This document shows positions 1-64,000 of a stretch of 64,000 nt of DNA, one piece after another. The DNA is from Neorhizobium sp. SOG26. Its GTDB lineage: Bacteria > Pseudomonadota > Alphaproteobacteria > Rhizobiales > Rhizobiaceae. Below the pieces are notes generated by a model. That model made no database searches. It had not been told where the DNA came from and saw only the letters and a list, made by a program, of their open reading frames with translations. The stretch covers positions 2,418,001-2,482,000 of the forward strand of contig NZ_CP025512.1 in NCBI RefSeq assembly GCF_003491345.1, read 5' to 3'. The position numbers were made by a program, and so were the translations under genes. Position 1 is the first letter of the stretch, and the number at the start of each line of letters is the position of its first letter.

Positions 1-692
1 TCATCACGCCGCATTTTTCCGACACGCCGGCGATCGATCCGGTGCGCCATATCATGCGCAACCGCATGGCGGACGGGATCATCTTCACGCGTACAGAGCC
101 GGCCGACGAGCGGGTCAAACTGCTGGTGGAGCATGATTTTCCGTTCATCTGCCATGGGCGCACCGAGCTTGCGACCGCGCATCCTTATGTCGACTACGAC
201 AACTACGCCTTCGCCTATCATGCGGCGCGCAGGCTGATCGCGTCCGGCGCAACCAAGCTGTCGATCATCCTGCCGCCGGACCGGTTCACCTTCGCCCAGC
301 ACATGCGCCACGGCTTCATGACCGCTGTGCGCGAGGAAGGAGTGCGGTTCGAGATTGCAAAGGACGTAACGCTCGACAGCAAGTCGGATGCAATCCGCGA
401 CTATGTCTACAAGCAGATGGCCCAGGCGGACCGGCCCGATGGGTTCGTCTGTGGCGGGGAAGTCTCGGCGATGGCGGTGATGGCCTCTGCCTATGACCAC
501 GATCTCGAACTCGGCCGCGACGTGCACCTGGTGGCAAAGCAGACATCCGGCCTGTTCGACCAGGTTCGGCCGCGGGTGGAAACGATCTATGAGGATCTGT
601 CTGAAGCCGGACTTCTGATGGGCCGGCTGCTTCTGAAACGGATCGGCGGGCCGGTACCGGTGGGTGAACTTCAGGCACTCCAGACGCTCTGA
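1..692 (+). CDS. LacI-family transcriptional regulator, C-terminal part (5' end outside window)
   Basis: The reading frame is open from the left edge, so the N-terminal helix-turn-helix lies outside the window. What remains is the periplasmic-binding-protein-like effector domain of LacI/PurR regulators. Family-typical stretches are ADGIIFTR, a dimer/effector region with YVDYDNYAFAYHAARRL, GFVCGGEVSAMAVM and a C-terminal ETIYEDLSEAGLLMGRLLL. The visible part is about 230 residues, most of the usual 340. It converges on tctA, so it is not co-transcribed with the tct genes. The target is unknown; regulation of a sugar or organic-acid system upstream of the window is an inference. Confidence 0.85.
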   Translation, partial: ITPHFSDTPAIDPVRHIMRNRMADGIIFTRTEPADERVKLLVEHDFPFICHGRTELATAHPYVDYDNYAFAYHAARRLIASGATKLSIILPPDRFTFAQHMRHGFMTAVREEGVRFEIAKDVTLDSKSDAIRDYVYKQMAQADRPDGFVCGGEVSAMAVMASAYDHDLELGRDVHLVAKQTSGLFDQVRPRVETIYEDLSEAGLLMGRLLLKRIGGPVPVGELQALQTL

Positions 693-701
693 AGTGCCTG
701 A
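671..701. terminator. Hairpin between convergent lacI-type gene and tctA
   Basis: CAGGCACT-c-CAGA, a three-base loop, TCTG-a-AGTGCCTG form a 12-bp stem with one mismatch. The stem spans the stop codon of the LacI-type gene and lies just beyond the end of tctA. The T-tract is weak on both sides, so a bidirectional terminator is likely but not certain. Confidence 0.5.
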
Positions 702-710
702 GGTTGTCTC

Positions 711-2216
711 TCAGTCTTCTTCGACGAAGACTTCGGCGCGCTTCTTCTTCACGCTCGGCAGGAAGACGATGACCAGAACGAGCGCCGCGCAGATCAGCAG
801 GCCGGCGCTGATCGGGCGGTTGATGAAGGTCATCGGGTCGCCGCGCGACAGGATCATGGCGCGCCGCAGGTTTTCTTCCAGGAGCGGACCCAGCACGAAG
901 CCGAGGAGCAGCGGTGCGGGCTCGCAACGCAGCTTCGCCAGCACGTATCCGATGAGACCGAAGAAGGCGACGGAATAGAGGTCGTAGACGTTGGAATTGA
1001 CGCTGTAGACCCCGATCGCGCAGAAGGTCATGATGATCGGGAAGAGAACGTAATACGGGATCGTCAGGAGTTTCACCCAAAGCCCGATCAGCGGCAGGTT
1101 GAGCACCACGAGCATCAGGTTGCCGATCCACATGGAGGCAATGATGCCCCAGAACAGCGCCGGCTGTTCGCTTGCGACGTTCGGGCCCGGCACGATGCCC
1201 TGGATGATCATCGCGCCGATCATCAAGGCCATGACCGGGTTTGCCGGGATGCCGAGGGTAAGAAGCGGAATGAACGAGGTCTGGGCGCCGGCGTTGTTGG
1301 CCGATTCTGGACCCGCGACACCTGCCACCGCGCCTCTACCGAACTCTTCCGGATGATCCGAGATCTTCTTCTCAACCGTGTAGGAGGCGAAGGACGCAAG
1401 GATGGCGCCGCCGCCCGGCAGGATGCCGAGGACCGATCCGATCGCCGTGCCGCGCAGCACCGGCGCAATCATTGCCCTGAAATCTTCCTTTGATGGAAGA
1501 AGGCCGGTGACCTTGGCCATCAGGATCGAGCGGGTCTTTTCGCTTTCAAGGTTTCGCAGGATTTCGGCGATACCGAAGACGCCCACCGCGACCGCGACGA
1601 AATTCAGGCCGTCGGCATATTCACGCACACCCAGCGTGAAGCGCGCCGTGCCGGTGTAGATGTCGGTGCCGACGAGGCCAAGCAGAAGCCCGAGCGCCAC
1701 CATGGCCAGCGCCTTGACGATCGAGCCGTGCGCCAGCGCAATGGAGGAAACGAGGCCGACGACCATCAGCGAGAAGTATTCGGCGGCGCCAAACTTGAGC
1801 GCGACTTCCGTCAGCGGCGGCGCAAAGATTGCGACCAGGAAGGTCGAAACCGTGCCGGCGAAGAAGGAGCCGATGGCGGCAATCGCAAGCGCCGAGCCCG
1901 CCTTGCCCTTGCGGGCCATCTGGTAGCCGTCGATGGCGGTCACCGCGGACGAGGATTCGCCAGGCATGTTGATGAGGATGGCGGTCGTCGAGCCGCCATA
2001 CTGGGCACCGTAGTAGATGCCGGCAAGCATGATGAGCGAGGAAACCGGCTCCAGCTGGAAGGTGATCGGCAACAGCATGGCGATCGTCGCCGTAGCGCCG
2101 ATGCCCGGAAGCACGCCGATCAGCGTACCAAGGATGACGCCGATCAGGCAGAAGAACAGGTTCTCAATGGAAGACGCTGTGGCAAAGCCGAGCGCGAGAT
2201 TGTTGAAAAGATCCAT
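711..2216 (-). CDS. tctA: Tripartite tricarboxylate transporter, large membrane subunit TctA
   Basis: TctA is the large permease (usually about 500 aa and 11-12 membrane segments) of the TTT family, which imports citrate-like carboxylates using a periplasmic binding protein. This 501-aa protein has the family signature GVLPGIGATATIAMLLP near residue 40 and a repeated, similarly Gly/Pro-rich stretch GILPGGGAILASF in the second half. It ends in a short charged cytoplasmic tail. It is the last gene of tctC-tctB-tctA and starts 12 bp after the tctB stop. The substrate cannot be told from sequence. Confidence 0.95.
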   Translation of the reverse strand: MDLFNNLALGFATASSIENLFFCLIGVILGTLIGVLPGIGATATIAMLLPITFQLEPVSSLIMLAGIYYGAQYGGSTTAILINMPGESSSAVTAIDGYQMARKGKAGSALAIAAIGSFFAGTVSTFLVAIFAPPLTEVALKFGAAEYFSLMVVGLVSSIALAHGSIVKALAMVALGLLLGLVGTDIYTGTARFTLGVREYADGLNFVAVAVGVFGIAEILRNLESEKTRSILMAKVTGLLPSKEDFRAMIAPVLRGTAIGSVLGILPGGGAILASFASYTVEKKISDHPEEFGRGAVAGVAGPESANNAGAQTSFIPLLTLGIPANPVMALMIGAMIIQGIVPGPNVASEQPALFWGIIASMWIGNLMLVVLNLPLIGLWVKLLTIPYYVLFPIIMTFCAIGVYSVNSNVYDLYSVAFFGLIGYVLAKLRCEPAPLLLGFVLGPLLEENLRRAMILSRGDPMTFINRPISAGLLICAALVLVIVFLPSVKKKRAEVFVEED

Positions 2217-2228
2217 GGCTCAATAATC

Positions 2229-2690
2229 CTAAAAGCCGAGCCAGGGCCCGAATGCGCGGAACGGCAGGTTAAGACCGTAAACGAAGACGAGCAGCGAGAA
2301 GATCGTCAGACCGGCCGAGAGCAGCACTGCATAAAGCGGCGTCATGCGTTGCGACGCGAAGGAGGCGAACAAGGCGGTCAGGAAGATCGAGGGCACGAAG
2401 CCCATGCCGCGCAGGATCAGGCCGAAGATGATCGGTGCCGGCAGGATGAAAAGCATGCCGCGGATGGCGATCGGGCCGATCGGCTCTCCTTCGGCGCGGA
2501 ACGCCTGGACGAGGATGATCGCACCGAACAACATCAGGGCACAGGCAAGAATGAAGGGGAAATAGCCGGGGCCCATGCGCAATGCTGTTCCAAGCTCAAG
2601 ATCTAGCGATTCCAGGGCAAAGAAGATGCCCGTGGCGATGAGCAGCAACCCGCAAAGAAGGTTGGCCATGTCAAATCGAAGGGAATTCAT
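2229..2690 (-). CDS. tctB: Tripartite tricarboxylate transporter, small membrane subunit TctB
   Basis: The 153-aa protein has four hydrophobic segments and the family-typical N-terminal region with GPGYFPFILACALMLFG, which identifies the poorly conserved small TctB permease. It lies between tctC and tctA in the standard gene order, 12 bp before tctA. It should sit in the inner membrane in complex with TctA. Confidence 0.9.
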   Translation of the reverse strand: MNSLRFDMANLLCGLLLIATGIFFALESLDLELGTALRMGPGYFPFILACALMLFGAIILVQAFRAEGEPIGPIAIRGMLFILPAPIIFGLILRGMGFVPSIFLTALFASFASQRMTPLYAVLLSAGLTIFSLLVFVYGLNLPFRAFGPWLGF

Positions 2691-2786
2691 GTTGTCTCCC
2701 GGGAGTGTGGAGAGGGTATCGGAACCTGCCCTGATCCAACTGCCGCGACGATGAAGGCCGGTCGCAAAAGATGGGCAAGGCAGGCC

Positions 2787-2810
2787 CCCTCCCCGCAGGC
2801 GGGGAGAGGG
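2787..2810. repeat. CTCCCCGC/GCGGGGAG palindrome between tctC and tctB
   Basis: A GC-rich inverted repeat CCCTCCCCGC-a-GGCGGGGAGaGGG lies in the 145-bp gap between tctC and tctB. Elements of this type are scattered through Rhizobiaceae intergenic regions. Here it could act as an mRNA-stabilising or attenuating hairpin that raises binding-protein over permease expression (inference). Confidence 0.5.
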
Positions 2811-2835
2811 TCAGGGTGAAGTATTTTCAGGTCGT

Positions 2836-3819
2836 TTAGTCGGCGTACTGGCCGGCAGCTTCGATCACCGGCTTCCAGCGGGCGATTTCGCTTTCAAGCT
2901 TTGCCTTCAGCGCCTCCGGGGTGGCATCGCTTTCCGGCGACGGCGCGGTGCCGAGTTCTGCAAAGCGCGTCGACACGTTGTTGTCCTTGAGCGCGACCTT
3001 GAGGGCTTCGCTCAGCTTGTCGACAGCTTCCTTCGGCGTGCCCTTCGGCGCATAAACGCCGTGCCAGATGCCAACTTCCATCTGCGGCAGGCCGGCTTCC
3101 TTGACGGTCGGCAGGTCCTTGAGGATCTCGAGACGCTCCGGCGAGGTCACGGCGTAAGCCTTAACGGTGCCGCCTTGGATCTGCTTGGTGGTGTTGGTCG
3201 TCTGGTCGCACATGATGTCGACCTGGCCGCCGAGAAGATCGGTCATGGCCGGGCCCGTGCCCTTGTAGGGAACGGTGACGAGAGGCGTCTCGATGGCGCT
3301 CATGAACAGCATGCCGCAAAGATGCGAGGCAGCGCCGATGCCGGCGTTGGCGACGGTGACCTTGTCCTTGTTGGCCTTGGCATATTCGATAAGGCCCGCA
3401 AGATCGTTGGCTTCCATGTCCTTGCGAGCCAGCAGCGTCATCGGAACCTCGGTGACGAGACCGACATATTCGAAGGCGTTCAGCGTCTCATAAGGCAGCT
3501 TGCGGTACAGCGTGTCGCTGGTCGCCATGCCGATATGGTGCAGGAGAACGGTGTATCCGTCCGCGTCCGCATTGGCGACGCGAGCCGCACCGAGCGTACC
3601 GCCGGCGCCACCGACGTTTTCCACCACGATCTGCTGGCCAAGCGTCTTCGACATGGACTCGGCCACCAGGCGGGCAACGGTATCCGTTGGACCGCCAGCG
3701 GCGAACGGAACGACCATGGTGATCTGGCGCTCGGGATAACCGGCAGCCTGAGCAATGGTGGAAACAAGGGAAACGGCAGCAAGTGCAGTCGCGCCAAGGA
3801 CGGCGTTCAGAATTTTCAT
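2836..3819 (-). CDS. tctC: Tripartite tricarboxylate transporter, periplasmic binding protein TctC (Bug family)
   Basis: The start is set at 3819 because GGAGG lies six bases upstream and the protein then begins with a clean signal peptide (MKILNAVLG...IAQAA). The frame is open further upstream without that feature. The mature protein has the Bug-family opening YPERQITMVVPFAAGG-TDTVAR, the VVENVGGAGG motif and the PYKGTGPAMTDLLGGQVD motif. It should capture the carboxylate in the periplasm and deliver it to TctAB. It is first in the operon, and its promoter region (3820-4038) holds dyad-symmetric candidate operators. Confidence 0.93.
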   Translation of the reverse strand: MKILNAVLGATALAAVSLVSTIAQAAGYPERQITMVVPFAAGGPTDTVARLVAESMSKTLGQQIVVENVGGAGGTLGAARVANADADGYTVLLHHIGMATSDTLYRKLPYETLNAFEYVGLVTEVPMTLLARKDMEANDLAGLIEYAKANKDKVTVANAGIGAASHLCGMLFMSAIETPLVTVPYKGTGPAMTDLLGGQVDIMCDQTTNTTKQIQGGTVKAYAVTSPERLEILKDLPTVKEAGLPQMEVGIWHGVYAPKGTPKEAVDKLSEALKVALKDNNVSTRFAELGTAPSPESDATPEALKAKLESEIARWKPVIEAAGQYAD

Positions 3820-3997
3820 CGGTTCCTCCAAGATGAAATCACGGCTCAGCCGACGCCAAGTCTCCTCCGGCGCCAGCCTCGGCCCCATTTGCGGCGAGCG
3901 CGAAACGGCAGGCAACCGCAACGCGAACCTTCGGCAGCAATTTGTTAAGGTTTAAAGTAGCGGCATGGGTGGATTCAGAAACAACACGAGCAATCGA

Positions 3998-4015
3998 TGT
4001 GTGGATTTCCACCCA
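3998..4015. promoter_or_regulatory. Candidate operator or upstream activator site for tctC
   Basis: TGTGTGGA-tt-TCCACCCA is an inverted repeat with one mismatch, and a related half-site TGGGTGGATTC lies at about 3966-3976. Both lie in the 219-bp gap between tctC and the adjacent two-component regulator, some 180 bp upstream of tctC. They could bind that regulator. A weak GG-N10-GC element on the minus strand at 3855-3868 has a plausible sigma-54 position but a poor consensus. Confidence 0.3.
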
Positions 4016-4038
4016 TCCGCAGTATCAGCGCCCGCGGA

Positions 4039-5412
4039 TCAAACGTCCCGCTCATCCTGCAGAAGTGTATCGAAACCCAACATCTTCTTGTCGAGCCCGT
4101 ATTTCTGCATCTTCTCGTAGAGCGTCTTGCGCGAGATGCCGAGTGACTCATAGACGGGCTTGAGCGCCCCGCCATGCGCAGCGATCTCGCCGGCAATCAG
4201 GCTCCGCTCGAAGGCGGCGACCTTGTCGGCGAGCCGCCCTGCCCCTTCCTTCGGCACCGCGGGTTGATCCCCTGGGCCCATGTCGAGCCCCAGCACCAGA
4301 CGGTCTGCGGCATTGCGCAGTTCGCGGACATTGCCCGGCCAGTCGCGATGGGCGACGGCGGAAATGATCTCGGCGGATACATCCGTATCTTCGCGACCGT
4401 AGCGGGCCGCCGCTTCGCGCACCAGCTGGAGAAACAGCAGCGGAATATCCGGTCGACGCTGCGCCAGTGAGGGCACGTGGATGGTCGCCACATTCAACCG
4501 GTAGAAGAGATCGGCACGGAAGCGGCCTGCGGCCACTTCGGCCTCAAGATCCACCTTGCTGGTCGCAATGAACCGGACATCCAGAGGCACGCTCTCGTTG
4601 GAACCGAGCCGGGTGATTACCCTCTCCTGCAGCACGCGCAGGAACTTCGCCTGCAGGTCGAAGGGCATGGAGCCGATCTCGTCGAGCAGGATCGTTCCGC
4701 CGCGGCCGTGCTCGAACTTGCCGAAACGCGGTCGCAAAGCGCCCGGAAAAGCCCCGGCCTCGTGCCCGAACAACTCGCTCTCGATCAGGTTTTCTGGAAG
4801 GGCGGCGCAATTGATGGCGATAAACGGCCGGTTGGCGCGCGGACTGATATCGTGCAGCGCGCGGGCCACGACCTCCTTGCCGGCGCCGGTTGGCCCAATG
4901 ACCAGAGTATCGGCATCGGCAGCACCAATTGCCCGAATGCGGTAGCGCAGGTCGACCATCACCTGGGTACGGCCTGGAAGGCGCGTTTCGAGATCGTCGC
5001 GCTTGCCGGCAACGGCGCGCAGCCTGCGGTTTTCCAGGATCAGACCGCGCCGATCGAGCGCGCGACGGATGATGCCGGCGAGATGCTGCGGCGTGAACGG
5101 TTTTTCGAGGAAGTCATAGGCGCCCTCGCGCATGGCTTTGACCGCCAGTTGCACGTCGCCATGACCCGTCACCAGGATCACCGGAAGCTCCGGGTCCAGC
5201 TCGCGGATCTTCTGCATCAGCGTCATGCCATCCATGCCCGGCATGCGAATGTCGCTGACGACCACGCCGTCGAAACCGAAGCCAGCAAGCTCGAGTACAT
5301 GATCGGCATTGGAGAAGGTCTGGACATCGAGGCCGAAGAGTTCGAGCGCCTGCGCCGTCGAGCGACGCAGTTCCTCCTCGTCATCGACCAAGAGAACCCG
5401 CTGCGTATTCAC
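4039..5412 (-). CDS. NtrC/DctD-family sigma-54 response regulator
   Basis: The 457-aa protein has a receiver domain (residues 1-120, phosphoacceptor Asp54, Lys104), an AAA+ sigma-54 interaction domain with Walker A GPTGAGKE (173-180) and Walker B GGTILLDEI, and a C-terminal Fis-type helix-turn-helix (SLGISRKTLYEKMQKYGL). The start is a GTG overlapping the TGA of the upstream kinase gene, so translation is coupled. The sigma-54 contact loop, usually GAFTGA, reads GAFPGA (220-225), which may alter activation. Next to tctCBA, control of that transporter is the simplest inference. Confidence 0.9.
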   Translation of the reverse strand: MNTQRVLLVDDEEELRRSTAQALELFGLDVQTFSNADHVLELAGFGFDGVVVSDIRMPGMDGMTLMQKIRELDPELPVILVTGHGDVQLAVKAMREGAYDFLEKPFTPQHLAGIIRRALDRRGLILENRRLRAVAGKRDDLETRLPGRTQVMVDLRYRIRAIGAADADTLVIGPTGAGKEVVARALHDISPRANRPFIAINCAALPENLIESELFGHEAGAFPGALRPRFGKFEHGRGGTILLDEIGSMPFDLQAKFLRVLQERVITRLGSNESVPLDVRFIATSKVDLEAEVAAGRFRADLFYRLNVATIHVPSLAQRRPDIPLLFLQLVREAAARYGREDTDVSAEIISAVAHRDWPGNVRELRNAADRLVLGLDMGPGDQPAVPKEGAGRLADKVAAFERSLIAGEIAAHGGALKPVYESLGISRKTLYEKMQKYGLDKKMLGFDTLLQDERDV

Positions 5413-7235
5413 TCTGCTGCCTCCAGAAGATTGTCGTCAGCGACATCCAGCTCAATCAAGAACACCGCGCCGCCCTCCGGATGATCGGCGACAGAAAGGC
5501 TGCCCCCGAAATCCTTGACGATGTTGTAGGATATCGAAAGACCGAGCCCCAGCCCCTTGCCGACGCCCTTTGTCGTGAAGAAGGGATCGAAGATGCGCCC
5601 ATGGATGGCCGATGGCACGCCGGGCCCGCGGTCGCGCACCGACAACACGACCTTGTTGCCGTTTGCGCTGGCGGTGAAGGTGATGCGACGGTCTTCCAGG
5701 CCCTCCACGGCATCTGCCGCATTTGTGATGATGTTGACCAGCACCTGCTGCAGCCGCACCGCGCCCGCCTTCACCGCCGGTACGCCGGGTGCAATCTCGG
5801 TTTCAAGCTTCGCATCGGCTGCCTTGAGGCGGGCGTCAACAATCTCAAGCGTATCGCGCAGCACATCGGCGACCGACACAGGACCGAGCTTCTCGTTCGG
5901 CTTGCGGGCGAAGTTGCGCAGGTGCTTGCTGATCGACGCCATTCGGTCGATCAGGGCCGAGATGCGGCGAAGGTTGTCGCTCGCCTCCTCGATGCGCCCC
6001 CGGTCGATCAGCACGCTGGTGGTTTCGGCATACGTTTTCACGGCCGCGAGCGGCTGGTTGAGCTCATGCGAGAGGGCCGCCGACATCTGCCCAAGCCCCG
6101 CAAGCTTGCCGGCCTGGATGAGATCGGCCTGGGTCTGGCGCAACCGCTGCTCCGTCAGGCGCCGCTCGGCAATCTCTTCCTTGATGCGGCTGTTGACCCG
6201 CGCCAGATCGGCGGTGCGCTCCACGACCCGGCGCTCCAGCTCGTTGCGCGCTTCCGCCTGCAACTGCATGCGCTCGGCGAGCCGCATGCGACGCTGCAAC
6301 ACGATCGCGATCGCAAGGCCTGCAAGGCACAGCGTCAGGATGACGGCGATGACAGTGGTATTGGCCTGTATCCGTACCGGCGCAGTGTTCATCAGCACGT
6401 TCACCGTCCAGCCCGCTTCCGGCATCGGCTGCGAGAGGATCAGGTATTCCTGCTCCTTGCCCTCGTCCTTGATCTTCACGACATCATGGCCGGCATAGGT
6501 ACCGGGCTGGAACGGTAGTTCCCGAAGCTTGGCATCGGCATACCGCCGCGAGGCTTCGGTGCGGGCAATGCGCTCCGGCGTCAGCGGATTGATGCTGGAA
6601 TAGAGCCATTCCGGACTGCCGGTCATGAAGATGATGCCTTCCGGATCCGATACGAAGATCCGGTCATCCGTGCCCTTCCAGCTGTCTTCGATCAGATCGA
6701 TATCGACCTTGAAGACGATGACGCCGCGGATCACCCCGTCGACCAATATCGGCGAGCCGAAATAGTAACCGCGCTTCGAGGAGGTGGTGCCGAGCGCATA
6801 AAAGCGCGACTGCCGGCCTTGTGCGGCATCCTGGAAATACGGGCGGTAGATGAAGTTCTCGCCGATGAAGGAAACGGGCGAGTCATAGTTGCTGGCGGCG
6901 ATCGTCTGCCCGTCCATCGTCATCACATAGATGTCCGAGGAGGTCAGCAGCGCGTTGATCTCCTTCAGATAGGCATTTGTGCGGGCGCGCAGGCCCTCGT
7001 TCTTCGGGTCGAAAACAAGCGCCTCAATGTTGTTCTGGCTGGCGATCAGCGCCGGAAGCGCCTCGTAGCGCTTCAGGTGCCCGTCAAGCGCCGCAACGGC
7101 AAGCCGAAGCGTCGTGGCGGCCTGGGTGGTCGCCTCTTTCATGTAGATGCGCCCAACCACCGCGCTGCCCTTGAACGTCAAAGCCAGACCGATCGCAAGG
7201 GCTATCGCCAGCGCCAGCAGCAGACGCAACTTCAA
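5409..7235 (-). CDS. DctB-like sensor histidine kinase
   Basis: The 608-aa membrane kinase has an N-terminal membrane segment (about 5-28), a periplasmic double-Cache-like sensor region with FIYRPYFQDAAQG and YYFGSPI, and a second membrane segment near 290-312. A coiled linker, the H-box SHELNQPLAAVKTYAE (about residue 388) and the ATPase motifs NAADAVEG, DRGPGVP and GLGLGLSIS follow. This order is that of DctB, the C4-dicarboxylate sensor. It is the first gene of the pair, overlaps its response regulator by 4 bp, and sits downstream of tctC, suggesting it senses the Tct substrate. Confidence 0.9.
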   Translation of the reverse strand: MKLRLLLALAIALAIGLALTFKGSAVVGRIYMKEATTQAATTLRLAVAALDGHLKRYEALPALIASQNNIEALVFDPKNEGLRARTNAYLKEINALLTSSDIYVMTMDGQTIAASNYDSPVSFIGENFIYRPYFQDAAQGRQSRFYALGTTSSKRGYYFGSPILVDGVIRGVIVFKVDIDLIEDSWKGTDDRIFVSDPEGIIFMTGSPEWLYSSINPLTPERIARTEASRRYADAKLRELPFQPGTYAGHDVVKIKDEGKEQEYLILSQPMPEAGWTVNVLMNTAPVRIQANTTVIAVILTLCLAGLAIAIVLQRRMRLAERMQLQAEARNELERRVVERTADLARVNSRIKEEIAERRLTEQRLRQTQADLIQAGKLAGLGQMSAALSHELNQPLAAVKTYAETTSVLIDRGRIEEASDNLRRISALIDRMASISKHLRNFARKPNEKLGPVSVADVLRDTLEIVDARLKAADAKLETEIAPGVPAVKAGAVRLQQVLVNIITNAADAVEGLEDRRITFTASANGNKVVLSVRDRGPGVPSAIHGRIFDPFFTTKGVGKGLGLGLSISYNIVKDFGGSLSVADHPEGGAVFLIELDVADDNLLEAAE

Positions 7236-7423
7236 TTGGTGAGGCTCCTTCCCGACCGTTCTTCGTGCTCCATTTTAGAAGCTTGCTTTGATGAAGGCCA
7301 TCGAATCTTGGCGAAGCACACAACCGGCGGCGGTGGCCGCAGGCTTGACTTGGCGGCAGATCAGGCATTCGATCCAGCAATCGCCGCCAGAGTGCGATCC
7401 GCGCTCAACCGTGGGAGTGTCTC

Positions 7424-7903
7424 GTGATCTACCTGCTTGCACTTCTGATCGGCGTGGTTGCCGGTCTTCGCGCCATGACGGCGCCCGCAGCAATTGCCTG
7501 GGCAGCCTATCTCGGCTGGCTTGATCTTTCCGGCTCCTGGCTTGCCTTTCTCGGCTCCGTCTGGGCCGTCGGCATCCTTACCATCCTGACGCTGGCCGAA
7601 CTGGTGACGGACCAGCTTCCATCCACCCCAAGCCGCACCGTTCCTCCGCAGCTTGCCGCCCGGCTCGTCATGGGCGCACTGACCGGTGCGGCAATCGGCA
7701 TCCCCCACGGCGCCTGGATCGGTTGCCTCATCGCCGGCGTCATCGGCGCGACAATCGGCACCTATGGCGGGGCGGCCATACGCGCCCGGCTGGCGGCGAG
7801 CTTCGGCAAGGATCCGCCGGCCGCTTTCATCGAGGATGCCATTGCCATCATCGGCGCCTATCTCATCGTCTCTGCCCTACCCACCATGACGGCTGTCACA
7901 TGA
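7424..7903 (+). CDS. DUF4126 family membrane protein
   Basis: The 159-aa protein has four or five hydrophobic segments and DUF4126-like motifs: GVVAGLRAMTAPA at the N-terminus, AELVTDQLPSTPSRT in the middle and GGAAIRARLAA towards the end. The function of this family is unknown. It starts with GTG. Its stop overlaps the start of the following flavoenzyme gene (ATGA), so the two are translationally coupled and may work together. Confidence 0.8.
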   Translation: MIYLLALLIGVVAGLRAMTAPAAIAWAAYLGWLDLSGSWLAFLGSVWAVGILTILTLAELVTDQLPSTPSRTVPPQLAARLVMGALTGAAIGIPHGAWIGCLIAGVIGATIGTYGGAAIRARLAASFGKDPPAAFIEDAIAIIGAYLIVSALPTMTAVT

Positions 7904-9267
7904 AAAACTTCGACGCGATCATCATCGGTGCCGGCCAGGCCGGACCACCGCTCGCCGGCCGCTTCAACGATGCCGGCAAGACCGTTGCCATCATCGAGCG
8001 CAAGCATGTCGGCGGGACCTGCGTGAACACCGGCTGCAAACCGACCAAGACGCTGGTGGCGAGCGCCTATGCCGCCCATCTGGCGCGCCGCAGCCGGGAT
8101 TATGGCGTCGTGCTCGAGAGCCCGGTGAAGGTCGACATGCCGGCGGTGATGCGCCGGTCGCACAAGGTCACGCTCGACTCGCGCCAGAGCAACGAAAGCT
8201 GGCTGGACGGCATGCCGAACTGCACCTTGATCCGCGGCCACGCGCGCTTCGAGGACAAGAACACGGTGCGCGTCGGCGATGAACGGCTCACCGCACCGCA
8301 GATCTTCCTCAATGTCGGCGGCCGGGCGATCATCCCGGATTTCCCGGGTATCCATGGCGTACCCTACATGACCAACAGCGACATCGTGGTGCTCGACCGG
8401 GTGCCGGAACACCTGGTGGTGATCGGCGGCAGCTATATCGGGCTTGAATTTGCGCAGATGTACCGCCGCTTCGGGGCGCAGGTGACGGTGATCGAGAAGG
8501 GGCCGCGGCTTGTCTCGCGCGAGGACGAGGACATTTCGCAGGCGATCCGGAGCATCCTGGAGGCGGAAGGCATCACCATCCGCACTGGCGCCGATGACAT
8601 CCGTTTCCGAAAACACGGTAATGGCGTGGCCGTCCTTGTCAGCGCCGGCACGCCAGACGTGATCGGCTCGGACATCCTGCTCGCCGTCGGTCGCCGCCCG
8701 AACACCGATGACCTTGATCTCGACAAGGCGGGCGTCGAAACCGATGATCGTGGACATATCAAGGTCGACGACTACCTCGCCACCAATGTCCCCGGCATCT
8801 GGGCGCTTGGCGACTGCAACGGCAAGGGCGCCTTCACCCACACCGCCTATAACGATTTCGAGATCGTCGCCGCCAACCTCTTCGATGGTGAGGAACGCAA
8901 GGTATCCGACCGGGTGCTCGGTTATGCGCTCTACATCGATCCGCCGCTCGGGCGCGTTGGCATGAGCGAGACCCAGGCGCGCAAGGCCGGCAGGAAGGTG
9001 CTGGTTGGGACACGGCCGATGGAGCGCGTCGGTCGCGCAGTCGAAAAAGGCGAGACGCAGGGCTTCATGAAGATCGTTGCCGATGCTGATACGCGCGAAA
9101 TCCTCGGTGCGGCAATTCTCGGCACAGGAGGCGACGAGTCGATCCACGGCGTGCTCGACATGATGAATGCCGGCGCAACATACGACCAGTTGCGCTGGGC
9201 CGTGCCCATCCATCCGACGGTCTCGGAGCTCTGGCCGACGGTGATCCTCGGCATGCAACCCGCCTGA
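7900..9267 (+). CDS. Mercuric-reductase-like FAD pyridine nucleotide-disulfide oxidoreductase
   Basis: The start is placed at the ATG overlapping the preceding stop because the FAD-binding motif IIIGAGQAGPPLAGRF then begins at residue 6. The frame is open upstream, but only as a shadow of the DUF4126 gene. The redox-active disulfide is in GGTCVNTGCKPTK, the NAD(P) motif is VVIGGSYIGLEFAQM, and the C-terminal dimer motif with catalytic His is IHPTVSELWPT. It lacks the N-terminal heavy-metal domain and the C-terminal vicinal Cys pair of MerA. It is therefore probably a disulfide reductase of unknown substrate rather than a true mercuric reductase. Confidence 0.9.
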   Translation: MKNFDAIIIGAGQAGPPLAGRFNDAGKTVAIIERKHVGGTCVNTGCKPTKTLVASAYAAHLARRSRDYGVVLESPVKVDMPAVMRRSHKVTLDSRQSNESWLDGMPNCTLIRGHARFEDKNTVRVGDERLTAPQIFLNVGGRAIIPDFPGIHGVPYMTNSDIVVLDRVPEHLVVIGGSYIGLEFAQMYRRFGAQVTVIEKGPRLVSREDEDISQAIRSILEAEGITIRTGADDIRFRKHGNGVAVLVSAGTPDVIGSDILLAVGRRPNTDDLDLDKAGVETDDRGHIKVDDYLATNVPGIWALGDCNGKGAFTHTAYNDFEIVAANLFDGEERKVSDRVLGYALYIDPPLGRVGMSETQARKAGRKVLVGTRPMERVGRAVEKGETQGFMKIVADADTREILGAAILGTGGDESIHGVLDMMNAGATYDQLRWAVPIHPTVSELWPTVILGMQPA

Positions 9268-9336
9268 CGTCGCGTTAACAGGTCCTCCAGCCATTCCCGG
9301 TAGAAGTGAAAGGGACCAACGGCTGTGGTGGACGAC

Positions 9337-11292
9337 ATGTGTGGTTTCGCAGGCTTCGTAGGGGAGACATGGGGCACGGAGCGGTCGGAAGCGCTCCTTT
9401 CTGCCATGGGGCATGCCATTGCCCACCGCGGCCCCGACGGTCGCGGCACCTTCACCGCTCCGGGTGTCGGCCTTTCGCATGTACGCTTGTCGATCGTCGG
9501 GCTGTCCGACGGGCACCAGCCGATGACGGATCCGAGTGGCCGTTTCACGACCGCCTTCAACGGCGAGATATTCAACTACGTGGAGCTTCGCGAGGAGCTG
9601 AAGTCGCGTGGCGTCGTCTTTAGGACGGGCAGCGATACCGAAGTGCTGCTGCAGCTTTACGCGACCTATGGCGAAGCCTGCCTGCAGCGGCTCAACGGCG
9701 ATTTTGCCTTTGCCATCTGGGACGGGCTGGCGCGTCGGCTGATCCTGGCGCGTGACCGGATGGGCGTGCGGCCGCTGTTCTATACACAACACGCTGGTGT
9801 TCTTTATTTCGGCTCGGAGGTGAAGGCGCTGCTGGCGGTACCAGGCGTCGAGGCGGAACTGGATCCCATCGCGCTCGACCAGACCTTCACCCTCTGGGCG
9901 CCGATCGCGCCGCGCACTGCCTTCAGGAACATTTTTGAGCTGGAGCCCGGCCAGTTGATGATCTGCGAGGGCAAGCGCATCGAGCTTCGCTCCTATTGGA
10001 CGCTCGATTATCCGGATGCCGGCCACGCCTATGATCCCAAGCCTAAAGAAGAAGAGCTGAGGGCGCTCCTCACCGATGCCGTGCGAATCCGGATGCGGGC
10101 CGACGTGCCGGTTGGCGCCTACCTGTCCGGCGGGCTCGACTCGTCGCTGATCACGGCGCTCGCGGCGCCCATGGCGCCGACGGGGCTCAATACTTTCTCA
10201 GTCACCTTCGACAGCGCCGAACACGATGAAAGTGCCTTCCAAAGGGAGGTGGCGCGGGCGCTCGGCACCCGTCACCATGCCGTTGCCTGCGGCCCCGACG
10301 ACATTGCCGAAAACTTCGGCGCCGTGATCCGCGCGGCCGAGCGGCCGGTGCTGCGCACGGCACCTGCTCCTCTCTACCGGCTGGCTGGGCTGGTAAAATC
10401 CAATGGCATGAAGGTGGTGCTGACCGGCGAGGGCGCCGATGAAATTTTCGCCGGCTACGATATCTTCCGCGAGGCGCAGATCCGCCGGTTCTGCGGCCGC
10501 CAGCCAGGTTCGAAGATCAGGCCGCATCTGTTTCGCAAGCTCTATCCTTATCTGCCGGGCCTGAAACAACAGTCCGCGGAGTATCTATCGGCTTTCTTCG
10601 GGGTGGGTGGAGATGGTCAGGATGACCCGCTGTTTTCCCACCGGCCACGGTTCAAATCGACTTCCGCCACCAAGATCTTCTATTCCGATGACCTGCGCGC
10701 CACTCTCAAAGGTTATGATGCGGCGGAAGACCTTGCCGCTCGCCTGCCAGCCAATTTCCGCCGCTGGCACCCGCTGCATCAGGCGCAATGTCTCGAAGCG
10801 CGCTTCCTGCTGCCGGGCTATATCCTGTCGAGCCAGGGCGACCGCGTGGCCATGGCGCATGGCGTTGAAGGGCGCTTCCCTTTCCTTGACCACCGACTGG
10901 TGGAGTTCGCAAACGCCCTGTCGCCGCACACCAAGCTGAATGGATTGAAGGAAAAGCACATCCTGCGACAGGTCGCGAGGGACGTACTGCCCCAGTCGAT
11001 CAGCAGTCGGGCGAAGCAGCCGTATCGGGCACCCGACAGCCGTTCCTTCGTCGGCAATGGCGAGCGTGCCTATGTTGCCCACCTGTTGAGCGAACAGGCC
11101 ATTTCAGCCGGCGGACTCTTCGATGCGCGTGCCGTCGCAAGATTGCACGCCAAGTGCCGCAGCCAGACGGTCTCCGGCTTCCGCGACAACGCTGCCTTCG
11201 TCGGCATTCTCTCCACCCAACTGTGGCTGGAGGCTTTCGCCTTTCAGCGTCCGCAAGCGATACAATCCGCCCCATCCACCGCGGTTGGCTAA
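9337..11292 (+). CDS. asnB: Asparagine synthase (glutamine-hydrolysing)
   Basis: The start is set at 9337 so that Cys2 (MCGFAGFVG) becomes the N-terminal nucleophile of the class II glutamine amidotransferase domain; the frame extends four codons upstream. The glutaminase half (about 1-210) is followed by the synthetase half with the PP-loop SGGLDSSLI and GEGADEIFAGYD. At 651 aa it is longer than E. coli AsnB (about 550) but matches the long rhizobial type. It makes Asn from Asp, Gln and ATP. Use in a polysaccharide or peptide pathway cannot be excluded; no such neighbours are visible. Confidence 0.9.
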   Translation: MCGFAGFVGETWGTERSEALLSAMGHAIAHRGPDGRGTFTAPGVGLSHVRLSIVGLSDGHQPMTDPSGRFTTAFNGEIFNYVELREELKSRGVVFRTGSDTEVLLQLYATYGEACLQRLNGDFAFAIWDGLARRLILARDRMGVRPLFYTQHAGVLYFGSEVKALLAVPGVEAELDPIALDQTFTLWAPIAPRTAFRNIFELEPGQLMICEGKRIELRSYWTLDYPDAGHAYDPKPKEEELRALLTDAVRIRMRADVPVGAYLSGGLDSSLITALAAPMAPTGLNTFSVTFDSAEHDESAFQREVARALGTRHHAVACGPDDIAENFGAVIRAAERPVLRTAPAPLYRLAGLVKSNGMKVVLTGEGADEIFAGYDIFREAQIRRFCGRQPGSKIRPHLFRKLYPYLPGLKQQSAEYLSAFFGVGGDGQDDPLFSHRPRFKSTSATKIFYSDDLRATLKGYDAAEDLAARLPANFRRWHPLHQAQCLEARFLLPGYILSSQGDRVAMAHGVEGRFPFLDHRLVEFANALSPHTKLNGLKEKHILRQVARDVLPQSISSRAKQPYRAPDSRSFVGNGERAYVAHLLSEQAISAGGLFDARAVARLHAKCRSQTVSGFRDNAAFVGILSTQLWLEAFAFQRPQAIQSAPSTAVG

Positions 11293-11356
11293 TTAACAAG
11301 GATCAAAACGCCATCCTGCTTGTTGGGTCCATGTTGAAGAAACAAGGAGATAAGTC

Positions 11357-11572
11357 GTGGCGAACGCAAGCTCGAAGAACATGGGTGCCGGCAACCAGGG
11401 CAAGGGTGATGGTACCGGTGCCATGACCGACATCGACAAGGACCTTGTGCCGGAAAACATGGTCCTGTCGAACCGTGACAAGGCGCAGCACTCGCAGGAA
11501 CGCGGGCTGGACAGCAAGACGATCCAGAACGAACAGTTCCACGACAACGAGGCAAACCAGCTGAAGTCGTAG
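11357..11572 (+). CDS. Small hydrophilic protein, unknown function
   Basis: The 71-aa protein starts at GTG behind a good AAGGAG site. It is rich in Asn, Gly, Lys, Asp and Gln, has no hydrophobic segment and begins MANASSKNMGAGNQGKG. It resembles in style the other small hydrophilic proteins of this window (17079-17561, 22665, 53137, 53369). I saw no GGAAC-type stress promoter directly upstream, so it may be expressed with asnB or from its own promoter. Confidence 0.65.
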   Translation: MANASSKNMGAGNQGKGDGTGAMTDIDKDLVPENMVLSNRDKAQHSQERGLDSKTIQNEQFHDNEANQLKS

Positions 11573-11631
11573 CAGATCTTCACGACTAGGTGAGATGCGG
11601 GCGTTCGGAGCCCCGGTAGCAGCGTTATCAG

Positions 11632-11663
11632 GCCTTCCCCGCTTGCATTGAGGTGGGGAAGGC
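11632..11663. terminator. Inverted repeat downstream of the small gene ending at 11572
   Basis: GCCTTCCCC and GGGGAAGGC form a 9-bp stem with a 14-base loop. There is no clear T-tract, so it is a moderate terminator candidate. Confidence 0.4.
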
Positions 11664-11751
11664 GTAGGCTTAGCCCATCGCCGGAACTTTCACGGCACAA
11701 CGGCGACTGGAAGACGACAAGCGCTTTCGCCTCGTTATGGGGGCAGAAACG

Positions 11752-11964
11752 ATGTATCCGACAGCTTCAACAAATACTTTCGAGCCGAGCGAACTGGCGT
11801 TCCTGCAGCGCCTGTTCAAGGATGCCCGCGCATCCCGCGGGATCGCAGGCGACAGCCTCGACGAAGATGATCTCGCCGCCCGTATTATCGAACTTTACCA
11901 GCAGGGCGTGCGCGATGAGCAATGCCTGCATTCCCGTTTGGGCTCGGGCCCGACTTCAAGATAA
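11752..11964 (+). CDS. Small conserved-looking hypothetical protein
   Basis: The 70-aa product contains a compact helical stretch with EPSELAFLQRLF and DDLAARIIELYQQG, a pattern I associate with short uncharacterised rhizobial proteins. The ATG at 11752 is preferred over the in-frame ATG at 11737 because GGGGGC lies at ribosome-site distance before it. It converges on the DUF892 gene. Function unknown. Confidence 0.55.
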   Translation: MYPTASTNTFEPSELAFLQRLFKDARASRGIAGDSLDEDDLAARIIELYQQGVRDEQCLHSRLGSGPTSR

Positions 11965-11971
11965 CCATACC

Positions 11972-12001
11972 GCCAGCCGCGCGTTTGTTCCTACGGCTGG
12001 C
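11972..12001. terminator. Hairpin between convergent genes
   Basis: GCCAGCCG and CGGCTGGC flank a 14-base loop in the 43-bp gap between convergent genes. No T-tract follows, so this may be a weak bidirectional terminator. Confidence 0.4.
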
Positions 12002-12007
12002 GATCCC

Positions 12008-12520
12008 TTACCGCTTGGCCATCAGGTCGCGCTCGTCGCGCATCAGGAAGATGCGCGTGGTGGCGTCGAGATTGGCCGCGAGCCAGTCGGCCATGGCAAT
12101 CTCTTCCGCAAGAATGCGCTCGAGGATCACCTTGGCCGCCTGTTCATCGAGTTCGTCGGCGGCGGCGATCAGCATGCGATAATGCCCGATCTCCAGATGT
12201 TCGAAGGCGTAGCTGGCAACGGCGCCACGGACCACCTCGTCATTGGTGAGCATGCTGCCGACATTGCGCGTCTTGGCCGCGAGCTTGGCGGCAACTTCCT
12301 TCAGCACCAGCACGCCGCTTGAGGCGGAAAATGTCTCGATCAGTTCCTTGATGGCCTGTTCATGGCCGCGCGTTTCTTCCAGGTGCCGCAGGATGCGCTC
12401 CTTCAGGTCCGGATAGCTTTCGATGCGACGCGCCTGGTCCGTCAGCATGGTGATTGCCTGCTCCTCCATGGCATGGGCTGCGCGAAGCCAAGCCAGGAAA
12501 TTGTCTCGGGCATGTGTCAT
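12008..12520 (-). CDS. Ferritin-like DUF892 (YciE/YciF family) protein
   Basis: The 170-aa, almost entirely helical protein has the DUF892 pattern: a helix with AAHAMEEQAITMLTDQA, then LRHLEETRGHEQAI, then VASYAFEHLEIGHYRMLIAAA and EEIAMADWL. The Glu/His residues in these helices are the potential di-metal ligands of the ferritin-like fold. The start is the ATG at 12520 behind GGAGAGG; the frame is open far upstream but without gene-like content. Family members are stress-induced. A GGAAC-N17-GGTT element about 50 bp upstream fits control by an EcfG-type sigma factor. Confidence 0.85.
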   Translation of the reverse strand: MTHARDNFLAWLRAAHAMEEQAITMLTDQARRIESYPDLKERILRHLEETRGHEQAIKELIETFSASSGVLVLKEVAAKLAAKTRNVGSMLTNDEVVRGAVASYAFEHLEIGHYRMLIAAADELDEQAAKVILERILAEEIAMADWLAANLDATTRIFLMRDERDLMAKR

Positions 12521-12571
12521 GCGCCTCTCCTCATCTTCATCCGCAGGAGCGGACAGTTCAGGCGCCACTTC

Positions 12572-12597
12572 AACCCCAAACCCGCACGCAGGGTTCC
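12572..12597 (-). promoter_or_regulatory. EcfG/RpoE2-type general stress promoter (DUF892 gene)
   Basis: On the minus strand GGAAC (12597-12593) is followed after 17 bases by GGTT (12575-12572). This matches the rhizobial consensus GGAAC-N16/17-cGTT. The expected transcript start is about 45 bp before the start codon. Confidence 0.6.
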
Positions 12598-12668
12598 TCC
12601 CAAGTGTGAGGGAACCAACGCATGCGGCGCGGGATTGACCCTCCATGATGCCAGTGCGCCTCGCCCCA

Positions 12669-12694
12669 GGAACATAGGGTGCCGCGCGGCGGTT
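12669..12694 (+). promoter_or_regulatory. EcfG/RpoE2-type general stress promoter (proline-rich peptide gene)
   Basis: GGAAC (12669-12673), 17 bases, GGTT (12691-12694). The start codon at 12719 lies about 18 bp beyond the expected transcript start, with GAGGAG between them. A further, weaker GGAAC-N17-GATT lies at 12611-12636. Confidence 0.6.
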
Positions 12695-12718
12695 TGTAGA
12701 ACACCGAGGAGTTTTGCG

Positions 12719-12889
12719 ATGATACCAGATCCTCAGGAACCGGGCGAAGTTCCGACGATGCCGCCACCGATCTGGACACCGGATCCACCGATCAACGAGC
12801 CGGAGCCCGATCGGCTGCCGGATGAGGATCCGATCCCGAACCCGGACGAAAACCCCAACCCGCCGGTCTACACGCCACCGGCGGCCTGA
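12719..12889 (+). CDS. Proline-rich small acidic protein, unknown function
   Basis: The 56-aa product (MIPDPQEPGEVPTMPPP...) is about one third proline and strongly acidic, with no membrane segment. It is part of a longer open frame, but the ATG at 12719 is the only one with a good ribosome site (GAGGAG, 8 bases upstream) and a stress-type promoter at the right distance. It lies between two other genes with such promoters. It is probably disordered; role unknown. Confidence 0.6.
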   Translation: MIPDPQEPGEVPTMPPPIWTPDPPINEPEPDRLPDEDPIPNPDENPNPPVYTPPAA

Positions 12890-12930
12890 GAGGAAACGGA
12901 GCACGCTGCAGGGCAGCCATGCCCGCGCTT

Positions 12931-12956
12931 GGAACAATTTGCAAAATTGATGCGTT
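12931..12956 (+). promoter_or_regulatory. EcfG/RpoE2-type general stress promoter (phospholipase D-family gene)
   Basis: GGAAC (12931-12935), 17 bases, CGTT (12953-12956): an exact match to the general-stress consensus. It lies about 30 bp before the GTG start at 12987, leaving a short leader with GAGG. Confidence 0.7.
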
Positions 12957-12986
12957 GACCGGCCATTTCGTGGCGAGGTGGCGTAG

Positions 12987-14498
12987 GTGCAGTTTACGAC
13001 AAATTCTAAGGTCCAGGATGGGCAACCGGAGCCGATCATTCGGCCCGGGCGAAATGCATTCGGAAGCGCAAAGGCCGAAAAGGTCGCCTTCCTGATCGAC
13101 GGTGATGAATATTTCCGCCGGCTAGACCAGGTGCTGCGGCAGGCCGAACGTTCGATCTTCATCGTCGGCTGGGACTTCAATCCCGGCATCCGCCTGAGGC
13201 CGAAGGAAGAAGGCAGCGAAACGCTCGGCATGCTTCTTCGCAGCCTTGTCGAGGAAAAGCCGGGGCTGGAAGTGCGCATCCTCGTCTGGGGCATGGGTCC
13301 GGTTTATTCCGGCAAGAGCCTCAAGATGTTCGGCAAGATGGAGTGGAGCGACCATCCGCGCATCCGGCTGGAGTTTGATTTCGAACATCCCCTGCGGGCG
13401 AGCCATCACCAGAAAATCGTGGCGATCGACGATCGCACCGCCTTCCTTGGCGGCATCGACCTGACCGCCCGACGGTGGGACGACCGTTCGCATGCTGTCG
13501 TTAATCCCACCCGCTGCTCTCCCGACGGCACCTGCTACGGCCCGGTGCATGACATGCAGACCATCGTGACCGGCGACATCGCCAAGCTGATCGGCGACGT
13601 GACCCGGCGGCGGTGGAAGAAAGCGACCAAGGAGCCGGTGCAGCCGGTAGAGACATCCGCAAATGCTGCGCCATGGCCTGAAGATCTCCCGCCTGCGCTT
13701 TTGAACTGCAGGGCAGGACTGGCGCTGACCGAACCCTGGAAATGGAAGGGTCGCCGCGGCCATCGGGAGGCGATCCGCCTGACGCATGATGCGCTGAAAG
13801 CGGCCCGCCGTCATCTTTACATCGAGACCCAGTATCTTGCCTCCTTTGGCGTTGCCCACACGTTGGCGCGCCAACTCAAGAAGGCGACCGGGCCGGAAGT
13901 GGTGGTGATCGTCACCCGGGAGTCGCACGGCTTCCTGGAAAAGCTGATGATGGGCAACAACCGCACCCGGCTGATCCGCCGCCTCATGCGCGCCGACCGC
14001 TACAACCGCCTGCGCATCTTCTACGCGACCGTGCCGGACGAAACCGGCAACGACCGCGAGATCATCGTGCATTCGAAGCTGATCATCGTTGACGACCGTT
14101 TCGTCCGCGTCGGTTCCTCGAACCTGAACAACCGATCGGAAGGGCTGGACACGGAGGCCGACCTTGCGGTCGAGACCACAGACCCGAACGGGCGCGAGGC
14201 GATCGTGGCGCTGCGCAGCGATCTGCTGGCGGAGCATCTCGATGCCGATCCGGCCGAGGTAGACAGGATCATCCGCGAAACCGGTTCGATGATCGCCGCC
14301 GTGGATCAGCTGAACGTCAAGCCGCGTGGCCTGCGCGCCTTTGATGTCGATGCCCATAAGGGTGAGGTCAGCTCGCTGCCGGGAACGGGAATCATGGATC
14401 CGAAGCAGCCGTTCTGGCCGATTCCCGAGATCCGTTCGGGTGCGCGACGTCTGTTCGGCCGGCTCTTCCACCGGCTGTCACATCACCGTCTGCTGTGA
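12987..14498 (+). CDS. Phospholipase D/cardiolipin synthase-family protein (ClsB-like)
   Basis: The 503-aa protein has the two HKD catalytic motifs of the phospholipase D superfamily: HHQKIVAIDDRTAFLGG (about residue 138) and VHSKLIIVDDRFVRVGSSN (about 360). There is no N-terminal membrane segment, as in ClsB (YbhO) but unlike ClsA. It starts at GTG behind GAGG. With the neighbouring YbhN- and YbhP-like genes it rebuilds the E. coli ybhPON set, though here the three are not in one operon. Phospholipid transphosphatidylation at the membrane is likely. Its promoter and that of its partners are of the general-stress type. Confidence 0.88.
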   Translation: MQFTTNSKVQDGQPEPIIRPGRNAFGSAKAEKVAFLIDGDEYFRRLDQVLRQAERSIFIVGWDFNPGIRLRPKEEGSETLGMLLRSLVEEKPGLEVRILVWGMGPVYSGKSLKMFGKMEWSDHPRIRLEFDFEHPLRASHHQKIVAIDDRTAFLGGIDLTARRWDDRSHAVVNPTRCSPDGTCYGPVHDMQTIVTGDIAKLIGDVTRRRWKKATKEPVQPVETSANAAPWPEDLPPALLNCRAGLALTEPWKWKGRRGHREAIRLTHDALKAARRHLYIETQYLASFGVAHTLARQLKKATGPEVVVIVTRESHGFLEKLMMGNNRTRLIRRLMRADRYNRLRIFYATVPDETGNDREIIVHSKLIIVDDRFVRVGSSNLNNRSEGLDTEADLAVETTDPNGREAIVALRSDLLAEHLDADPAEVDRIIRETGSMIAAVDQLNVKPRGLRAFDVDAHKGEVSSLPGTGIMDPKQPFWPIPEIRSGARRLFGRLFHRLSHHRLL

Positions 14499-15419
14499 AT
14501 AACGGCCGCCGCGATGACGATGGTAGGCCTCGCTGGCAATCAGCGTCGGGATGCCGACAAGCAGCGGGATAAAGAAATAAAGCACACGAAACGCAACCAG
14601 CGCGCCGATGGCAGCCGTCGTCGGCAAGATGTTGAGCATCGTCGCTTCCAGCACGCCAAGCCCGCCGGGAACATGGCTGACCAGCGCCGCGATGTTGGCG
14701 GTTACATAAGCGGTCGCGACATCCATGTAGCTGGCACTGGTGAAACCGGCGAGAAGCTGGTGGATGCAAGCCGCCACGCAGGCGAAGTTGAGCGTACCAA
14801 TGCCGATCTGTCCGAGCGCAATTGTCAGTCTCGGCGGCTCGAATCGCCATTTCCACAGCCGCAGCGGACGGCGGATAGTGGCGCAGACCAGCAGGTAAAC
14901 GGCTGGACCGGCAAGGCAGACGAGCCCGGCTGCGATGCGGCCGACGAGATCGAGGCCAAGCAGGTTTTCCTTCGCGCTTGGCTGCAGGATGAGCGCGAGG
15001 CCCGCGAGCGTCAGCAGGCCGAGCCCGACCGTGACGCCACAGAACAGGATGATCTTGGCGATCTGTTCGCCGCTCAGACCCCAACGCGAGTAAAAGCGAT
15101 AACGGACGGCGCCGCTGCTCAGCGCCGCAAAGCCGAGGTTATGGCCGATCGACAAGGCGGTGAAGGAGGCAAGCGCCGTCTGCCGATAGGCCAGCGACTT
15201 TCCGACATACCGCGCCGCAAGCGTGTCGAAACCGGTCAGGCAGAGATAGGACAGCACGACGAAGCCGAAGGCAGAGAGCAGGCGCCATCGGGAAATCGAC
15301 ATCACCGATTCCTCGATCTCATCAAGGGTATAGCGGCCAAGGCTGCGATAGATGAGCAAGGCGGCCAGGCAGATCACGACGCCAACAAAGACCTTCAGGA
15401 TGTGGTGTCTGGTGATCAT
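14478..15419 (-). CDS. YbhN-like (lysylphosphatidylglycerol synthetase membrane-domain/UPF0104) protein
   Basis: The 313-aa integral membrane protein has about eight hydrophobic segments and UPF0104 motifs: GHNLGFAALSSGAVRYRFY and VSHVPGGLGVLEATML. The start at 15419 is preferred because GAGAGGGG precedes it; the frame is open 16 codons further. It overlaps the 3' end of the phospholipase D-family gene by 21 bp (convergent) and is divergent from the ybhP-like gene. Relatives act in lipid transfer or flipping, but no activity can be read from this sequence. Confidence 0.85.
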   Translation of the reverse strand: MITRHHILKVFVGVVICLAALLIYRSLGRYTLDEIEESVMSISRWRLLSAFGFVVLSYLCLTGFDTLAARYVGKSLAYRQTALASFTALSIGHNLGFAALSSGAVRYRFYSRWGLSGEQIAKIILFCGVTVGLGLLTLAGLALILQPSAKENLLGLDLVGRIAAGLVCLAGPAVYLLVCATIRRPLRLWKWRFEPPRLTIALGQIGIGTLNFACVAACIHQLLAGFTSASYMDVATAYVTANIAALVSHVPGGLGVLEATMLNILPTTAAIGALVAFRVLYFFIPLLVGIPTLIASEAYHRHRGGRYSQQTVM

Positions 15420-15449
15420 GGCCCCTCTCTTGCACAAAGTTCCAAGAGC

Positions 15450-15476
15450 GGAACGAAAAGCCGCCAAACGGGTTCC
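15450..15476. promoter_or_regulatory. Bidirectional general stress promoter between ybhN-like and ybhP-like genes
   Basis: One 27-bp segment contains GGAAC-N16-GGTT on the plus strand (15450-15474) and GGAAC-N16-CGTT on the minus strand (15476-15452). The -35 box of each direction overlaps the -10 box of the other. The minus promoter leaves about 25 bp of leader before the start at 15419. The plus promoter lies only 9 bp from the ATG at 15484. Confidence 0.65.
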
Positions 15477-15483
15477 CTGCGCT

Positions 15484-16260
15484 ATGAATAAGCCCGTTGC
15501 AGCCGCAAATACCCCGCCCGCATCGCCACCGCTTGCCGCAAGAACGCGCCTGAAGGTGCTGAGCTACAACGTGCATAGCTGCATCGGCACCGACCGGAAG
15601 CTTGATCCGGAACGCATCGCGGAAGTCATTGCCGAGGTGAACCCGGACATCATCGGCCTGCAGGAACTGGACGTCGGCCGCATGCGCACGGCGGGCGTCG
15701 ACCAGGCGCACACGATCGCTTCGCTCCTCAAGATGGAGTTCCACTTTCACCCGGCACTGCGGGTGCAGGAGGAGCATTATGGAGACGCGATCCTGACCGC
15801 GTTTCCCGCCCGTCTTATCAAGGCGGGCGACCTGCGCTCCACCGGCGAGCAACGCGGCGCGTTATGGGTCGAGGTGGATGTTGGCGACAAGAAGCTGCAG
15901 GTGTTCAACACACACCTAGGCTTGCGGGGCGCCGATCGGCTGAACCAGATCGGCGAACTGCTCGGGCCTTCCTGGATCAACCATCCGGATGCGGCTGGCA
16001 AGCCGCGCATTCTGATCGGCGACTTCAATTCCCCGCCGATCACCGCCACCTACAAGGCGATTGCCCGCCAGCTTACCGACGTGCAACGAAAGACGAATGG
16101 CCGCAATGCCGCCACCTATCCCTCGCGCTTTCCGTTCATGAAGATCGACCACATATTTGTCTCGGACGGAGTGGAAGCGGTTGAAACGACTGCCGTCTCG
16201 ACACCGCTGGCGCGCCTCGCCTCAGACCACCTGCCCCTACTCGCCACGGTGGACGTCTGA
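15484..16260 (+). CDS. Endonuclease/exonuclease/phosphatase-family protein (YbhP-like)
   Basis: The 258-aa protein has the family motifs LSYNVHSCIG, IGLQELD (catalytic Glu), THLGLRG, IGDFNSPP (Asp/Asn) and SDHLPLL (catalytic His), so all Mg-dependent hydrolase residues are present. It has no signal peptide. The ATG at 15484 has no recognisable ribosome site and lies 9 bp after a -10 box, suggesting leaderless translation. An alternative start is the ATG at 15418. The substrate may be nucleic acid or an inositol/phospholipid phosphate; the ybhPON-like context favours lipids. Confidence 0.85.
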   Translation: MNKPVAAANTPPASPPLAARTRLKVLSYNVHSCIGTDRKLDPERIAEVIAEVNPDIIGLQELDVGRMRTAGVDQAHTIASLLKMEFHFHPALRVQEEHYGDAILTAFPARLIKAGDLRSTGEQRGALWVEVDVGDKKLQVFNTHLGLRGADRLNQIGELLGPSWINHPDAAGKPRILIGDFNSPPITATYKAIARQLTDVQRKTNGRNAATYPSRFPFMKIDHIFVSDGVEAVETTAVSTPLARLASDHLPLLATVDV

Positions 16261-16941
16261 CCGGGCACGACGCGCCATATCCTCGCGCGCCAGCTTCAGA
16301 AGCCGGATCACCTCCTGGTCATCGACCTGGTCGAAGTCGTCGTAGAAGAGGCTGACGCCATCAAGCCGCTCCGGTGTGGCAAGGCACGTCACCTGTTCCA
16401 CCTCCTGGCTAAGCAGTTCAACAACAGCGGCGGGCGCAACCGGTACGGCGACATGGATGCTGGATACGCCGATCTCCCTGAGCCGTGCAATGGCGGCGCG
16501 TATCGACACGCCGTTCGCGACGCCATCATCGACAAGCACGATCGGGCGTCCAGCATGATCCGGCGTCTTGTCGGCATCCTCGCCGAGATACATCCGGCGG
16601 CGGCGGTCGATCTCCGCAAGCTGGCGGTCGCGTTCAGCCGCGATATAGCCCGGTGGTAGCTGGAATTGCCGCGCGGCTTCCTCGCTCACCACCACATGCG
16701 GCTCGCGCCCATGGACGACGGCGCCGATGCCGATTTCAGGATGCCCCGGCGCACCAATCTTTCGGACGATCAGGACATGCAGCGGCGCGGCAAGCCGCTG
16801 CGCGATCTCGAAGCCCACGGGCACGCCGCCACGCGGCAGGGCCACCACCACCGGGTCACGGAGGTCGCTGGCCAGAAGCGCTTCTGCGAGCTGCCGTCCG
16901 GCATCTGCTCGGTTGGAAAAAGTAGAGCGTTGCGCAAGCAT
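16237..16941 (-). CDS. Phosphoribosyltransferase-domain protein
   Basis: The 234-aa protein has the type I PRPP-binding loop IVLVDDGVANGVSIRAA, the N-terminal stretch VVALPRGGVPVGFEIA and a hood region with VRKIGAPGHPEIGIGAV. Proteins of this type are stand-alone, often stress-associated phosphoribosyltransferase-fold proteins of uncertain substrate rather than purine-salvage enzymes. Its 3' end overlaps the convergent ybhP-like gene by 24 bp. A GGAAC-N17-GGTT element lies about 85 bp upstream. Confidence 0.85.
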   Translation of the reverse strand: MLAQRSTFSNRADAGRQLAEALLASDLRDPVVVALPRGGVPVGFEIAQRLAAPLHVLIVRKIGAPGHPEIGIGAVVHGREPHVVVSEEAARQFQLPPGYIAAERDRQLAEIDRRRRMYLGEDADKTPDHAGRPIVLVDDGVANGVSIRAAIARLREIGVSSIHVAVPVAPAAVVELLSQEVEQVTCLATPERLDGVSLFYDDFDQVDDQEVIRLLKLAREDMARRARSDVHRGE

Positions 16942-17022
16942 GTCATCCTCCCAGACCCGCCGGTCATGTCATTCGGTCATCGAAATCAGACCTGCAACGT
17001 CGACACCCGGGGCGGGTTCGTC

Positions 17023-17048
17023 AACCTTTGGGAGGAAGACCGGGTTCC
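17023..17048 (-). promoter_or_regulatory. EcfG/RpoE2-type general stress promoter (phosphoribosyltransferase gene)
   Basis: On the minus strand GGAAC (17048-17044), 17 bases, GGTT (17026-17023). It would give a leader of about 75 bases before the gene starting at 16941. Confidence 0.5.
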
Positions 17049-17078
17049 ACACCCGGCCCTCGTTTCGGATCCACCGGC

Positions 17079-17336
17079 TTAGCCGCGACCCTTGTTGTGT
17101 TCGCTTTCCTGGTTGTGCCCGCGAATGATCGATGGATCGTCGTTCATCGAAACGTCTGCGGCACGCATGTCGAGGTTGTCGCCGCGACGGAAGGCGTCAC
17201 GCGCCTCGTCGCTGCGCTTCAGATCAGTTTCAGCATCGAAATCCTTGCCGGCATTGGCCGTGTTGATCTGCTTTTCAAGGATCGCGCGCTGTTGCTGGTG
17301 GGTCTTGGTGCCCTGCAGGTTCTTGTCGACTTGCAT
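17079..17336 (-). CDS. Small hydrophilic protein, unknown function
   Basis: The 85-aa protein starts behind AGGAGG. It is highly charged (Lys, Asp, Arg, Gln, Asn) with no hydrophobic segment, beginning MQVDKNLQGTKTHQQQ. It is the last of three same-strand small genes (17879 to 17079) with short gaps (18 and 48 bp), probably one transcript under the stress promoter at 17911-17935. Function unknown. Confidence 0.65.
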   Translation of the reverse strand: MQVDKNLQGTKTHQQQRAILEKQINTANAGKDFDAETDLKRSDEARDAFRRGDNLDMRAADVSMNDDPSIIRGHNQESEHNKGRG

Positions 17337-17354
17337 TGAAAAACCTCCTTTGGC

Positions 17355-17561
17355 TTATTTGTTGGCGCGGCCGCGCTGGTCAGGATCAACGCCACCGAAG
17401 CGATGGGTGTCGTTTGCGACATCACCTTCCTCGGTGTTTTCGCCTGCGATCGCTTCATCTCCGGTAAAGCGGTTTAGGCCCTTCGACTGGCCGATGCCGG
17501 GGTCATTGCGCAGGTCGGCATCGCTCGGCGTGTGCGTCTTGAAGTGCTTGGACGTGGACAT
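17355..17561 (-). CDS. Small hydrophilic protein, unknown function
   Basis: The 68-aa product begins MSTSKHFKTHTPSDADLRND. The second of two adjacent ATGs is chosen because GGAGG then lies six bases upstream. It is rich in Asp, Gly, Asn and Thr, with no membrane segment. It is the middle gene of the three-gene set with 17079 and 17610. Confidence 0.6.
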   Translation of the reverse strand: MSTSKHFKTHTPSDADLRNDPGIGQSKGLNRFTGDEAIAGENTEEGDVANDTHRFGGVDPDQRGRANK

Positions 17562-17609
17562 CATGGTCCTCCTTGGCTCTGGTTCTGTCGCGCGAGGTGA
17601 CGCGCGGCC

Positions 17610-17879
17610 TCAGTGCTTCGTGCGGGACACGAATTTGTTGAAGCGGCTCGTCTTGCCGGCTTCGGTCTCTTCCTGGAAAAGGAATGCCAGCTTGTTTTCG
17701 TCAAAGATCGAGAAGAAGTCGTCCCATTCGATTTCTTCCAGCGAGTCTTCCGGCTTGCCGAAATCGACGCGTAAAAGGCCACCTTCACCGGCGCCCTTGA
17801 CGCGAGCCGGATGGCCGCCACGTTCTTCAATCCATTGGCGAATCTGCTTGTGATCGGTGGTTTCGACTGCCTTGCTCAT
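17610..17879 (-). CDS. Small conserved protein, unknown function (stress-type promoter)
   Basis: The 89-aa protein starts at the ATG at 17879 behind AAAGGAG; the frame is open upstream but lacks a ribosome site. It opens with [19 protein letters not shown] and contains an acidic, aromatic part with [15 protein letters not shown] and LAFLFQEE. This looks like a small folded domain found as a stand-alone protein in rhizobia. It is the first gene of the three-gene set and has a GGAAC-N16-GGTT promoter with a leader of about 25 bases. Confidence 0.75.
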
Positions 17880-17910
17880 GGCCGGTTCTCCTTTCCTCGT
17901 GTGAAAGCAG

Positions 17911-17935
17911 AACCGGAACACCATGCTTATGTTCC
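17911..17935 (-). promoter_or_regulatory. EcfG/RpoE2-type general stress promoter (17879-17079 gene set)
   Basis: On the minus strand GGAAC (17935-17931), 16 bases, GGTT (17914-17911). The spacing to the start codon at 17879 fits a leader of about 25 bases with AAAGGAG. Confidence 0.65.
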
Positions 17936-17979
17936 GCGATTTACGCGGCGCCTTTGACGCAAATCTGCCAAGTTTCCTT

Positions 17980-18004
17980 GGAACAAAACTCACGAACTCG
18001 TGTT
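17980..18004 (+). promoter_or_regulatory. Plus-strand general stress promoter with no downstream gene
   Basis: GGAAC (17980-17984), 16 bases, TGTT (18001-18004). It points into a region with no plus-strand gene but with a strong intrinsic terminator about 65 bp on. Confidence 0.5.
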
Positions 18005-18010
18005 CAAGCC

Positions 18011-18099
18011 GTGTCGCACGCGTGACCTCCATACGTACGACAGCGTCATAAGTACCCTCCCCAACTGGCGCTTCCCTGCCCGGGAAGCGCCGTTCTTTT
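18011..18099 (+). ncRNA. Candidate stress-induced small RNA of about 90 nt
   Basis: The limits are inferred from the promoter at 17980-18004 and the terminator ending near 18099. The genes on both sides are on the minus strand, so the terminator has no protein-gene partner. The single-stranded part before the hairpin carries ACCTCC and ACCCTCCCC, C-rich stretches able to pair with Shine-Dalgarno sites, as in several alphaproteobacterial trans-acting sRNAs. I found no open frame with a ribosome site in it. It is not assigned to a known family. Confidence 0.5.
18067..18099 (+). terminator. Intrinsic terminator of the candidate sRNA
   Basis: GGCGCTTCCC and GGGAAGCGCC form a perfect 10-bp stem with loop TGCCC, followed by GTTCTTTT. 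The T-rich side is on the plus strand only; the minus-strand side lacks a T-tract, so it does not serve the XRE gene's neighbours. Confidence 0.75.
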
Positions 18100-18104
18100 A
18101 TCGA

Positions 18105-18665
18105 TCATCTGCGCGTCAGCGCGATGAGATAACGGGTGGCTTCTGGCGTCGGATTGAAGAACACGCAGTCGGCCGGCGGGCCGAGCATCAGGCAATCGCC
18201 CTGCCCCAGGTGATGAAGCGTCGGACCCTCCTGGAAATCGAGTTTCCCATCCAGAACCCAAATCTGCTGTTGCTGGAAGGCGAAGGCGGCTGCCGGATAA
18301 GGCACCCGCACGCCCGGCGGCAGGACCACCTCGAGAAGCTCGACCAGCGCGTTGGGAGGCGAGACCGCGCGGCGTGTATAACCAGTCTCCGGGTCGGTCC
18401 AGATGGGCTGCTCGGCAGAGAAGCTGAGGCGTTGCTCCTGCCGTTCCGCCAGCGCCAGCAGCACGGACAGCGGCAGCCCGAACGCTCCAGACAGGCGGCC
18501 AAGCACGGTGGCCGTCGGGCTCGCCTCCATCCGCTCGATCTTGCTGATCATCGCCTTCGAGACGCCGGACCGCTCTCCGAGCTCCGCCAGCGACCAGCCG
18601 CGCTGTTCCCGCTCCAGCTTCAGCCGGGCGGCGATGGCATGAACTGGGTCCGGATCAGCTGACAT
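18105..18665 (-). CDS. XRE-family regulator with C-terminal cupin domain
   Basis: The 186-aa protein has an N-terminal helix-turn-helix (about 10-65; WSLAELGERSGVSKAMISKIE) and a C-terminal cupin (about 105-180) with VVLPPGVRVPYPAAA and LHHLGQGDCLMLGPP. This is the usual architecture of small-molecule-sensing repressors of catabolic genes. It is divergent from the LLM monooxygenase gene, and a long inverted repeat lies between them. Autoregulation and control of the monooxygenase-MFS pair are the likely roles. Confidence 0.9.
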   Translation of the reverse strand: MSADPDPVHAIAARLKLEREQRGWSLAELGERSGVSKAMISKIERMEASPTATVLGRLSGAFGLPLSVLLALAERQEQRLSFSAEQPIWTDPETGYTRRAVSPPNALVELLEVVLPPGVRVPYPAAAFAFQQQQIWVLDGKLDFQEGPTLHHLGQGDCLMLGPPADCVFFNPTPEATRYLIALTRR

Positions 18666-18687
18666 CCTGCTTGCCTTCCATTGATCG

Positions 18688-18719
18688 TCTTATATAGTGG
18701 ACGACGTAGTCATATAAGA
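18688..18719. promoter_or_regulatory. Inverted repeat, candidate XRE-cupin operator
   Basis: TCTTATAT and ATATAAGA are perfect 8-bp arms separated by 16 bp, in the 94-bp divergent promoter region. The AT-rich arms stand out in GC-rich DNA and cover the expected promoter positions of both genes. Confidence 0.55.
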
Positions 18720-18759
18720 GACAGCCCGTATCTTCAACGGCAAGGATCAAGGGAACAGC

Positions 18760-20121
18760 ATGGCACGCGAAATCCGGTTCAACGCCTTCGACATGAACAC
18801 GGTCGGCCATATTCAGCAAGGCCTTTGGGCGCATCCGCGCGACCAGTCGCATCGTTATGCGGAGCTTCATTACTGGACCGACTATGCGAGAAAACTTGAG
18901 GCCGGGCTGTTCGACGGGATCTTCCTGGCCGATGTTGTGGGCGTCAACGATGTCTATGGCGGCAGCGCCGACGCAGCGATTCGGGGCGCGGTGCAACTGC
19001 CGGTCAATGATCCGATGATGATCGTGCCGGCAATGGCCGCGGTGACGCAGCACCTTGCTTTCGGCATCACCGTCAACCTCACCTACGAGCCGCCCTTCCT
19101 GTTTGCGCGGCGCATGTCCACCCTCGACCACCTCACCGGCGGCCGGATCGGCTGGAACATCGTCACCGGTTATCTCGACAGCGCCGCCAAGGCGATAGGG
19201 CTGGACGGCATTGCTGCCCACGACGACCGATACGACCTCGCCGACGAATATATGGAGATCATGTATCGGCTGTGGGAAGGCAGCTGGGAAGATGACGCGG
19301 TGCTCTTCGACCGCGCCAACCGGATTTATGCGGACGCGGCCAAGGTCCACAAGATCCACCATGAGGGGAAGCAGTACCGGCTGGACGCGATGCATCTATG
19401 CGCCCCCTCGCCGCAGCGCACCCCGGTGCTCTACCAAGCCGGTTCATCGACCCGCGGGCGCCAGTTCGCCGCCACCCATGCCGAATGTGTTTTCGTCAAC
19501 GGCCAGAAGGTCGAGGGGGTGAAGGCGATCGTCGACGATATCCGCAGCCGCGCCGTAACCTACGGCCGCAACGAGGACGATCTTCAGGTCTTCGTCGGCG
19601 CGACGATCGTTACCGGCCGAACCGAAAAGGAAGCGCGCGAAAAATTCGAGGATTATCGCGCCTTTGCAAGTTCCGAAGGCGCGCTCGTGCATGCGGCGGC
19701 CTCGCTCGGTATTGATTTTTCCAAATACGATCTCGACGAGCCGGTCGAGACCGGCAAGAGTTCCGCGATCGTCTCGAATGTCGAGGCGATGACCCGCACC
19801 GCCGGACCACAATGGACAAAGCGCAAGCTCCTGGAGCAGATGGTGCTCGGCAGCCGCCAGGCGCCGATGGTCGGCTCTGCAGAACAGATCGCCGACAATC
19901 TGGCCGCGTGGATGGATGAGGCCGGCGTCGACGGCTTCAACCTGTCGCGCACCGTGGTGCCGGAATGTTTCGACGACATCATCGAACTGGTGATCCCGAT
20001 CCTGCAGGAGCGCGGGCTCTACAAGACCGCCTACAGCGACGGGACCTTGCGCGAGAAGCTGTTTGGCACGCCACGGCTGGCAGACCGGCACGTTGCGGCG
20101 AAATATCGGACCGCGAGATGA
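18760..20121 (+). CDS. LLM-class flavin-dependent monooxygenase (NtaA/SnaA/DszA type)
   Basis: The 453-aa protein has the hallmarks of the NtaA/SnaA/SoxA(DszA) subgroup: an N-terminal beta strand with FNAFDMNTVGHIQQGLW, the segment HRYAELHYWTDYARKLEAG, GRIGWNIVTGYLDSAAKAIG, and YQAGSSTRGRQFAATHAE. These enzymes use FMNH2 from a separate reductase to oxidise chelators, thio-compounds or sulfones. No flavin reductase adjoins it. The next gene, 16 bp downstream, is an MFS transporter, suggesting import and oxidation of one compound. The substrate cannot be named. Confidence 0.9.
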   Translation: MAREIRFNAFDMNTVGHIQQGLWAHPRDQSHRYAELHYWTDYARKLEAGLFDGIFLADVVGVNDVYGGSADAAIRGAVQLPVNDPMMIVPAMAAVTQHLAFGITVNLTYEPPFLFARRMSTLDHLTGGRIGWNIVTGYLDSAAKAIGLDGIAAHDDRYDLADEYMEIMYRLWEGSWEDDAVLFDRANRIYADAAKVHKIHHEGKQYRLDAMHLCAPSPQRTPVLYQAGSSTRGRQFAATHAECVFVNGQKVEGVKAIVDDIRSRAVTYGRNEDDLQVFVGATIVTGRTEKEAREKFEDYRAFASSEGALVHAAASLGIDFSKYDLDEPVETGKSSAIVSNVEAMTRTAGPQWTKRKLLEQMVLGSRQAPMVGSAEQIADNLAAWMDEAGVDGFNLSRTVVPECFDDIIELVIPILQERGLYKTAYSDGTLREKLFGTPRLADRHVAAKYRTAR

Positions 20122-20137
20122 CTCGGTGGTGCGAGAC

Positions 20138-21370
20138 ATGACGGCGACCGCACAAGACGCCCCTGCCCCATACCGCTGGCGGATGCTGGCGGTGTTGTGC
20201 GGCGCGGTCGTGCTGTCTTTTTCAACGTGGTTTTCCGCCAATGCCGTCGCGCCGGAACTGATCCGGGCATGGTCGCTGAGCGAAGCCCAGGCGGCATGGC
20301 TGACCAACGGCGTGCAGATTGGTTTTGTGATCGGCGCGCTCGCGGCGAGTTTTTTCAACCTGCCCGACCTCGTGCGCATGAACCGTCTGATGGCGGGCTC
20401 CGGCCTGCTGGCAGCGCTGTCCAATGCCGCGATGCTGCTGGAGCCCGGCCCCGCGGGCTCCATCTTCTTCCGCGTCCTCACCGGCTTCGCCCTTGCCGGT
20501 GTATACCCGCCGGCGCTGAAGCTCGTCTCGACCTGGTTCATTTCCGGCCGCGGGTTGGCACTCGCCGGCGTGATTGGCGCGATTACTGCGGGATCCTCGC
20601 TGCCGCATCTCTTCCGTGGCATGTCATCGCTGGTCGATTGGCGACATGTACTGCTGCTGTCGAGCATGGCTGCACTGGCAAGCTCGCTTGTCTTCCTCCT
20701 GTGGACGCGCGAAGGCCCCTATCCATTCGGCAAGGCGGTGTTTGATCCGCGCCAGATCGGCCGGGTGCTGAAGGACCGCGACCTCCTGCTCGTCAACGGC
20801 GGGTACCTTGGCCACATGTGGGAGCTTTATGCGATGTGGGCGTGGCTGCTGGCTTACCTGACAGCAGCCCTCGACACCGACGGCACGGGCCTCAGCGCGC
20901 AGGCATCGCTGCTCACCTTTATTGCCGTCGCCGCCGGTGTGTTCGGCTGTTTTGCCGGCGGCATCCTGTCCGACCGTTTCGGCCGCACCGCCACCACGGC
21001 TGGCATGATGATCGTTTCCGGCACTTGCGCTTTGCTGATCGGCTTTGTCTTCGATGGTCCATTCTGGCTGCTGGCGCTGGTGGTGATCACCTGGGGCGTT
21101 TCGATCATCGGCGATTCCGCCCAGTTTTCCGCCGCCGTTACCGAGCTTGCCGACCGCAGCTATATCGGCACGGCGCTGTCACTGCAGATGGGCATGGGCT
21201 TTGCGCTCACCATCCTGATGATCTGGGCGCTGCCGCACCTGGCATCACTCTTCGGCGGCTGGCGATGGACTTTCGCGGTGCTGGCGATCGGCCCGGCATT
21301 TGGCGCCGCCTCCATGCTGCTTTTGAGGACGAGGCCGGAAGCCAGACGGCTCGCCGGCGGCAAGCGCTGA
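20138..21370 (+). CDS. MFS transporter
   Basis: The 410-aa protein has about 12 hydrophobic segments and MFS-type motifs, including GGILSDRFGRTATTAGMM between segments 8 and 9. The start at 20138 is chosen as the first ATG after the LLM stop; the frame is open upstream only as a shadow of that gene. The N-terminal half (WFSANAVAPELIRAW) resembles anion or nitrate/nitrite-type MFS carriers. It probably carries the LLM substrate. Confidence 0.88.
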   Translation: MTATAQDAPAPYRWRMLAVLCGAVVLSFSTWFSANAVAPELIRAWSLSEAQAAWLTNGVQIGFVIGALAASFFNLPDLVRMNRLMAGSGLLAALSNAAMLLEPGPAGSIFFRVLTGFALAGVYPPALKLVSTWFISGRGLALAGVIGAITAGSSLPHLFRGMSSLVDWRHVLLLSSMAALASSLVFLLWTREGPYPFGKAVFDPRQIGRVLKDRDLLLVNGGYLGHMWELYAMWAWLLAYLTAALDTDGTGLSAQASLLTFIAVAAGVFGCFAGGILSDRFGRTATTAGMMIVSGTCALLIGFVFDGPFWLLALVVITWGVSIIGDSAQFSAAVTELADRSYIGTALSLQMGMGFALTILMIWALPHLASLFGGWRWTFAVLAIGPAFGAASMLLLRTRPEARRLAGGKR

Positions 21371-21455
21371 TCGGTTCTTACCCGTTTGCCCTTGGGTTTG
21401 CTCCGCGCATTAGCATTTGCTAGAGCCTGCGGTGATTTGAGCCGAAGGAACCATC

Positions 21456-22661
21456 ATGCGCTATGCCTCGATCACCGACCGTCTTGCCCATCTCGGCTCC
21501 GGCCGATGGGCGCTTCACCTGACTGCACGGCGCATGAAGGCGGCGGGCGATGACATCATCGAGCTGACAATCGGCGAGCCGGATGTTGCCCCCGACAAGG
21601 CGCTGCTCGATGAGGCAGCGCGCGCCATGTATGCCGGGCGCACACGTTATTCCAACGGCCGTGGCGAGCCACCGGTGCTGCAGGCGCTGGTCGATAAATA
21701 TTCGACGCGCCGGCCAGGCGTCACCGAGCGCAACTTCCTGTGCTTTCCCGGCACCCAGACGGCTCTTTATGGCGTGATGACCGGGCTGGTGGAAGCCGGC
21801 GACGGTGTGCTGGTGGGCGATCCGTTATACGCGACCTACGAGGGCGTCATCGCCTCGACCGGCGCGCACATGACCCCCGTGCCGCTGCGGCCGGAAAAGA
21901 AGTTCCACCTGCAGGCCGAAGACCTGGAGCGGGCAATCACGCCCGAAGCCCGCGTGCTGCTGCTCAACACGCCGCATAACCCGACAGGGGCCGTGCTGAC
22001 GGCGTCAGAGATTGCCGCAATCGGCGAGATTTGCCGCAAGCACGACCTGTGGATCGTTTGCGACGAGGTCTACGAGCAGCTGATCTTCGAAGGCATCCCC
22101 TTCGCATCACCTTTCGACATGCCGGAACTGGCGGAACGCACGATCGTCGTTTCCTCCATCTCCAAGTCGCATGCCGCACCGGGTTTCCGCAGCGGCTGGG
22201 CCGCCGGTCCGGAGGAATTCTGCGAGAAGCTGTTGCCGGTTTCCGAGACCATGCTGTTCGGCGTGCAGCCCTTCATCGCCGACATGACGGCGTTGGCGCT
22301 GTCCGAACAGTTCGATACGGCGGACGTGATGCGGGAAAACTACCGCCGTCGCGCGGCGATCGTCGAGAAGGCCTTCACCGGCAGCAATCTGGTGAAGCCG
22401 ATGCCGCCGGAAGGTGGCATGTTCATCCTTCTCGATGTCACCGCGACCGGCCTCAATGGCGAGGAGTTTGCCTGGGAACTGCTGCGCGAGGAGAAGGTGG
22501 CGGTCATGCCCGGCACATCCTTCGGTGACCAGGCGGCCGGCTTCCTGCGCATTTCGCTGACCGTGCCGGACGATGTGCTGGCAACGGCGATGGCTCGGGT
22601 CGGCGAGCTTGCGGGCCGTATCGCGACCCGCAACGCCGAAGCACCGCTGCACGTTCGCTAA
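21456..22661 (+). CDS. PLP-dependent aminotransferase, class I/II
   Basis: The 401-aa fold-type I aminotransferase has the PLP lysine in VVSSISKSHAAPGFRSGW, the NTPHNPTGAVL loop, CDEVYEQL and a C-terminal Arg in FLRISLTV that should bind the substrate carboxylate. It resembles aspartate- or arginine-pyruvate-type transaminases. It lies 85 bp after the MFS gene and may belong to the same transcript. It converges tightly (3 bp) with the following small gene. Confidence 0.9.
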   Translation: MRYASITDRLAHLGSGRWALHLTARRMKAAGDDIIELTIGEPDVAPDKALLDEAARAMYAGRTRYSNGRGEPPVLQALVDKYSTRRPGVTERNFLCFPGTQTALYGVMTGLVEAGDGVLVGDPLYATYEGVIASTGAHMTPVPLRPEKKFHLQAEDLERAITPEARVLLLNTPHNPTGAVLTASEIAAIGEICRKHDLWIVCDEVYEQLIFEGIPFASPFDMPELAERTIVVSSISKSHAAPGFRSGWAAGPEEFCEKLLPVSETMLFGVQPFIADMTALALSEQFDTADVMRENYRRRAAIVEKAFTGSNLVKPMPPEGGMFILLDVTATGLNGEEFAWELLREEKVAVMPGTSFGDQAAGFLRISLTVPDDVLATAMARVGELAGRIATRNAEAPLHVR

Positions 22662-22664
22662 GCG

Positions 22665-22946
22665 TTACGCGTCTCGCGGCTTGGTCTGCCGGTTCACGGC
22701 ATCCGAGGCGGTCTCGATGTCGTAAGGCATGGAATGTGTGCCGCCGCCATCACCGGCGTCGGCGACGCGCCCGCTCAGGTCGCTGGTGCCGTCGGCACCC
22801 CAGACCTTGCGTGCCTTGTTGAGGTCTTTCGATGTCGGATCGCCGCCCTGCTTATGCGGCACCTCTCCGGTGCCTGAGCTTTTTGCAATGTCAGGCTCGT
22901 GACCACCGAAGTTCGTCGGGCCGGAATTGATGTCCTTGTCTTCCAT
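22665..22946 (-). CDS. Small hydrophilic protein with general-stress promoter
   Basis: The 93-aa product begins MEDKDINSGPTNFGGHEPD; the start is fixed by AAGGAGG seven bases upstream, though the frame extends 15 codons further. It is rich in Gly, Asp, Lys and Thr, and probably disordered. A GGAAC-N16-GGTT element gives a leader of about 20 bases. Function unknown. Confidence 0.7.
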   Translation of the reverse strand: MEDKDINSGPTNFGGHEPDIAKSSGTGEVPHKQGGDPTSKDLNKARKVWGADGTSDLSGRVADAGDGGGTHSMPYDIETASDAVNRQTKPRDA

Positions 22947-22972
22947 CGGATCCTCCTTGGGTTCAAGGGGAG

Positions 22973-22997
22973 AACCAGTGGGCTTCGGCATCGTTCC
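22973..22997 (-). promoter_or_regulatory. EcfG/RpoE2-type general stress promoter (small gene at 22946)
   Basis: On the minus strand GGAAC (22997-22993), 16 bases, GGTT (22976-22973). It is placed just downstream of the DUF763 gene and gives the next gene its own promoter. Confidence 0.65.
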
Positions 22998-23000
22998 CGT

Positions 23001-24260
23001 TCAGCCGCGGCGGCGCTCCACGTCATCAGCCGGCGGCGGCTCGAAGCCGAAGACACTGCGGCCGCCCCAGTCATGCGAGCGGTGGAACTCGCCGGCGATG
23101 ATTTCCTTAAGGTCCGGACCCGTTACGTAACGCTCCAGCTGGCGGGCCTGGTCGTCAAGACGTCTGAGCGCCTGCATCTGCTCCTGCTGGCCGAGCCTTG
23201 CCTTGGAGACGGCGGACTTCATCACCCGGATCGTCTCGTCATAGACCCTGATCGGCACCGGAAAAGGCTCGCGATCCTTGCCGCCGTGGGCGAGCGAGAA
23301 CCGCGCTGGGTCGGAGAAGCGGCACGGTGCACCATGCACCACTTCGGCGACCATGGCGAGCGCGCTGACCGTGCGGGCGCCGACGCCCGGCGTCAGAAGC
23401 AGTTGCTCGAAATCTTCCGGCCCGCGATCGGCGGCCGCCGCGAGCGTTCCGTGCAGCCGCCGCATGTTGACGTCTTCCTCGCGGACATCGTGATGCGCCG
23501 GCATGATGAGGTGCGGCAGCATGGGCTGCGCCGTCTCCTTTGCCTTCAGGCCCTGATCAAGTGCAATGACCTCGCGCACGATGCGGTCCGGCCCAAGTGT
23601 CGCCAGGAGATCGAGTTGCCCCTTGCGCGAGGCTTCGGCGCGTTTGTCGGCGAGGTTGACGATCTCGCCCTGCCGGCGTCCCTCGATCGCCGCATGCGGC
23701 GAGTCAACGAAGCTGGTGATGCCTTCCGACAGCCAGTGGTAACGCCGCGCCTGCCGCCTGTCGCCATTCATGCCCTGCTGCACGACGACCCATTTGCCAT
23801 CATCGGTGACGATGAAGCCATGCAGGTAAAGGTCAAAGCCGTCCTGAACCGCAGCGCTATCGACCTTGGCGACCAGCCGGCTTGTCTGGGCAAGTGCCGA
23901 ACCATCGATGCCGACGCGGTTGCCGATGGCGATCAGTTCGTCCGGGGTGGCCCGAGAATTCTTGCCGCGACCGCCGCAGACATGGATGCCGAGTTCCCCG
24001 GCCATCGGCGTCAGGCCGCGCTTCAAGGCGCCGATGACGCTGGTGGTGATGCCGGAAGAGTGCCAGTCCATGCCCATGACGGAGCCGAAGGACTGGAACC
24101 AGAAGGGATGCGCCAGCCGCCGCAGCAGTTCGTCACGCCCATATTCCATGACGATTGCCTGGGTGATGACCGCGCCGAGCTTGGTCATACGCTCGCCGAG
24201 CCACCGGGGAACCCGGCCGCCATGAAGGGGAAGATCGGCACTGCCTGCGCGTTGAACCAT
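23001..24260 (-). CDS. DUF763 domain protein
   Basis: The 419-aa protein begins RAGSADLPLHGGRVPRWL and contains FGSVMGMDWHSSGITTSV, VCGGRGKNSRATPDEL and the motif TPGVGARTVSALAMVAE, which looks like a helix-hairpin-helix. These are typical of DUF763, a family of unknown function with a suggested nucleic-acid link because of the HhH-like motif. It follows the aminotransferase gene by 27 bp on the same strand. Confidence 0.88.
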   Translation of the reverse strand: MVQRAGSADLPLHGGRVPRWLGERMTKLGAVITQAIVMEYGRDELLRRLAHPFWFQSFGSVMGMDWHSSGITTSVIGALKRGLTPMAGELGIHVCGGRGKNSRATPDELIAIGNRVGIDGSALAQTSRLVAKVDSAAVQDGFDLYLHGFIVTDDGKWVVVQQGMNGDRRQARRYHWLSEGITSFVDSPHAAIEGRRQGEIVNLADKRAEASRKGQLDLLATLGPDRIVREVIALDQGLKAKETAQPMLPHLIMPAHHDVREEDVNMRRLHGTLAAAADRGPEDFEQLLLTPGVGARTVSALAMVAEVVHGAPCRFSDPARFSLAHGGKDREPFPVPIRVYDETIRVMKSAVSKARLGQQEQMQALRRLDDQARQLERYVTGPDLKEIIAGEFHRSHDWGGRSVFGFEPPPADDVERRRG

Positions 24261-24287
24261 CGCCCGCTTATATACGGGCGGCAGTCC

Positions 24288-25460
24288 TCACGACAGCGAA
24301 AAGTTCTTCAAACGTTCCTGCAGGAGCGCAATGGTCGGCGCGTCGGCATTGGCGAAGGCGAACCGCAGATAGTCCTGCTGTCTTTCGCCGAAATAGACGC
24401 CGGGAATGCAGACGATCCCGGCTTCCTTCGCAAGCTTCTCCGCCACTTCCACGGAGCTATGGCCCGCAAAGGGATGCCGCACGAAAGCGAAATAGGCGCC
24501 GATCGCATCGAGCGTCCAATCGTTGACGGAGCGCATGACCGTCTTCAGGGCCTCGGCGCGGCGGCCGATCTCCTGGCGGTTCGCTTCCCGCCAATCGGCC
24601 AGCAGCGGCAGCGCCTGCGCCACCGCGGCCTGGGCCGCCCGCGGGGCGCAGATCTGCAGGTTATCCATGATCTTGGCGATCTGTTCGACCGTCGCGGCGC
24701 CCGCGGTGATCGCGCCCAATCGATGGCCGGGGATGCAGAAGGATTTCGAGAAGCTGTAGAGGCTGATCAGGGTCTCTTCCCATCCGGCCATGGAGAACAG
24801 TTCATGCGGCGCGCGTCCCGCATCCGGCATGAAGTCGCGATAGGTCTCGTCGAGGATCAGCCAGATGCCCTTTTCCCGGCAGAGGTCGAAGATCGCGCGA
24901 AGCAGGTCCGGCGGATAGATGGCGCCGGTCGGGTTGTTGGGCGAGACAAGCGCGAGAGCGCGAACCTGAGGCGTGATGGCGGCATCGATCGCCGCAAGAT
25001 CCGGCAGGAAGCCGCGTTCAGCCTGGCATGGAACGAAGGCGGTCCGAATGCCCATCATCGCCAGCGTGGTTTCGTGGTTGAAGTAGAAGGGCTCGGTCAT
25101 CAGTACCGTGTCACCGGCACCCGCCACCGTCATGGCGGCGCAGACAAAAGCCTGGTTGCAGCCCGAGGTGATGTGGATGTTGTCCGCCCGAAGCTCAGCG
25201 GCATAGACTTGTGACAGGTGCGCGGCATAGGCCTGGCGCAGCGACAACTCGCCTTCGATCGCGCCGTAGCCGGTAAACCCGGTCGAGGATCCTGTCTCCC
25301 CCAGGAGCCTCAGCATCTCCGGATGGGCCGGATATCCCGGAACCGCCTGTGAAAGGTCGATCAGCGGACCATGGGTTCCGCGGTAAGCCCTGCCCCAGGC
25401 GGCAACGGCGGGAACGGGAGGCGGCGAGAGCTTTTCGACAAGGGGATTGAAGGAGGACAT
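24288..25460 (-). CDS. PLP-dependent aminotransferase, class I/II
   Basis: The 390-aa enzyme has the PLP lysine in SLYSFSKSFCIPGHRLG, the VSPNNPTGAIYP loop, ILDETYRDF and a C-terminal YLRFAFAN. The substrate is not identifiable. It is divergent from the sulfite-oxidase-like gene (72 bp between them) and probably co-transcribed with DUF763. Confidence 0.88.
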   Translation of the reverse strand: MSSFNPLVEKLSPPPVPAVAAWGRAYRGTHGPLIDLSQAVPGYPAHPEMLRLLGETGSSTGFTGYGAIEGELSLRQAYAAHLSQVYAAELRADNIHITSGCNQAFVCAAMTVAGAGDTVLMTEPFYFNHETTLAMMGIRTAFVPCQAERGFLPDLAAIDAAITPQVRALALVSPNNPTGAIYPPDLLRAIFDLCREKGIWLILDETYRDFMPDAGRAPHELFSMAGWEETLISLYSFSKSFCIPGHRLGAITAGAATVEQIAKIMDNLQICAPRAAQAAVAQALPLLADWREANRQEIGRRAEALKTVMRSVNDWTLDAIGAYFAFVRHPFAGHSSVEVAEKLAKEAGIVCIPGVYFGERQQDYLRFAFANADAPTIALLQERLKNFSLS

Positions 25461-25532
25461 CGATATTCCGGAGATGCGATTGATTTGTCCCCCTTGTTGA
25501 TCAGATTATTGGGATACGCAAGGAGAACCGAT

Positions 25533-26210
25533 ATGGCGAATGATACGCCTTTGGACGATGGGCAGCCGGAGGACTCAAAGCTCACGCGCACGAAGCGCCA
25601 ATGGGCCGAGCAAGGCAAGTTCCTCACCGGCCGCATCACGAGGCCTGAAACGGACCGCCTGCCACCCGGCCAGCACCTGGTGAAGAACTGGCCGGTGCTT
25701 GATCTTGGCCAGCAGCCGCGCGTTCCCACTACCCAGTGGAAGCTCGACGTGCGCGGGCTCGTCAACAACCCGATCACCTTCGACTGGGCTGCCTTCAACA
25801 CCCTGCCGCAGAGCGAGATGCGCTCCGACATTCACTGCGTCACGACCTGGTCGCGCTACGATAACAACTGGAAGGGCGTCGCCACCCACGACCTTCTGGA
25901 CGCGGTCGACCCGAAGGACGAGGCGGTTGCGGTGATGTTGACGAGCTACGACGGCTACACCACCAACCTGTTGCTCTCCGACTTCGCCTCGCCGGACGCG
26001 ATCATTGTGCATTCATGGGAAGGGCAGCCGCTGACCGAGGAACACGGCGGGCCGGTACGGCTCGTGGTGCCGCATCTTTACTTCTGGAAAAGCGCCAAAT
26101 GGCTTCAGCGGATCGAGTTCCTCAGCCGCGACCAGGCCGGCTTTTGGGAAAAGAACGGGTATCATATGCGCGGCGACCCGTGGGCCGAACAGCGCTATGA
26201 CGAGGATTGA
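25533..26210 (+). CDS. Sulfite-oxidase-like molybdopterin protein (cytoplasmic)
   Basis: The 225-aa protein starts at the ATG behind AAGGAG; the longer open frame upstream overlaps the divergent aminotransferase. It has the SUOX-fold segment with SDIHCVTTWSRYDNNW, whose Cys should be the molybdenum ligand, and VRLVVPHLYFWKSAKW. It has no Tat or Sec signal, in contrast to periplasmic MsrP. No haem or reductase partner adjoins it. Its reaction is unknown; sulfite or sulfoxide chemistry is possible. Confidence 0.85.
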   Translation: MANDTPLDDGQPEDSKLTRTKRQWAEQGKFLTGRITRPETDRLPPGQHLVKNWPVLDLGQQPRVPTTQWKLDVRGLVNNPITFDWAAFNTLPQSEMRSDIHCVTTWSRYDNNWKGVATHDLLDAVDPKDEAVAVMLTSYDGYTTNLLLSDFASPDAIIVHSWEGQPLTEEHGGPVRLVVPHLYFWKSAKWLQRIEFLSRDQAGFWEKNGYHMRGDPWAEQRYDED

Positions 26211-26220
26211 GAAGGGACGG

Positions 26221-26254
26221 ATGAGGGACAACCCCGCGCGGCGCCCCTCATTTG
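26221..26254. terminator. Hairpin between convergent sulfite-oxidase-like gene and paoC
   Basis: ATGAGGG and CCCTCAT form a 7-bp stem with a GC-rich loop, followed by TTTGCTT on the plus strand. It fills the 46-bp gap between the convergent genes. Confidence 0.5.
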
Positions 26255-26256
26255 CT

Positions 26257-28539
26257 TCAGATCAGCTTCTCCAGCGTCACCGGCAGCTCGCGGACCCGCT
26301 TGCCCGTGGCGTGGAACACGGCATTGGCAATCGCCGGGGCAACGCCGACGATACCGACTTCGCCGACACCCTTGCCGCCCAAGGCTGACGCGTTGTAGTC
26401 CGGCACCCCAACCGAAATGACCTGTATATCCGGGACATCGGCATTGGTCGGCACGAGATAGTCGGCAACATTGTTGTTGACGGTGCGCCCGTTGCGCATG
26501 TCGACCAGTCCCTCTTCCAGAAGCGCCTGACCGATGCCCATGATGATGCCGCCGCGCCACTGGCTTTCCACCATGCGCGGATTGTAGAGCCGGCCGCAGT
26601 CAAACGCCGAGACCATGCGCGACAGGCGCACCGTACCGAAATCCTCGTCCACCCGGACCTCGGCAAAGTGGGCGCACCAGCTGTGCATGGAGTATTCGCC
26701 CATGGTCGGCCCCTCCACCTTGGCCATGGTGGTCCAGGCTTGGTGCTGGTCTTCCATGCTGGCGCCATCCGGCAATGTGTTGCGACGGATTTCGAGGACA
26801 TCGCGGCCGAGCGACTGCATCAGTTCCGGCAGGGTGAGCGACGGGCCCTCCCCTCCCACAGATACCCGTCCACCGCTGAAGGTCAGCGTATTGGCGCCGG
26901 TATCACGTAGCGGCGAACTGGGTTCGCTGAGCGCGAGCCCGATCAGTTCGTCGCGGGCAGCAGACGCTGCCTTGTGGACGGCGCCCAGGATCGAACCGGC
27001 GAGCATCGAGCCGCCGGCGATTGCCGAGCCCGGCATGCGGGAATCGCCAAGATGCACCTCGACCTGATCGACAGGCACGCCGAAGATCTCGGCTGCCGTC
27101 TGCGCCAGGATCGTATAGGTGCCCTGGCCCATGTCGATCGCACCGCTCACAACTTCGACCCGGCCATTGCCGAGGATGCGGATCATCGCCTCGCTCGGCG
27201 CCTGGATCACCGGGAAGGTGCCGCAGGCCATGCCCCAGCCAATCAGTGTGCGGCCGTCCCTCATCGAGCGCGGCGCGTGATTTCGCTTCGACCAGCCGAA
27301 GGCCTCTGCACCCTCGGTCATGGCCTCGCGAAGGCGGCGCGTCGACCATGGCTTGCCTGACTGGTAGTCGCGGTCGGCATAGTTCTTCAGCCGAAGCTCC
27401 AGCGGATCCATGCCCAGCTGTGCAGCAAGCTCATCCATCGCGGTCTCGATGCCAAACGCGCTCGGGTTCTTTCCCGGGCCACGCAGGGCGCCGGGTGTCA
27501 CCGTGTTGACCGGCACGACCCGATGTTCGCTCGAAAGATTCTCGACCTTGTACATGATGGGCGTCGCCGCGCCCGTCTGCTCGGGCCAGACGCCATAGGT
27601 CGAGGTTTCGCTGGCGCCGCGATGTACGATCGCCTGCAGCACGCCGTCTTGCGTTGCGCCGAGCTTGATCGTTTGGCGGGTTGCCGCGCGTCCACCGTAA
27701 CCGGTGAAGTTCTGCGGACGCGTCAGCGCCAACTTGACCGGCCGACCGAGCTTGCGCGCCGCGAATGCGGCAACGGCACCATGCGCCAGCGCCGCGCCCT
27801 TGGAACCGAAACCGCCGCCGATGAAGGGCGAAATCAGGTGGACGTTTTCAAACGGCAGGCCGAACCATTCGGCATAGGAGCGGGCCATGCCGTGCGACCA
27901 CTGGCTCGGCTCCCAGACGGTCAGCTGATCGCCATCCCACTTTGCAGTGAGCCCATGCGGCTCCATCGCCACATGGTATTCCCGTGGCGTCTTGTATTCG
28001 GCCTCGACCTTGACCGGTGCGGCGGCATAGGCCGCTTCCGCATCGCCCCAGCTGGCGCTGAGATGCTCCAGCAGGTTTCCTTCACCGGCATTGGGATCAT
28101 CCAGGCTCGCCACATGCGGAGCCTCTTCATAGGTCACCCGGATCAGCTTGGCGGCCGCAACGGCCTGTTCCCGGCTTTCCGCAATCACGGCCGCGACCGG
28201 CTCGCCATTGTAACGGACCTCGCGCGACAGCGGGTAATAGGGTTCGTCCGGGCGATTGCCACCCCAGTCGGTTGCGACACGCATGCCGAAGTCATCCTCC
28301 GGCGTCAGCACCAGGAGAACGCCGGGGGAAGCGAGCGCTGCCTGCATGTCGACGGAGACGACCCGGCCCGCGGGGATGGTGCTCGGCACGAGCACGCCAT
28401 GGGCCAGATTCTCCACCGGGTGTTCAAGCGCGTATTTCGCCGCGCCGGTGACCTTGAGATCACCTTCAAAGCGCGTCTGGCGTCCGCCCACGACGCCGTC
28501 GGAGGAATCACCGAATTTTCGAGGTGCCATGATGGTCAT
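26257..28539 (-). CDS. paoC: Aldehyde oxidoreductase molybdenum-binding subunit (PaoC/YagR-like)
   Basis: The 760-aa xanthine-oxidase-family large subunit has PSQWSHGMARSYAEWFGL, GGFGSKG, ALRGPGKNPSAFGIE, GAIDMGQGTYTILAQ and a catalytic Glu in GKGVGEVGIVG near the C-terminus. It binds the molybdenum cofactor and oxidises the substrate, probably an aromatic aldehyde as in PaoABC. It is last in a three-gene set, overlapping the FAD subunit gene by 4 bp. No paoD/xdhC-type cofactor-insertion gene is visible next to it. Confidence 0.9.
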   Translation of the reverse strand: MTIMAPRKFGDSSDGVVGGRQTRFEGDLKVTGAAKYALEHPVENLAHGVLVPSTIPAGRVVSVDMQAALASPGVLLVLTPEDDFGMRVATDWGGNRPDEPYYPLSREVRYNGEPVAAVIAESREQAVAAAKLIRVTYEEAPHVASLDDPNAGEGNLLEHLSASWGDAEAAYAAAPVKVEAEYKTPREYHVAMEPHGLTAKWDGDQLTVWEPSQWSHGMARSYAEWFGLPFENVHLISPFIGGGFGSKGAALAHGAVAAFAARKLGRPVKLALTRPQNFTGYGGRAATRQTIKLGATQDGVLQAIVHRGASETSTYGVWPEQTGAATPIMYKVENLSSEHRVVPVNTVTPGALRGPGKNPSAFGIETAMDELAAQLGMDPLELRLKNYADRDYQSGKPWSTRRLREAMTEGAEAFGWSKRNHAPRSMRDGRTLIGWGMACGTFPVIQAPSEAMIRILGNGRVEVVSGAIDMGQGTYTILAQTAAEIFGVPVDQVEVHLGDSRMPGSAIAGGSMLAGSILGAVHKAASAARDELIGLALSEPSSPLRDTGANTLTFSGGRVSVGGEGPSLTLPELMQSLGRDVLEIRRNTLPDGASMEDQHQAWTTMAKVEGPTMGEYSMHSWCAHFAEVRVDEDFGTVRLSRMVSAFDCGRLYNPRMVESQWRGGIIMGIGQALLEEGLVDMRNGRTVNNNVADYLVPTNADVPDIQVISVGVPDYNASALGGKGVGEVGIVGVAPAIANAVFHATGKRVRELPVTLEKLI

Positions 28540-29534
28540 GCGAGGTCTCCCAGGCTTGGAGCCAGTTGAAGGATGGCGCGCGCAACGACGCGCGGCGCAA
28601 GCTCGATCTTGTAGGCGTTATCGCCGTGGCTGACGGCGCCTTCCATGGAGAGCCGGCTCGCGCTGCGCACGAGATCCGCATCCAGCGCCTTGCCAATGAG
28701 AGCCTGTTCCACCGCAAGCGCCCGCCACGGCTTGGTGGCGACACCGCCCAAGGCAACGTGGATATCGCTCACGGTCCGACCGTCCGCCTCGAGCTCCAGC
28801 CCGACGGCGGCGCTGGCTGCTGCAAATTCATAAGACTGGCGGTCACGAACCTTGAGGTAAACCGACTGCCGTGCCGCAACCGAAGCCGGTACGGTGATGC
28901 CGCGAATGATCTCGCCCGGCTGCAGAAGCGTTTCCCGTTCCGGTGCTTCGCCATAAGGCAGGAAGAAGTCATCCACCGGCACCTGCCGGGTACCGAGATC
29001 CACCACCGCGTCGAAGGCCACAAGTGCGACCGCAAGATCACCAGGGTAGGTCGCGATGCATTTTTCGCTGGTCCCGAGGACGGCGTGATTGCGGGTCACC
29101 CCACCCAGGGCCGAACAGCCGGAGCCCGGCGCACGCTTGTTGCAGGCGGGAAAGGCCTGAGGATCCCGAAAGTAGGCGCAGCGTGTCCGCTGCAGCAGGT
29201 TTCCGCCGATCGTGGCCATGTTGCGAAGCTGCGCGGAGGCGGCCAGCGACAGGGACTGCGCGATAGCCGGAAACTGCGTCTTGACCTCAGGATGATCGGC
29301 AACAGCGCTCATGGTCGCAAGCGCACCGATTGTCAGGCCGCCCTCGCCGACATTGATCGTATCGAGCCCGGCAAGACGGGTAATATCGACCACCGTGTCC
29401 GGCTCGGTGACACCGCATTTGGCGAGGTCGAGAAGTGTCGTCCCGCCGGCGAGCAGCATGGCGCCCGCTTGCTGCGCGGCACGGCTTGCCTCTTCCGCGG
29501 AGGCGGCGCGAAGGTAGGAGAAGTCTTTCATCAC
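28536..29534 (-). CDS. paoB: Aldehyde oxidoreductase FAD subunit (PaoB/YagS-like)
   Basis: The 332-aa protein has the FAD-binding motifs MLLAGGTTLLDLAK and ATIGGNLLQRTRC of the CO-dehydrogenase medium-subunit family. It also carries a Cys-rich insertion (about residues 120-165; RTRCAYFR, CNKRAPGSGC, SEKCIATYPGD), the place where PaoB and 4-hydroxybenzoyl-CoA reductase bind an extra [4Fe-4S] cluster. This insertion separates it from ordinary XdhB/CoxM proteins. It overlaps both neighbours by 4 bp. Confidence 0.9.
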   Translation of the reverse strand: MMKDFSYLRAASAEEASRAAQQAGAMLLAGGTTLLDLAKCGVTEPDTVVDITRLAGLDTINVGEGGLTIGALATMSAVADHPEVKTQFPAIAQSLSLAASAQLRNMATIGGNLLQRTRCAYFRDPQAFPACNKRAPGSGCSALGGVTRNHAVLGTSEKCIATYPGDLAVALVAFDAVVDLGTRQVPVDDFFLPYGEAPERETLLQPGEIIRGITVPASVAARQSVYLKVRDRQSYEFAAASAAVGLELEADGRTVSDIHVALGGVATKPWRALAVEQALIGKALDADLVRSASRLSMEGAVSHGDNAYKIELAPRVVARAILQLAPSLGDLA

Positions 29535-30004
29535 GCCATCTCCGCCGCTTCGCGCACCGCCGTAACGATGCTGTTATAGGCGCCGCACCGACAGAGATTG
29601 CCGGACATGTATTCGCGGATCTCTTCGTCGGATCCGGCATGGCCTTCCCGGATGCAGGCAACCGCCGACATGATCTGGCCGGGCGTGCAATAACCGCACT
29701 GGAAGGCGTCATGTTCAATGAAAGCGGACTGCACCGGATGAAGTTCGCCATTCGGACCGGCAAGCCCCTCGATCGTCGTCACCTGCCGCCCTTCAGCCTG
29801 GGCGGCGAGCGTCAGGCAGGAGAGGACGCGCTTGCCATCGACATGGCAGGTGCAGGCGCCGCACTGGCCCTGGTCGCAACCCTTCTTGGTACCGGTGAGG
29901 CCAAGGTGTTCGCGGAGCGCGTCGAGCAACGTGACGCGCGGCTCGACATCCAGTTCATGGCGCTGGCCATTGATGTCGAGCGTGAGATGAATCGTTCGTG
30001 TCAT
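29531..30004 (-). CDS. paoA: Aldehyde oxidoreductase 2Fe-2S subunit (PaoA/YagT-like)
   Basis: The 157-aa protein carries two [2Fe-2S] clusters: the plant-type CDQGQCGACTCHVDGKRVLSC and the helical CGYCTPGQ...LCRCGAY. The ATG at 30004 is preferred (AGGAG upstream); the frame extends seven codons further. It lacks the Tat leader of E. coli PaoA, so this complex is probably cytoplasmic. It is the first gene of the set, and a TetR regulator is divergent from it. Confidence 0.92.
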   Translation of the reverse strand: MTRTIHLTLDINGQRHELDVEPRVTLLDALREHLGLTGTKKGCDQGQCGACTCHVDGKRVLSCLTLAAQAEGRQVTTIEGLAGPNGELHPVQSAFIEHDAFQCGYCTPGQIMSAVACIREGHAGSDEEIREYMSGNLCRCGAYNSIVTAVREAAEMA

Positions 30005-30239
30005 GAAAGCTCCTGCTATCGTCACGAGTATGGATTATCGAAAGTCTACAAGGGCTGGCCGAGGCTCGGCCGGACGCTATATCGGTCTTGGTCGTGGGAC
30101 GCGCCGCGCGAATTCGGCATGACATTCCCCAAACTTCTGGATTAAGAAGTTGAAGGCACTCCGGATAAACGGAGGAGCCTCCGGTTAAGTTAACGGCTTG
30201 CAGGTTTTCGTCAAGCCCCTGTTTCCATGGGAGTCAGAA

Positions 30240-30833
30240 TTGGCCGCGGCCGAGCCAGACACAGCCACATCCGCACCGCCGAAGCTTCGAGCAGACGCAC
30301 GCCGCAATCGGCAGAAACTGATCGAGGTGGCAGCACTGGCTTTCGCAGAAAACGGCGCGGAGGCTTCGCTGGAAGACATCGCCAAGCGCGCGGGCGTCGG
30401 CATCGGCACGCTCTATCGACACTTCCCGTCCCGCGAGCACCTGGTGGAAGTGGTCTATCGCCGCGAACTGGAGGCCATGGCCGGCGCGGCGGCGGAACTT
30501 TCCGAAAAACATCCGCCCGATGTGGCGTTGGAAGAATGGATGCGCCGCTTCGTGAGCTTCATGGCGACGAAACGCGGCATGTCGAACAGCCTGCGCATCC
30601 TGATGACCTCGCACGGCTCGATGTTTGCAGAAAAGTTCGGTCATGTGAGGGGCGCGCTGGAAACGCTGCTCGTGGCAGCGCGCGACACGGGCGCCGTCCG
30701 CGGCGATGTCGATGCGGCGGATGTCATGAATGCCTTAACCAGTATCTATTCCATTCCCGATACGCCGGAATGGCGCGAGCGCTCCCACCGTTTGATCACC
30801 CTGCTGATGGACGGGCTGCGCTGCGTCAAATAG
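30240..30833 (+). CDS. TetR-family regulator
   Basis: The protein is 197 aa from the TTG at 30240, chosen because GGGAG lies just upstream; a TTG at 30198 would add 14 residues, and no ATG is available. The helix-turn-helix is RQKLIEVAALAFAENG followed by ASLEDIAKRAGVGIGTLYRHF. It is divergent from paoABC and is the likely repressor of that set. Confidence 0.85.
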   Translation: MAAAEPDTATSAPPKLRADARRNRQKLIEVAALAFAENGAEASLEDIAKRAGVGIGTLYRHFPSREHLVEVVYRRELEAMAGAAAELSEKHPPDVALEEWMRRFVSFMATKRGMSNSLRILMTSHGSMFAEKFGHVRGALETLLVAARDTGAVRGDVDAADVMNALTSIYSIPDTPEWRERSHRLITLLMDGLRCVK

Positions 30834-30871
30834 GCTATGCTCCACTCGTTCTCCCATCCAGGCAGTTTTCG

Positions 30872-31492
30872 ATGACGCTCCAGGACATTGTGCAGGCCAT
30901 CGTTGACAAGGCTCAGGGCCGTGATCGCTTTATCGTCGCCATCGCCGGCCCGCCCGGCTCGGGAAAATCGACGCTGGCGGATGCGTTGCGCGAGGCGCTG
31001 ACCGGGCAAGACGAGACGGCGGAAGTGCTGCCGATGGACGGCTTTCACATGGATAATGCCGTGCTTGAAGCTCGCGGGTTGCTGCCACGCAAAGGCGCCC
31101 CGGAGACGTTCGATGTCCGCGGCCTGATCGATATCCTGCAGGCCGTGCGCGCCGCAAAAGAGGAGGTGCTGGTTCCGGTCTTCGACCGTTCCCGGGAGAT
31201 CGCCATTGCCTCCGCTCGACCGATTTCACCCGACACCCATGTCGTGCTGGCGGAGGGCAATTACCTGCTGGTGGACCAGGAACCATGGTCGCACGCAGCA
31301 CCGCTGTTTGACCTGACGATCCTGCTTGCACCATCCGAGCCGGTGCTTCGCGAACGGCTTCGGGCGCGCTGGGTCCACTATGGGCTGGACGAGGCCGGCA
31401 TCACCTGGAAGCTCGACGGAAACGACCTGCCGAACGGGCGCTTCGTACTCGAACATTCCCGCACGCCGGATATCCGCATCGAGACCTTCTGA
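30872..31492 (+). CDS. P-loop nucleoside/sugar kinase-like protein
   Basis: The 206-aa protein has the Walker A motif GPPGSGKSTLADALRE, MDGFHMDNAVL, an Asp-containing VPVFDRSREI and VVLAEGNYLLVD. This is the uridine kinase/phosphoribulokinase-like group often annotated as nucleoside kinase or FrcK-like. The start is the ATG at 30872; the longer open frame overlaps the TetR gene. It lies 38 bp after that gene and ends 6 bp from the convergent sulfoquinovosidase gene. The substrate is unknown. Confidence 0.82.
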   Translation: MTLQDIVQAIVDKAQGRDRFIVAIAGPPGSGKSTLADALREALTGQDETAEVLPMDGFHMDNAVLEARGLLPRKGAPETFDVRGLIDILQAVRAAKEEVLVPVFDRSREIAIASARPISPDTHVVLAEGNYLLVDQEPWSHAAPLFDLTILLAPSEPVLRERLRARWVHYGLDEAGITWKLDGNDLPNGRFVLEHSRTPDIRIETF

Positions 31493-31498
31493 ACCCGC

Positions 31499-33508
31499 TC
31501 AGATCTCGGCGAGCGCCTTGAAGGTCTCGGCGAAGGTGGATGACTTGCGGTAGAAGACGGGGGGACTGCCAATGGGCGACGGAACGGTCACCATCTGGCC
31601 CCCGTCATAGACCTCACCCATCCAGACATGCACCCAAGTCTCGCCTTCCGGCAAATAAACCGGGCGCTCCGCCTGCGCCGCCTGCCATACCGGCGCCACG
31701 AGCAGGTCACGGCCGTAGAGGTAGGCATCCTGGATGGCATAGGTCCGGCGGTCATGCTCATGGTGCAGGAAGAGCGGCCGCTGCACCGGCAGGCCGAGGG
31801 TTGCGGCCTCCTTCGACAGGCTTTTCAGGTAGGGTGCCAGATGCACGTAGATCCGCGTCATCCGGGCGAAATGCGAAAGCACCTCAGGGTCCTGGTCGAT
31901 CTGGATGTTGTCGCGGGGGCGATTGCCCTCGTGGGAGCGCATCACGGGCGTAAACGCTGCCATCTCGGCCCAGCGCATCAGCAGCTCCGGCGTGCGGACA
32001 TTGCCGAACAGGCTCGTGTAACCGCCGATGTCGGAATGGTGGTAGGCGTTGCCGAGCAGGCCTGACGAGAGCGCGGCGCACATGACGGTGACGAGCCCGT
32101 CGTGGCGCGAAAAGTCCACCGACTGGTCGCCGCCCCACAAAAGCGGGCAGTGTTTCTGCACCCCCGTGAAGCCGGCGCGCATGAAGAACAGCGCTTCGCC
32201 CGTCTTGCCGCGGCTCGCCACCGCCTTGGCGTTGACTTCCGCCCAGAGCGTCGGCCAGGCATTGTGCATCAGCTTGGCGTCGATCCCGTTTGCAAGTTCG
32301 ACGTCGATCGGCAGGTATTCGCCGAAATCGGCCATCCAGCCGGAAAGACCATAATCCAGCATCCGCCGCCCGATCACCTCCTCGGCGAACCACTCCGCAG
32401 CGTCCGGATTGGTGAAGTCGACAACACCGCAATCGAACTCGCCGAAGTCGACGATCGCGGTGCGACCCAGTTGATCCTTGGCGAAATAACCGGCCGCCTC
32501 GGCTTCCGGAAACAGCGAACCGTCGACGCAGAGATACGGGTTGACGTAGCCCAGGAAGCGGATGCCTTGCTGGTTGAGCTCAACGATCTTGTCACGCAGG
32601 CCGGGATAGCGAGCTTCGTTCGCCTGCCAGTCCCAGAACAGCCGTGATCCGAAGGATGTCTGGCGAATGCCGACCCAATCCTCGCACCAGAGGCCAGACA
32701 CCTGCACGCCCGCCGCCCGCATGGCTTCCAGCCGGGAGAACGAATTCATCCCGTCCTTGAGGCCGATGATTGCCCCGCGATAGACCCAGTCCGGCAATTC
32801 CGGCTGGCGGCCGAACCGCAGCGACAACTGCTCGACAAGTTCGATGAAGCTGGGCGCCGAGTGGAATTCGATCCGCTCCGGCACGGCCCATACTTCGATC
32901 TCGTGGAAGCTGTCGCGGCGAAAATCGAAGACGGAGTAAGCCGTCGTCTCGACATGCAGCGCATAACGGCGCGACGAGACATAGGTCGGCTGCGGGTAAT
33001 TGGTATTGTAGTAGTCGCCGCCGGCCTTTGCCATGTCCGACTTGAAGGTGATCTCCGTGGTCTTGTCGCGTCCGACCCCAGGTTCCGAGGTCCAAAGCGG
33101 GAAGCGGCGCCCGCGCATGTCGAAATAGGACATCTGCTCGCCGCCGCCCCAGACATGCTCGTCACCTTCCGCCTGGATGCGAATCCAGAAACGATTGATG
33201 CTGTCATCGAGCGAGCGGAAATGGATATGGGTACCAGCCAGCGTCATCTCGAGCCGCGTTGCCATTCCTTCCGCTTCGGAGAAGTTGATGCGGCTGCCTT
33301 CGACGGTAACGTGGCGCAGCGCACTGCGCTCGGTGATGTAGTCCTCGATCTCGAAGTTGCCGCGGTACATGTCCATGCGCTCCTGGCCATGACCGACGTA
33401 GATGGCAGGCGCGGCCGCCGAATGGCGCAGCACGACCCGGTCATCGAGAAGAAGCGAAAAACCGTCAGGCGTTATTTGCAGCTGCATCTTGCGGGCACTC
33501 AGATCCAT
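31499..33508 (-). CDS. smoI: Sulfoquinovosidase (GH31, SmoI/YihQ type)
   Basis: The 669-aa GH31 enzyme matches YihQ-type sulfoquinovosidases. The nucleophile is Asp394 (WMADFGEYLP) and the acid/base is Asp461 (LWGGDQSVD), 67 residues apart as in YihQ. The sulfonate-recognition set reads Lys251, Glu276, Arg289, Trp292 and Tyr497, the KERWY signature of the Agrobacterium enzyme rather than the QQRWY of E. coli. It should release sulfoquinovose from sulfoquinovosyl glycerol. It has no signal peptide, so the glycoside must be imported first. The gene follows the GntR gene by 6 bp. Confidence 0.93.
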   Translation of the reverse strand: MDLSARKMQLQITPDGFSLLLDDRVVLRHSAAAPAIYVGHGQERMDMYRGNFEIEDYITERSALRHVTVEGSRINFSEAEGMATRLEMTLAGTHIHFRSLDDSINRFWIRIQAEGDEHVWGGGEQMSYFDMRGRRFPLWTSEPGVGRDKTTEITFKSDMAKAGGDYYNTNYPQPTYVSSRRYALHVETTAYSVFDFRRDSFHEIEVWAVPERIEFHSAPSFIELVEQLSLRFGRQPELPDWVYRGAIIGLKDGMNSFSRLEAMRAAGVQVSGLWCEDWVGIRQTSFGSRLFWDWQANEARYPGLRDKIVELNQQGIRFLGYVNPYLCVDGSLFPEAEAAGYFAKDQLGRTAIVDFGEFDCGVVDFTNPDAAEWFAEEVIGRRMLDYGLSGWMADFGEYLPIDVELANGIDAKLMHNAWPTLWAEVNAKAVASRGKTGEALFFMRAGFTGVQKHCPLLWGGDQSVDFSRHDGLVTVMCAALSSGLLGNAYHHSDIGGYTSLFGNVRTPELLMRWAEMAAFTPVMRSHEGNRPRDNIQIDQDPEVLSHFARMTRIYVHLAPYLKSLSKEAATLGLPVQRPLFLHHEHDRRTYAIQDAYLYGRDLLVAPVWQAAQAERPVYLPEGETWVHVWMGEVYDGGQMVTVPSPIGSPPVFYRKSSTFAETFKALAEI

Positions 33509-33514
33509 GGAGAC

Positions 33515-34219
33515 TTACCTCAGGCGTGACACGTAGCGAGCCACGGCGTGGTCGAACCATGTACGGGAAACTTCCGCGACCGCGCCGTCCTGCGACTGGC
33601 TGGTTCGCAACACATGCGCGATCGGCGCGCCGGGCTTCTGCCCGAATTCCAGTGGCGCCCAATCCGGCACCTGGTCGAGATCGATCCGGTCTTCCGCCCG
33701 CACGATCCAGAGATTGAGGCGTGTCCGGTAGAAGAGATAGAGCGACTCGGAAAGGTCCTCGGCGGCAATCACCGGCGCATAGGAGCCGTCGAGCCAGATC
33801 TCTTCCAAAGCGGCGACCTGGCCGGACAGACGCCGGATGCGGCGGATGCGATGACCTTCCGGCGAAAAGCCGAAGCGGGGCAAGTCCTTCGGCTTGTCGA
33901 GCCGTGACACGTCGATGATTTCGGCCGTCGGAAGGCCACCGCCCTTGATGAGTTCGAGGCGGAACATGGCGTAGACGCTCGCCGGGTCGCTGACGGCGCG
34001 AATGTAGTTGCCCGACCCCTGCACCCGCTCGAGCAGGCCGCGGTTCTGCAGTTCCGCCAGTGCCTTGCGCAGCGTGCCGATCGCGATACCGAGCTCTGCC
34101 GCCATATCCCGTTCGGGCGCAAGCTTTTCGCCATCCACCAGCCGACCGGCGGCGATATCGCGCACCAAAAGCTCGGTGATCTGCAGATAGATCGGGAGGC
34201 TTCCCGGCCGGCTTTCCAT
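33515..34219 (-). CDS. smoD: GntR-family (UTRA) regulator of the sulfoquinovose genes (SmoD-like)
   Basis: The 234-aa protein has an N-terminal winged helix (1-75; PIYLQITELLVRDIAAG, LAPERDMAAELGIAIGTLRKAL) and a C-terminal UTRA effector domain (about 90-230). It is co-transcribed with the sulfoquinovosidase gene and divergent from the monooxygenase operon, the usual place for a repressor released by the substrate. A GntR gene occupies a comparable place in the Agrobacterium smo cluster. The effector, probably sulfoquinovose or its glycerol glycoside, is an inference. Confidence 0.85.
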   Translation of the reverse strand: MESRPGSLPIYLQITELLVRDIAAGRLVDGEKLAPERDMAAELGIAIGTLRKALAELQNRGLLERVQGSGNYIRAVSDPASVYAMFRLELIKGGGLPTAEIIDVSRLDKPKDLPRFGFSPEGHRIRRIRRLSGQVAALEEIWLDGSYAPVIAAEDLSESLYLFYRTRLNLWIVRAEDRIDLDQVPDWAPLEFGQKPGAPIAHVLRTSQSQDGAVAEVSRTWFDHAVARYVSRLR

Positions 34220-34278
34220 TCGTGCGCGTCCCCTCCTCCAGGGCTTCCCAAAGAAAATTGATACATCATTGATCTACA

Positions 34279-34295
34279 CATATCTGGGTGATATG
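34279..34295. promoter_or_regulatory. Inverted repeat, candidate GntR operator
   Basis: CATATC-N5-GATATG is a perfect 6-bp dyad in the divergent region between the GntR gene and the monooxygenase gene. A second short dyad, TGAT-ac-ATCA, lies at 34259-34268. Both precede the monooxygenase start at 34332, which argues against translation starting further upstream. Confidence 0.45.
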
Positions 34296-34331
34296 CAAGA
34301 GACATTGCGGGAGGCCGCGAGGAGGATTTTG

Positions 34332-35489
34332 ATGACTGTTGTACCCATTACGTCGCCCGATCTCGATGCAGCCGAGGTCTCCTGGTTTTCGGCCCTCTGC
34401 TCCGACGACTACGCCTATCTCGGTGTGCCGGACGACGCGCTGAAATCCAGCTGGGAACATTGCTCTGACATCGTAAAGCGGGCCGAAGCACTGGGATTTC
34501 GCAACATCCTCTGCCCCTCCTCCTACCAGGTCGGTCAGGATACGCTGAGCTTCGTGGCAGCCGCCTCGCAGGTAACCAGCAAGATCAACCTGCTCGCCGC
34601 CATCCGTTGCGGTGAGATGCAGCCGATCATGCTCGCCCGTACAGTCGCCACGCTCGACCACATGCTGAAAGGCCGGCTGACGCTCAACGTGATCAGCTCG
34701 GATTTCCCCGGCGAAGTCGCCGACAGCGCCTTCCGGTATCGCCGCAGCCATGAAGTCGTGCAGATCCTGCGCCAGGCCTGGACGCGCGACACGATCGACC
34801 ACGAAGGCGAGGTCTACACCTTCAAGGGCGTCGCCACGGAGCCGGCACGGCCATACCAGCAGAATGGCGGTCCGCTGCTTTATTTCGGCGGGTATTCCCC
34901 GGATGCACTGGAACTCTGCGGCGCCCAATGCGACGTCTACCTGATGTGGCCGGAAACGAAGGACCAGCTCGCCGAACGGATGAAGGCCGTCCATGCACGG
35001 GCCGAGGCGCATGGCCGCACGCTCGATTACGGCCTGCGCGTCCACATGATCGTGCGTGACACGGAACAGGAAGCCCGCGAGTATGCCGAGCACCTCGTCT
35101 CCAAGCTCGATGACGAATATGGCCAGTTGATCCGGGCCCGCGCCCATGACAGCAACTCGCTCGGCGTCTCGCATCAGGCAAAGGCGCGCGAACTTGCCGA
35201 CAAGTTCGGTTATGTCGAGCGACATCTGTGGACCGGCATCGGCCGTGCCCGCTCCGGATGCGGCGCCGCACTCGTCGGCTCGACGGACCAGGTCCTGTCG
35301 CAGATCGAGGAATACCAGAAGATGGGCATCCGCGCCTTCATCTTTTCCGGTTACCCGCATCTCGACGAAGCAGAACATTTCGGCCAGAAAGTTCTGCCAC
35401 AACTGAAAACCTGCTCGCTGCCGCACGCTTATGGCCGCGTTCCGACTGAAACTCCCGCAACGCCGCTCGGCACAGGAAAACGTCACTGA
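34332..35489 (+). CDS. smoC: FMNH2-dependent sulfoquinovose monooxygenase (SmoC; SsuD-like)
   Basis: The 385-aa LLM enzyme starts at an ATG behind AGGAGGA; the frame is open 21 codons further, through the operator-like repeats. SsuD-type features are EVSWFSALCSDDYAYLG at the N-terminus, PSSYQVGQDTLSFVAAAS, GRLTLNVISSDF and a C-terminal ARSGCGAALVGSTDQVL followed by SGYPHLDEAEHFG. In the sulfo-SMO pathway SmoC uses FMNH2 and O2 to convert sulfoquinovose to 6-oxo-glucose and sulfite. It overlaps the reductase gene smoB by one base, and a flavin reductase follows. Confidence 0.88.
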   Translation: MTVVPITSPDLDAAEVSWFSALCSDDYAYLGVPDDALKSSWEHCSDIVKRAEALGFRNILCPSSYQVGQDTLSFVAAASQVTSKINLLAAIRCGEMQPIMLARTVATLDHMLKGRLTLNVISSDFPGEVADSAFRYRRSHEVVQILRQAWTRDTIDHEGEVYTFKGVATEPARPYQQNGGPLLYFGGYSPDALELCGAQCDVYLMWPETKDQLAERMKAVHARAEAHGRTLDYGLRVHMIVRDTEQEAREYAEHLVSKLDDEYGQLIRARAHDSNSLGVSHQAKARELADKFGYVERHLWTGIGRARSGCGAALVGSTDQVLSQIEEYQKMGIRAFIFSGYPHLDEAEHFGQKVLPQLKTCSLPHAYGRVPTETPATPLGTGKRH

Positions 35490-36391
35490 TGACTTCGACC
35501 CAGATTGATCGCGTCGCACTTTCGCCAGAACTCGAACTGAGCCGCCTCGTCTACGGCATGTGGCGCATCGGCGACGACGCCGACACCTCGCCAAGGCACG
35601 TGCAGGCCAAGATCGAAGCCTGCCTAGAGCAGGGCATCACCACGATGGACCATGCGGACATCTATGGTGGCTATACGGCTGAAGCGATCTTCGGCGCAGC
35701 GCTCAAGCAGGCGCCACAGCTGCGCGACCAGATGGAAATCGTCACGAAATGCGGCATCGTCGCGCCGGCCGGCCGACATTCGGCGGTGCGCGGCAAGCAC
35801 TATGATACCAGTGCCGAGCACATCAACGCCTCGGTCGAAGCCTCACTGCGTGATCTCGCCGTCGACCATATCGACCTGCTGCTGATCCACCGGCCGGACC
35901 CGTTCATGGATCCCGACGTCACCGGCCCGGCACTCGATGCACTCGTTGCCTCCGGCAAGGTGCGCGCGGTCGGCGTTTCCAACTTCCGTCCCTGGGATTT
36001 CTCGCTGCTGCAGTCGTCCATGGAAAGCGAACTGGTGACCAACCAGATCGAAATGAGCCTGATGGAAACCAGCGCCTTCACCAATGGCGACCTCGCCTAC
36101 CTGCAGGAGCGCGCGATCGCCCCCATGGCATGGTCGCCACTCGGAGGCGGTTCGCTCTTCAAGAACGCGGGCCTGATGTCGATCCTTGAAGGCGTTGCCG
36201 GCGAGCAGGGCGTCGATGCCACCGCCGTTGCCGTTGCCTGGCTTCTGGCCCACCCGGCCGGCATCCTGCCGGTGCTCGGCACCAACAACCTCGACCGCAT
36301 CAGGAAGATCGGTGACGCAGCGCGCGTACCGATCGATCGCCAGACCTGGTTCGAGCTCTATTCCGCAGCCATCGGGAAGGATGTTCCATGA
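35489..36391 (+). CDS. smoB: Aldo/keto reductase (SmoB, 6-oxo-glucose reductase)
   Basis: The 300-aa protein has the AKR tetrad: Asp and Tyr in MDHADIYGGY, Lys in VTKCGI and His in LLLIHRPDPF. It also has the NADPH-binding end LGTNNLDRIRKIG. It resembles the YdhF group. Its start codon shares a base with the smoC stop (TGATG), so the two are coupled. In this context it should reduce 6-oxo-glucose to glucose, which then enters ordinary catabolism. Confidence 0.87.
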   Translation: MTSTQIDRVALSPELELSRLVYGMWRIGDDADTSPRHVQAKIEACLEQGITTMDHADIYGGYTAEAIFGAALKQAPQLRDQMEIVTKCGIVAPAGRHSAVRGKHYDTSAEHINASVEASLRDLAVDHIDLLLIHRPDPFMDPDVTGPALDALVASGKVRAVGVSNFRPWDFSLLQSSMESELVTNQIEMSLMETSAFTNGDLAYLQERAIAPMAWSPLGGGSLFKNAGLMSILEGVAGEQGVDATAVAVAWLLAHPAGILPVLGTNNLDRIRKIGDAARVPIDRQTWFELYSAAIGKDVP

Positions 36392-36912
36392 CGATTGCCG
36401 TCGAAACGGTGGGGGCAAGCGAGCATGTCTTTGTGCCGGATGCGTCGACGACGAAGCACTACCGCAACGCCCTCGGCACCTTCACCACGGGCGTGGCGGT
36501 CGTGACGGTGAAAACCCCGAACGGGCCTATCGGCATGACGGTGAACAGCTTCACCTCGGCGTCGCTCGACCCTCCGCTAGTTCTCTGGTCACCGGCGAAA
36601 AGCTCCTCCCGTTACGAGGCGTTCATGGCAGCCGAACACTTCGCCATTCATGTACTGAGCGCCGAACAGGATCTTATCAGCACCCGGTTCACGCGCGGCG
36701 GGCTCGGTTTCGACGACCTGCCCTGGCAGGAAAATAGCGAGGGCGTGCCGGTAATCCCGGGAACGCTCGCCCGTTTCGAATGCGCGCTTGCCAACCGGCA
36801 CGACGCAGGCGATCACACGCTGATCCTCGGCCGGGTGCTGCGGGCCGCGCACCGGGAGGGCGAGCCGCTCTGCTTTTCGCGCGGCACCTTCGGCCGTTTC
36901 CAAAGCCACTAA
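36388..36912 (+). CDS. smoA: Flavin reductase (SmoA)
   Basis: The 174-aa protein has the FMN-binding split-barrel motifs of flavin:NAD(P)H reductases: RNALGTFTTGVAVVTVKT, GMTVNSFTSASLDPPLVLWSP and a C-terminal GDHTLILGRVL. It overlaps the aldo/keto reductase gene by 4 bp (ATGA). Its job is to supply FMNH2 to the adjacent monooxygenase. It closes the three-gene operon. Confidence 0.9.
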   Translation: MTIAVETVGASEHVFVPDASTTKHYRNALGTFTTGVAVVTVKTPNGPIGMTVNSFTSASLDPPLVLWSPAKSSSRYEAFMAAEHFAIHVLSAEQDLISTRFTRGGLGFDDLPWQENSEGVPVIPGTLARFECALANRHDAGDHTLILGRVLRAAHREGEPLCFSRGTFGRFQSH

Positions 36913-36975
36913 ACATTTGACCGACGCAGGCGGAGCAGATTAGGCAGGTGAGACACCTACCGAAACAGGCTCTCC

Positions 36976-38145
36976 ATGACGATCATCAGACCTGACATCA
37001 GCGCCCGTGCTGCGGCAGCGCCACGCAGTGGCATCGGCGAAATCGTGACCTATGCGCGTGGACGCGAAAACCTGATGCCGCTCTGGATCGGCGAAGGCGA
37101 CCTGCCGACGCCTGACTTCATCACCCGCGCCGCAAGTGACGCACTGCTCGCCGGCGAAACCTTCTACACCTGGACGCAAGGCATCCCGGCGCTTCGCGAA
37201 GCGATCGTGCGCTACTACGCACGGCACTACGGCCGGGAATTGTCAGTCGACAACATCTACGTCACCGGCTCCGGCATGCAGTCGATCGTGCTGGCAATCC
37301 AGACCGTTGCCTCTTCCGGTGACGAGATCATCTACCTCTCACCTGCCTGGCCCAATGTCGTGAACGCCATGACGGTGGCGGAAGCAAAGCCTGTGACGGT
37401 GGAGCTCGGGTTTACCGACGGCCGCTGGGTGCTGGATGCCGAGCGGCTGGAAGCGGCCGTCAATTCGAAAACCCGCGCCCTGTTCATCAACTCCCCGTCC
37501 AACCCGACAGGATGGACCGCAACGCTGGACGACCTGAAGGCGGTGCTCGAGCTTGCCCGCAAGCATGGCCTCTGGATCATCGCCGACGAGATCTACGGCC
37601 TCTACCACTTCAACGGCGGCCGAGCGCCATCCTTCATGGATGTCATGGAGCCGGATGACCGGATCATCTTCGCCAACTCGTTTTCCAAGAACTGGTGCAT
37701 GACCGGCTGGCGCGTGGGCTGGATGGTGGCGCCGGCGGAAACGGGCCAGACGCTCACCAACCTCATCCAGTATTCGACCTCCGGTGTCGCCCAGTTCATG
37801 CAGCAGGGTGCGATTGCCGCCCTCGACCACGGCGATGACTTCATTCGCACCAACATCGAACGCGCCCGCACCTCGCGCGACATCCTCTGCGACGCACTGA
37901 TCGCGACGAACCGGGTCGAGACGCGAAAGCCGGATGGTGCGCTTTATGCCTTCCTGAAAATCGACGGCGTCACCGACAGCCGCGCCGAAGCCTTTCGCAT
38001 TGTCGATGAGACGGGTGTCGGTATGGCGCCGGGCACTGCCTTTGGACCGGGGGGCGCGGCCTTCATGCGCGCCTGCTATCTGCGCGATCCGGGTCAGATC
38101 GAAGATGCCGCCCAACGCTTGAGCGATTATATCCGTCGACGCTGA
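36976..38145 (+). CDS. PLP-dependent aminotransferase, class I/II
   Basis: The 389-aa enzyme has the PLP lysine in NSFSKNWCMTGWRVGW, the INSPSNPTGWT loop and IIADEIYGLYHF. It lies 63 bp downstream of the flavin reductase on the same strand. A small dyad (AGGTG-aga-CACCT, 36946-36958) lies in the gap, which may separate or regulate it. A role in sulfoquinovose use is not obvious. Substrate unknown. Confidence 0.88.
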   Translation: MTIIRPDISARAAAAPRSGIGEIVTYARGRENLMPLWIGEGDLPTPDFITRAASDALLAGETFYTWTQGIPALREAIVRYYARHYGRELSVDNIYVTGSGMQSIVLAIQTVASSGDEIIYLSPAWPNVVNAMTVAEAKPVTVELGFTDGRWVLDAERLEAAVNSKTRALFINSPSNPTGWTATLDDLKAVLELARKHGLWIIADEIYGLYHFNGGRAPSFMDVMEPDDRIIFANSFSKNWCMTGWRVGWMVAPAETGQTLTNLIQYSTSGVAQFMQQGAIAALDHGDDFIRTNIERARTSRDILCDALIATNRVETRKPDGALYAFLKIDGVTDSRAEAFRIVDETGVGMAPGTAFGPGGAAFMRACYLRDPGQIEDAAQRLSDYIRRR

Positions 38146-38152
38146 AACGACT

Positions 38153-38176
38153 GAGGGGCCCGAAGGCCCCTCTTTT
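38153..38176. terminator. Intrinsic terminator between aminotransferase and ftsK
   Basis: GAGGGGCC-cgaa-GGCCCCTC followed by TTTT: a perfect 8-bp stem with a tetraloop. It lies 8 bp after the aminotransferase stop and just beyond the convergent ftsK stop. Confidence 0.85.
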
Positions 38177-38181
38177 CCTGT

Positions 38182-40716
38182 CTACTCTTCGAAGTCCTCG
38201 GCGACCGGCGCCGGCCGGCTGCCCGAGATGATCTCGCGCTTGCCGACATGGTTGGCAGCACCAACCAGGCCTTCCTTTTCCATCCGCTCGACCAAAGAGG
38301 CGGCGCGGTTGTAGCCGATCGACAGGCGGCGCTGGATATAGGAGGTCGAGCACTTGCGGTCCTTCATGACGACCTTCACGGCCTTCTCGTAAAGATCGTC
38401 GCTGTCGTCACCGCCCATGGCGCTCTTGTCGAACACGGCTTCCTGCGAACCCTCGTCCTCCTCGGCGCTTTCTTCATCCTCGGTGACGGTGCCGAGATAA
38501 TCCGGCCGGCCTTGCGTCTTGAGGTGACGCACGACGAGTTCGACTTCCGCGTCCGACACGAAAGGCCCATGGACGCGCGAGATGCGCCCGCCGCCGGCCA
38601 TGTGCAGCATGTCGCCCTGACCGAGCAGTTGTTCTGCGCCCATTTCGCCGAGTATGGTGCGGCTGTCGATTTTCGACGTGACCTGGAAGGAAATGCGTGT
38701 CGGGAAGTTCGCCTTGATCGTGCCGGTGATGACATCGACCGAGGGACGCTGCGTCGCCATGATCAGGTGGATACCAGCAGCACGGGCCATCTGCGCCAGA
38801 CGCTGGATCGCGCCTTCGATCTCCTTGCCGGCGACCATCATCAGGTCAGCCATCTCGTCGACGATGACGACGATGTATGGCATCGGCGACAGGTCGAGTT
38901 CCTGTTCCTCGTAGACGATCTCGCCGGAGCTGCGGTCGAAGCCGGACTGCACGCTGACGGTGATCACCTCGCCCTTTTCGCGAGCCTGCGCGGCACGCTG
39001 GTTGTAGCCGTCAATATTGCGAACGCCGAGACGCGACATCTTGCGATACCGGTCTTCCATCTCACGCACGGCCCATTTCAGGGCCAGCACCGCCTTCTTC
39101 GGATCGGTTACGACCGGGGTCAGCAGGTGCGGGATACCGTCATAAACGGAGAGTTCAAGCATCTTCGGATCGATCATGATCAGGCGGCATTCTTCCGGAC
39201 GAAGCCGGTAGAGCAGCGACAGGATCATGGTGTTGATGGCAACCGACTTGCCCGAGCCGGTAGTACCGGCAACGAGCAGGTGCGGCATCTTGGCCAGTTC
39301 AGCGATGACAGGCTCACCGCCGATCGTCTTGCCGAGGCAGAGCGCCAGGCGCTGCTTGGTTTCCCAATAGTCCTCGCACTCGATGAGCTCACGGAAATAG
39401 ACGGTTTCGCGGGTCGCGTTCGGCAACTCGATGCCGATGACATTGCGGCCGGGCACGACGGCGACACGTGCCGAGAGCGCCGACATGGAGCGGGCGATAT
39501 CGTCCGAGAGGCCGATCACGCGGGACGACTTGACGCCAGGTGCCGGCTCGAACTCGTAAAGGGTAACGACCGGGCCCGGGCGGACATCGATGATCTCGCC
39601 GCGAATGCCGAAGTCCTCCAGCACGCTTTCCAGAAGACCGGCGCTCTGCTGCAGGGCGTCGGGCTGCAGCGCCTGGCCCCGTTCGCCCTGCGGTTCCTGC
39701 AGGAGCGAGATCGGCGGGAATTCGTACTCGGCGACATTCGGACGAACGCTGCGGGCGCGGCTTGGAGCCGGCTGTGGCTGGGCGATCAAGACGGGCGCCG
39801 GGGTCGGAGTGGCCGCGACAGGCGTCGGAGCCTCAACCGGTGCCACGACGGCGGGTGCAGGCGCGACGACGGCGGCAGCCGGCACGGCAGCGACGACAGG
39901 CTCGGGCGTTGCCGTCAGGGCAGGATTGGGCCGCGCGGTAACCTGTGGGCGCGGCGACGCGGCAACCACGACCGGGCGTGCAGCGAGCTTGCGCGGCACC
40001 TCGCGATAAAGGGCAGTCACCGGCGCGCCCGGCTGGTGAACAACCGCCTGCGGGACGAACTTCGCCTGCGCCACTGGCGTCTCGGCGACACCCCGTTCTA
40101 CCGGGCCTTCCAGTTCGAAAGGCATGGCCTCCCAGAAAGCGAAGTCGGAGATCGCGATATCGTGGCGCGGTGCGGCAACAACCGGCGGCTCCACGACAGA
40201 TGCAGGCGTTACTGGTGCAGCGACGGTCGGTGCAGGCGCTACCGGTGCGGCCATTACTGGTTCAGGCTCCGGCTGCGGCGGCACGAATTTCTTCACCTCC
40301 GGCGCATGGTAACGCATGGTCGCTGCCAGCCGCTGCAGGCCGGTGATCTGCTCCAGCGGATCAACAGGCGCCGGCGCCGAATCGATGACCGGTGCCGGGG
40401 GCGCAACCTGGGGAACCTCCTCAGGCGGAATCACCTCGATGGGTTCGGCGACGGCTTCCACGAGGCGGGCGGCCGCCTGCTCCAGCGGAACGCGCCCACC
40501 GTTGTTCTTACGGCCGAGCACGCTTTCCGGCGTGCGTGTGAAACGCACGTTCGGCGCAAGGCGGAAGGCCGCCTGCCACGGCGCCTGCTCCAGAACCGGC
40601 TGGTTAAAATCCGCCAAGCTCTGCGGGCGCGGGGGTTGCGGCGCCATCTCGACTCCATCGTCGCTGGCGCCCGGATTGTCGGAACTCTGGGGGAGATTAT
40701 GGCGTGTGAACTGCAT
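38182..40716 (-). CDS. ftsK: FtsK/SpoIIIE-family DNA translocase without membrane domain
   Basis: The 844-aa protein has a Pro/Ala/Val-rich linker-like N-terminal half (about 1-335). The RecA-like motor follows (Walker [17 protein letters not shown] near 482; Walker [16 protein letters not shown]) and then the C-terminal gamma winged helix ([25 protein letters not shown]) that reads KOPS sites. The usual four N-terminal membrane segments are absent, so this is probably a second, soluble FtsK. No strong ribosome site precedes the ATG. Role: chromosome segregation at division or DNA transport (inference). Confidence 0.9.
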
Positions 40717-40869
40717 GAGAACCGTACGATGAACAAGGAGGGTACATTAGGACATGAAGTAGAAAATAAAGGTTAACTGGTCCTTTCCAGCGCCCCATCG
40801 CGGGACGAATCCCACCGGTCATTTCTCGGCCGCTTGCCAAGCATGCTGCACTGCGTCATTCCTATAAGA

Positions 40870-41457
40870 ATGCCGGCGCCCGATCTCACCATCCTGGTCA
40901 TCGATGAAAATGCCATCCGTGCTTCCATCATCGAGGAAGGGCTGCGGGAGGCTGGTTACAATCACGTCACGGTGGTTCAGGAAGTCAACGGGATCGCCCG
41001 CATCATCGAAACGGCGAAGCCGGATGTGATCGTCATCGATATCGAGAATCCGAATCGCGACATGATGGAGCATCTGTTCCAGCTCACCCGCACCGTCAGC
41101 CGGCCGATCGCCATGTTTGTCGATCGCTCCGATACCGCGCTTATAGAAGCAGCGATGGAGGCTGGCGTTTCGGCCTATGTGGTCGATGGTCTGAAAAAAG
41201 AGCGGGTCAAGGCCATCCTCGACATGGCCGTGCACCGGTTCAACGCCTTCAGCCGCCTGCAGCGGGAACTGGCGGAAGCGAAATCGGCGCTGGAGGAGCG
41301 CAAGGTCGTCGAGCGCGCCAAGGGCATTCTGATGAAGATGCGCGGGCTCTCCGAAGAGGAAGCCTTCGCGCTGCTGCGCCAGACGGCCATGAACGAAAAG
41401 AAGAAGATGTCGGACATCGCCCAAAGCGTCGTCACGGCCGCTGGGTTGTTGATGTGA
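40870..41457 (+). CDS. nasT: NasT, ANTAR-domain antiterminator of nitrate assimilation
   Basis: The 195-aa protein has a receiver-like domain (LTILVIDENAIRASIIEEGL; Asp in VIVIDIENPN) and a C-terminal ANTAR RNA-binding domain with VVERAKGILMKMRGLSEEEAF. The start at 40870 matches the usual NasT N-terminus; the ATG at 40834 would add 12 residues. NasT binds paired hairpins in the leader RNA of nitrate genes and prevents termination when released by NasS. Its target is very likely the leader at 42767-43112. Confidence 0.9.
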   Translation: MPAPDLTILVIDENAIRASIIEEGLREAGYNHVTVVQEVNGIARIIETAKPDVIVIDIENPNRDMMEHLFQLTRTVSRPIAMFVDRSDTALIEAAMEAGVSAYVVDGLKKERVKAILDMAVHRFNAFSRLQRELAEAKSALEERKVVERAKGILMKMRGLSEEEAFALLRQTAMNEKKKMSDIAQSVVTAAGLLM

Positions 41458-41494
41458 TGGCGATGAGCAAGTGGTCCGGAGGAAACCGGAAGTG

Positions 41495-42766
41495 ATGAGG
41501 ATGAACGAAGCCGGATCCAGTCTTGGGGCGCCATCCCGTATCGCGGGCACGGAGCCAAAACTGCTGCGCGCCGGCTTCATTCCGCTGGTCGATGCCTCGG
41601 TGCTGATCGCCGCGGCGGAATACGGCTTTGCCGCGCGCGAAGGGCTGACGCTCGACCTGGTGAAGGACGTCTCCTGGGCAAATGTGCGCGATCGCCTCGC
41701 CTTCCGGCAGTTCGACATCGCCCACATGCTCTCCCCCATGCCGGTTGCCGCGCAACTGGGGCTCGGCTCCAACCCCTCCCCGACGATCACGCCTTTCTCG
41801 CTCGGTCGCGGCGGCAATGCCATCACCTTGTCGACCCGGTTGTTCGAGCGGATGCAGCAGGTTGGCGGGATTGCCGAAACCGCCACGGCGCTGGAAAACG
41901 CGCAGGCGCTGGCCGCGGTGATCGCCGCAATGAAAGAGCAGGGTGAACCGCTGCCGACCCTCGGCATGACCTACCCGTTCTCCTCCCACAATTACGAATT
42001 CCGCTATTGGCTGGCGGCCGGTGGCATTCATCCCAACCAGGACGTGAAGCTTGTAGTCGTGCCGCCGCCGATGACATCCGACGCATTGGCAGCGGGCGCA
42101 ATCGACGGGTTCTGCGTCGGCGCGCCGTGGAACATGGTGGCGTCGGAGCGTGGCGTCGGCCGCATCGTTGCCGCCAAGCAGGACATCTGGCCATCCGCCC
42201 CGGAAAAGGTGGTCGCCATGCGGCCGGATTGGGCGGAAAACCATCCCGAGACGGTGGCGCGCCTGATCACCGCCCTCGACGCTGCAGCCCGCTGGTGCGA
42301 CAACCCGGATAATCGTGATGCGCTGGCTGAGGCGCTTGCAGATCAGCGTTTCCTCGCCGCGCCGGTTCACATCATCCGCCAGGTGCTCGCCGGTGAGTTC
42401 AGCCTTGACGCCAAGGGCAACCGGCGGGTCATCCCGAACTACTTCCAGTTCCACGAAGGCCACGCCAACTATCCGAAGCCCGGGCATGCCTTGTGGATCT
42501 ATAGCCAGATGATCCGCTGGGGCCAGGCGGAAGGGAGTGAAAAGGGCATGGCCGCGGCTGCGGGTGCCTACCGGCCGGACCTTTATCGTGCCGCCTTGGG
42601 CACGGGACCCGCGGTTGATGATCTCTCAACAGAAGGTGCGGATGTATCTGACGCCTTCATGGACGGCCATGTCTTCGATCCGTCTACTCTCTTGGCTTAT
42701 GTCGAGGGCTTCTCCGTACGCACGAAACTTGGCCTCACAACCTCTCCTGACGAGCCTGAAGCCTAA
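41495..42766 (+). CDS. nasS: NasS, cytoplasmic nitrate/nitrite sensor
   Basis: The roughly 423-aa protein belongs to the NrtA/CmpA family (LRAGFIPLVDASVLIAAAE; GMTYPFSSHNYEFRYWLAAG) but lacks any signal peptide, as expected of the sensor that sequesters NasT. It lies 37 bp after nasT. The ATG at 41495 is preferred with GGAGG about 12 bases upstream; 41501 is possible. Nitrate binding should free NasT to antiterminate the nrt operon. Confidence 0.9.
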   Translation: MRMNEAGSSLGAPSRIAGTEPKLLRAGFIPLVDASVLIAAAEYGFAAREGLTLDLVKDVSWANVRDRLAFRQFDIAHMLSPMPVAAQLGLGSNPSPTITPFSLGRGGNAITLSTRLFERMQQVGGIAETATALENAQALAAVIAAMKEQGEPLPTLGMTYPFSSHNYEFRYWLAAGGIHPNQDVKLVVVPPPMTSDALAAGAIDGFCVGAPWNMVASERGVGRIVAAKQDIWPSAPEKVVAMRPDWAENHPETVARLITALDAAARWCDNPDNRDALAEALADQRFLAAPVHIIRQVLAGEFSLDAKGNRRVIPNYFQFHEGHANYPKPGHALWIYSQMIRWGQAEGSEKGMAAAAGAYRPDLYRAALGTGPAVDDLSTEGADVSDAFMDGHVFDPSTLLAYVEGFSVRTKLGLTTSPDEPEA

Positions 42767-42909
42767 CCGTCCTGCACATCCTTTGCGCGCCGCAGAAGAT
42801 GCAGACGCTCATCGTTTTTGCATACGTTCCGGATGCCTAATTAAAAGGCGCTCTGAAAATCGTCCCATTTGTGTAATTGCCGCAGTGACTTAGGCAGTCA
42901 CCACCAATT

Positions 42910-42925
42910 TGGCACGGCCCTTGCA
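42910..42925 (+). promoter_or_regulatory. Sigma-54 (-24/-12) promoter of nrtA
   Basis: TGGCACG-N4-TTGCA matches the RpoN consensus at every conserved position (GG at 42911-42912, GC at 42923-42924). Transcription should start near 42936, at the base of the first leader hairpin. This implies nitrogen (NtrC) control in addition to NasTS. Confidence 0.85.
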
Positions 42926-42934
42926 AAGCTATTC

Positions 42935-42962
42935 CTGCACCGGTCAATGGCGACTGGCGCAG
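42935..42962 (+). promoter_or_regulatory. ANTAR (NasT) target hairpin
   Basis: CTGC-a-CCGGTC, hexaloop AATGGC, GACTGG-c-GCAG form a stem of ten pairs with one mismatch. The six-base loop has A at position 1 and G at position 4, the rule for ANTAR-bound hairpins. A second hairpin obeying the same rule was not found before the T-tract. Confidence 0.7.
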
Positions 42963-43031
42963 ATAGGCGCGGCATAAGCGCCTGCAAAAGACACCGACGT
43001 CGTAAGGTTTTTGCTGTCCGGGATCCTCCCC

Positions 43032-43063
43032 CCGCAGACGCAATCTCCGAGCGGCGTTTTTTT
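43032..43063 (+). terminator. Leader terminator upstream of nrtA
   Basis: CCGC-AGA, five-base loop, TCT-(ccga)-GCGG then CG and seven T. The stem has a 4-base bulge, so the exact fold is uncertain, but a T7 run 50 bp before nrtA in an ANTAR leader fits a conditional terminator. Confidence 0.5.
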
Positions 43064-43112
43064 GTGCCTGAAAACCAGCCAGAGCGAAGCTGGCAGCAGA
43101 GGGAACCTGCGC

Positions 43113-44411
43113 ATGACGATGATTTTCAAGAGCGGCCTTTCCCGCCGCAGCATGCTCAAGACCACCGCCACCGCAGCCCTCGTCGGCGCGGTCAAGACAG
43201 CCTTTCCCTCCGGCGCCCTTGCTGCGGGGCCCGGCCCGGAAGTGAAAGGCGTCAAGCTCGGCTACATCGCGCTCACTGATGCTGCGCCGCTGATTGTCGC
43301 CAAGGAAAAAGGCCTGTTTAAAAAACACGGCCTGCCGGAGGTCGAGGTTGCCAAGCAGGCGTCCTGGGGTGCCACCCGAGACAACCTCGTGCTTGGCGGC
43401 GCCGCGAACGGCATCGACGGCGCGCATATCCTCTCGCCGCTCCCCTACCTCATGCACACCGGCCGGGTGACGCAGAACAACAAGCCGGTGCCGATGGCGA
43501 TCCTGGCGCGCCTCAACCTCGACAGCCAGGGGATCTCGGTCGCGAAAGAATATGCCGAAACCGGCGTGCAGCTCGACGCCTCGAAACTGAAGGCTGCCTT
43601 CGAGAAAAAGAAGGCCGAGGGGAAGGAGATTAAGGCCGCCATGACCTTCCCCGGCGGCACGCACGACCTCTGGATCCGCTACTGGCTCGCCGCCGGCGGT
43701 ATAGATCCGAACACAGACGTCTCGACCATCGTCGTGCCGCCGCCGCAGATGGTGGCCAACATGAAGGTCCGCAACATGGACGTCTTCTGTGTTGGCGAGC
43801 CGTGGAATGAGCAACTCGTCAACCAGAACATCGGCTTCACCGCCGCCACCACGGGTGAGCTCTGGAAGGGGCATCCGGAAAAGGCGCTCGGCCTGCGCGC
43901 CGACTGGGTGGAGAAGAACCCGAATGCCGCGAAAGCCCTGCTGATGGCCGTCATGGAGGCCCAGCAGTGGTGCGAAAGCATGGACAACAAGGCGGAGATG
44001 GCTGAGATCCTCGGCCGCCGCCAGTGGTTCAACGTCCCGTCAAAGGATGTGCTCGGGCGCCTGAAGGGCGACATCAACTACGGCAACGGGCGCAACGTGA
44101 AGGGCACCGACCTCTTCATGAAGTTCTGGCGCGACCACGCCTCCTACCCCTTCAGGAGCCATGACAGCTGGTTCATCGCGGAAAACATCCGCTGGGGTTA
44201 CCTGCCCGCAGATACCAACATCAACGCGTTGATCGGCGCAGTAAACCGCGACGACATGTGGCGTGAGGCTGCCAAGGATCTGGGGATCGCCGCCGCCGAC
44301 ATCCCCGCCTCGTCCTCGCGCGGCAAGGAGACCTTCTTCGACGGCAAGGTATTCGATCCGGAAAACCCATCCGCCTATCTCGAAAGCCTGTCGATCAAGG
44401 CCGCCTCCTGA
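43113..44411 (+). CDS. nrtA: Nitrate ABC transporter substrate-binding protein
   Basis: The 432-aa protein has a twin-arginine leader (SRRSMLKTTATAALVGAV). The NrtA/CmpA-type binding domain follows, with KLGYIALTDAAPLIVAKEKG, AMTFPGGTHDLWIRYWLAAGG, VFCVGEPWNEQL and FMKFWRDHASYPFRSHDSWF. The ATG at 43113 is chosen because it gives the Tat leader; the frame is open upstream through the leader terminator. It is the first gene of the nitrate operon. The mature protein binds nitrate in the periplasm, with bicarbonate relatives excluded only by context. Confidence 0.93.
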   Translation: MTMIFKSGLSRRSMLKTTATAALVGAVKTAFPSGALAAGPGPEVKGVKLGYIALTDAAPLIVAKEKGLFKKHGLPEVEVAKQASWGATRDNLVLGGAANGIDGAHILSPLPYLMHTGRVTQNNKPVPMAILARLNLDSQGISVAKEYAETGVQLDASKLKAAFEKKKAEGKEIKAAMTFPGGTHDLWIRYWLAAGGIDPNTDVSTIVVPPPQMVANMKVRNMDVFCVGEPWNEQLVNQNIGFTAATTGELWKGHPEKALGLRADWVEKNPNAAKALLMAVMEAQQWCESMDNKAEMAEILGRRQWFNVPSKDVLGRLKGDINYGNGRNVKGTDLFMKFWRDHASYPFRSHDSWFIAENIRWGYLPADTNINALIGAVNRDDMWREAAKDLGIAAADIPASSSRGKETFFDGKVFDPENPSAYLESLSIKAAS

Positions 44412-44422
44412 TTCCCCACCTC

Positions 44423-44455
44423 CGGCGCGCTCCCCTGGGGTGTGCCGGCTTTTTC
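44423..44455 (+). terminator. Intercistronic attenuator between nrtA and nrtB
   Basis: CCGGC...GCCGG with a mostly paired interior (several G-T pairs) followed by CTTTTT. It lies in the 65-bp nrtA-nrtB gap. It probably reduces permease relative to binding-protein expression or protects the nrtA mRNA end. Confidence 0.6.
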
Positions 44456-44476
44456 CATTTCGAACGGAGCGTGCTG

Positions 44477-45370
44477 ATGTCCGCCCTCGCAAAACAACCG
44501 AAGCTCGCCGCAGTCACCGCGGCAAATCCACAAGCTACCGTCGTGCCGTTCTCCGGCAGGCAGGTCCGCAAGATCAACCTCAGGCACGTCGGCGCCACCG
44601 CCCTGCGCAACGTCGCTCCGCCGCTGGTCGTCATGACCCTGATCCTGCTCGTCTGGCAGACCCTGTGTTCTTCGCCAGACGCATCTCTCCCCTCGCCGCT
44701 TGTCGTCTGGGCGGAAGCCTATGACCTGATCGCCTTTCCGTTCTTCAGCTACGGCTCACAGGACATCGGACTCGGCTGGCGCGTGCTCGTTTCCCTTCAG
44801 CGCGTCGCCTATGGCTTCGGCCTTGCGGCTGTTGCCGGCGTCCTTGTCGGGGCGATTATTGGTCAGTCGGTCTGGGCCATGCGTGGGCTGGACCCGATCT
44901 TCCAGGTGCTGCGCACCGTGCCGCCGCTCGCCTGGCTGCCCCTCTCGCTCGCCGCCTTCCAGGATTCCAACCCGTCCGCCATCTTCGTGATCTTCATCAC
45001 CTCGATCTGGCCCGTCATCATCAACACCGCGGTCGGCGTGCGCAACATCCCGCAGGACTACCGCAATGTGGCTGAAGTGCTGCGGCTCAACCAGTTCGAG
45101 TTCTTCTTCAAGATCATGTTGCCGTCGGCCGCGCCCTACATCTTCACGGGGCTTCGCATCGGCGTCGGCCTCTCCTGGCTTGCGATCGTTGCGGCCGAAA
45201 TGCTGACCGGCGGTGTCGGCATCGGCTTCTTCATCTGGGACGCGTGGAACTCGTCGCGCCTGCCCGACATCATCGTCGCACTCGCCTACATCGGCGTCGT
45301 CGGCTTCGCCCTCGACAAGCTCGTGGCCGCGCTCGGCACCGTCATCACCCGCGGCGCATCGGCTAATTAG
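44477..45370 (+). CDS. nrtB: Nitrate ABC transporter permease
   Basis: The 297-aa membrane protein has about six hydrophobic segments and the permease loop EVLRLNQFEFFFKIMLPSAAP, the NrtB/SsuC-type EAA motif. It starts at the ATG behind GGAG; an in-frame GTG at 44471 is an alternative. It lies between nrtA and nrtC and forms the inner-membrane channel. Confidence 0.92.
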   Translation: MSALAKQPKLAAVTAANPQATVVPFSGRQVRKINLRHVGATALRNVAPPLVVMTLILLVWQTLCSSPDASLPSPLVVWAEAYDLIAFPFFSYGSQDIGLGWRVLVSLQRVAYGFGLAAVAGVLVGAIIGQSVWAMRGLDPIFQVLRTVPPLAWLPLSLAAFQDSNPSAIFVIFITSIWPVIINTAVGVRNIPQDYRNVAEVLRLNQFEFFFKIMLPSAAPYIFTGLRIGVGLSWLAIVAAEMLTGGVGIGFFIWDAWNSSRLPDIIVALAYIGVVGFALDKLVAALGTVITRGASAN

Positions 45371-45380
45371 GGAGCATTCC

Positions 45381-46178
45381 ATGAACGCCTACCTGAAGCT
45401 CGACCATATCGACAAGCATTTCGACCGCGGCGGCACCCGCGCCGAGGTGCTGAAGGATATCAACCTGACGATCGTCAAGGGCGAGTTCGTTTCGATCATC
45501 GGCCATTCCGGCTGCGGCAAGTCTACCCTGCTCAACCTGATCGCCGGGCTGACGCCGGTCTCAGCCGGCGCGGTGCTCCTGGAGAACCGGGAGGTCAACG
45601 AACCGGGCCCCGAACGCGCGGTGGTGTTCCAGAACCACTCGCTGCTGCCCTGGCTGACTGTCTATGAAAACGTCAATCTCGCCGTCTCAAAGGTCTTCAA
45701 GAACAGCAAGACCAGGGTCGAGAAGCACGACTGGGTAATGGCCAATCTCGACCTCGTGCAGATGGGGCATGCCAAGGACAAGCGGCCGGCGGAGATCTCC
45801 GGCGGCATGAAGCAGCGCGTCGGCATTGCCCGGGCACTCGCCATGGAACCGAAGATCCTCCTGCTCGATGAGCCGTTCGGCGCACTCGACGCCTTGACCC
45901 GCGCACACTTGCAGGATGCCGTGATGGAGATCCACGCTCGGCTCGGCAACACGATGGTGATGATCACCCACGATGTCGACGAGGCGGTACTGCTGTCGGA
46001 TCGCATCGTGATGATGACCAACGGACCCGGGGCGCGCATCGGCGAAGTGCTAGACGTGCCGATCCCGCGACCACGCCATCGCATCGAACTCGCCTCCGAC
46101 CGCACGTATCTGAAGTGCCGCGAGGCCGTCCTCAAATTCCTCTACGAACGCCACCGCTTCGTTGAAGCCGCGGAGTAA
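45381..46178 (+). CDS. nrtC: Nitrate ABC transporter ATP-binding protein
   Basis: The 265-aa ATPase has Walker A GHSGCGKST, the Q-loop VFQNHSLLPWLT, the signature ISGGMKQRVGIARAL, Walker B ILLLDEPFGALD and the switch His in ITHDVDEA. It lacks the extra NrtA-like domain of cyanobacterial NrtC and is of the NrtD/NasD type. It starts 10 bp after nrtB and ends 5 bp before nirB. Confidence 0.92.
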   Translation: MNAYLKLDHIDKHFDRGGTRAEVLKDINLTIVKGEFVSIIGHSGCGKSTLLNLIAGLTPVSAGAVLLENREVNEPGPERAVVFQNHSLLPWLTVYENVNLAVSKVFKNSKTRVEKHDWVMANLDLVQMGHAKDKRPAEISGGMKQRVGIARALAMEPKILLLDEPFGALDALTRAHLQDAVMEIHARLGNTMVMITHDVDEAVLLSDRIVMMTNGPGARIGEVLDVPIPRPRHRIELASDRTYLKCREAVLKFLYERHRFVEAAE

Positions 46179-46183
46179 ACGAC

Positions 46184-48634
46184 ATGACCGAAAAACTCGT
46201 CATCATCGGCAATGGCATGGCGCCGGGGCGCATGCTGGAACATCTCTTTGAGCAGGCCCCCGGCCGCTACAGCGTCACGATCTTTAACGCCGAACCGCGC
46301 GTCAACTATGACCGCATCATGCTTTCCCCGGTGCTCTCGGGCGAGAAAACCTATGAACAGATCGTCATCCATGGCGACGGCTGGTACATCGACCACGGTA
46401 TCACCCTCTACAAGGGCCATCGGATCGTCGCGATCGATCGCGTCGCAAAGACTGTCACCTCCGACCATGGCGTGACCGAAAGCTACGACAAGCTGGTGAT
46501 CGCCACCGGCTCCGTGCCCTTCATCATCCCCGTTCCCGGCAAGGATCTGCCGGGCGTCATCACCTATCGTGACCTCGATGACGTGCAGGCCATGCTGCTG
46601 GCAGCGCAATCGCGCGAAAAGGCTGTTGTCATCGGTGGTGGCTTGCTGGGCCTCGAGGCGGCGGCAGGTCTTGCCCAGCGCGGCATGGACGTGACCGTGC
46701 TGCATGTCATGCCGACGCTGATGGAACGTCAGCTCGATCCGGCCGCCGGGTACCTTCTGCAGAAGGCGGTCGAAGAGCGCGGCATCAAGGTAATCTGCAA
46801 GGCCAATACCAAGCAGATCATCGGCGACGGCAAGGTGGAAGGCGTCGAACTGGATGATGGCCGCATCATCCCTGCGACGCTCGTCGTCATGGCGGTTGGC
46901 ATCCGCCCCAACGCGGGGCTTGCCAGGGACGCGGGGCTCGCGGTCAACCGCGGCATTGTCGTTGACGCCGGCATGCAGACCTCAGACGGCGACATCTATG
47001 CGATCGGCGAATGCGCCGAAGTGGGCGGCATGGTCTACGGCCTCGTCGCACCGCTTTACGAGATGGCCCGTGTCGCTGCCGCCCATCTGGCGGGGGATAC
47101 CGGACCGGCCTTCGTGCATTCCGATACACCGACCAAGCTGAAGGTCACCGGCATCGACCTTTATTCCCTTGGCGACTTTGGCGATGGGGACGACCGGCAG
47201 GAGATCGTGCTGCGTGACGCCACCGCCGGCGTCTACAAGCGCCTGGTGCTGAAGGACAACCGGATCATCGGCACCGTCCTCTACGGCGAGACCTCCGACG
47301 GCGCCTGGTTCAACGACCTGAAGAAGAAGGCCGTCGACATTTCCGACATGCGCGAGACCCTGATCTTCGGACAGGCCTATCAGGGAGGGTCGCCGCTGGA
47401 CCCTATGGCGGCCGTTGCAGCCTTGCCGGATGATGCGGAAATCTGCGGCTGCAACGGCGTCTGCAAAGGCAAGATTACCGGCACGATTACGGCCAAGGGC
47501 CTGACGACGCTGGACGACGTGCGCGCCCACACGAAGGCGTCCGCCTCCTGCGGCACCTGCACCGGCCTCGTCGAACAGTTGATGAGCCTCACCTTGGGCG
47601 ACGCCTACAACCCGAAGGCCGTGCAGCCCATGTGCCCCTGCACCGAACTCGGCCATGACGATGTGCGCCGCCTGATCAAGGCCAAGGGCCTGAAGACCAT
47701 TCCGGCCGTCATGCAGGAGTTGGAATGGAAGACATCCTGCGGCTGCGCCAAATGCCGCCCGGCGCTGAACTATTACCTCGTCTGCGACTGGCCGGATGAA
47801 TATGCCGACGACTACCAGTCGCGCTTCATCAACGAGCGCGTCCACGCCAACATTCAGAAGGACGGCACTTATTCGGTGGTGCCGCGCATGTGGGGCGGCG
47901 TCACCAACGCGGATGAATTGCGCGCCATCGCCGATGTCGTAGACAAGTTCGCGATCCCGATGGTGAAGGTCACCGGCGGCCAGCGCATCGACCTGCTTGG
48001 CATCGAAAAGGAAGACCTTCCGGCGGTGTGGGCCGATCTCGGCAAGGCCGGCTTCATCTCCGGCCAGGCCTATGCCAAGGGTCTGCGGACGGTAAAAACC
48101 TGCGTCGGCTCCGACTGGTGCCGCTTCGGCACGCAGGATTCGACCGGGCTCGGCATCCGCATCGAAAAGTTCATGTGGGGCTCCTGGACGCCGGCGAAGT
48201 TGAAGATGGCTGTCTCCGGATGTCCGCGAAACTGCGCCGAGGCGACCTGCAAGGACATCGGCGTCATCTGCGTCGATTCCGGCTTCGAGATCCATTTCGC
48301 CGGCGCCGCCGGTCTCGACATCAAGGGCACGGAAGTGCTGGGTCTCGTGAAGACCGAGGACGAAGCGCTCGAGCATATCGTGGCGCTGACGCAGATGTAC
48401 CGGGAACAGGGCCGCTACCTCGAGCGCATCTACAAATGGGCGAAGCGCATCGGTCTCGACGAGATCCGCCGGCAGATCATGGAGGATGCCGACAAGCGCA
48501 AGGCCTACTACGAGCGCTTCGTCTTCTCCCAGAAATTTGCCCAGGTCGACCCTTGGTCGGAGCGCGTCTCCGGCAAGGACAAGCACGAGTTCAAGCCGAT
48601 TGCCACCGTCGGCTTCCATCAGGCAGCGGAGTGA
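46184..48634 (+). CDS. nirB: Assimilatory nitrite reductase large subunit
   Basis: The 816-aa protein has an N-terminal NAD(P)H/FAD reductase module (1-300), a BFD-type [2Fe-2S] region (about 419-465; CGCNGVCKGKI, CGTCTG) and a second Cys-rich segment (about 480-530; MCPCTELG, SCGCAKCRPALNYY). The sirohaem-[4Fe-4S] domain carries TCVGSDWCRFG (about 640) and SGCPRNCAEATCKD (about 678). It reduces nitrite to ammonium with six electrons in the cytoplasm. It follows nrtC by 5 bp and pairs with nirD. Confidence 0.96.
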   Translation: MTEKLVIIGNGMAPGRMLEHLFEQAPGRYSVTIFNAEPRVNYDRIMLSPVLSGEKTYEQIVIHGDGWYIDHGITLYKGHRIVAIDRVAKTVTSDHGVTESYDKLVIATGSVPFIIPVPGKDLPGVITYRDLDDVQAMLLAAQSREKAVVIGGGLLGLEAAAGLAQRGMDVTVLHVMPTLMERQLDPAAGYLLQKAVEERGIKVICKANTKQIIGDGKVEGVELDDGRIIPATLVVMAVGIRPNAGLARDAGLAVNRGIVVDAGMQTSDGDIYAIGECAEVGGMVYGLVAPLYEMARVAAAHLAGDTGPAFVHSDTPTKLKVTGIDLYSLGDFGDGDDRQEIVLRDATAGVYKRLVLKDNRIIGTVLYGETSDGAWFNDLKKKAVDISDMRETLIFGQAYQGGSPLDPMAAVAALPDDAEICGCNGVCKGKITGTITAKGLTTLDDVRAHTKASASCGTCTGLVEQLMSLTLGDAYNPKAVQPMCPCTELGHDDVRRLIKAKGLKTIPAVMQELEWKTSCGCAKCRPALNYYLVCDWPDEYADDYQSRFINERVHANIQKDGTYSVVPRMWGGVTNADELRAIADVVDKFAIPMVKVTGGQRIDLLGIEKEDLPAVWADLGKAGFISGQAYAKGLRTVKTCVGSDWCRFGTQDSTGLGIRIEKFMWGSWTPAKLKMAVSGCPRNCAEATCKDIGVICVDSGFEIHFAGAAGLDIKGTEVLGLVKTEDEALEHIVALTQMYREQGRYLERIYKWAKRIGLDEIRRQIMEDADKRKAYYERFVFSQKFAQVDPWSERVSGKDKHEFKPIATVGFHQAAE

Positions 48635-48638
48635 GGAC

Positions 48639-48977
48639 ATGGACATGAACTGGCACCCGATCGGCGACATTTCCGACATTCCACTTCTCGGCGCACGCTG
48701 CGTGAAGACGCCCTTCATGAAGATCGCGGTTTTCCGCACCGGCGAGCATGAGGCTTACGCCATCGAAAACCGCTGCCCGCACAAGGCCGGTCCGCTTTCG
48801 GAGGGCATCGTCCACGGCAATTCCGTAACCTGCCCGCTGCACAACTGGGTGATCTCGCTCGAAACGGGCAAGGCACTCGGTGCAGACGAGGGCGAGGTGC
48901 GGACCATCCCGCTGAAAAATGAAAGCGGTCAACTCTTCCTTGCGCTGGAAAGCGTGATGCTGGAAGCGGCGGAGTAG
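48639..48977 (+). CDS. nirD: Nitrite reductase small subunit (Rieske-type)
   Basis: The 112-aa protein is NirD. It has complete Rieske ligands, Cys and His in NRCPHKAGPL and Cys and His in VTCPLHNWV; in some NirD proteins these are lost. It starts 4 bp after nirB. An ATG two codons later (48645) is a possible alternative start. Confidence 0.93.
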   Translation: MDMNWHPIGDISDIPLLGARCVKTPFMKIAVFRTGEHEAYAIENRCPHKAGPLSEGIVHGNSVTCPLHNWVISLETGKALGADEGEVRTIPLKNESGQLFLALESVMLEAAE

Positions 48978-48983
48978 CAACCC

Positions 48984-51635
48984 ATGCCCGTCGAGACCAG
49001 GACCACCTGCCCCTATTGCGGCGTCGGCTGCGGCGTCATCGCCTCGGTTCATGAGGATGGTGCGGTTTCGGTCAAGGGTGATCCGGAGCATCCTGCCAAT
49101 TTCGGCAGGCTCTGCTCCAAGGGATCAGCGCTGGCCGAAACGATCGATCTCGACGGACGCGTCCTGTTTCCCGAGATCGGTGGGCGGCAGACTGGCTGGG
49201 GCGAGACACTCGATCTCGTGGCCCGAAAGTTTTCCGAGGCGCTTGCCGAACATGGACCGGATGCGGTGGCCTTCTACGTCTCCGGCCAGTTGCTGACGGA
49301 GGATTATTATGTCGCCAACAAGCTGATGAAGGGCTTCTTCGGCTCGGCGAATATCGACACCAATTCAAGGCTTTGCATGTCCTCCTCCGTCGCTGGCCAC
49401 CGCCGCGCCTTCGGATCCGACACCGTGCCCGGCACCTACGAGGACCTGGAACTGGCCGACCTGGTGGTGCTGACCGGTTCCAACCTCGCCTGGTGCCATC
49501 CTGTCCTCTACCAGCGGCTTGCTGCTGCCAAGGCAGCCCGGCCTGAGATGAAAGTCGTCGTGATCGACCCGCGCCGGACGATGACCTGCGACATCGCCGA
49601 CCTGCATCTGGCGATCCGGCCGGATGGCGACGTCGCATTGTTCATGGGCTTGCTCGCTCATCTGGCGGAGAGTGCGGCGCTCGATCGAGCTTTTGTCGAG
49701 GCGCATACTGCGGGCTTTGCCGAGGCTGTTTCTGCCGCATCAGCGCTTTCATTTTCTGAGTTGTCCGAACGCACCAGCCTCCCGGCATCGCAGCTTGAGC
49801 AGTTTTTCCACCTGTTCGAAACGACGGAGAAGGTCGTTACCTGCTACAGCCAGGGGGTCAACCAGTCGTCTTCCGGCACCGACAAGGTCAACGCGATCAT
49901 CAACTGCCATCTCGCCACCGGCCGCATCGGCCGGCCCGGCATGGGGCCATTTTCGCTGACCGGACAGCCGAACGCCATGGGCGGCCGCGAGGTCGGCGGG
50001 CTCGCCAACATGCTCGCCGCCCATATGGCGATCGAGAACCCTGAAGATCGCGACCGCGTCCAGCGTTTCTGGGCGTCTCCAACGATCGCACCGAAGCCGG
50101 GCCTGAAGGCGGTGGACATGTTCCGCGCCGTCGCGGACGGCCGTATCAAGGCCCTGTGGATCATGGCAACCAACCCGGTCGTTTCGATGCCGGATGCCGC
50201 TGCGGTCGAAGCCGCGTTAAAAGCCTGCCCCTTCGTGGTCGTGTCCGACATCATGCGTGACACCGACACAACGCGTCACGCCCATGTGCTCCTGCCCTCG
50301 CTCGGCTGGGGCGAGAGGGACGGCACGGTCACCAATTCCGAACGCCGCATTACCCGCCAGCGCCGCTTCCTGGCATCGCCTGGAGAAGCAAAGCCGGACT
50401 GGTGGCAGATGGCGGAGGTTGCGCGCCGCATGGGCTTTGCCGGTTTCGACTACCAATCGCCAGCCGAGATTTTTGCTGAACATGCCGCGCTCTCCGCCTT
50501 CGAGAACCAAGGCAGCCGAGACTTCGATATCGGAGCCTATGCGGGCGCTGGTCCAGAGGCATACGATGAACTTCCGCCATTCCAGTGGCCGTCGCCGGTA
50601 GCCGAGGGGGATAAGCCAAAACGCTTCTTCGCCGACGGCGGTTTCTTCCATCCAGATGGGAGAGCCCGCTTCATCGCCGTCACGGCACCGGCAACCGATC
50701 GTACTGATGCGCTTTATCCGCTGACGCTCAACACCGGGCGCATTCGCGATCATTGGCACACGATGACCCGCACCGGCAAAAGCGCCCGGCTTTCCGGCCA
50801 TATCGCCGAGCCCTTCGCGGAAATCCACCCGCAGGACGCCGCGAAACTGCGCATCCGAAACACCGGGCTGGTGGAACTCGAAAGCCCGTTCGGCAAAGCG
50901 GTCGTCCGCGCACTCGTCACCGAACGGCAGGCGCCGGGCAGCGTTTTTGTGCCGATGCACTGGAACGACCAGTTTTCCGCCAAGGCGCGCATCGATGCCC
51001 TCGTTCCTCCGCTCACCGATCCGGTCTCCGGCCAGCCGGCCTCCAAGAACGTCGCAGTCACCGCCCGCACATATGAAGTCGCTTACTACGGTTTCGCCGT
51101 CTCAATAGCGAAGCCCGCGCCGCAATCGGACTACTGGGCGCTCGCCAAGGCCGAGGGCGGCTGGCGCACCGAACTCGGTTTCAAGACGGCTCCCGAAGAT
51201 TGGATCGACTGGTGCCAAGGCACATTCGGCATCAGCCCCGTCATCGAGCCGCTCGGTTACATGGACCGGCAGACCGGCGACCTGCGCCTCGCCTTTTTCG
51301 ACGCGGACAAGCTGCTTGCGGCATTTTTCCTTGCTCGCGAGCCGGTCGCCGTCGCGCGCAACTGGGCAATCAGCCAACTCACGACACGCCACACCGATCT
51401 GACCCGGCGTTTCGGCATCGTCGCCGGCCGCCCTGGCGCCGATCAGCCCGATCCCGGCGCCACCGTCTGCTCCTGCTTTTCGGTCGGCATCAACAGGATC
51501 ATCAGCGCTGTCCGCAACGGATGCCACTCCGTCGAGGCGGTCGGAAAACATACCAATGCCGGAACCAACTGCGGCTCCTGCCGCGCGGAAATCAGGGGAA
51601 TCATCAATGGATGTCTTGCAGCAGCCGCGGAGTGA
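48984..51635 (+). CDS. nasA: Assimilatory nitrate reductase catalytic subunit
   Basis: The 883-aa molybdopterin enzyme has an N-terminal [4Fe-4S] motif (Cys9, Cys12, Cys16, Cys44) and Mo-bisMGD segments such as QGVNQSSSGTDKVNAI and RPGMGPFSLTGQPNAMGGR. The C-terminal domain includes TGRIRDHWHTMTRTG. A fused BFD-type [2Fe-2S] domain ends the protein (about 828-875; VCSCFSVG, NCGSCRAEI). It has no Tat leader, so it is cytoplasmic. It reduces nitrate to nitrite for NirBD. No separate NasB/NasC reductase gene is present in the operon. Confidence 0.95.
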   Translation: MPVETRTTCPYCGVGCGVIASVHEDGAVSVKGDPEHPANFGRLCSKGSALAETIDLDGRVLFPEIGGRQTGWGETLDLVARKFSEALAEHGPDAVAFYVSGQLLTEDYYVANKLMKGFFGSANIDTNSRLCMSSSVAGHRRAFGSDTVPGTYEDLELADLVVLTGSNLAWCHPVLYQRLAAAKAARPEMKVVVIDPRRTMTCDIADLHLAIRPDGDVALFMGLLAHLAESAALDRAFVEAHTAGFAEAVSAASALSFSELSERTSLPASQLEQFFHLFETTEKVVTCYSQGVNQSSSGTDKVNAIINCHLATGRIGRPGMGPFSLTGQPNAMGGREVGGLANMLAAHMAIENPEDRDRVQRFWASPTIAPKPGLKAVDMFRAVADGRIKALWIMATNPVVSMPDAAAVEAALKACPFVVVSDIMRDTDTTRHAHVLLPSLGWGERDGTVTNSERRITRQRRFLASPGEAKPDWWQMAEVARRMGFAGFDYQSPAEIFAEHAALSAFENQGSRDFDIGAYAGAGPEAYDELPPFQWPSPVAEGDKPKRFFADGGFFHPDGRARFIAVTAPATDRTDALYPLTLNTGRIRDHWHTMTRTGKSARLSGHIAEPFAEIHPQDAAKLRIRNTGLVELESPFGKAVVRALVTERQAPGSVFVPMHWNDQFSAKARIDALVPPLTDPVSGQPASKNVAVTARTYEVAYYGFAVSIAKPAPQSDYWALAKAEGGWRTELGFKTAPEDWIDWCQGTFGISPVIEPLGYMDRQTGDLRLAFFDADKLLAAFFLAREPVAVARNWAISQLTTRHTDLTRRFGIVAGRPGADQPDPGATVCSCFSVGINRIISAVRNGCHSVEAVGKHTNAGTNCGSCRAEIRGIINGCLAAAAE

Positions 51636-53307
51636 ACCGCAGCCGGTTCGTGGTGCCCGCATGGTGCCGCTTGCCAAGCTCCCTGTGTTCTGGGCGCTTG
51701 ACGGCAAGAGGGTGGTCGTTTCCGGCGGCACGGATGCGGCCGCATGGAAAGCCGAGCTCCTAGCCGCCTGCGGCGCGGAGGTGCATGTCTATGCGGGGGA
51801 ACTTTCGGAAACCTTCACGCTGCTGATCGCACGCGGCACGCAACATCCGAACGGCCGGTTCAAACATCATCCTCATGCATGGCATCACGCGATCTTTGCG
51901 GGCGCGGCGCTCGCCATCGCCGACTGCGAAGATGAGCAGGAGGCGCAAGCCTTCTTTGAAGCAGCGCGGGCGGCCGGAATACCAGTCAATGTGATCGACA
52001 AACCGGAGTTCTGCCAGTTCCAGTTCGGCTCGATCGTCAATCGCTCGCCGGTCGTCGTGTCGATCTCGACCGATGGCGCCGCGCCGATCCTTGCCCAGGC
52101 GATCCGCCGGCGCATTGAGACCCTGCTGCCGCAATCGCTGAAGGACTGGGCGCAACTCGCCCAATCCCTGCGGGAAAGGATCAACGCCCGCCTCCCGCCC
52201 GGCCGACTTCGCCGTGCGTTTTGGGAGCGCTTCGTCGATCGGGCTTTTGGTGCCACGCCGGACGCGGCAGTTGAAGCGGAGTTGCTCTCGGATGCAGGTC
52301 TCCTAGCGGCATCACCGGAAAAAACTGGCCGCGTCACGCTCCTTGGCGCCGGTCCCGGAGATGCGGAACTGCTGACGCTGAAGGCGGTGCGGGCGCTGCA
52401 GGCGGCCGATGTCATCCTCTTCGACGACCTCGTTTCGGACGAGGTGCTGGAGCTCGCCCGCCGCGAGGCTAAGCGTATGCTGGTCGGAAAACGCGGCGGC
52501 CGGACGAGTTGCCGGCAGGAAGACATCAACGAGATGATGGTGAAGCTCGCCAAGGCCGGCAAACGCGTCGTGCGGCTGAAATCCGGCGACCCGATGATCT
52601 TCGGCCGTGCGGGAGAGGAAATCGAGTGCCTTGAGGCGCACGGCATATCGGTCGATGTGGTGCCGGGCATTACGTCCGCCAGTGCCATGGCGGCCCGGCT
52701 CGGCGTTTCGCTCACCCATCGCGACCACGCACAAGGCGTGCGTTTTGTCACCGGTCATTCACGAAAGGGCGTGCTGCCTGACAGTCTCGACTGGAACAGT
52801 CTTGCCGATCCTCGGATGACGACTGTCTATTACATGGCCGGCCGCACCGCGGGCGAGATCGCCGGGCGCCTGGTCGATGCCGGGATGACGCCAGATATGC
52901 CGGTCGCCATTGTCAGCGCCGTCTGCCGAAAAAATGAGAGACGTTGGACAGGTCAACTTTGCGACATGCCAAGCGCGATGGCTTCGATCGGTGTGAACGA
53001 GCCGGTATTGGTTGGCATCGGCCAGGTCTTCGCCAAGGCTGGTGCACAGCCGGTAGAACTGAATGTGCGTAGCGAAGCTCGCGCCGTGGCTGATCGCAAA
53101 AACAGAAGGGCCGGCACCTGCCGACCCTTTACCCTGCTATCCGCGGAAACTGCCTTCGTTCATGTCCCGCTCGTCATAGTTCGGCGAGAAATCCTTGTCG
53201 GGCTTCTTCTGGCCGGGCGGATTGCGATGCGCAGTGGCGTCCTCCGACCCGGTGACGACGGTTGGCTTGGCGCTGTGGACGCCGCTTGCCTTCGGATCAC
53301 CTTGTGA
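51607..53307 (+). CDS. cysG: Sirohaem synthase (multifunctional), with abnormal C-terminal extension
   Basis: The N-terminal half (about 20-220) is the precorrin-2 dehydrogenase/ferrochelatase module (GKRVVVSGG, NVIDKPEFCQFQFGSIV). The C-terminal half is the uroporphyrinogen-III methyltransferase (VTLLGAGPGDAELLTLKA, GRAGEEIECL, VVPGITSASA, VLVGIGQVF). It makes the sirohaem of NirB. The ATG at 51607 lies inside the nasA end (29-bp overlap) behind AGGGGA. The recognisable domain stops near residue 476. About 90 more residues run through a terminator hairpin and antisense to the next gene, which suggests a lost stop or a frameshift. Confidence 0.9.
   Translation: MDVLQQPRSEPQPVRGARMVPLAKLPVFWALDGKRVVVSGGTDAAAWKAELLAACGAEVHVYAGELSETFTLLIARGTQHPNGRFKHHPHAWHHAIFAGAALAIADCEDEQEAQAFFEAARAAGIPVNVIDKPEFCQFQFGSIVNRSPVVVSISTDGAAPILAQAIRRRIETLLPQSLKDWAQLAQSLRERINARLPPGRLRRAFWERFVDRAFGATPDAAVEAELLSDAGLLAASPEKTGRVTLLGAGPGDAELLTLKAVRALQAADVILFDDLVSDEVLELARREAKRMLVGKRGGRTSCRQEDINEMMVKLAKAGKRVVRLKSGDPMIFGRAGEEIECLEAHGISVDVVPGITSASAMAARLGVSLTHRDHAQGVRFVTGHSRKGVLPDSLDWNSLADPRMTTVYYMAGRTAGEIAGRLVDAGMTPDMPVAIVSAVCRKNERRWTGQLCDMPSAMASIGVNEPVLVGIGQVFAKAGAQPVELNVRSEARAVADRKNRRAGTCRPFTLLSAETAFVHVPLVIVRREILVGLLLAGRIAMRSGVLRPGDDGWLGAVDAACLRITL
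53106..53130. terminator. Bidirectional terminator hairpin, inside the cysG frame
   Basis: AAGGGcCGGC-acct-GCCGaCCCTT: nine pairs with one mismatch. On the minus strand it is followed by CTG then five T, so it fits the end of the small minus-strand gene at 53137. It lies within the 3' extension of the cysG frame. Confidence 0.65.
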
Positions 53308-53367
53308 CTTGGCGAACTGGCCCTTGGCATCCGCCTCGGGGCCCGACTTTCCAGAAGTTCCTGTCAT
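53137..53367 (-). CDS. Small hydrophilic protein, unknown function
   Basis: The 76-aa product begins MTGTSGKSGPEADAKGQFAK; the ATG at 53367 has GGGAG upstream, and the frame is open further without a site. It is Gly/Lys/Asp/Pro-rich with no membrane segment. It begins one base after the stop of the next upstream small gene, so the two form an operon under the stress promoter at 53597-53622. Confidence 0.65.
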   Translation of the reverse strand: MTGTSGKSGPEADAKGQFAKSQGDPKASGVHSAKPTVVTGSEDATAHRNPPGQKKPDKDFSPNYDERDMNEGSFRG

Positions 53368-53368
53368 G

Positions 53369-53569
53369 TCAGTCTCCCTTGATCTTGCCAGTATCGGTGG
53401 CTTTGTCACGCGACGGGTCGCGATTGTTTTCATGCAGCGCGTCGCGGTCACGGTCCGGATTGTCCTTTGCCGGCATGTAACCGCGTGGCGTGTTTTCCTG
53501 TGGACCCTCCCACCGCGGGGACTGGTCTGTGGTGCCGGGTGCTCCGGCCTTTGGCGAATCCATGCCCAT
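53369..53569 (-). CDS. Small hydrophilic protein with general-stress promoter
   Basis: The 66-aa product begins MGMDSPKAGAPGTTDQSP; AGGAGGAAT lies six bases before the ATG. It is rich in Asp, Arg, Pro, Asn and Lys. It is the first gene of a two-gene set with 53137. A GGAAC-N17-GGTT promoter gives a leader of about 20 bases. Function unknown. Confidence 0.68.
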   Translation of the reverse strand: MGMDSPKAGAPGTTDQSPRWEGPQENTPRGYMPAKDNPDRDRDALHENNRDPSRDKATDTGKIKGD

Positions 53570-53596
53570 GCCTATTCCTCCTGTTGTGTGAGAGGT

Positions 53597-53622
53597 AACC
53601 CGCAAGACCATGCTGGAGTTCC
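53597..53622 (-). promoter_or_regulatory. EcfG/RpoE2-type general stress promoter (small genes 53569-53137)
   Basis: On the minus strand GGAAC (53622-53618), 17 bases, GGTT (53600-53597). It has the same geometry and leader length as the promoters at 17911 and 22973. Confidence 0.65.
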
Positions 53623-53744
53623 GGATCAGGCGCGGCACGCATCGAGACAGGAGGTTGCACGCACAACTAATCGCTTGATCTCCCCCCACGACAGTCCTAG
53701 CATTGATCAAATGCTCACGACGGCACTTTCACGGGAGACTTCGT

Positions 53745-55019
53745 ATGGACATCCTCGCAAACAAGCAGTTCGCTGCAACTGACTTCCCGGTGGAGGAAGT
53801 GCGGCGGCAGTTTCCGGCGCTTCAGAAATACAAGGACTTCATCTTTTTCGAAAATGCCGGCGGCGCGCAGGTCCCTCAGGTGGTGATTGATGCAGTCTCC
53901 GCGCATCTGCTGGACTGCAACGTGCAGCGCATGGCGCCATACCTCCATAGCCAAGGCGTTGACAAAAGCGTTGCTGATGCACGCGTTTCCGTGGGCCTGC
54001 TCGTCAATGCCTACCGACCGGAAGAAATCTCCTTCGGCCTCAACGCCACGTCCTTCATCCGTCTTGTCAGCCTCGGCATCGCCAAAATGCTGGGGGAGCG
54101 CAACGAAATCATCGTCACCGACATGGATCACGATGCCGATATCGCCACCTGGACTGCGCTCGAAGCGGATGGTGCCAAGATCGTCTGGTGGCGGATGCGC
54201 GATGACGGCATGCTCCACACGGAAGACCTGGAACCGCTGCTGAGCGACAAAACGAGGCTTGTCGCCTGCACCGTTACCGCCCACTCGATCGGCACGATCG
54301 TTGACGTGGCGACCGTCGGCAAGCTCGCGCATGCGGCCGGCGCGGAAGTATTCCTCGATTGCGTGCATTTCGGACCGCATGGGCTGATCGACGTGCAGGC
54401 ATGGGATTGCGACTACCTCGTCTGCTCCGGCTACAAGAACTTCTCGCCGCATATGGGCTTTCTCTGGGGCCGCTATGACGCGCTGGTAAAGCTGCCGACC
54501 TTCAAGGAAGACTTCATTCCGGACGTGCCGCCCTACAAGATCGAGGTCGGAACCTTCACGTATGAAAACGTCGCCGGCATGGATGCGGCGATCCGTTACC
54601 TCGAAGGCCTTGGCCGCCGGTTCCTGACCGCGGGCGATCATTCACGCCGCGATGCGATCGTGGCGGCCATGGGCGCGATCCGTTCGTATGAACAGGTGCT
54701 CTCGCGACAAATGCTGTCGGTGCTGAAGAAGCACAGCGCGACAATCTACGGGATTTCGGACGAGACGCAGGTTGAACATCGGGTCCCGACCATCTGCTTC
54801 AACATCCCGGGCGTATCGCCACAACATATTTCAGCGGAATTGGGCAAGCGGCAGATCGGCAGCCGCGACGGCCACATGTTTGCCCCTCGCCTGATGAAAC
54901 GGCTGGGCCTGACCATGCAGACAGGCTGCATGCGGGTTTCCATGGTGCATTACAACACGCTCGAAGAGATCGAGCGCTTCGACAGCGTGCTGGGCGGGAT
55001 CATCAAGACGGCGCGCTGA
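53745..55019 (+). CDS. Class V aminotransferase, cysteine-desulfurase-like
   Basis: The 424-aa protein starts at the ATG behind GGGAG; the frame is open 14 codons further. It has [46 protein letters not shown] and the PLP lysine in [17 protein letters not shown]. This resembles the VC1184-type group of cysteine-desulfurase-like enzymes rather than IscS/SufS, and no isc or suf genes are near. The substrate is unknown. Confidence 0.85.
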
Positions 55020-55038
55020 CGATCAGCTTTGCACAGCG

Positions 55039-55058
55039 GCCGGCCCTACCGGGCCGGC
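55039..55058. terminator. Hairpin between convergent genes
   Basis: GCCGGCCC-tacc-GGGCCGGC is a perfect 8-bp stem with a tetraloop in the 54-bp gap after the class V aminotransferase. T-tracts are lacking on both sides. Confidence 0.6.
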
Positions 55059-55073
55059 GTATTCATGTGGCCG

Positions 55074-55364
55074 TCAATGAACGGCCGTGCTGATCATCGG
55101 ATAAGGGTGGGCGGCCTTGAATTGCGTGATCACCGCTGCAGCCTGCTGAAGCACCTGTTCGGCAGCATCGAGATTGTCGCGCGCCAGCTCATCGGCATTG
55201 ACGCGAATTGCCTCGGCCATGTTGCTGGAGATTGCAGCAAAGTGTCGGTTGCCTTCCGCAAAGGCTTCGCGTGCGGTGCCTTCGAGCACCTGAGCAATCG
55301 AAACAAAGATCTCCTCACGCTCATCGACGCTGAGGTCACGGATACTCTGATGTACATGTTCCAT
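55074..55364 (-). CDS. Small helical hypothetical protein
   Basis: The 96-aa product (MEHVHQSIRDLSVDEREEIF...) looks helical and Ala/Glu/Asn-rich (AISSNMAEAIRVNADELARD, NLDAAEQVLQQAAAVI), like phasin-type or coiled helical-bundle proteins. The ATG at 55364 is taken; an in-frame GTG lies four codons upstream. No family assigned. Confidence 0.6.
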   Translation of the reverse strand: MEHVHQSIRDLSVDEREEIFVSIAQVLEGTAREAFAEGNRHFAAISSNMAEAIRVNADELARDNLDAAEQVLQQAAAVITQFKAAHPYPMISTAVH

Positions 55365-55487
55365 AACGCCACCCACAAAAAGTCGTTGTGACGGCCGGTC
55401 TCTCTTGAGCCCCGACCAAAATGATAGTTGGGAACGGAAAAAGCTGTGTTCAAGACCGCCAGATTGTGCCTGAAGACAGCAGACGGC

Positions 55488-55521
55488 AAAAGGCCACGCC
55501 CGGAAACCGAGCGTGGCCTTT
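55488..55521 (-). terminator. Terminator of the first flagellin gene
   Basis: AAAGGCCACGC and GCGTGGCCTTT form an 11-bp stem with an 11-base loop; on the minus strand it ends in a run of T. It lies 40 bp after the flagellin stop. Confidence 0.8.
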
Positions 55522-55560
55522 CTTGTTTCAGGCAGTCAGCTTGCGCTGAGGACCAGGCTC

Positions 55561-56514
55561 TTAGCGGAAGAGCGTCAGGATGTTCTGAGCTTCGCTGTTG
55601 GCGATCGACAGAGCCTGTACGCCGAGCTGCTGCTGCGTCTGCAGAGCCTTGAGGCGGGTCGACTCTTCGTTCATGTCAGCGTCAACCAGCTTGCCAACAC
55701 CTGCGTCGATCGAGTCAGACAGGTCTTCAACGAAGTCCTTCTGCAGTTCGATACGCTTGTTGACAGCACCGATGTCAGCAGCAGCGTTGGTCATTTCCTT
55801 CAGGGCAGCTTCCGTGACGGCCAGCGTCAGCGACAGAAGGTCTGCGCCCATGCTGGTGATGTCGAAGCTGATGACGCTGTTGGTCGAGATGGCCGGAGCA
55901 ACCGTCGCGCCGAGCGAGTTGGTGTAGGAAACAGTGTGGTACTTCGTCAGGATACCAGCTGTCGTCAAGTGGGTGGTGCCGGTCTGGGCGATCAGCGACG
56001 AGCTGCCGGTGTTGTATTCCAGCGTCGTCAGGCTGATGGCGCCGTTGTTGTCGCGGTTGAACGAACCAACGATGGCCTGCGTGCCGGCGGTGTTGGTGCC
56101 GGTCTGATGGTAGACCCAGTTCTGGCCCGAGAAGGCAGCAGACTTGGCGATCGAGATCAGCTGATCCTGCAGCTGGTCGATTTCCTTCTGGACCTTGGAC
56201 TTGTCAACGCCCGGCTGGGAAGCCGCGGTGATCTTCTGCTTGATTTCGTCGACAACGGAGATCGAGCTTTCCAGGGCGGTGTAAGCAACGTCGGTGATGG
56301 CAGCGCCGAGGCCGAGAGCGTCCTTGACGGTGCCCAGTGCCTTGTTGTCCGAACGCATGGTCGTTGCGATCGACCAGTAAGCGGCGTTGTCGGAAGCGGT
56401 TTCGACCCTGTAACCAGAGGAGATACGGCTCTGGGTCTTCTCCATTTCGCTGCCGATAGAGCGGAGAGTGGAGAGGGCGGCCATAGCCGAGTTGTTGGTA
56501 AGAATGCTAGACAT
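55561..56514 (-). CDS. Flagellin (copy 1)
   Basis: The 317-aa flagellin is of the short rhizobial kind. It has the conserved N-terminus MSSILTNNSAMAALSTLRS with RISSGYRVETASDNAAYWS, and the C-terminus NEESTRLKALQTQQQLGVQA with a final NILTLFR. The central variable region is short. Between about residues 160 and 207 it is identical to copy 3 on the opposite strand and different from the adjacent copy 2. It should be exported by the flagellar type III apparatus and form the filament. No other flagellar genes are in the window. Confidence 0.96.
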   Translation of the reverse strand: MSSILTNNSAMAALSTLRSIGSEMEKTQSRISSGYRVETASDNAAYWSIATTMRSDNKALGTVKDALGLGAAITDVAYTALESSISVVDEIKQKITAASQPGVDKSKVQKEIDQLQDQLISIAKSAAFSGQNWVYHQTGTNTAGTQAIVGSFNRDNNGAISLTTLEYNTGSSSLIAQTGTTHLTTAGILTKYHTVSYTNSLGATVAPAISTNSVISFDITSMGADLLSLTLAVTEAALKEMTNAAADIGAVNKRIELQKDFVEDLSDSIDAGVGKLVDADMNEESTRLKALQTQQQLGVQALSIANSEAQNILTLFR

Positions 56515-56519
56515 AACTG

Positions 56520-56548
56520 GTCCCTTTGTTACGCTTCACTATTGGGAC
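56520..56548 (-). promoter_or_regulatory. Ribosome-site-occluding stem, flagellin copy 1 leader
   Basis: On the minus strand GTCCC (56548-56544) can pair with GGGAC (56524-56520), which overlaps the ribosome site AAGGGAC just before the start. The same pairing and neighbouring motifs (GGCATGATGCC at 56586-56576, GTGACCGG) occur in copy 3. Confidence 0.5.
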
Positions 56549-56695
56549 ATCCCGGACTAACCGGTCACGTGGTCGGGCATCATGCCAGTCCGATCCGTTT
56601 GTTTGTCTGGATCGAACCCTTCGTGTGAGATGCACAATGCCGGTCAGTTCTTATCAATTTCTTTAAAATGCGATCAACCACGCCGACGGTTTGTT

Positions 56696-56707
56696 TATGG
56701 TTAGCGG
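56696..56707 (-). promoter_or_regulatory. Flagellar -10-like element upstream of copy 1
   Basis: On the minus strand CCGCTAACCATA, about 182 bp before the start. It corresponds to CCGTTAACCCTA before copy 3 and TCGTTAACCATA before copy 2. A matching TAAA -35 box was not found here. Confidence 0.35.
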
Positions 56708-56799
56708 ACGGTAAACCCGGCTGCAGCGCGGTTAACCCTCAACAAGCCATGGCTTTCTAACTTTCTGAACCCTTCTCCTTCAGTGCCGGTATAAAAGGG

Positions 56800-56827
56800 A
56801 AAAGGCCGCATCCATGACGCGGCCTTT
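56800..56827 (-). terminator. Terminator of flagellin copy 2
   Basis: AAAGGCCGC and GCGGCCTTT form a 9-bp stem with a 9-base loop; on the minus strand it runs out into TTTCCC. It lies 30 bp after the copy 2 stop. Confidence 0.75.
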
Positions 56828-56857
56828 CTGATAGGGCTGGTTCGAAGACTGTCGGTC

Positions 56858-57808
56858 TTAACGGAACAGCGTGAGGATGTTTTCCGCGGAGCTGTTGGCA
56901 ATCGAGAGCGCCTGGACACCGAGCTGCTGCTGGGTCTGCAGGGCCTTGAGGCGGGTCGACTCCTCATTCATGTCGGCATCAACTAGCTTGCCAACGCCCG
57001 TTTCGATCGCGTCCGTCAGGTTTTCAACGAATGTCGTCTGCAGGTCGATGCGCTTGTTGATGGCGCCGATGTCGGCAGCCGCGTTGGTCAACTCCTTGAG
57101 GGCAGCTTCCGTTGCAACCAGCGACTGGGCGAGCAGGTCTGCACCCATGGTGCTGATGTCGAGGCTCATCACGCTGTTGGCTGCGGTGCCGCTGGAGGTC
57201 GTACCGGCAGAATTGGTGTAGCTCACCGAATTGAGCTTGGTCAGGATGCCCGCAGCCGTCGACATCGTGGCGCCGTTCATTGAGATCAGCGACGAGTTCG
57301 TGGTGTCATATTCCAGCTTCGTCAGGCTGATGTTGCCGAAGTTGTCACGGTTGAACGAACCGACGATGGCCTGGGTACCGGCAGTGTTGGTGCCGGCCTG
57401 GTGGTAGACCCAGTTCTGGCCCGAGAAGGAAGCGGACTTGGCGATCGACATCAGTTGCTCCTGCAACTGGTCGATTTCCTTCTGGATCTTGCTCTTGTCG
57501 ACGCCCGGCTGCGAAGCAGCCGTGATCTTCGACTTGATCTCGTCAACAACCGAGATGGCGTTTTCGAGAGCGGTGTAGGCAACGTCGGTCGTGGCGGCGC
57601 CAAGACCGAGAGCGTCCTTGACGGTGCTCAGTGCCTTGTTGTCGGAGCGCATGGTGGTTGCGATCGACCAGTATGCGGCGTTGTCAGATGCATTTTCGAT
57701 ACGAAAGCCTGACGACACCCGCTTCTGCGTGGTTTCCATGTCGCTGCTGATGTTGCGGAGAGTGGAAAGAGCGGCCATTGCCGCGTTGTTCGTCAGAATG
57801 CTGGTCAT
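56858..57808 (-). CDS. Flagellin (copy 2)
   Basis: This 316-aa flagellin has the same conserved ends as the other copies (MTSILTNNAAMAALSTLRN; final NILTLFR) but a different centre (KLEYDTTNSSLISMNGATMS). It lies directly upstream of copy 1 on the same strand, yet it is the most divergent of the three and does not share the copy 1/copy 3 leader. It has its own terminator and a short leader of about 40 bases. Confidence 0.95.
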   Translation of the reverse strand: MTSILTNNAAMAALSTLRNISSDMETTQKRVSSGFRIENASDNAAYWSIATTMRSDNKALSTVKDALGLGAATTDVAYTALENAISVVDEIKSKITAASQPGVDKSKIQKEIDQLQEQLMSIAKSASFSGQNWVYHQAGTNTAGTQAIVGSFNRDNFGNISLTKLEYDTTNSSLISMNGATMSTAAGILTKLNSVSYTNSAGTTSSGTAANSVMSLDISTMGADLLAQSLVATEAALKELTNAAADIGAINKRIDLQTTFVENLTDAIETGVGKLVDADMNEESTRLKALQTQQQLGVQALSIANSSAENILTLFR

Positions 57809-57854
57809 GAGTGGTAGCCCTGTTTATCGTTCGATGGAGACGAGATAATCTGAT

Positions 57855-57866
57855 TATGGTTAACGA
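57855..57866 (-). promoter_or_regulatory. Flagellar -10-like element upstream of copy 2
   Basis: On the minus strand TCGTTAACCATA, about 47 bp before the copy 2 start. It was identified only by similarity to the elements before copies 1 and 3. Confidence 0.3.
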
Positions 57867-57954
57867 ACGGTTACGAACGGACCCCAGCAAGTTACCTTTG
57901 AATTGAGCAAGAACAGCTTTCAGCCAGATTCCGACGATCTGCCGCGTTCCTGCG

Positions 57955-57970
57955 ATTGATATCGATCAAT
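57955..57970. promoter_or_regulatory. Palindrome in the divergent flagellin region
   Basis: ATTGAT-ATCG-ATCAAT is a perfect 6-bp dyad with 4-bp spacing, AT-rich and well placed to bind a regulator between the two flagellin promoters. Confidence 0.35.
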
Positions 57971-58216
57971 TAGAGCCACCACGGCATCGTTGTGCTGATT
58001 CTCGGCTTTTAAAAACGCACTTTTGCTGCCAGAACCGTCAGTATCTCCAAGATAAATCTGTGCTCTACATTGAAATATTTTGGAAGAACATCTGCTGATT
58101 CGTGCGCCACGGCATGATTCGCCTTTCGAAGATCGAAAGAACCACCGAAGCTTCTAGTTCTGACGATTGTTTAATGACTGATCCCAAGAGGTCCCGAAGA
58201 GCAACTAATCATTTTT

Positions 58217-58247
58217 TAAACATCTTCCGCAGCATCCGTTAACCCTA
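58217..58247 (+). promoter_or_regulatory. Sigma-28-like promoter of flagellin copy 3
   Basis: TAAA (58217-58220), 14 bases, TCCGTTAA (58235-58242), then CCCTA. This resembles TAAA-N15-GCCGATAA. It would start a leader of about 185 bases before the ATG at 58436. Confidence 0.45.
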
Positions 58248-58401
58248 GATTCGAAGGCGCTGCTCATGGGGCAGACAATTAGGAAGTTGGCAAGAAACGA
58301 CGTGTGAAAACCTCCTCACACGACGGGGTTTGGTTTCCATAACGAGGGCCAAGTTGGCATGATGCCGTACCGGAGTGACCGGTAATTTCTGAACCCGGTA
58401 T

Positions 58402-58429
58402 GTCCCACTCAGTATTTCGTAAAAGGGAC
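58402..58429 (+). promoter_or_regulatory. Ribosome-site-occluding stem, flagellin copy 3 leader
   Basis: GTCCC (58402-58406) can pair with GGGAC (58425-58429), which overlaps the ribosome site AAGGGAC six bases before the ATG. The pairing is conserved in copy 1 despite a different loop. Confidence 0.5.
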
Positions 58430-58435
58430 TAACCC

Positions 58436-59389
58436 ATGGCTAGCATTCTCACCAACAACTCGGCACTGACCGCTCTTTCCACGCTTCGTTCGATCAGCCA
58501 GGAGATGGAGCGTACCCAGAACCGTATTTCGTCCGGTTACCGCGTCGAGACCGCCTCGGACAACTCTGCCTACTGGTCGATCGCAACGACCATGCGTTCG
58601 GACAACAAGGCACTGGGCACCGTGAAGGACGCTCTCGGCCTTGGCGCTGCAACGACCGACGTTGCTTACACCGCCCTGGAAAGCTCGATCTCCGTCGTCG
58701 ACGAGATCAAGCAGAAGATCACCGCGGCTTCCCAGCCGGGCGTCGACAAGGGGAAGATCCAGAAGGAAATCGACCAGTTGCAGGAGCAGCTGATCTCGAT
58801 CGCCAAGTCCGCTTCCTTCTCGGGCCAGAACTGGGTCTACCACCAGACCGGCACCAACACCGCCGGCACCCAGGCCATCGTTGGTTCGTTCAACCGCGAC
58901 AACTCCGGCAACATCAGCCTCACGACGCTGGAATACAACACCGGCAGCTCGTCGCTGATCGCCCAGACCGGCACCACCCACTTGACGACGGCCGGTATCC
59001 TGACGAAGTACCACACGGTTTCCTACACCAACTCGCTCGGTGCGACGGTTGCTGCTGTCCAGGCCACGAGCAGCATCATCAGCCTCGACATCACCAGCAT
59101 GGGCGCAGACCTTCTGTCGCTGACGCTGGCTGCGACCGAGTCCGCCCTGAAGGAAATGACCAACGCCGCTGCTGACATCGGTGCCGTCAACAAGCGCATC
59201 GACCTGCAGAAGAACTTTGTGCAGGACCTGAACGACTCGATCGCATCAGGTATCAGCAAGCTGGTTGACGCCGACATGAACGAAGAGTCGACCCGCCTCA
59301 AGGCCCTGCAGACGCAGCAGCAGCTCGGCATCCAGGCACTCTCGATCGCCAACAGCGACTCGCAGAACATCCTGGCGCTGTTCCGCTAA
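58436..59389 (+). CDS. Flagellin (copy 3)
   Basis: This 317-aa flagellin (MASILTNNSALTALSTLRS; final NILALFR) shares with copy 1 an identical central stretch of about 48 residues and a homologous leader, but lies on the opposite strand beyond copy 2. Differences are confined to the ends and to about residues 208-220. It should contribute to the same filament. Confidence 0.96.
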   Translation: MASILTNNSALTALSTLRSISQEMERTQNRISSGYRVETASDNSAYWSIATTMRSDNKALGTVKDALGLGAATTDVAYTALESSISVVDEIKQKITAASQPGVDKGKIQKEIDQLQEQLISIAKSASFSGQNWVYHQTGTNTAGTQAIVGSFNRDNSGNISLTTLEYNTGSSSLIAQTGTTHLTTAGILTKYHTVSYTNSLGATVAAVQATSSIISLDITSMGADLLSLTLAATESALKEMTNAAADIGAVNKRIDLQKNFVQDLNDSIASGISKLVDADMNEESTRLKALQTQQQLGIQALSIANSDSQNILALFR

Positions 59390-59399
59390 GATCAACACG

Positions 59400-59434
59400 G
59401 GCTGTGGCGCGATTCACCGCGCCACAGCCTTTTC
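59400..59434 (+). terminator. Terminator of flagellin copy 3
   Basis: GGCTGTGGCGCG-attcac-CGCGCCACAGCC is a perfect 12-bp stem followed by TTTTCTC, 10 bp after the stop. It is the strongest intrinsic terminator in the window. Confidence 0.9.
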
Positions 59435-59591
59435 TCATTTAGGGAAGCACCCTTTCCTTCTCCCGCCGCCGAACCTTCAAGCGGGCCGCTGCTTCTCCGT
59501 CTTCTCGGCTGACATTGCTGGATCGAGTGCAAGCCTGTTATGAGCTTTGCGATACTCCACTCACTCCCGGCATCAGCGAGGGGACCAGACT

Positions 59592-60332
59592 TTGCCCGAA
59601 TTCACAATCGACCTCTGCATTGTTGCCGGACGGCGACCGGAGCTTCTGCGCAAGACGCTCGAAAGCTTTTCGAAGGACGTGTTCGCGCAGTTCTCCTTCT
59701 CCAACGCCTTCGTCAACATCGACCCTGTCTTCGGAACCGAGGATGACGCGGTCGCCTGCATCGAGGTTGTCAGAGAGCATTTTCCGCAGGCCGTGATCTA
59801 CCAACCGGAAAAGCCGGGTTTCTGTGCAGCGGTGAAGCGCCTCTGGGGCGGCACGCACTCAGACTACGTCTTCCATCTCGAAGATGACTGGACGGCACTG
59901 ACGACGATCGGGCTCCAAGTCCTGGAGCCGTTTTTGGACCCAAAGGTGATGCAGGTGTCCTTTCACACCGCCGACCAGAATTGGGACATCACTCGGAAGG
60001 GCCATCTTCACCGGCGAAACGAATACGCCCGCATCTTCGGCATCAAGATTCCGCTGTTTCGCACTTTCCCGAAGTTCACAACATCGCCGTCCATCCTGCG
60101 CGGCGACTTCGTACGGCAGGCTGCCGCCCTGATGGATGAGACGCGTGATCCAGAAAAGCAGTTCTATTCCGGCGTCAATCCCGCACTGGAACACCTGGCC
60201 GCACCACATGACAACTACATCTTTTCACCGCGACAAACGCCCGTGATCCGCGATATCGGTCGCGACTGGCGCGACCAGCGCCAGATCACCAAAATCATCG
60301 ACAACGCGACATCTTACTGGGTCGAGAAGTAG
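59592..60332 (+). CDS. Putative glycosyltransferase (GT-A-like)
   Basis: The protein is 246 aa from the TTG at 59592 (GAGGGGA upstream); another TTG at 59547 would add 15 residues. It has the nucleotide-sugar-transferase look: an N-terminal strand TIDLCIVAGRRPELLRKTL and a DxD-like acidic motif in YVFHLEDDWTAL preceded by GFCAAVKRLW. The gene follows the flagellin terminator. Flagellin glycosylation is a tempting but unproven role. Its end overlaps the convergent isomerase gene by 19 bp. Confidence 0.65.
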   Translation: MPEFTIDLCIVAGRRPELLRKTLESFSKDVFAQFSFSNAFVNIDPVFGTEDDAVACIEVVREHFPQAVIYQPEKPGFCAAVKRLWGGTHSDYVFHLEDDWTALTTIGLQVLEPFLDPKVMQVSFHTADQNWDITRKGHLHRRNEYARIFGIKIPLFRTFPKFTTSPSILRGDFVRQAAALMDETRDPEKQFYSGVNPALEHLAAPHDNYIFSPRQTPVIRDIGRDWRDQRQITKIIDNATSYWVEK

Positions 60333-61363
60333 CCCTGAGCTTGATCTTCCAGCCGGGCGGTTCGGAGCGCCGTCAGGTTCGCAGAGCCGGTGCAGAAGCA
60401 GGCAATGCGCAACTGCTCGCTCATGATCGAGAAATGTTCGATCACCGCCTCCGGCGAAATCAGCGCCGCCCGCAGCACCGGCGCCGCCTGGGCCACCACA
60501 TCCGCACCCAGCCGAATGGCCTTGGCCGCATCAACGCCGGTCGAGATCCCACCTGACGCGATGATGGCTGCATCGGGACAAGCCAAGCGCACGGCTTCCA
60601 CCAGTTTTGCGGTCGGCTGTCCCCAGTCGGCAAAAGCCGAGGCAATTGCTGCCTGCGCGACGGTCGCGGCACGCTCGGCTTCGATCGTTGTCCAGCTGGT
60701 TCCGCCAGCACCTGCGACATCGATCACCGCGACACCTTCCGCCACCAGCCGCTGCGCGACCTTCGGCGAGATGCCATAGCCCACTTCCTTGACGACAACC
60801 GGCACCGGAAGGCTGCGGCAAAGCTCGCCGATCTTGTTCAAAAGGCCGGACCAGTTGCGGTCGCCCTCAGGCTGCACGGCTTCCTGCAACGGATTGAGAT
60901 GAATGATCATGGCATCCGCCTCGAACATGTCGACGGCACGCTGCGCTTGGGCATGGCCGAAGCCGGTGTTGAGCTGGGCTGCGCCGATATTGGCAAGGAT
61001 CGGAATGCTTGGCGCCAGCTGCCGCAGCTCCTTGCCGAGCCCTCCCCGATCGTCACCTTCGATGGCAACACGCTGAGAGCCGACGGCCAGCGGGATGCGC
61101 AAGTCCTCGCAGGCGATGGCGAGATTGTGATTGATGGTCAGCGCCTCGACCGGCCCGCCCGTCATCGAGCTCACCATGAATGGCACCTTGATCACCTTGC
61201 CAAGAAATTCCGTAGCAAGGTCAATATGATCGAGGTCGAGTTCCGGCAGCGCCACATTTTCGAACCGGATCGCGTCGAAGCCCGACGCGCGACCGACGCC
61301 ATGCGCTTTTCCGCTCAGCACGATGTCGAGATGTTGTTTTTTTCGCTCGAGAAGCATTTTCAC
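60314..61363 (-). CDS. fni: Isopentenyl-diphosphate delta-isomerase, type 2 (FMN-dependent)
   Basis: The 349-aa protein is a type 2 IDI. It has the N-terminal [22 protein letters not shown], the substrate loop [27 protein letters not shown] (Gln/Glu at the active site), [20 protein letters not shown] and the FMN phosphate site [20 protein letters not shown]. It interconverts IPP and DMAPP for carotenoid synthesis. It is divergent from crtE, with 84 bp between the starts. Confidence 0.95.
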
Positions 61364-61447
61364 CTTTCAACCGGCCGAAGCTGCCACAGATATATCACGG
61401 ACACCCGGGAACCCGGCGTTGCACTCAATATAGGTAAGGCTTCGGTA

Positions 61448-62419
61448 ATGTCCTGGGATTGTTCGGCAGTTTTGGCTGAAAGTAGTGAGGGATCGGCGAC
61501 CACTCCCTTTGCATCGCACACATCTCGCGCCGAGGCCGCCCAATCGTTGAAGATGATGAAGGCGATCGTCGAGGATCGGCTGCAGTCGCTGCTGCTAACA
61601 AACGCTTTTGTCCCTGCCTCCCTTTCGAGAGCCATGTCACATGCCCTGATGGGTGGCGGGAAGCGTTTCAGGCCGCTGTTCTTCATCAGCATGATCCGGG
61701 ACCCCAGCAAGCAAGACGCTGCAATCGACATCGGCTGCGCGATCGAGATGGTTCACACCGCCTCGCTCATCCTCGATGATCTGCCCTGTATGGACAATGC
61801 GGACTTGAGGCGCCAGCAGGTAACGACCCATAAGGCGTTCGGCGAAGCGACTGCCATCCTCGCGGCAATTTCGCTCCTCATGCGTGGCATCAATATCATC
61901 AGTACTGTCGAAGGCGTGGAGCCGCAGCTCAGGGCAAGGCTGATGGAAATCATCTCCAGCGCCATTGGCTACGAAGGCCTCGCCGGCGGGCAGGAGCTCG
62001 ACCTCAACGGCGGCTTCGGGCAGGACAATATTGCTGATGTCGAGCAGAAGAACTGGCTGAAGACCGGCGCCCTTTTTGGTGCAACGGCGGAAATGGCCGG
62101 ACTGCTGGACAACAAGCCCGAGGAGCAGCGGATCGCACTCAAGGCCTTCGCGGGCCACATAGGCTCCGCCTTCCAGACGATGGACGATTACCTCGACACT
62201 ACCGGGGCTGCGAGCGTGCTCGGCAAGGACACCGGGAAGGATGTCGGCAAGAGCACCATGGCCTCCCGGCTTGGGCCGGCTGAAGCCCGCTCAGCCTATC
62301 TGGAGCATCTGCGGCTGGCTTACGGTCTCTTGCCGCATTGTGGCATCCGCGAGGAAGAGGCTGACGTGATGCTGAAGAGCGTCTTCCAGATCATGCCGAT
62401 CGAAGCCGCATCCGCTTGA
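61448..62419 (+). CDS. crtE: Geranylgeranyl diphosphate synthase
   Basis: The 323-aa polyprenyl synthase has GGKRFRPLFF, the first Asp-rich motif in ILDDLPCMDNADLRR and the second in FQTMDDYLDTTG. The start at 61448 is chosen because the homologous region begins soon after; the frame is open far upstream as an antisense shadow of fni. It condenses IPP and DMAPP up to GGPP, the substrate of CrtB. It converges on crtB with only 4 bp between the stops. Confidence 0.9.
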   Translation: MSWDCSAVLAESSEGSATTPFASHTSRAEAAQSLKMMKAIVEDRLQSLLLTNAFVPASLSRAMSHALMGGGKRFRPLFFISMIRDPSKQDAAIDIGCAIEMVHTASLILDDLPCMDNADLRRQQVTTHKAFGEATAILAAISLLMRGINIISTVEGVEPQLRARLMEIISSAIGYEGLAGGQELDLNGGFGQDNIADVEQKNWLKTGALFGATAEMAGLLDNKPEEQRIALKAFAGHIGSAFQTMDDYLDTTGAASVLGKDTGKDVGKSTMASRLGPAEARSAYLEHLRLAYGLLPHCGIREEEADVMLKSVFQIMPIEAASA

Positions 62420-62423
62420 GCCC

Positions 62424-63356
62424 TCAGGCAGTCGGGCGATTGAAAAGGTCGCCCCTCGCATAACGAGGACGGTAGACGCGAGTGAGGATTACGTCCCCCA
62501 GCGCCAGAAGAACAAGCCCTGCTTTTGTCCAACGGCTGGTGGACACGCGCTCATCCCAGGCACGCGGCCCAAGCGTCACCAGCTTGCGCCCGATGGCACG
62601 ATAGACACGTCTGGCCGAGGCAATTGCCCAGGCCGAACGGAACGGAAGCTCTGCAATCCCGGCATAGGCGGAATTGTAATAGCGATCTGCGGTTTGGAGG
62701 AGTGAGACCGCCACCGGATGGAGCAGAGCGCGCTGCTGCGGATCATCCGGATCCACGTTCTTTATTCCGGCATCGGCGAGCATCTGCGACGGCACGTAGC
62801 AGCGACCCTCGCGTGCATCATCGATGATGTCCCGACAGATATTGGTAAGCTGGAAGGCGATGCCGAGATCCGAGGCCCGGTCGAGCGTGGATGGTTCGCG
62901 CGCCCCCATGATCATCGCCATCATCACCCCCACCACGCCCGCGACGTGGTAGCAATAGAGCTTCGTGTCGTTCAGCGTCTGGTATGTGGCGCGCCGCACA
63001 TCCATCTCGAAACCCTGCAGCAGTTGCAGAGGATAGCGCGGATTGATGTCGTTGCGCTCCACCACCCGACGCAGCGCCTCGAAATGGACGTCCGCGCTCC
63101 TGATGCCGGAAAGCGCCTGGTCAGTCTTCGATTGCAGCTCGCGCAGACGCTCCAGTTGCTCATCCTGGGCCGGAACGCCGCCCTTGCCGTAGCCGAGCTC
63201 CTGACCGTCAATGACGTCGTCGCAATAGCGGCACCAGGTATAAAGCATGACCGCATCGTCGCGGGTACGGCGGTCGAAGAGCTTCGCCGCCGCAGCAAAA
63301 CTCTGCGAGCCCTTTGCGATCGTTGCTTCGCTTTCCTGGACAACGGTATCGCTCAT
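62424..63356 (-). CDS. crtB: Phytoene synthase
   Basis: The 310-aa squalene/phytoene-synthase-family protein has the two Asp-rich motifs YTWCRYCDDVIDGQE and AFQLTNICRDIIDD, and GRCYVPSQML. It joins two GGPP molecules to phytoene. Its start overlaps the crtI stop by 4 bp, so the two are coupled. Confidence 0.95.
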   Translation of the reverse strand: MSDTVVQESEATIAKGSQSFAAAAKLFDRRTRDDAVMLYTWCRYCDDVIDGQELGYGKGGVPAQDEQLERLRELQSKTDQALSGIRSADVHFEALRRVVERNDINPRYPLQLLQGFEMDVRRATYQTLNDTKLYCYHVAGVVGVMMAMIMGAREPSTLDRASDLGIAFQLTNICRDIIDDAREGRCYVPSQMLADAGIKNVDPDDPQQRALLHPVAVSLLQTADRYYNSAYAGIAELPFRSAWAIASARRVYRAIGRKLVTLGPRAWDERVSTSRWTKAGLVLLALGDVILTRVYRPRYARGDLFNRPTA

Positions 63357-64000
63357 GCAGACGCCGCCTCGATCATCAGTCCCGCGGTTGCCTTGGCAGA
63401 CCCCACAACCCCTGGGATTCCAGCGCCCGGATGCGTGCCAGCACCGACGATGTAGAGGTTGGAGACGACATCATCGCGGTTATGCGGCCGGAACCAGGCG
63501 CTCTGGGTGAGGATGGGTTCGACCGAAAATGCCGAGCCGAGATGCGCGTTCAGTTCGTCGCGGAAGTCGAACGGCGTGAAGTGCCGCACGGTCACAAGAT
63601 CGTCGAGCAGGCCGGGAATATAGCGATCGTTGAGATAACGCAGGATCTTGTCGCGGTATTTCGGCCCCTCGACCTCCCAATCGATGTCAGCAGTGCCGAG
63701 ATGCGGCACGGGGGACAGGACGTAGTAGGCGCTCGAGCCTTCCGGCGCGAGACTGTCATCGGTCACCGACGGCGCGTGAAGATAAAGCGAGAAGTCATCC
63801 GCGAGGTTTGCCGTTCCAAAGATCTCTGTCACCAGCTCCCGATAACGCGGCCCGAACAGCACCATGTGGTGCTTGAGCTCTGGATGTTTTTTCTTCAGGC
63901 CGAAATAGACGACGAAGAGCGACATCGAGTGGCGCTTCTTCTCCAGGCTCTCGGTCATGGCCGCGCCGCGCTCGGTCCCGCGAAGCATGTGCTTGTAGGT
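63353..64000 (-). CDS. crtI: Phytoene desaturase, C-terminal part (5' end outside window)
   Basis: The frame is open to the right edge. The visible C-terminal 215 residues carry CrtI signatures: SLFVVYFGLKKKHPELKHH, YYVLSPVPHLG and the FAD-binding C-terminus NLYIVGAGTHPGAGIPGVV. It desaturates phytoene towards lycopene or neurosporene. The product type cannot be judged without the N-terminal half and any further crt genes outside the window. Confidence 0.95.
   Translation of the reverse strand, partial: TYKHMLRGTERGAAMTESLEKKRHSMSLFVVYFGLKKKHPELKHHMVLFGPRYRELVTEIFGTANLADDFSLYLHAPSVTDDSLAPEGSSAYYVLSPVPHLGTADIDWEVEGPKYRDKILRYLNDRYIPGLLDDLVTVRHFTPFDFRDELNAHLGSAFSVEPILTQSAWFRPHNRDDVVSNLYIVGAGTHPGAGIPGVVGSAKATAGLMIEAASA

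Follow-up and report, generated by a model that had tools for sequence, protein, structure and literature searches.

A predicted small RNA gene behind a general-stress-type promoter in Neorhizobium sp. SOG26 and its close relatives

Does the gap between two minus-strand genes of Neorhizobium sp. SOG26 hold the gene of a small RNA (sRNA) under general-stress control? An original prediction, made on the 64,000-nucleotide stretch that we analyzed (hereafter the window), had placed there a plus-strand GGAAC-N16-TGTT promoter and a strong plus-strand terminator. We found both as quoted at 17980-18099, with flanking genes that are indeed on the minus strand. The letters given for the unit of about 90 nt, with ACCTCC and ACCCTCCCC (18054-18062) ahead of the hairpin, are all correct. 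On the plus strand, the promoter is followed by about 90 bases and then by an 11-pair hairpin with TTCTTTT (Table 1). Our conclusion is that 17980-18099 very probably encodes a short regulatory RNA which this soil bacterium switches on with its general stress programme; an exposed C-rich part of the RNA looks made to block the start sites on messages of other genes.

Table 1. Features of the locus and of the general stress response (GSR) locus; positions are those of the window unless another locus is named
Feature	Position	Strand	Basis and remarks
EcfG-type (general stress sigma) promoter	17980..18004	+	GGAAC 17980-17984, N16, TGTT 18001-18004; motif match
Predicted small RNA, about 88-91 nt	18008..18098	+	Conserved block, covariance models R1/R2, fold; start placed from promoter position, end from terminator
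5' hairpin, ACCUCC (18025-18030) in loop	18013..18041	+	Fold and two-sided changes
Unpaired linker GUCAUAAGUACCCUCCCCAAC, proposed seed	18045..18065	+	Complement of ribosome-binding site (RBS) plus AUG; CCTCCC conservation
Rho-independent terminator	18066..18099	+	Stem 18066-18076/18082-18092, TTCTTTT 18093-18099
Divergent EcfG-type promoter of 89-aa gene	17911..17935	-	GGAAC-N16-GGTT
89-aa conserved protein gene, divergent neighbour of sRNA	17610..17879	-	Reading frame; relatives found; Pfam search of the protein without match
HTH-regulator gene, other neighbour of sRNA	18105-18665	-	
GSR locus	L118:2590-4300		ecfG-nepR (-) divergent from phyR-like (+)

Taken singly, no motif of the unit exceeds chance. 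One promoter match alone is weak evidence, because the window has 10 GGAAC-N16/17-NGTT sites against a mean of 2.8 expected from a first-order Markov model of the window (maximum 6 in 50 runs). Terminator-like sites in the 4-kb region are unremarkable too, with 4 found and 3.6 expected from shuffles. The decisive evidence is conservation.

Conservation and reach of the unit

A 231-base query around the unit matched 15 of 60 genomes; all belong to the window's genus, and the window's own genome is among them. The matches in the seven best relatives started at query base 101, which is position 17980, and ended at 211-220, in the terminator; the conserved block thus coincides with the promoter-to-terminator unit. 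Two covariance models, R1 from 21 distinct sequences (alignment A2) and R2 from 32 loci, describe the RNA only and leave the promoter out. R1 matched 40 of the 57 genomes of the genus at E <= 0.05. At E <= 0.01, R2 matched 37, with a single hit in each at E 3.2e-5 or lower, and gave no match in the other 20. All 37 matches aligned across the full model, terminator hairpin included. These 37 genomes had all been found by R1 already; as we judged, 21 contributed to A2 and 16 contributed no sequence to it. Second, weak R2 matches in three genomes (G001, G022 and G030) were rejected, the promoter being absent.

R2 identified the RNA in 13 of the 63 loci that surround relatives of the 89-aa gene, namely those of Rhizobium terrae, Neorhizobium tomejilense, N. 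alkalisoli, N. huautlense, N. petrolearium, Xaviernesmea oryzae, Pseudorhizobium endolithicum and six other strains. Rhizobium halophilum (L023) and Pseudorhizobium tarimense (L024) gave no R2 match in 6.3 kb and retain the 89-aa gene with its stress-type promoter; the sRNA has probably been lost or has strongly diverged in these two. In Rhizobium sp. CSW-27 (L030/L241), the 5' hairpin is much enlarged, giving a 124-nt RNA in which promoter boxes, linker and terminator hairpin are kept.

At least one of the window's neighbour genes was present in 32 of 32 genus loci checked. On the left these are the genes of an eep nuclease, a phosphoribosyltransferase (prt), p85, p69 and the 89-aa protein; on the right, in some loci, those of the HTH regulator and a luciferase-like protein. 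In loci where no 89-aa gene was found, the RNA adjoins prt or stands directly behind eep. We also observed that 8 of the window's 10 promoter-type sites cluster at 12597-17980, among DUF892, PLD-like, LPG-synthase-TM, eep, phosphoribosyltransferase and small-protein genes, a segment that is probably a general-stress gene island. Within it, two overlapping EcfG-type matches in opposite directions lie at 15450-15476, between LPG-synthase-TM (-) and eep (+).

Homologues across the Rhizobiaceae, which the original prediction had led one to look for, did not appear: in the family, order and class samples, the RNA was found in the window's genus only. R1 matched 10 of 394 genomes in the family sample, seven of them in the genus and three outside it without a promoter (L086-L088). 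The order sample gave 3 matches in 297 genomes, one of them outside the genus (L119), again without a promoter. In the class sample, R1 matched 7 of 289 genomes at E <= 0.01, six outside the genus; the promoter check covered five of these (G996 was left out) and found none with a promoter. Promoter boxes were thus present in 0 of 9 weak out-of-genus matches. The plasmid collection held no match to the RNA. In a synteny search of 101 family genomes, 14 gave a match to eep, and the 12 of these that lie outside the genus showed no comparable unit downstream. In one locus (L124), a promoter box lies downstream of eep, ahead of a small reading frame. Rfam 15 gave no match in the window above the gathering threshold; at permissive limits, the region gave four sub-threshold matches with E of 0.87 or worse, nothing credible among them.

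Predicted fold and stress-type promoter

Folding of the window RNA (18008-18098) gave -34.6 kcal/mol with z = -4.16, and 0 of 200 shuffles were as good. Seven homologues folded singly gave z between -1.95 and -7.26. Across the eight RNAs folded, shuffles as good were seen only for L011 (3 of 200) and the 124-nt L030 (6 of 200), and none for the other six. A2 is a MAFFT alignment that was not fitted to the structure, and the structure used is its own RNAalifold consensus. On it, 94.6% of cells pair and two-sided changes occur in 7 of 17 pairs; its covariation score was reached by 0 of 500 shuffles, and slid-partner controls pair in 42-57%. The structure-fitted alignment A3 gave 96.5% and 8 of 17. 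By part, two-sided changes occur in 3 of 7 pairs of the 5' hairpin in A2 (4 of 7 after fitting) and in 4 of 10 pairs of the terminator stem. These compensatory changes support both predicted hairpins, and the modeled architecture of the RNA is a 5' hairpin, an unpaired linker and a terminator.

Since the covariance models do not see the promoter, it serves as an independent test; its boxes sit a few bases upstream of the model start, and overlap it in L084 and L238. At the RNA start, GGAAC-N16/17-NGTT was found in 36 of 37 homologues, L240 having NATT in place of NGTT, and the terminator hairpin is kept in all 37. Retention of both parts in relatives, on which the original prediction had staked itself beforehand, was therefore observed. 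For comparison, the rate of the motif in the homologue loci is 4.2e-4 per base, true sites included. The spacers between the boxes take 28 distinct forms with a mean pairwise identity of 35%; the sequence between the boxes has diverged, and the boxes themselves have been retained. A point against the preferred reading is that the -10 box often reads TGTT or GGTT, a less strict form than CGTT, the -10 consensus of EcfG-type promoters. On the opposite strand, GGAAC-N16/17-GGTT stands ahead of the 89-aa gene in all 15 loci scanned (L016-L030), including the two without an R2 match (L023, L024). With promoters conserved on both strands, the gap is therefore mostly a pair of divergent stress-type promoters.

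At a distance of 107 kb from the sRNA, the genome also has nepR, a sigma-factor gene next to it (ecfG) and a phyR-like gene (nepR at G000:C1:2328682, sRNA at 2436008). NepR was named by family search, ecfG and phyR from their translations. GGAACATTTTTTTGGTACCCACGTT, which has the GGAAC-N16/17-NGTT boxes, precedes the phyR-like gene, and no GsrN-like unit was seen in the gap 3' of ecfG (L118). A weak R1 match near nepR in the window's own genome (17.9 bits, E 0.85) was considered as a GsrN-like paralogue and rejected, because it falls on a terminator-like hairpin that follows another gene and has no EcfG box in its vicinity. The promoter boxes in 36 of 37 homologues, the compensatory changes and the NepR-EcfG-PhyR locus together support the original reading of a stress-sigma-dependent sRNA.

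C-rich linker and candidate targets

A C-rich stretch able to pair with ribosome sites had been proposed as a target loop. The complementarity is present in the sequence; the conserved C-rich stretch, though, is not the loop. The linker, which is predicted to be unpaired, contains CCTCCC in 35 of 37 homologues. The 5' hairpin region has ACCTCC in no more than 18 of the 37, and it is therefore the linker whose C-rich sequence is conserved. The linker GUCAUAAGUACCCUCCCC complements GGGGAGGGUACUUAUGAC, that is, Shine-Dalgarno, spacer and AUG together. Its forms vary among homologues (CAUAAGUACCC, CAUAGAACC and CAUGGAUACC), and 32 of the 37 have CAT ahead of the C-rich run, spaced as a start codon would require, even where the intervening bases differ. 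Because this spacing is kept, GUCAUAAGUACCCUCCCC might be a generic anti-initiation sequence, and the RNA a broad brake on messages with strong Shine-Dalgarno sites, not a regulator of one or two genes; we consider this unlikely.

By comparison of sequences, then, promoter boxes, predicted structure, C-rich linker and neighbourhood are conserved, in a genome with a GSR locus. We infer from these features that the RNA is transcribed, depends on EcfG, and acts by pairing with a repressive outcome. Under stress, PhyR would free sigma-EcfG from NepR, and sigma-EcfG would transcribe the RNA of about 90 nt from GGAAC-N16-TGTT, the terminator hairpin ending the transcript. The linker GUCAUAAGUACCCUCCCC, and in some lineages also the loop, would pair with Shine-Dalgarno regions of the GGGGAGG type, in the best case with the AUG too; pairing would depend on the linker segment CCCUCCCC (altered version, GGGAGGGG). 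Translation of the target mRNA would be blocked, and stress induction would lower target output. We judge it likely that the homologues form a genus-level family of general-stress (sigma-EcfG) trans-acting sRNAs that block ribosome binding sites.

GGGGAGG-N2-13-ATG occurs at 74 sites in the window's own genome and the reversed pattern at 22, an excess to be read in the light of the enrichment of Shine-Dalgarno motifs ahead of any start codon. Duplexes were scored for 42 distinct sites of the 74, present in 50 loci. The lowest energy, -34.1 kcal/mol, belongs to a site that is not a gene start. Next came a PF07486 cell wall hydrolase lipoprotein (-31.6) and a 119-aa frame in L169 (-31.4), then a TPP enzyme (-29.9) and a transglycosylase (-27.0); interspersed in this ranking are two sites that are non-genic or have short frames. 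The best gene-start candidate in this genome is thus the cell wall hydrolase, with GGGGAGGGTAGCGATG. As a conserved target it was rejected: among 30 orthologues examined, from 38 genomes with a match and with script-chosen starts that are doubtful in about five rows, GGGGAGGGTA is kept in one. Most other orthologues have a G-rich site with weaker predicted duplexes, as do all five that we looked at in genomes lacking the sRNA. We also rejected GGGGAGGGTTAAGAATG as a target: it recurs in G398 and G022 as an interspersed repeat and is not a gene start. TCCCCACAAGGGGGAGGGTTAAGAATG likewise occurs at several places in L189-L192 (G022, G398) with no consistent reading frame, as an interspersed repeat. 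Ahead of a pyruvate-dehydrogenase-type lipoyl gene, GGGGAGGG is found in G398 and G005; the counterpart in the window's genome (G000) has GGGAGAGAA, and the next gene of that operon there is preceded by GGGGAGGG. We regard this operon as a lead only. The target prediction with the C-rich segment, which the original prediction had suggested, supported no target within its limited scope, and the sole candidate checked for conservation failed.

Rival readings and relation to known RNAs

Some of these data could be read in other ways. A stress-induced sRNA might act through a protein (Hfq, a cold-shock protein or another binder of C-rich RNA) or by competing with the 16S tail. This would fit a linker conserved beyond the anti-Shine-Dalgarno core (GUC, AUAA-type bases), the failure of the hydrolase as a conserved target, and the motif ACCUCC, which we take to be part of the 16S anti-Shine-Dalgarno sequence. 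We nevertheless consider it unlikely. In a related rhizobial sRNA, NfeR1, the anti-Shine-Dalgarno stretches are reported to act by pairing with a ribosome site (PMC10746234). Less probable still is that the sRNA gene is genuine and a different sigma factor chiefly uses its promoter. GGAAC-type -35 elements are common to several ECF sigma factors, and the -10 box is often NGTT, not CGTT; the same boxes, however, also stand ahead of the phyR-like gene (L118) and, in all 15 loci scanned, of the 89-aa gene.

Two further readings deny the sRNA altogether. The hairpin stem stops 12 bases short of position 18105, the 3' end of the HTH-regulator gene on the minus strand, and the unit could be a cis element that serves as terminator and antisense guard where genes converge or adjoin. 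Yet only the plus strand has the U-tract, in several homologues the HTH gene is unmatched in the 3-kb locus or lies farther off while the RNA unit is intact, and a mere terminator would not conserve an upstream promoter box and a 5' hairpin, so that we hold this reading to be very improbable. Hardest to credit is that the RNA serves as the mRNA of a very small coding gene. Some homologues do have a 9-codon frame, ATG/GTG-ACC-TCC...TCA-TAA, but ATG or GTG precedes ACCTCC in only 9 of 37, the region has indels that are not in threes, and the conserved linker falls after the stop.

The preferred reading, a stress-induced sRNA that pairs with ribosome binding sites, has known counterparts. GsrN of Caulobacter is described as a sigma-T/EcfG-dependent sRNA; predicted rhizobial GsrN-like genes were chosen for proximity to the GSR locus, and C. 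crescentus gsrN itself is distal to it (PMC5869019). The likeness to GsrN that the original prediction drew is one of kind, and as such it agrees with our results: an EcfG-type promoter lies directly upstream (36 of 37 homologues, by motif), C-rich segments are predicted to be exposed, a terminator stands at the 3' end, and membership in the general stress response is predicted here. Unlike the rhizobial GsrN predictions, the window sRNA lies 107 kb from the GSR locus, and unlike in GsrN, the conserved C-rich stretch is a linker, not a 5' loop. Against the exposed 5' C-rich loop of GsrN, hairpin 1 of the window RNA does have ACCUCC, yet only 18 of 37 homologues do. As to possible homology with Caulobacteraceae GsrN, the search by model R1 gave no promoter-bearing match among those examined outside the genus.

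The alpha-r14/NfeR1/'cuckoo' sRNAs are reported to have repeated hairpins with CCUCCUCCC in each loop, and NfeR1 is under LsrB/NtrC (PMC10746234, PMC3927594). The window RNA shares with them C-rich anti-Shine-Dalgarno motifs exposed, as predicted here, for pairing with ribosome sites; it differs in having two hairpins, its main motif in the linker, and ACCUCC and ACCCUCCCC instead of CCUCCUCCC. AbcR1/2 (alpha-r15) likewise has two C-rich anti-Shine-Dalgarno regions in unpaired parts, but with three stem-loops and 114-120 nt (PMC7143759), and no Rfam family of any kind matched the window RNA. For Sinorhizobium meliloti, 23 predicted sRNAs behind RpoE2-type promoters are reported (PMC3616915), which are similar as rhizobial sRNA genes behind a general-stress sigma promoter; we set them apart provisionally by the lack, in the genomes searched, of homologues of the window RNA outside its genus. 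In the open-licence PMC literature, we recognised no report describing this family. On the best reading, the window RNA is a new family of a known kind, that of GsrN and of the anti-Shine-Dalgarno sRNAs NfeR1 and AbcR.

In the literature examined, GsrN is the characterised general-stress sRNA of Alphaproteobacteria, and the present RNA, for which the comparative support is strong, would be a second family, in another lineage and at another locus. With one promoter, two hairpins and one conserved seed, it offers a compact test case in culturable rhizobia. A second family would show that the recruitment of C-rich anti-Shine-Dalgarno RNAs to EcfG control recurs.
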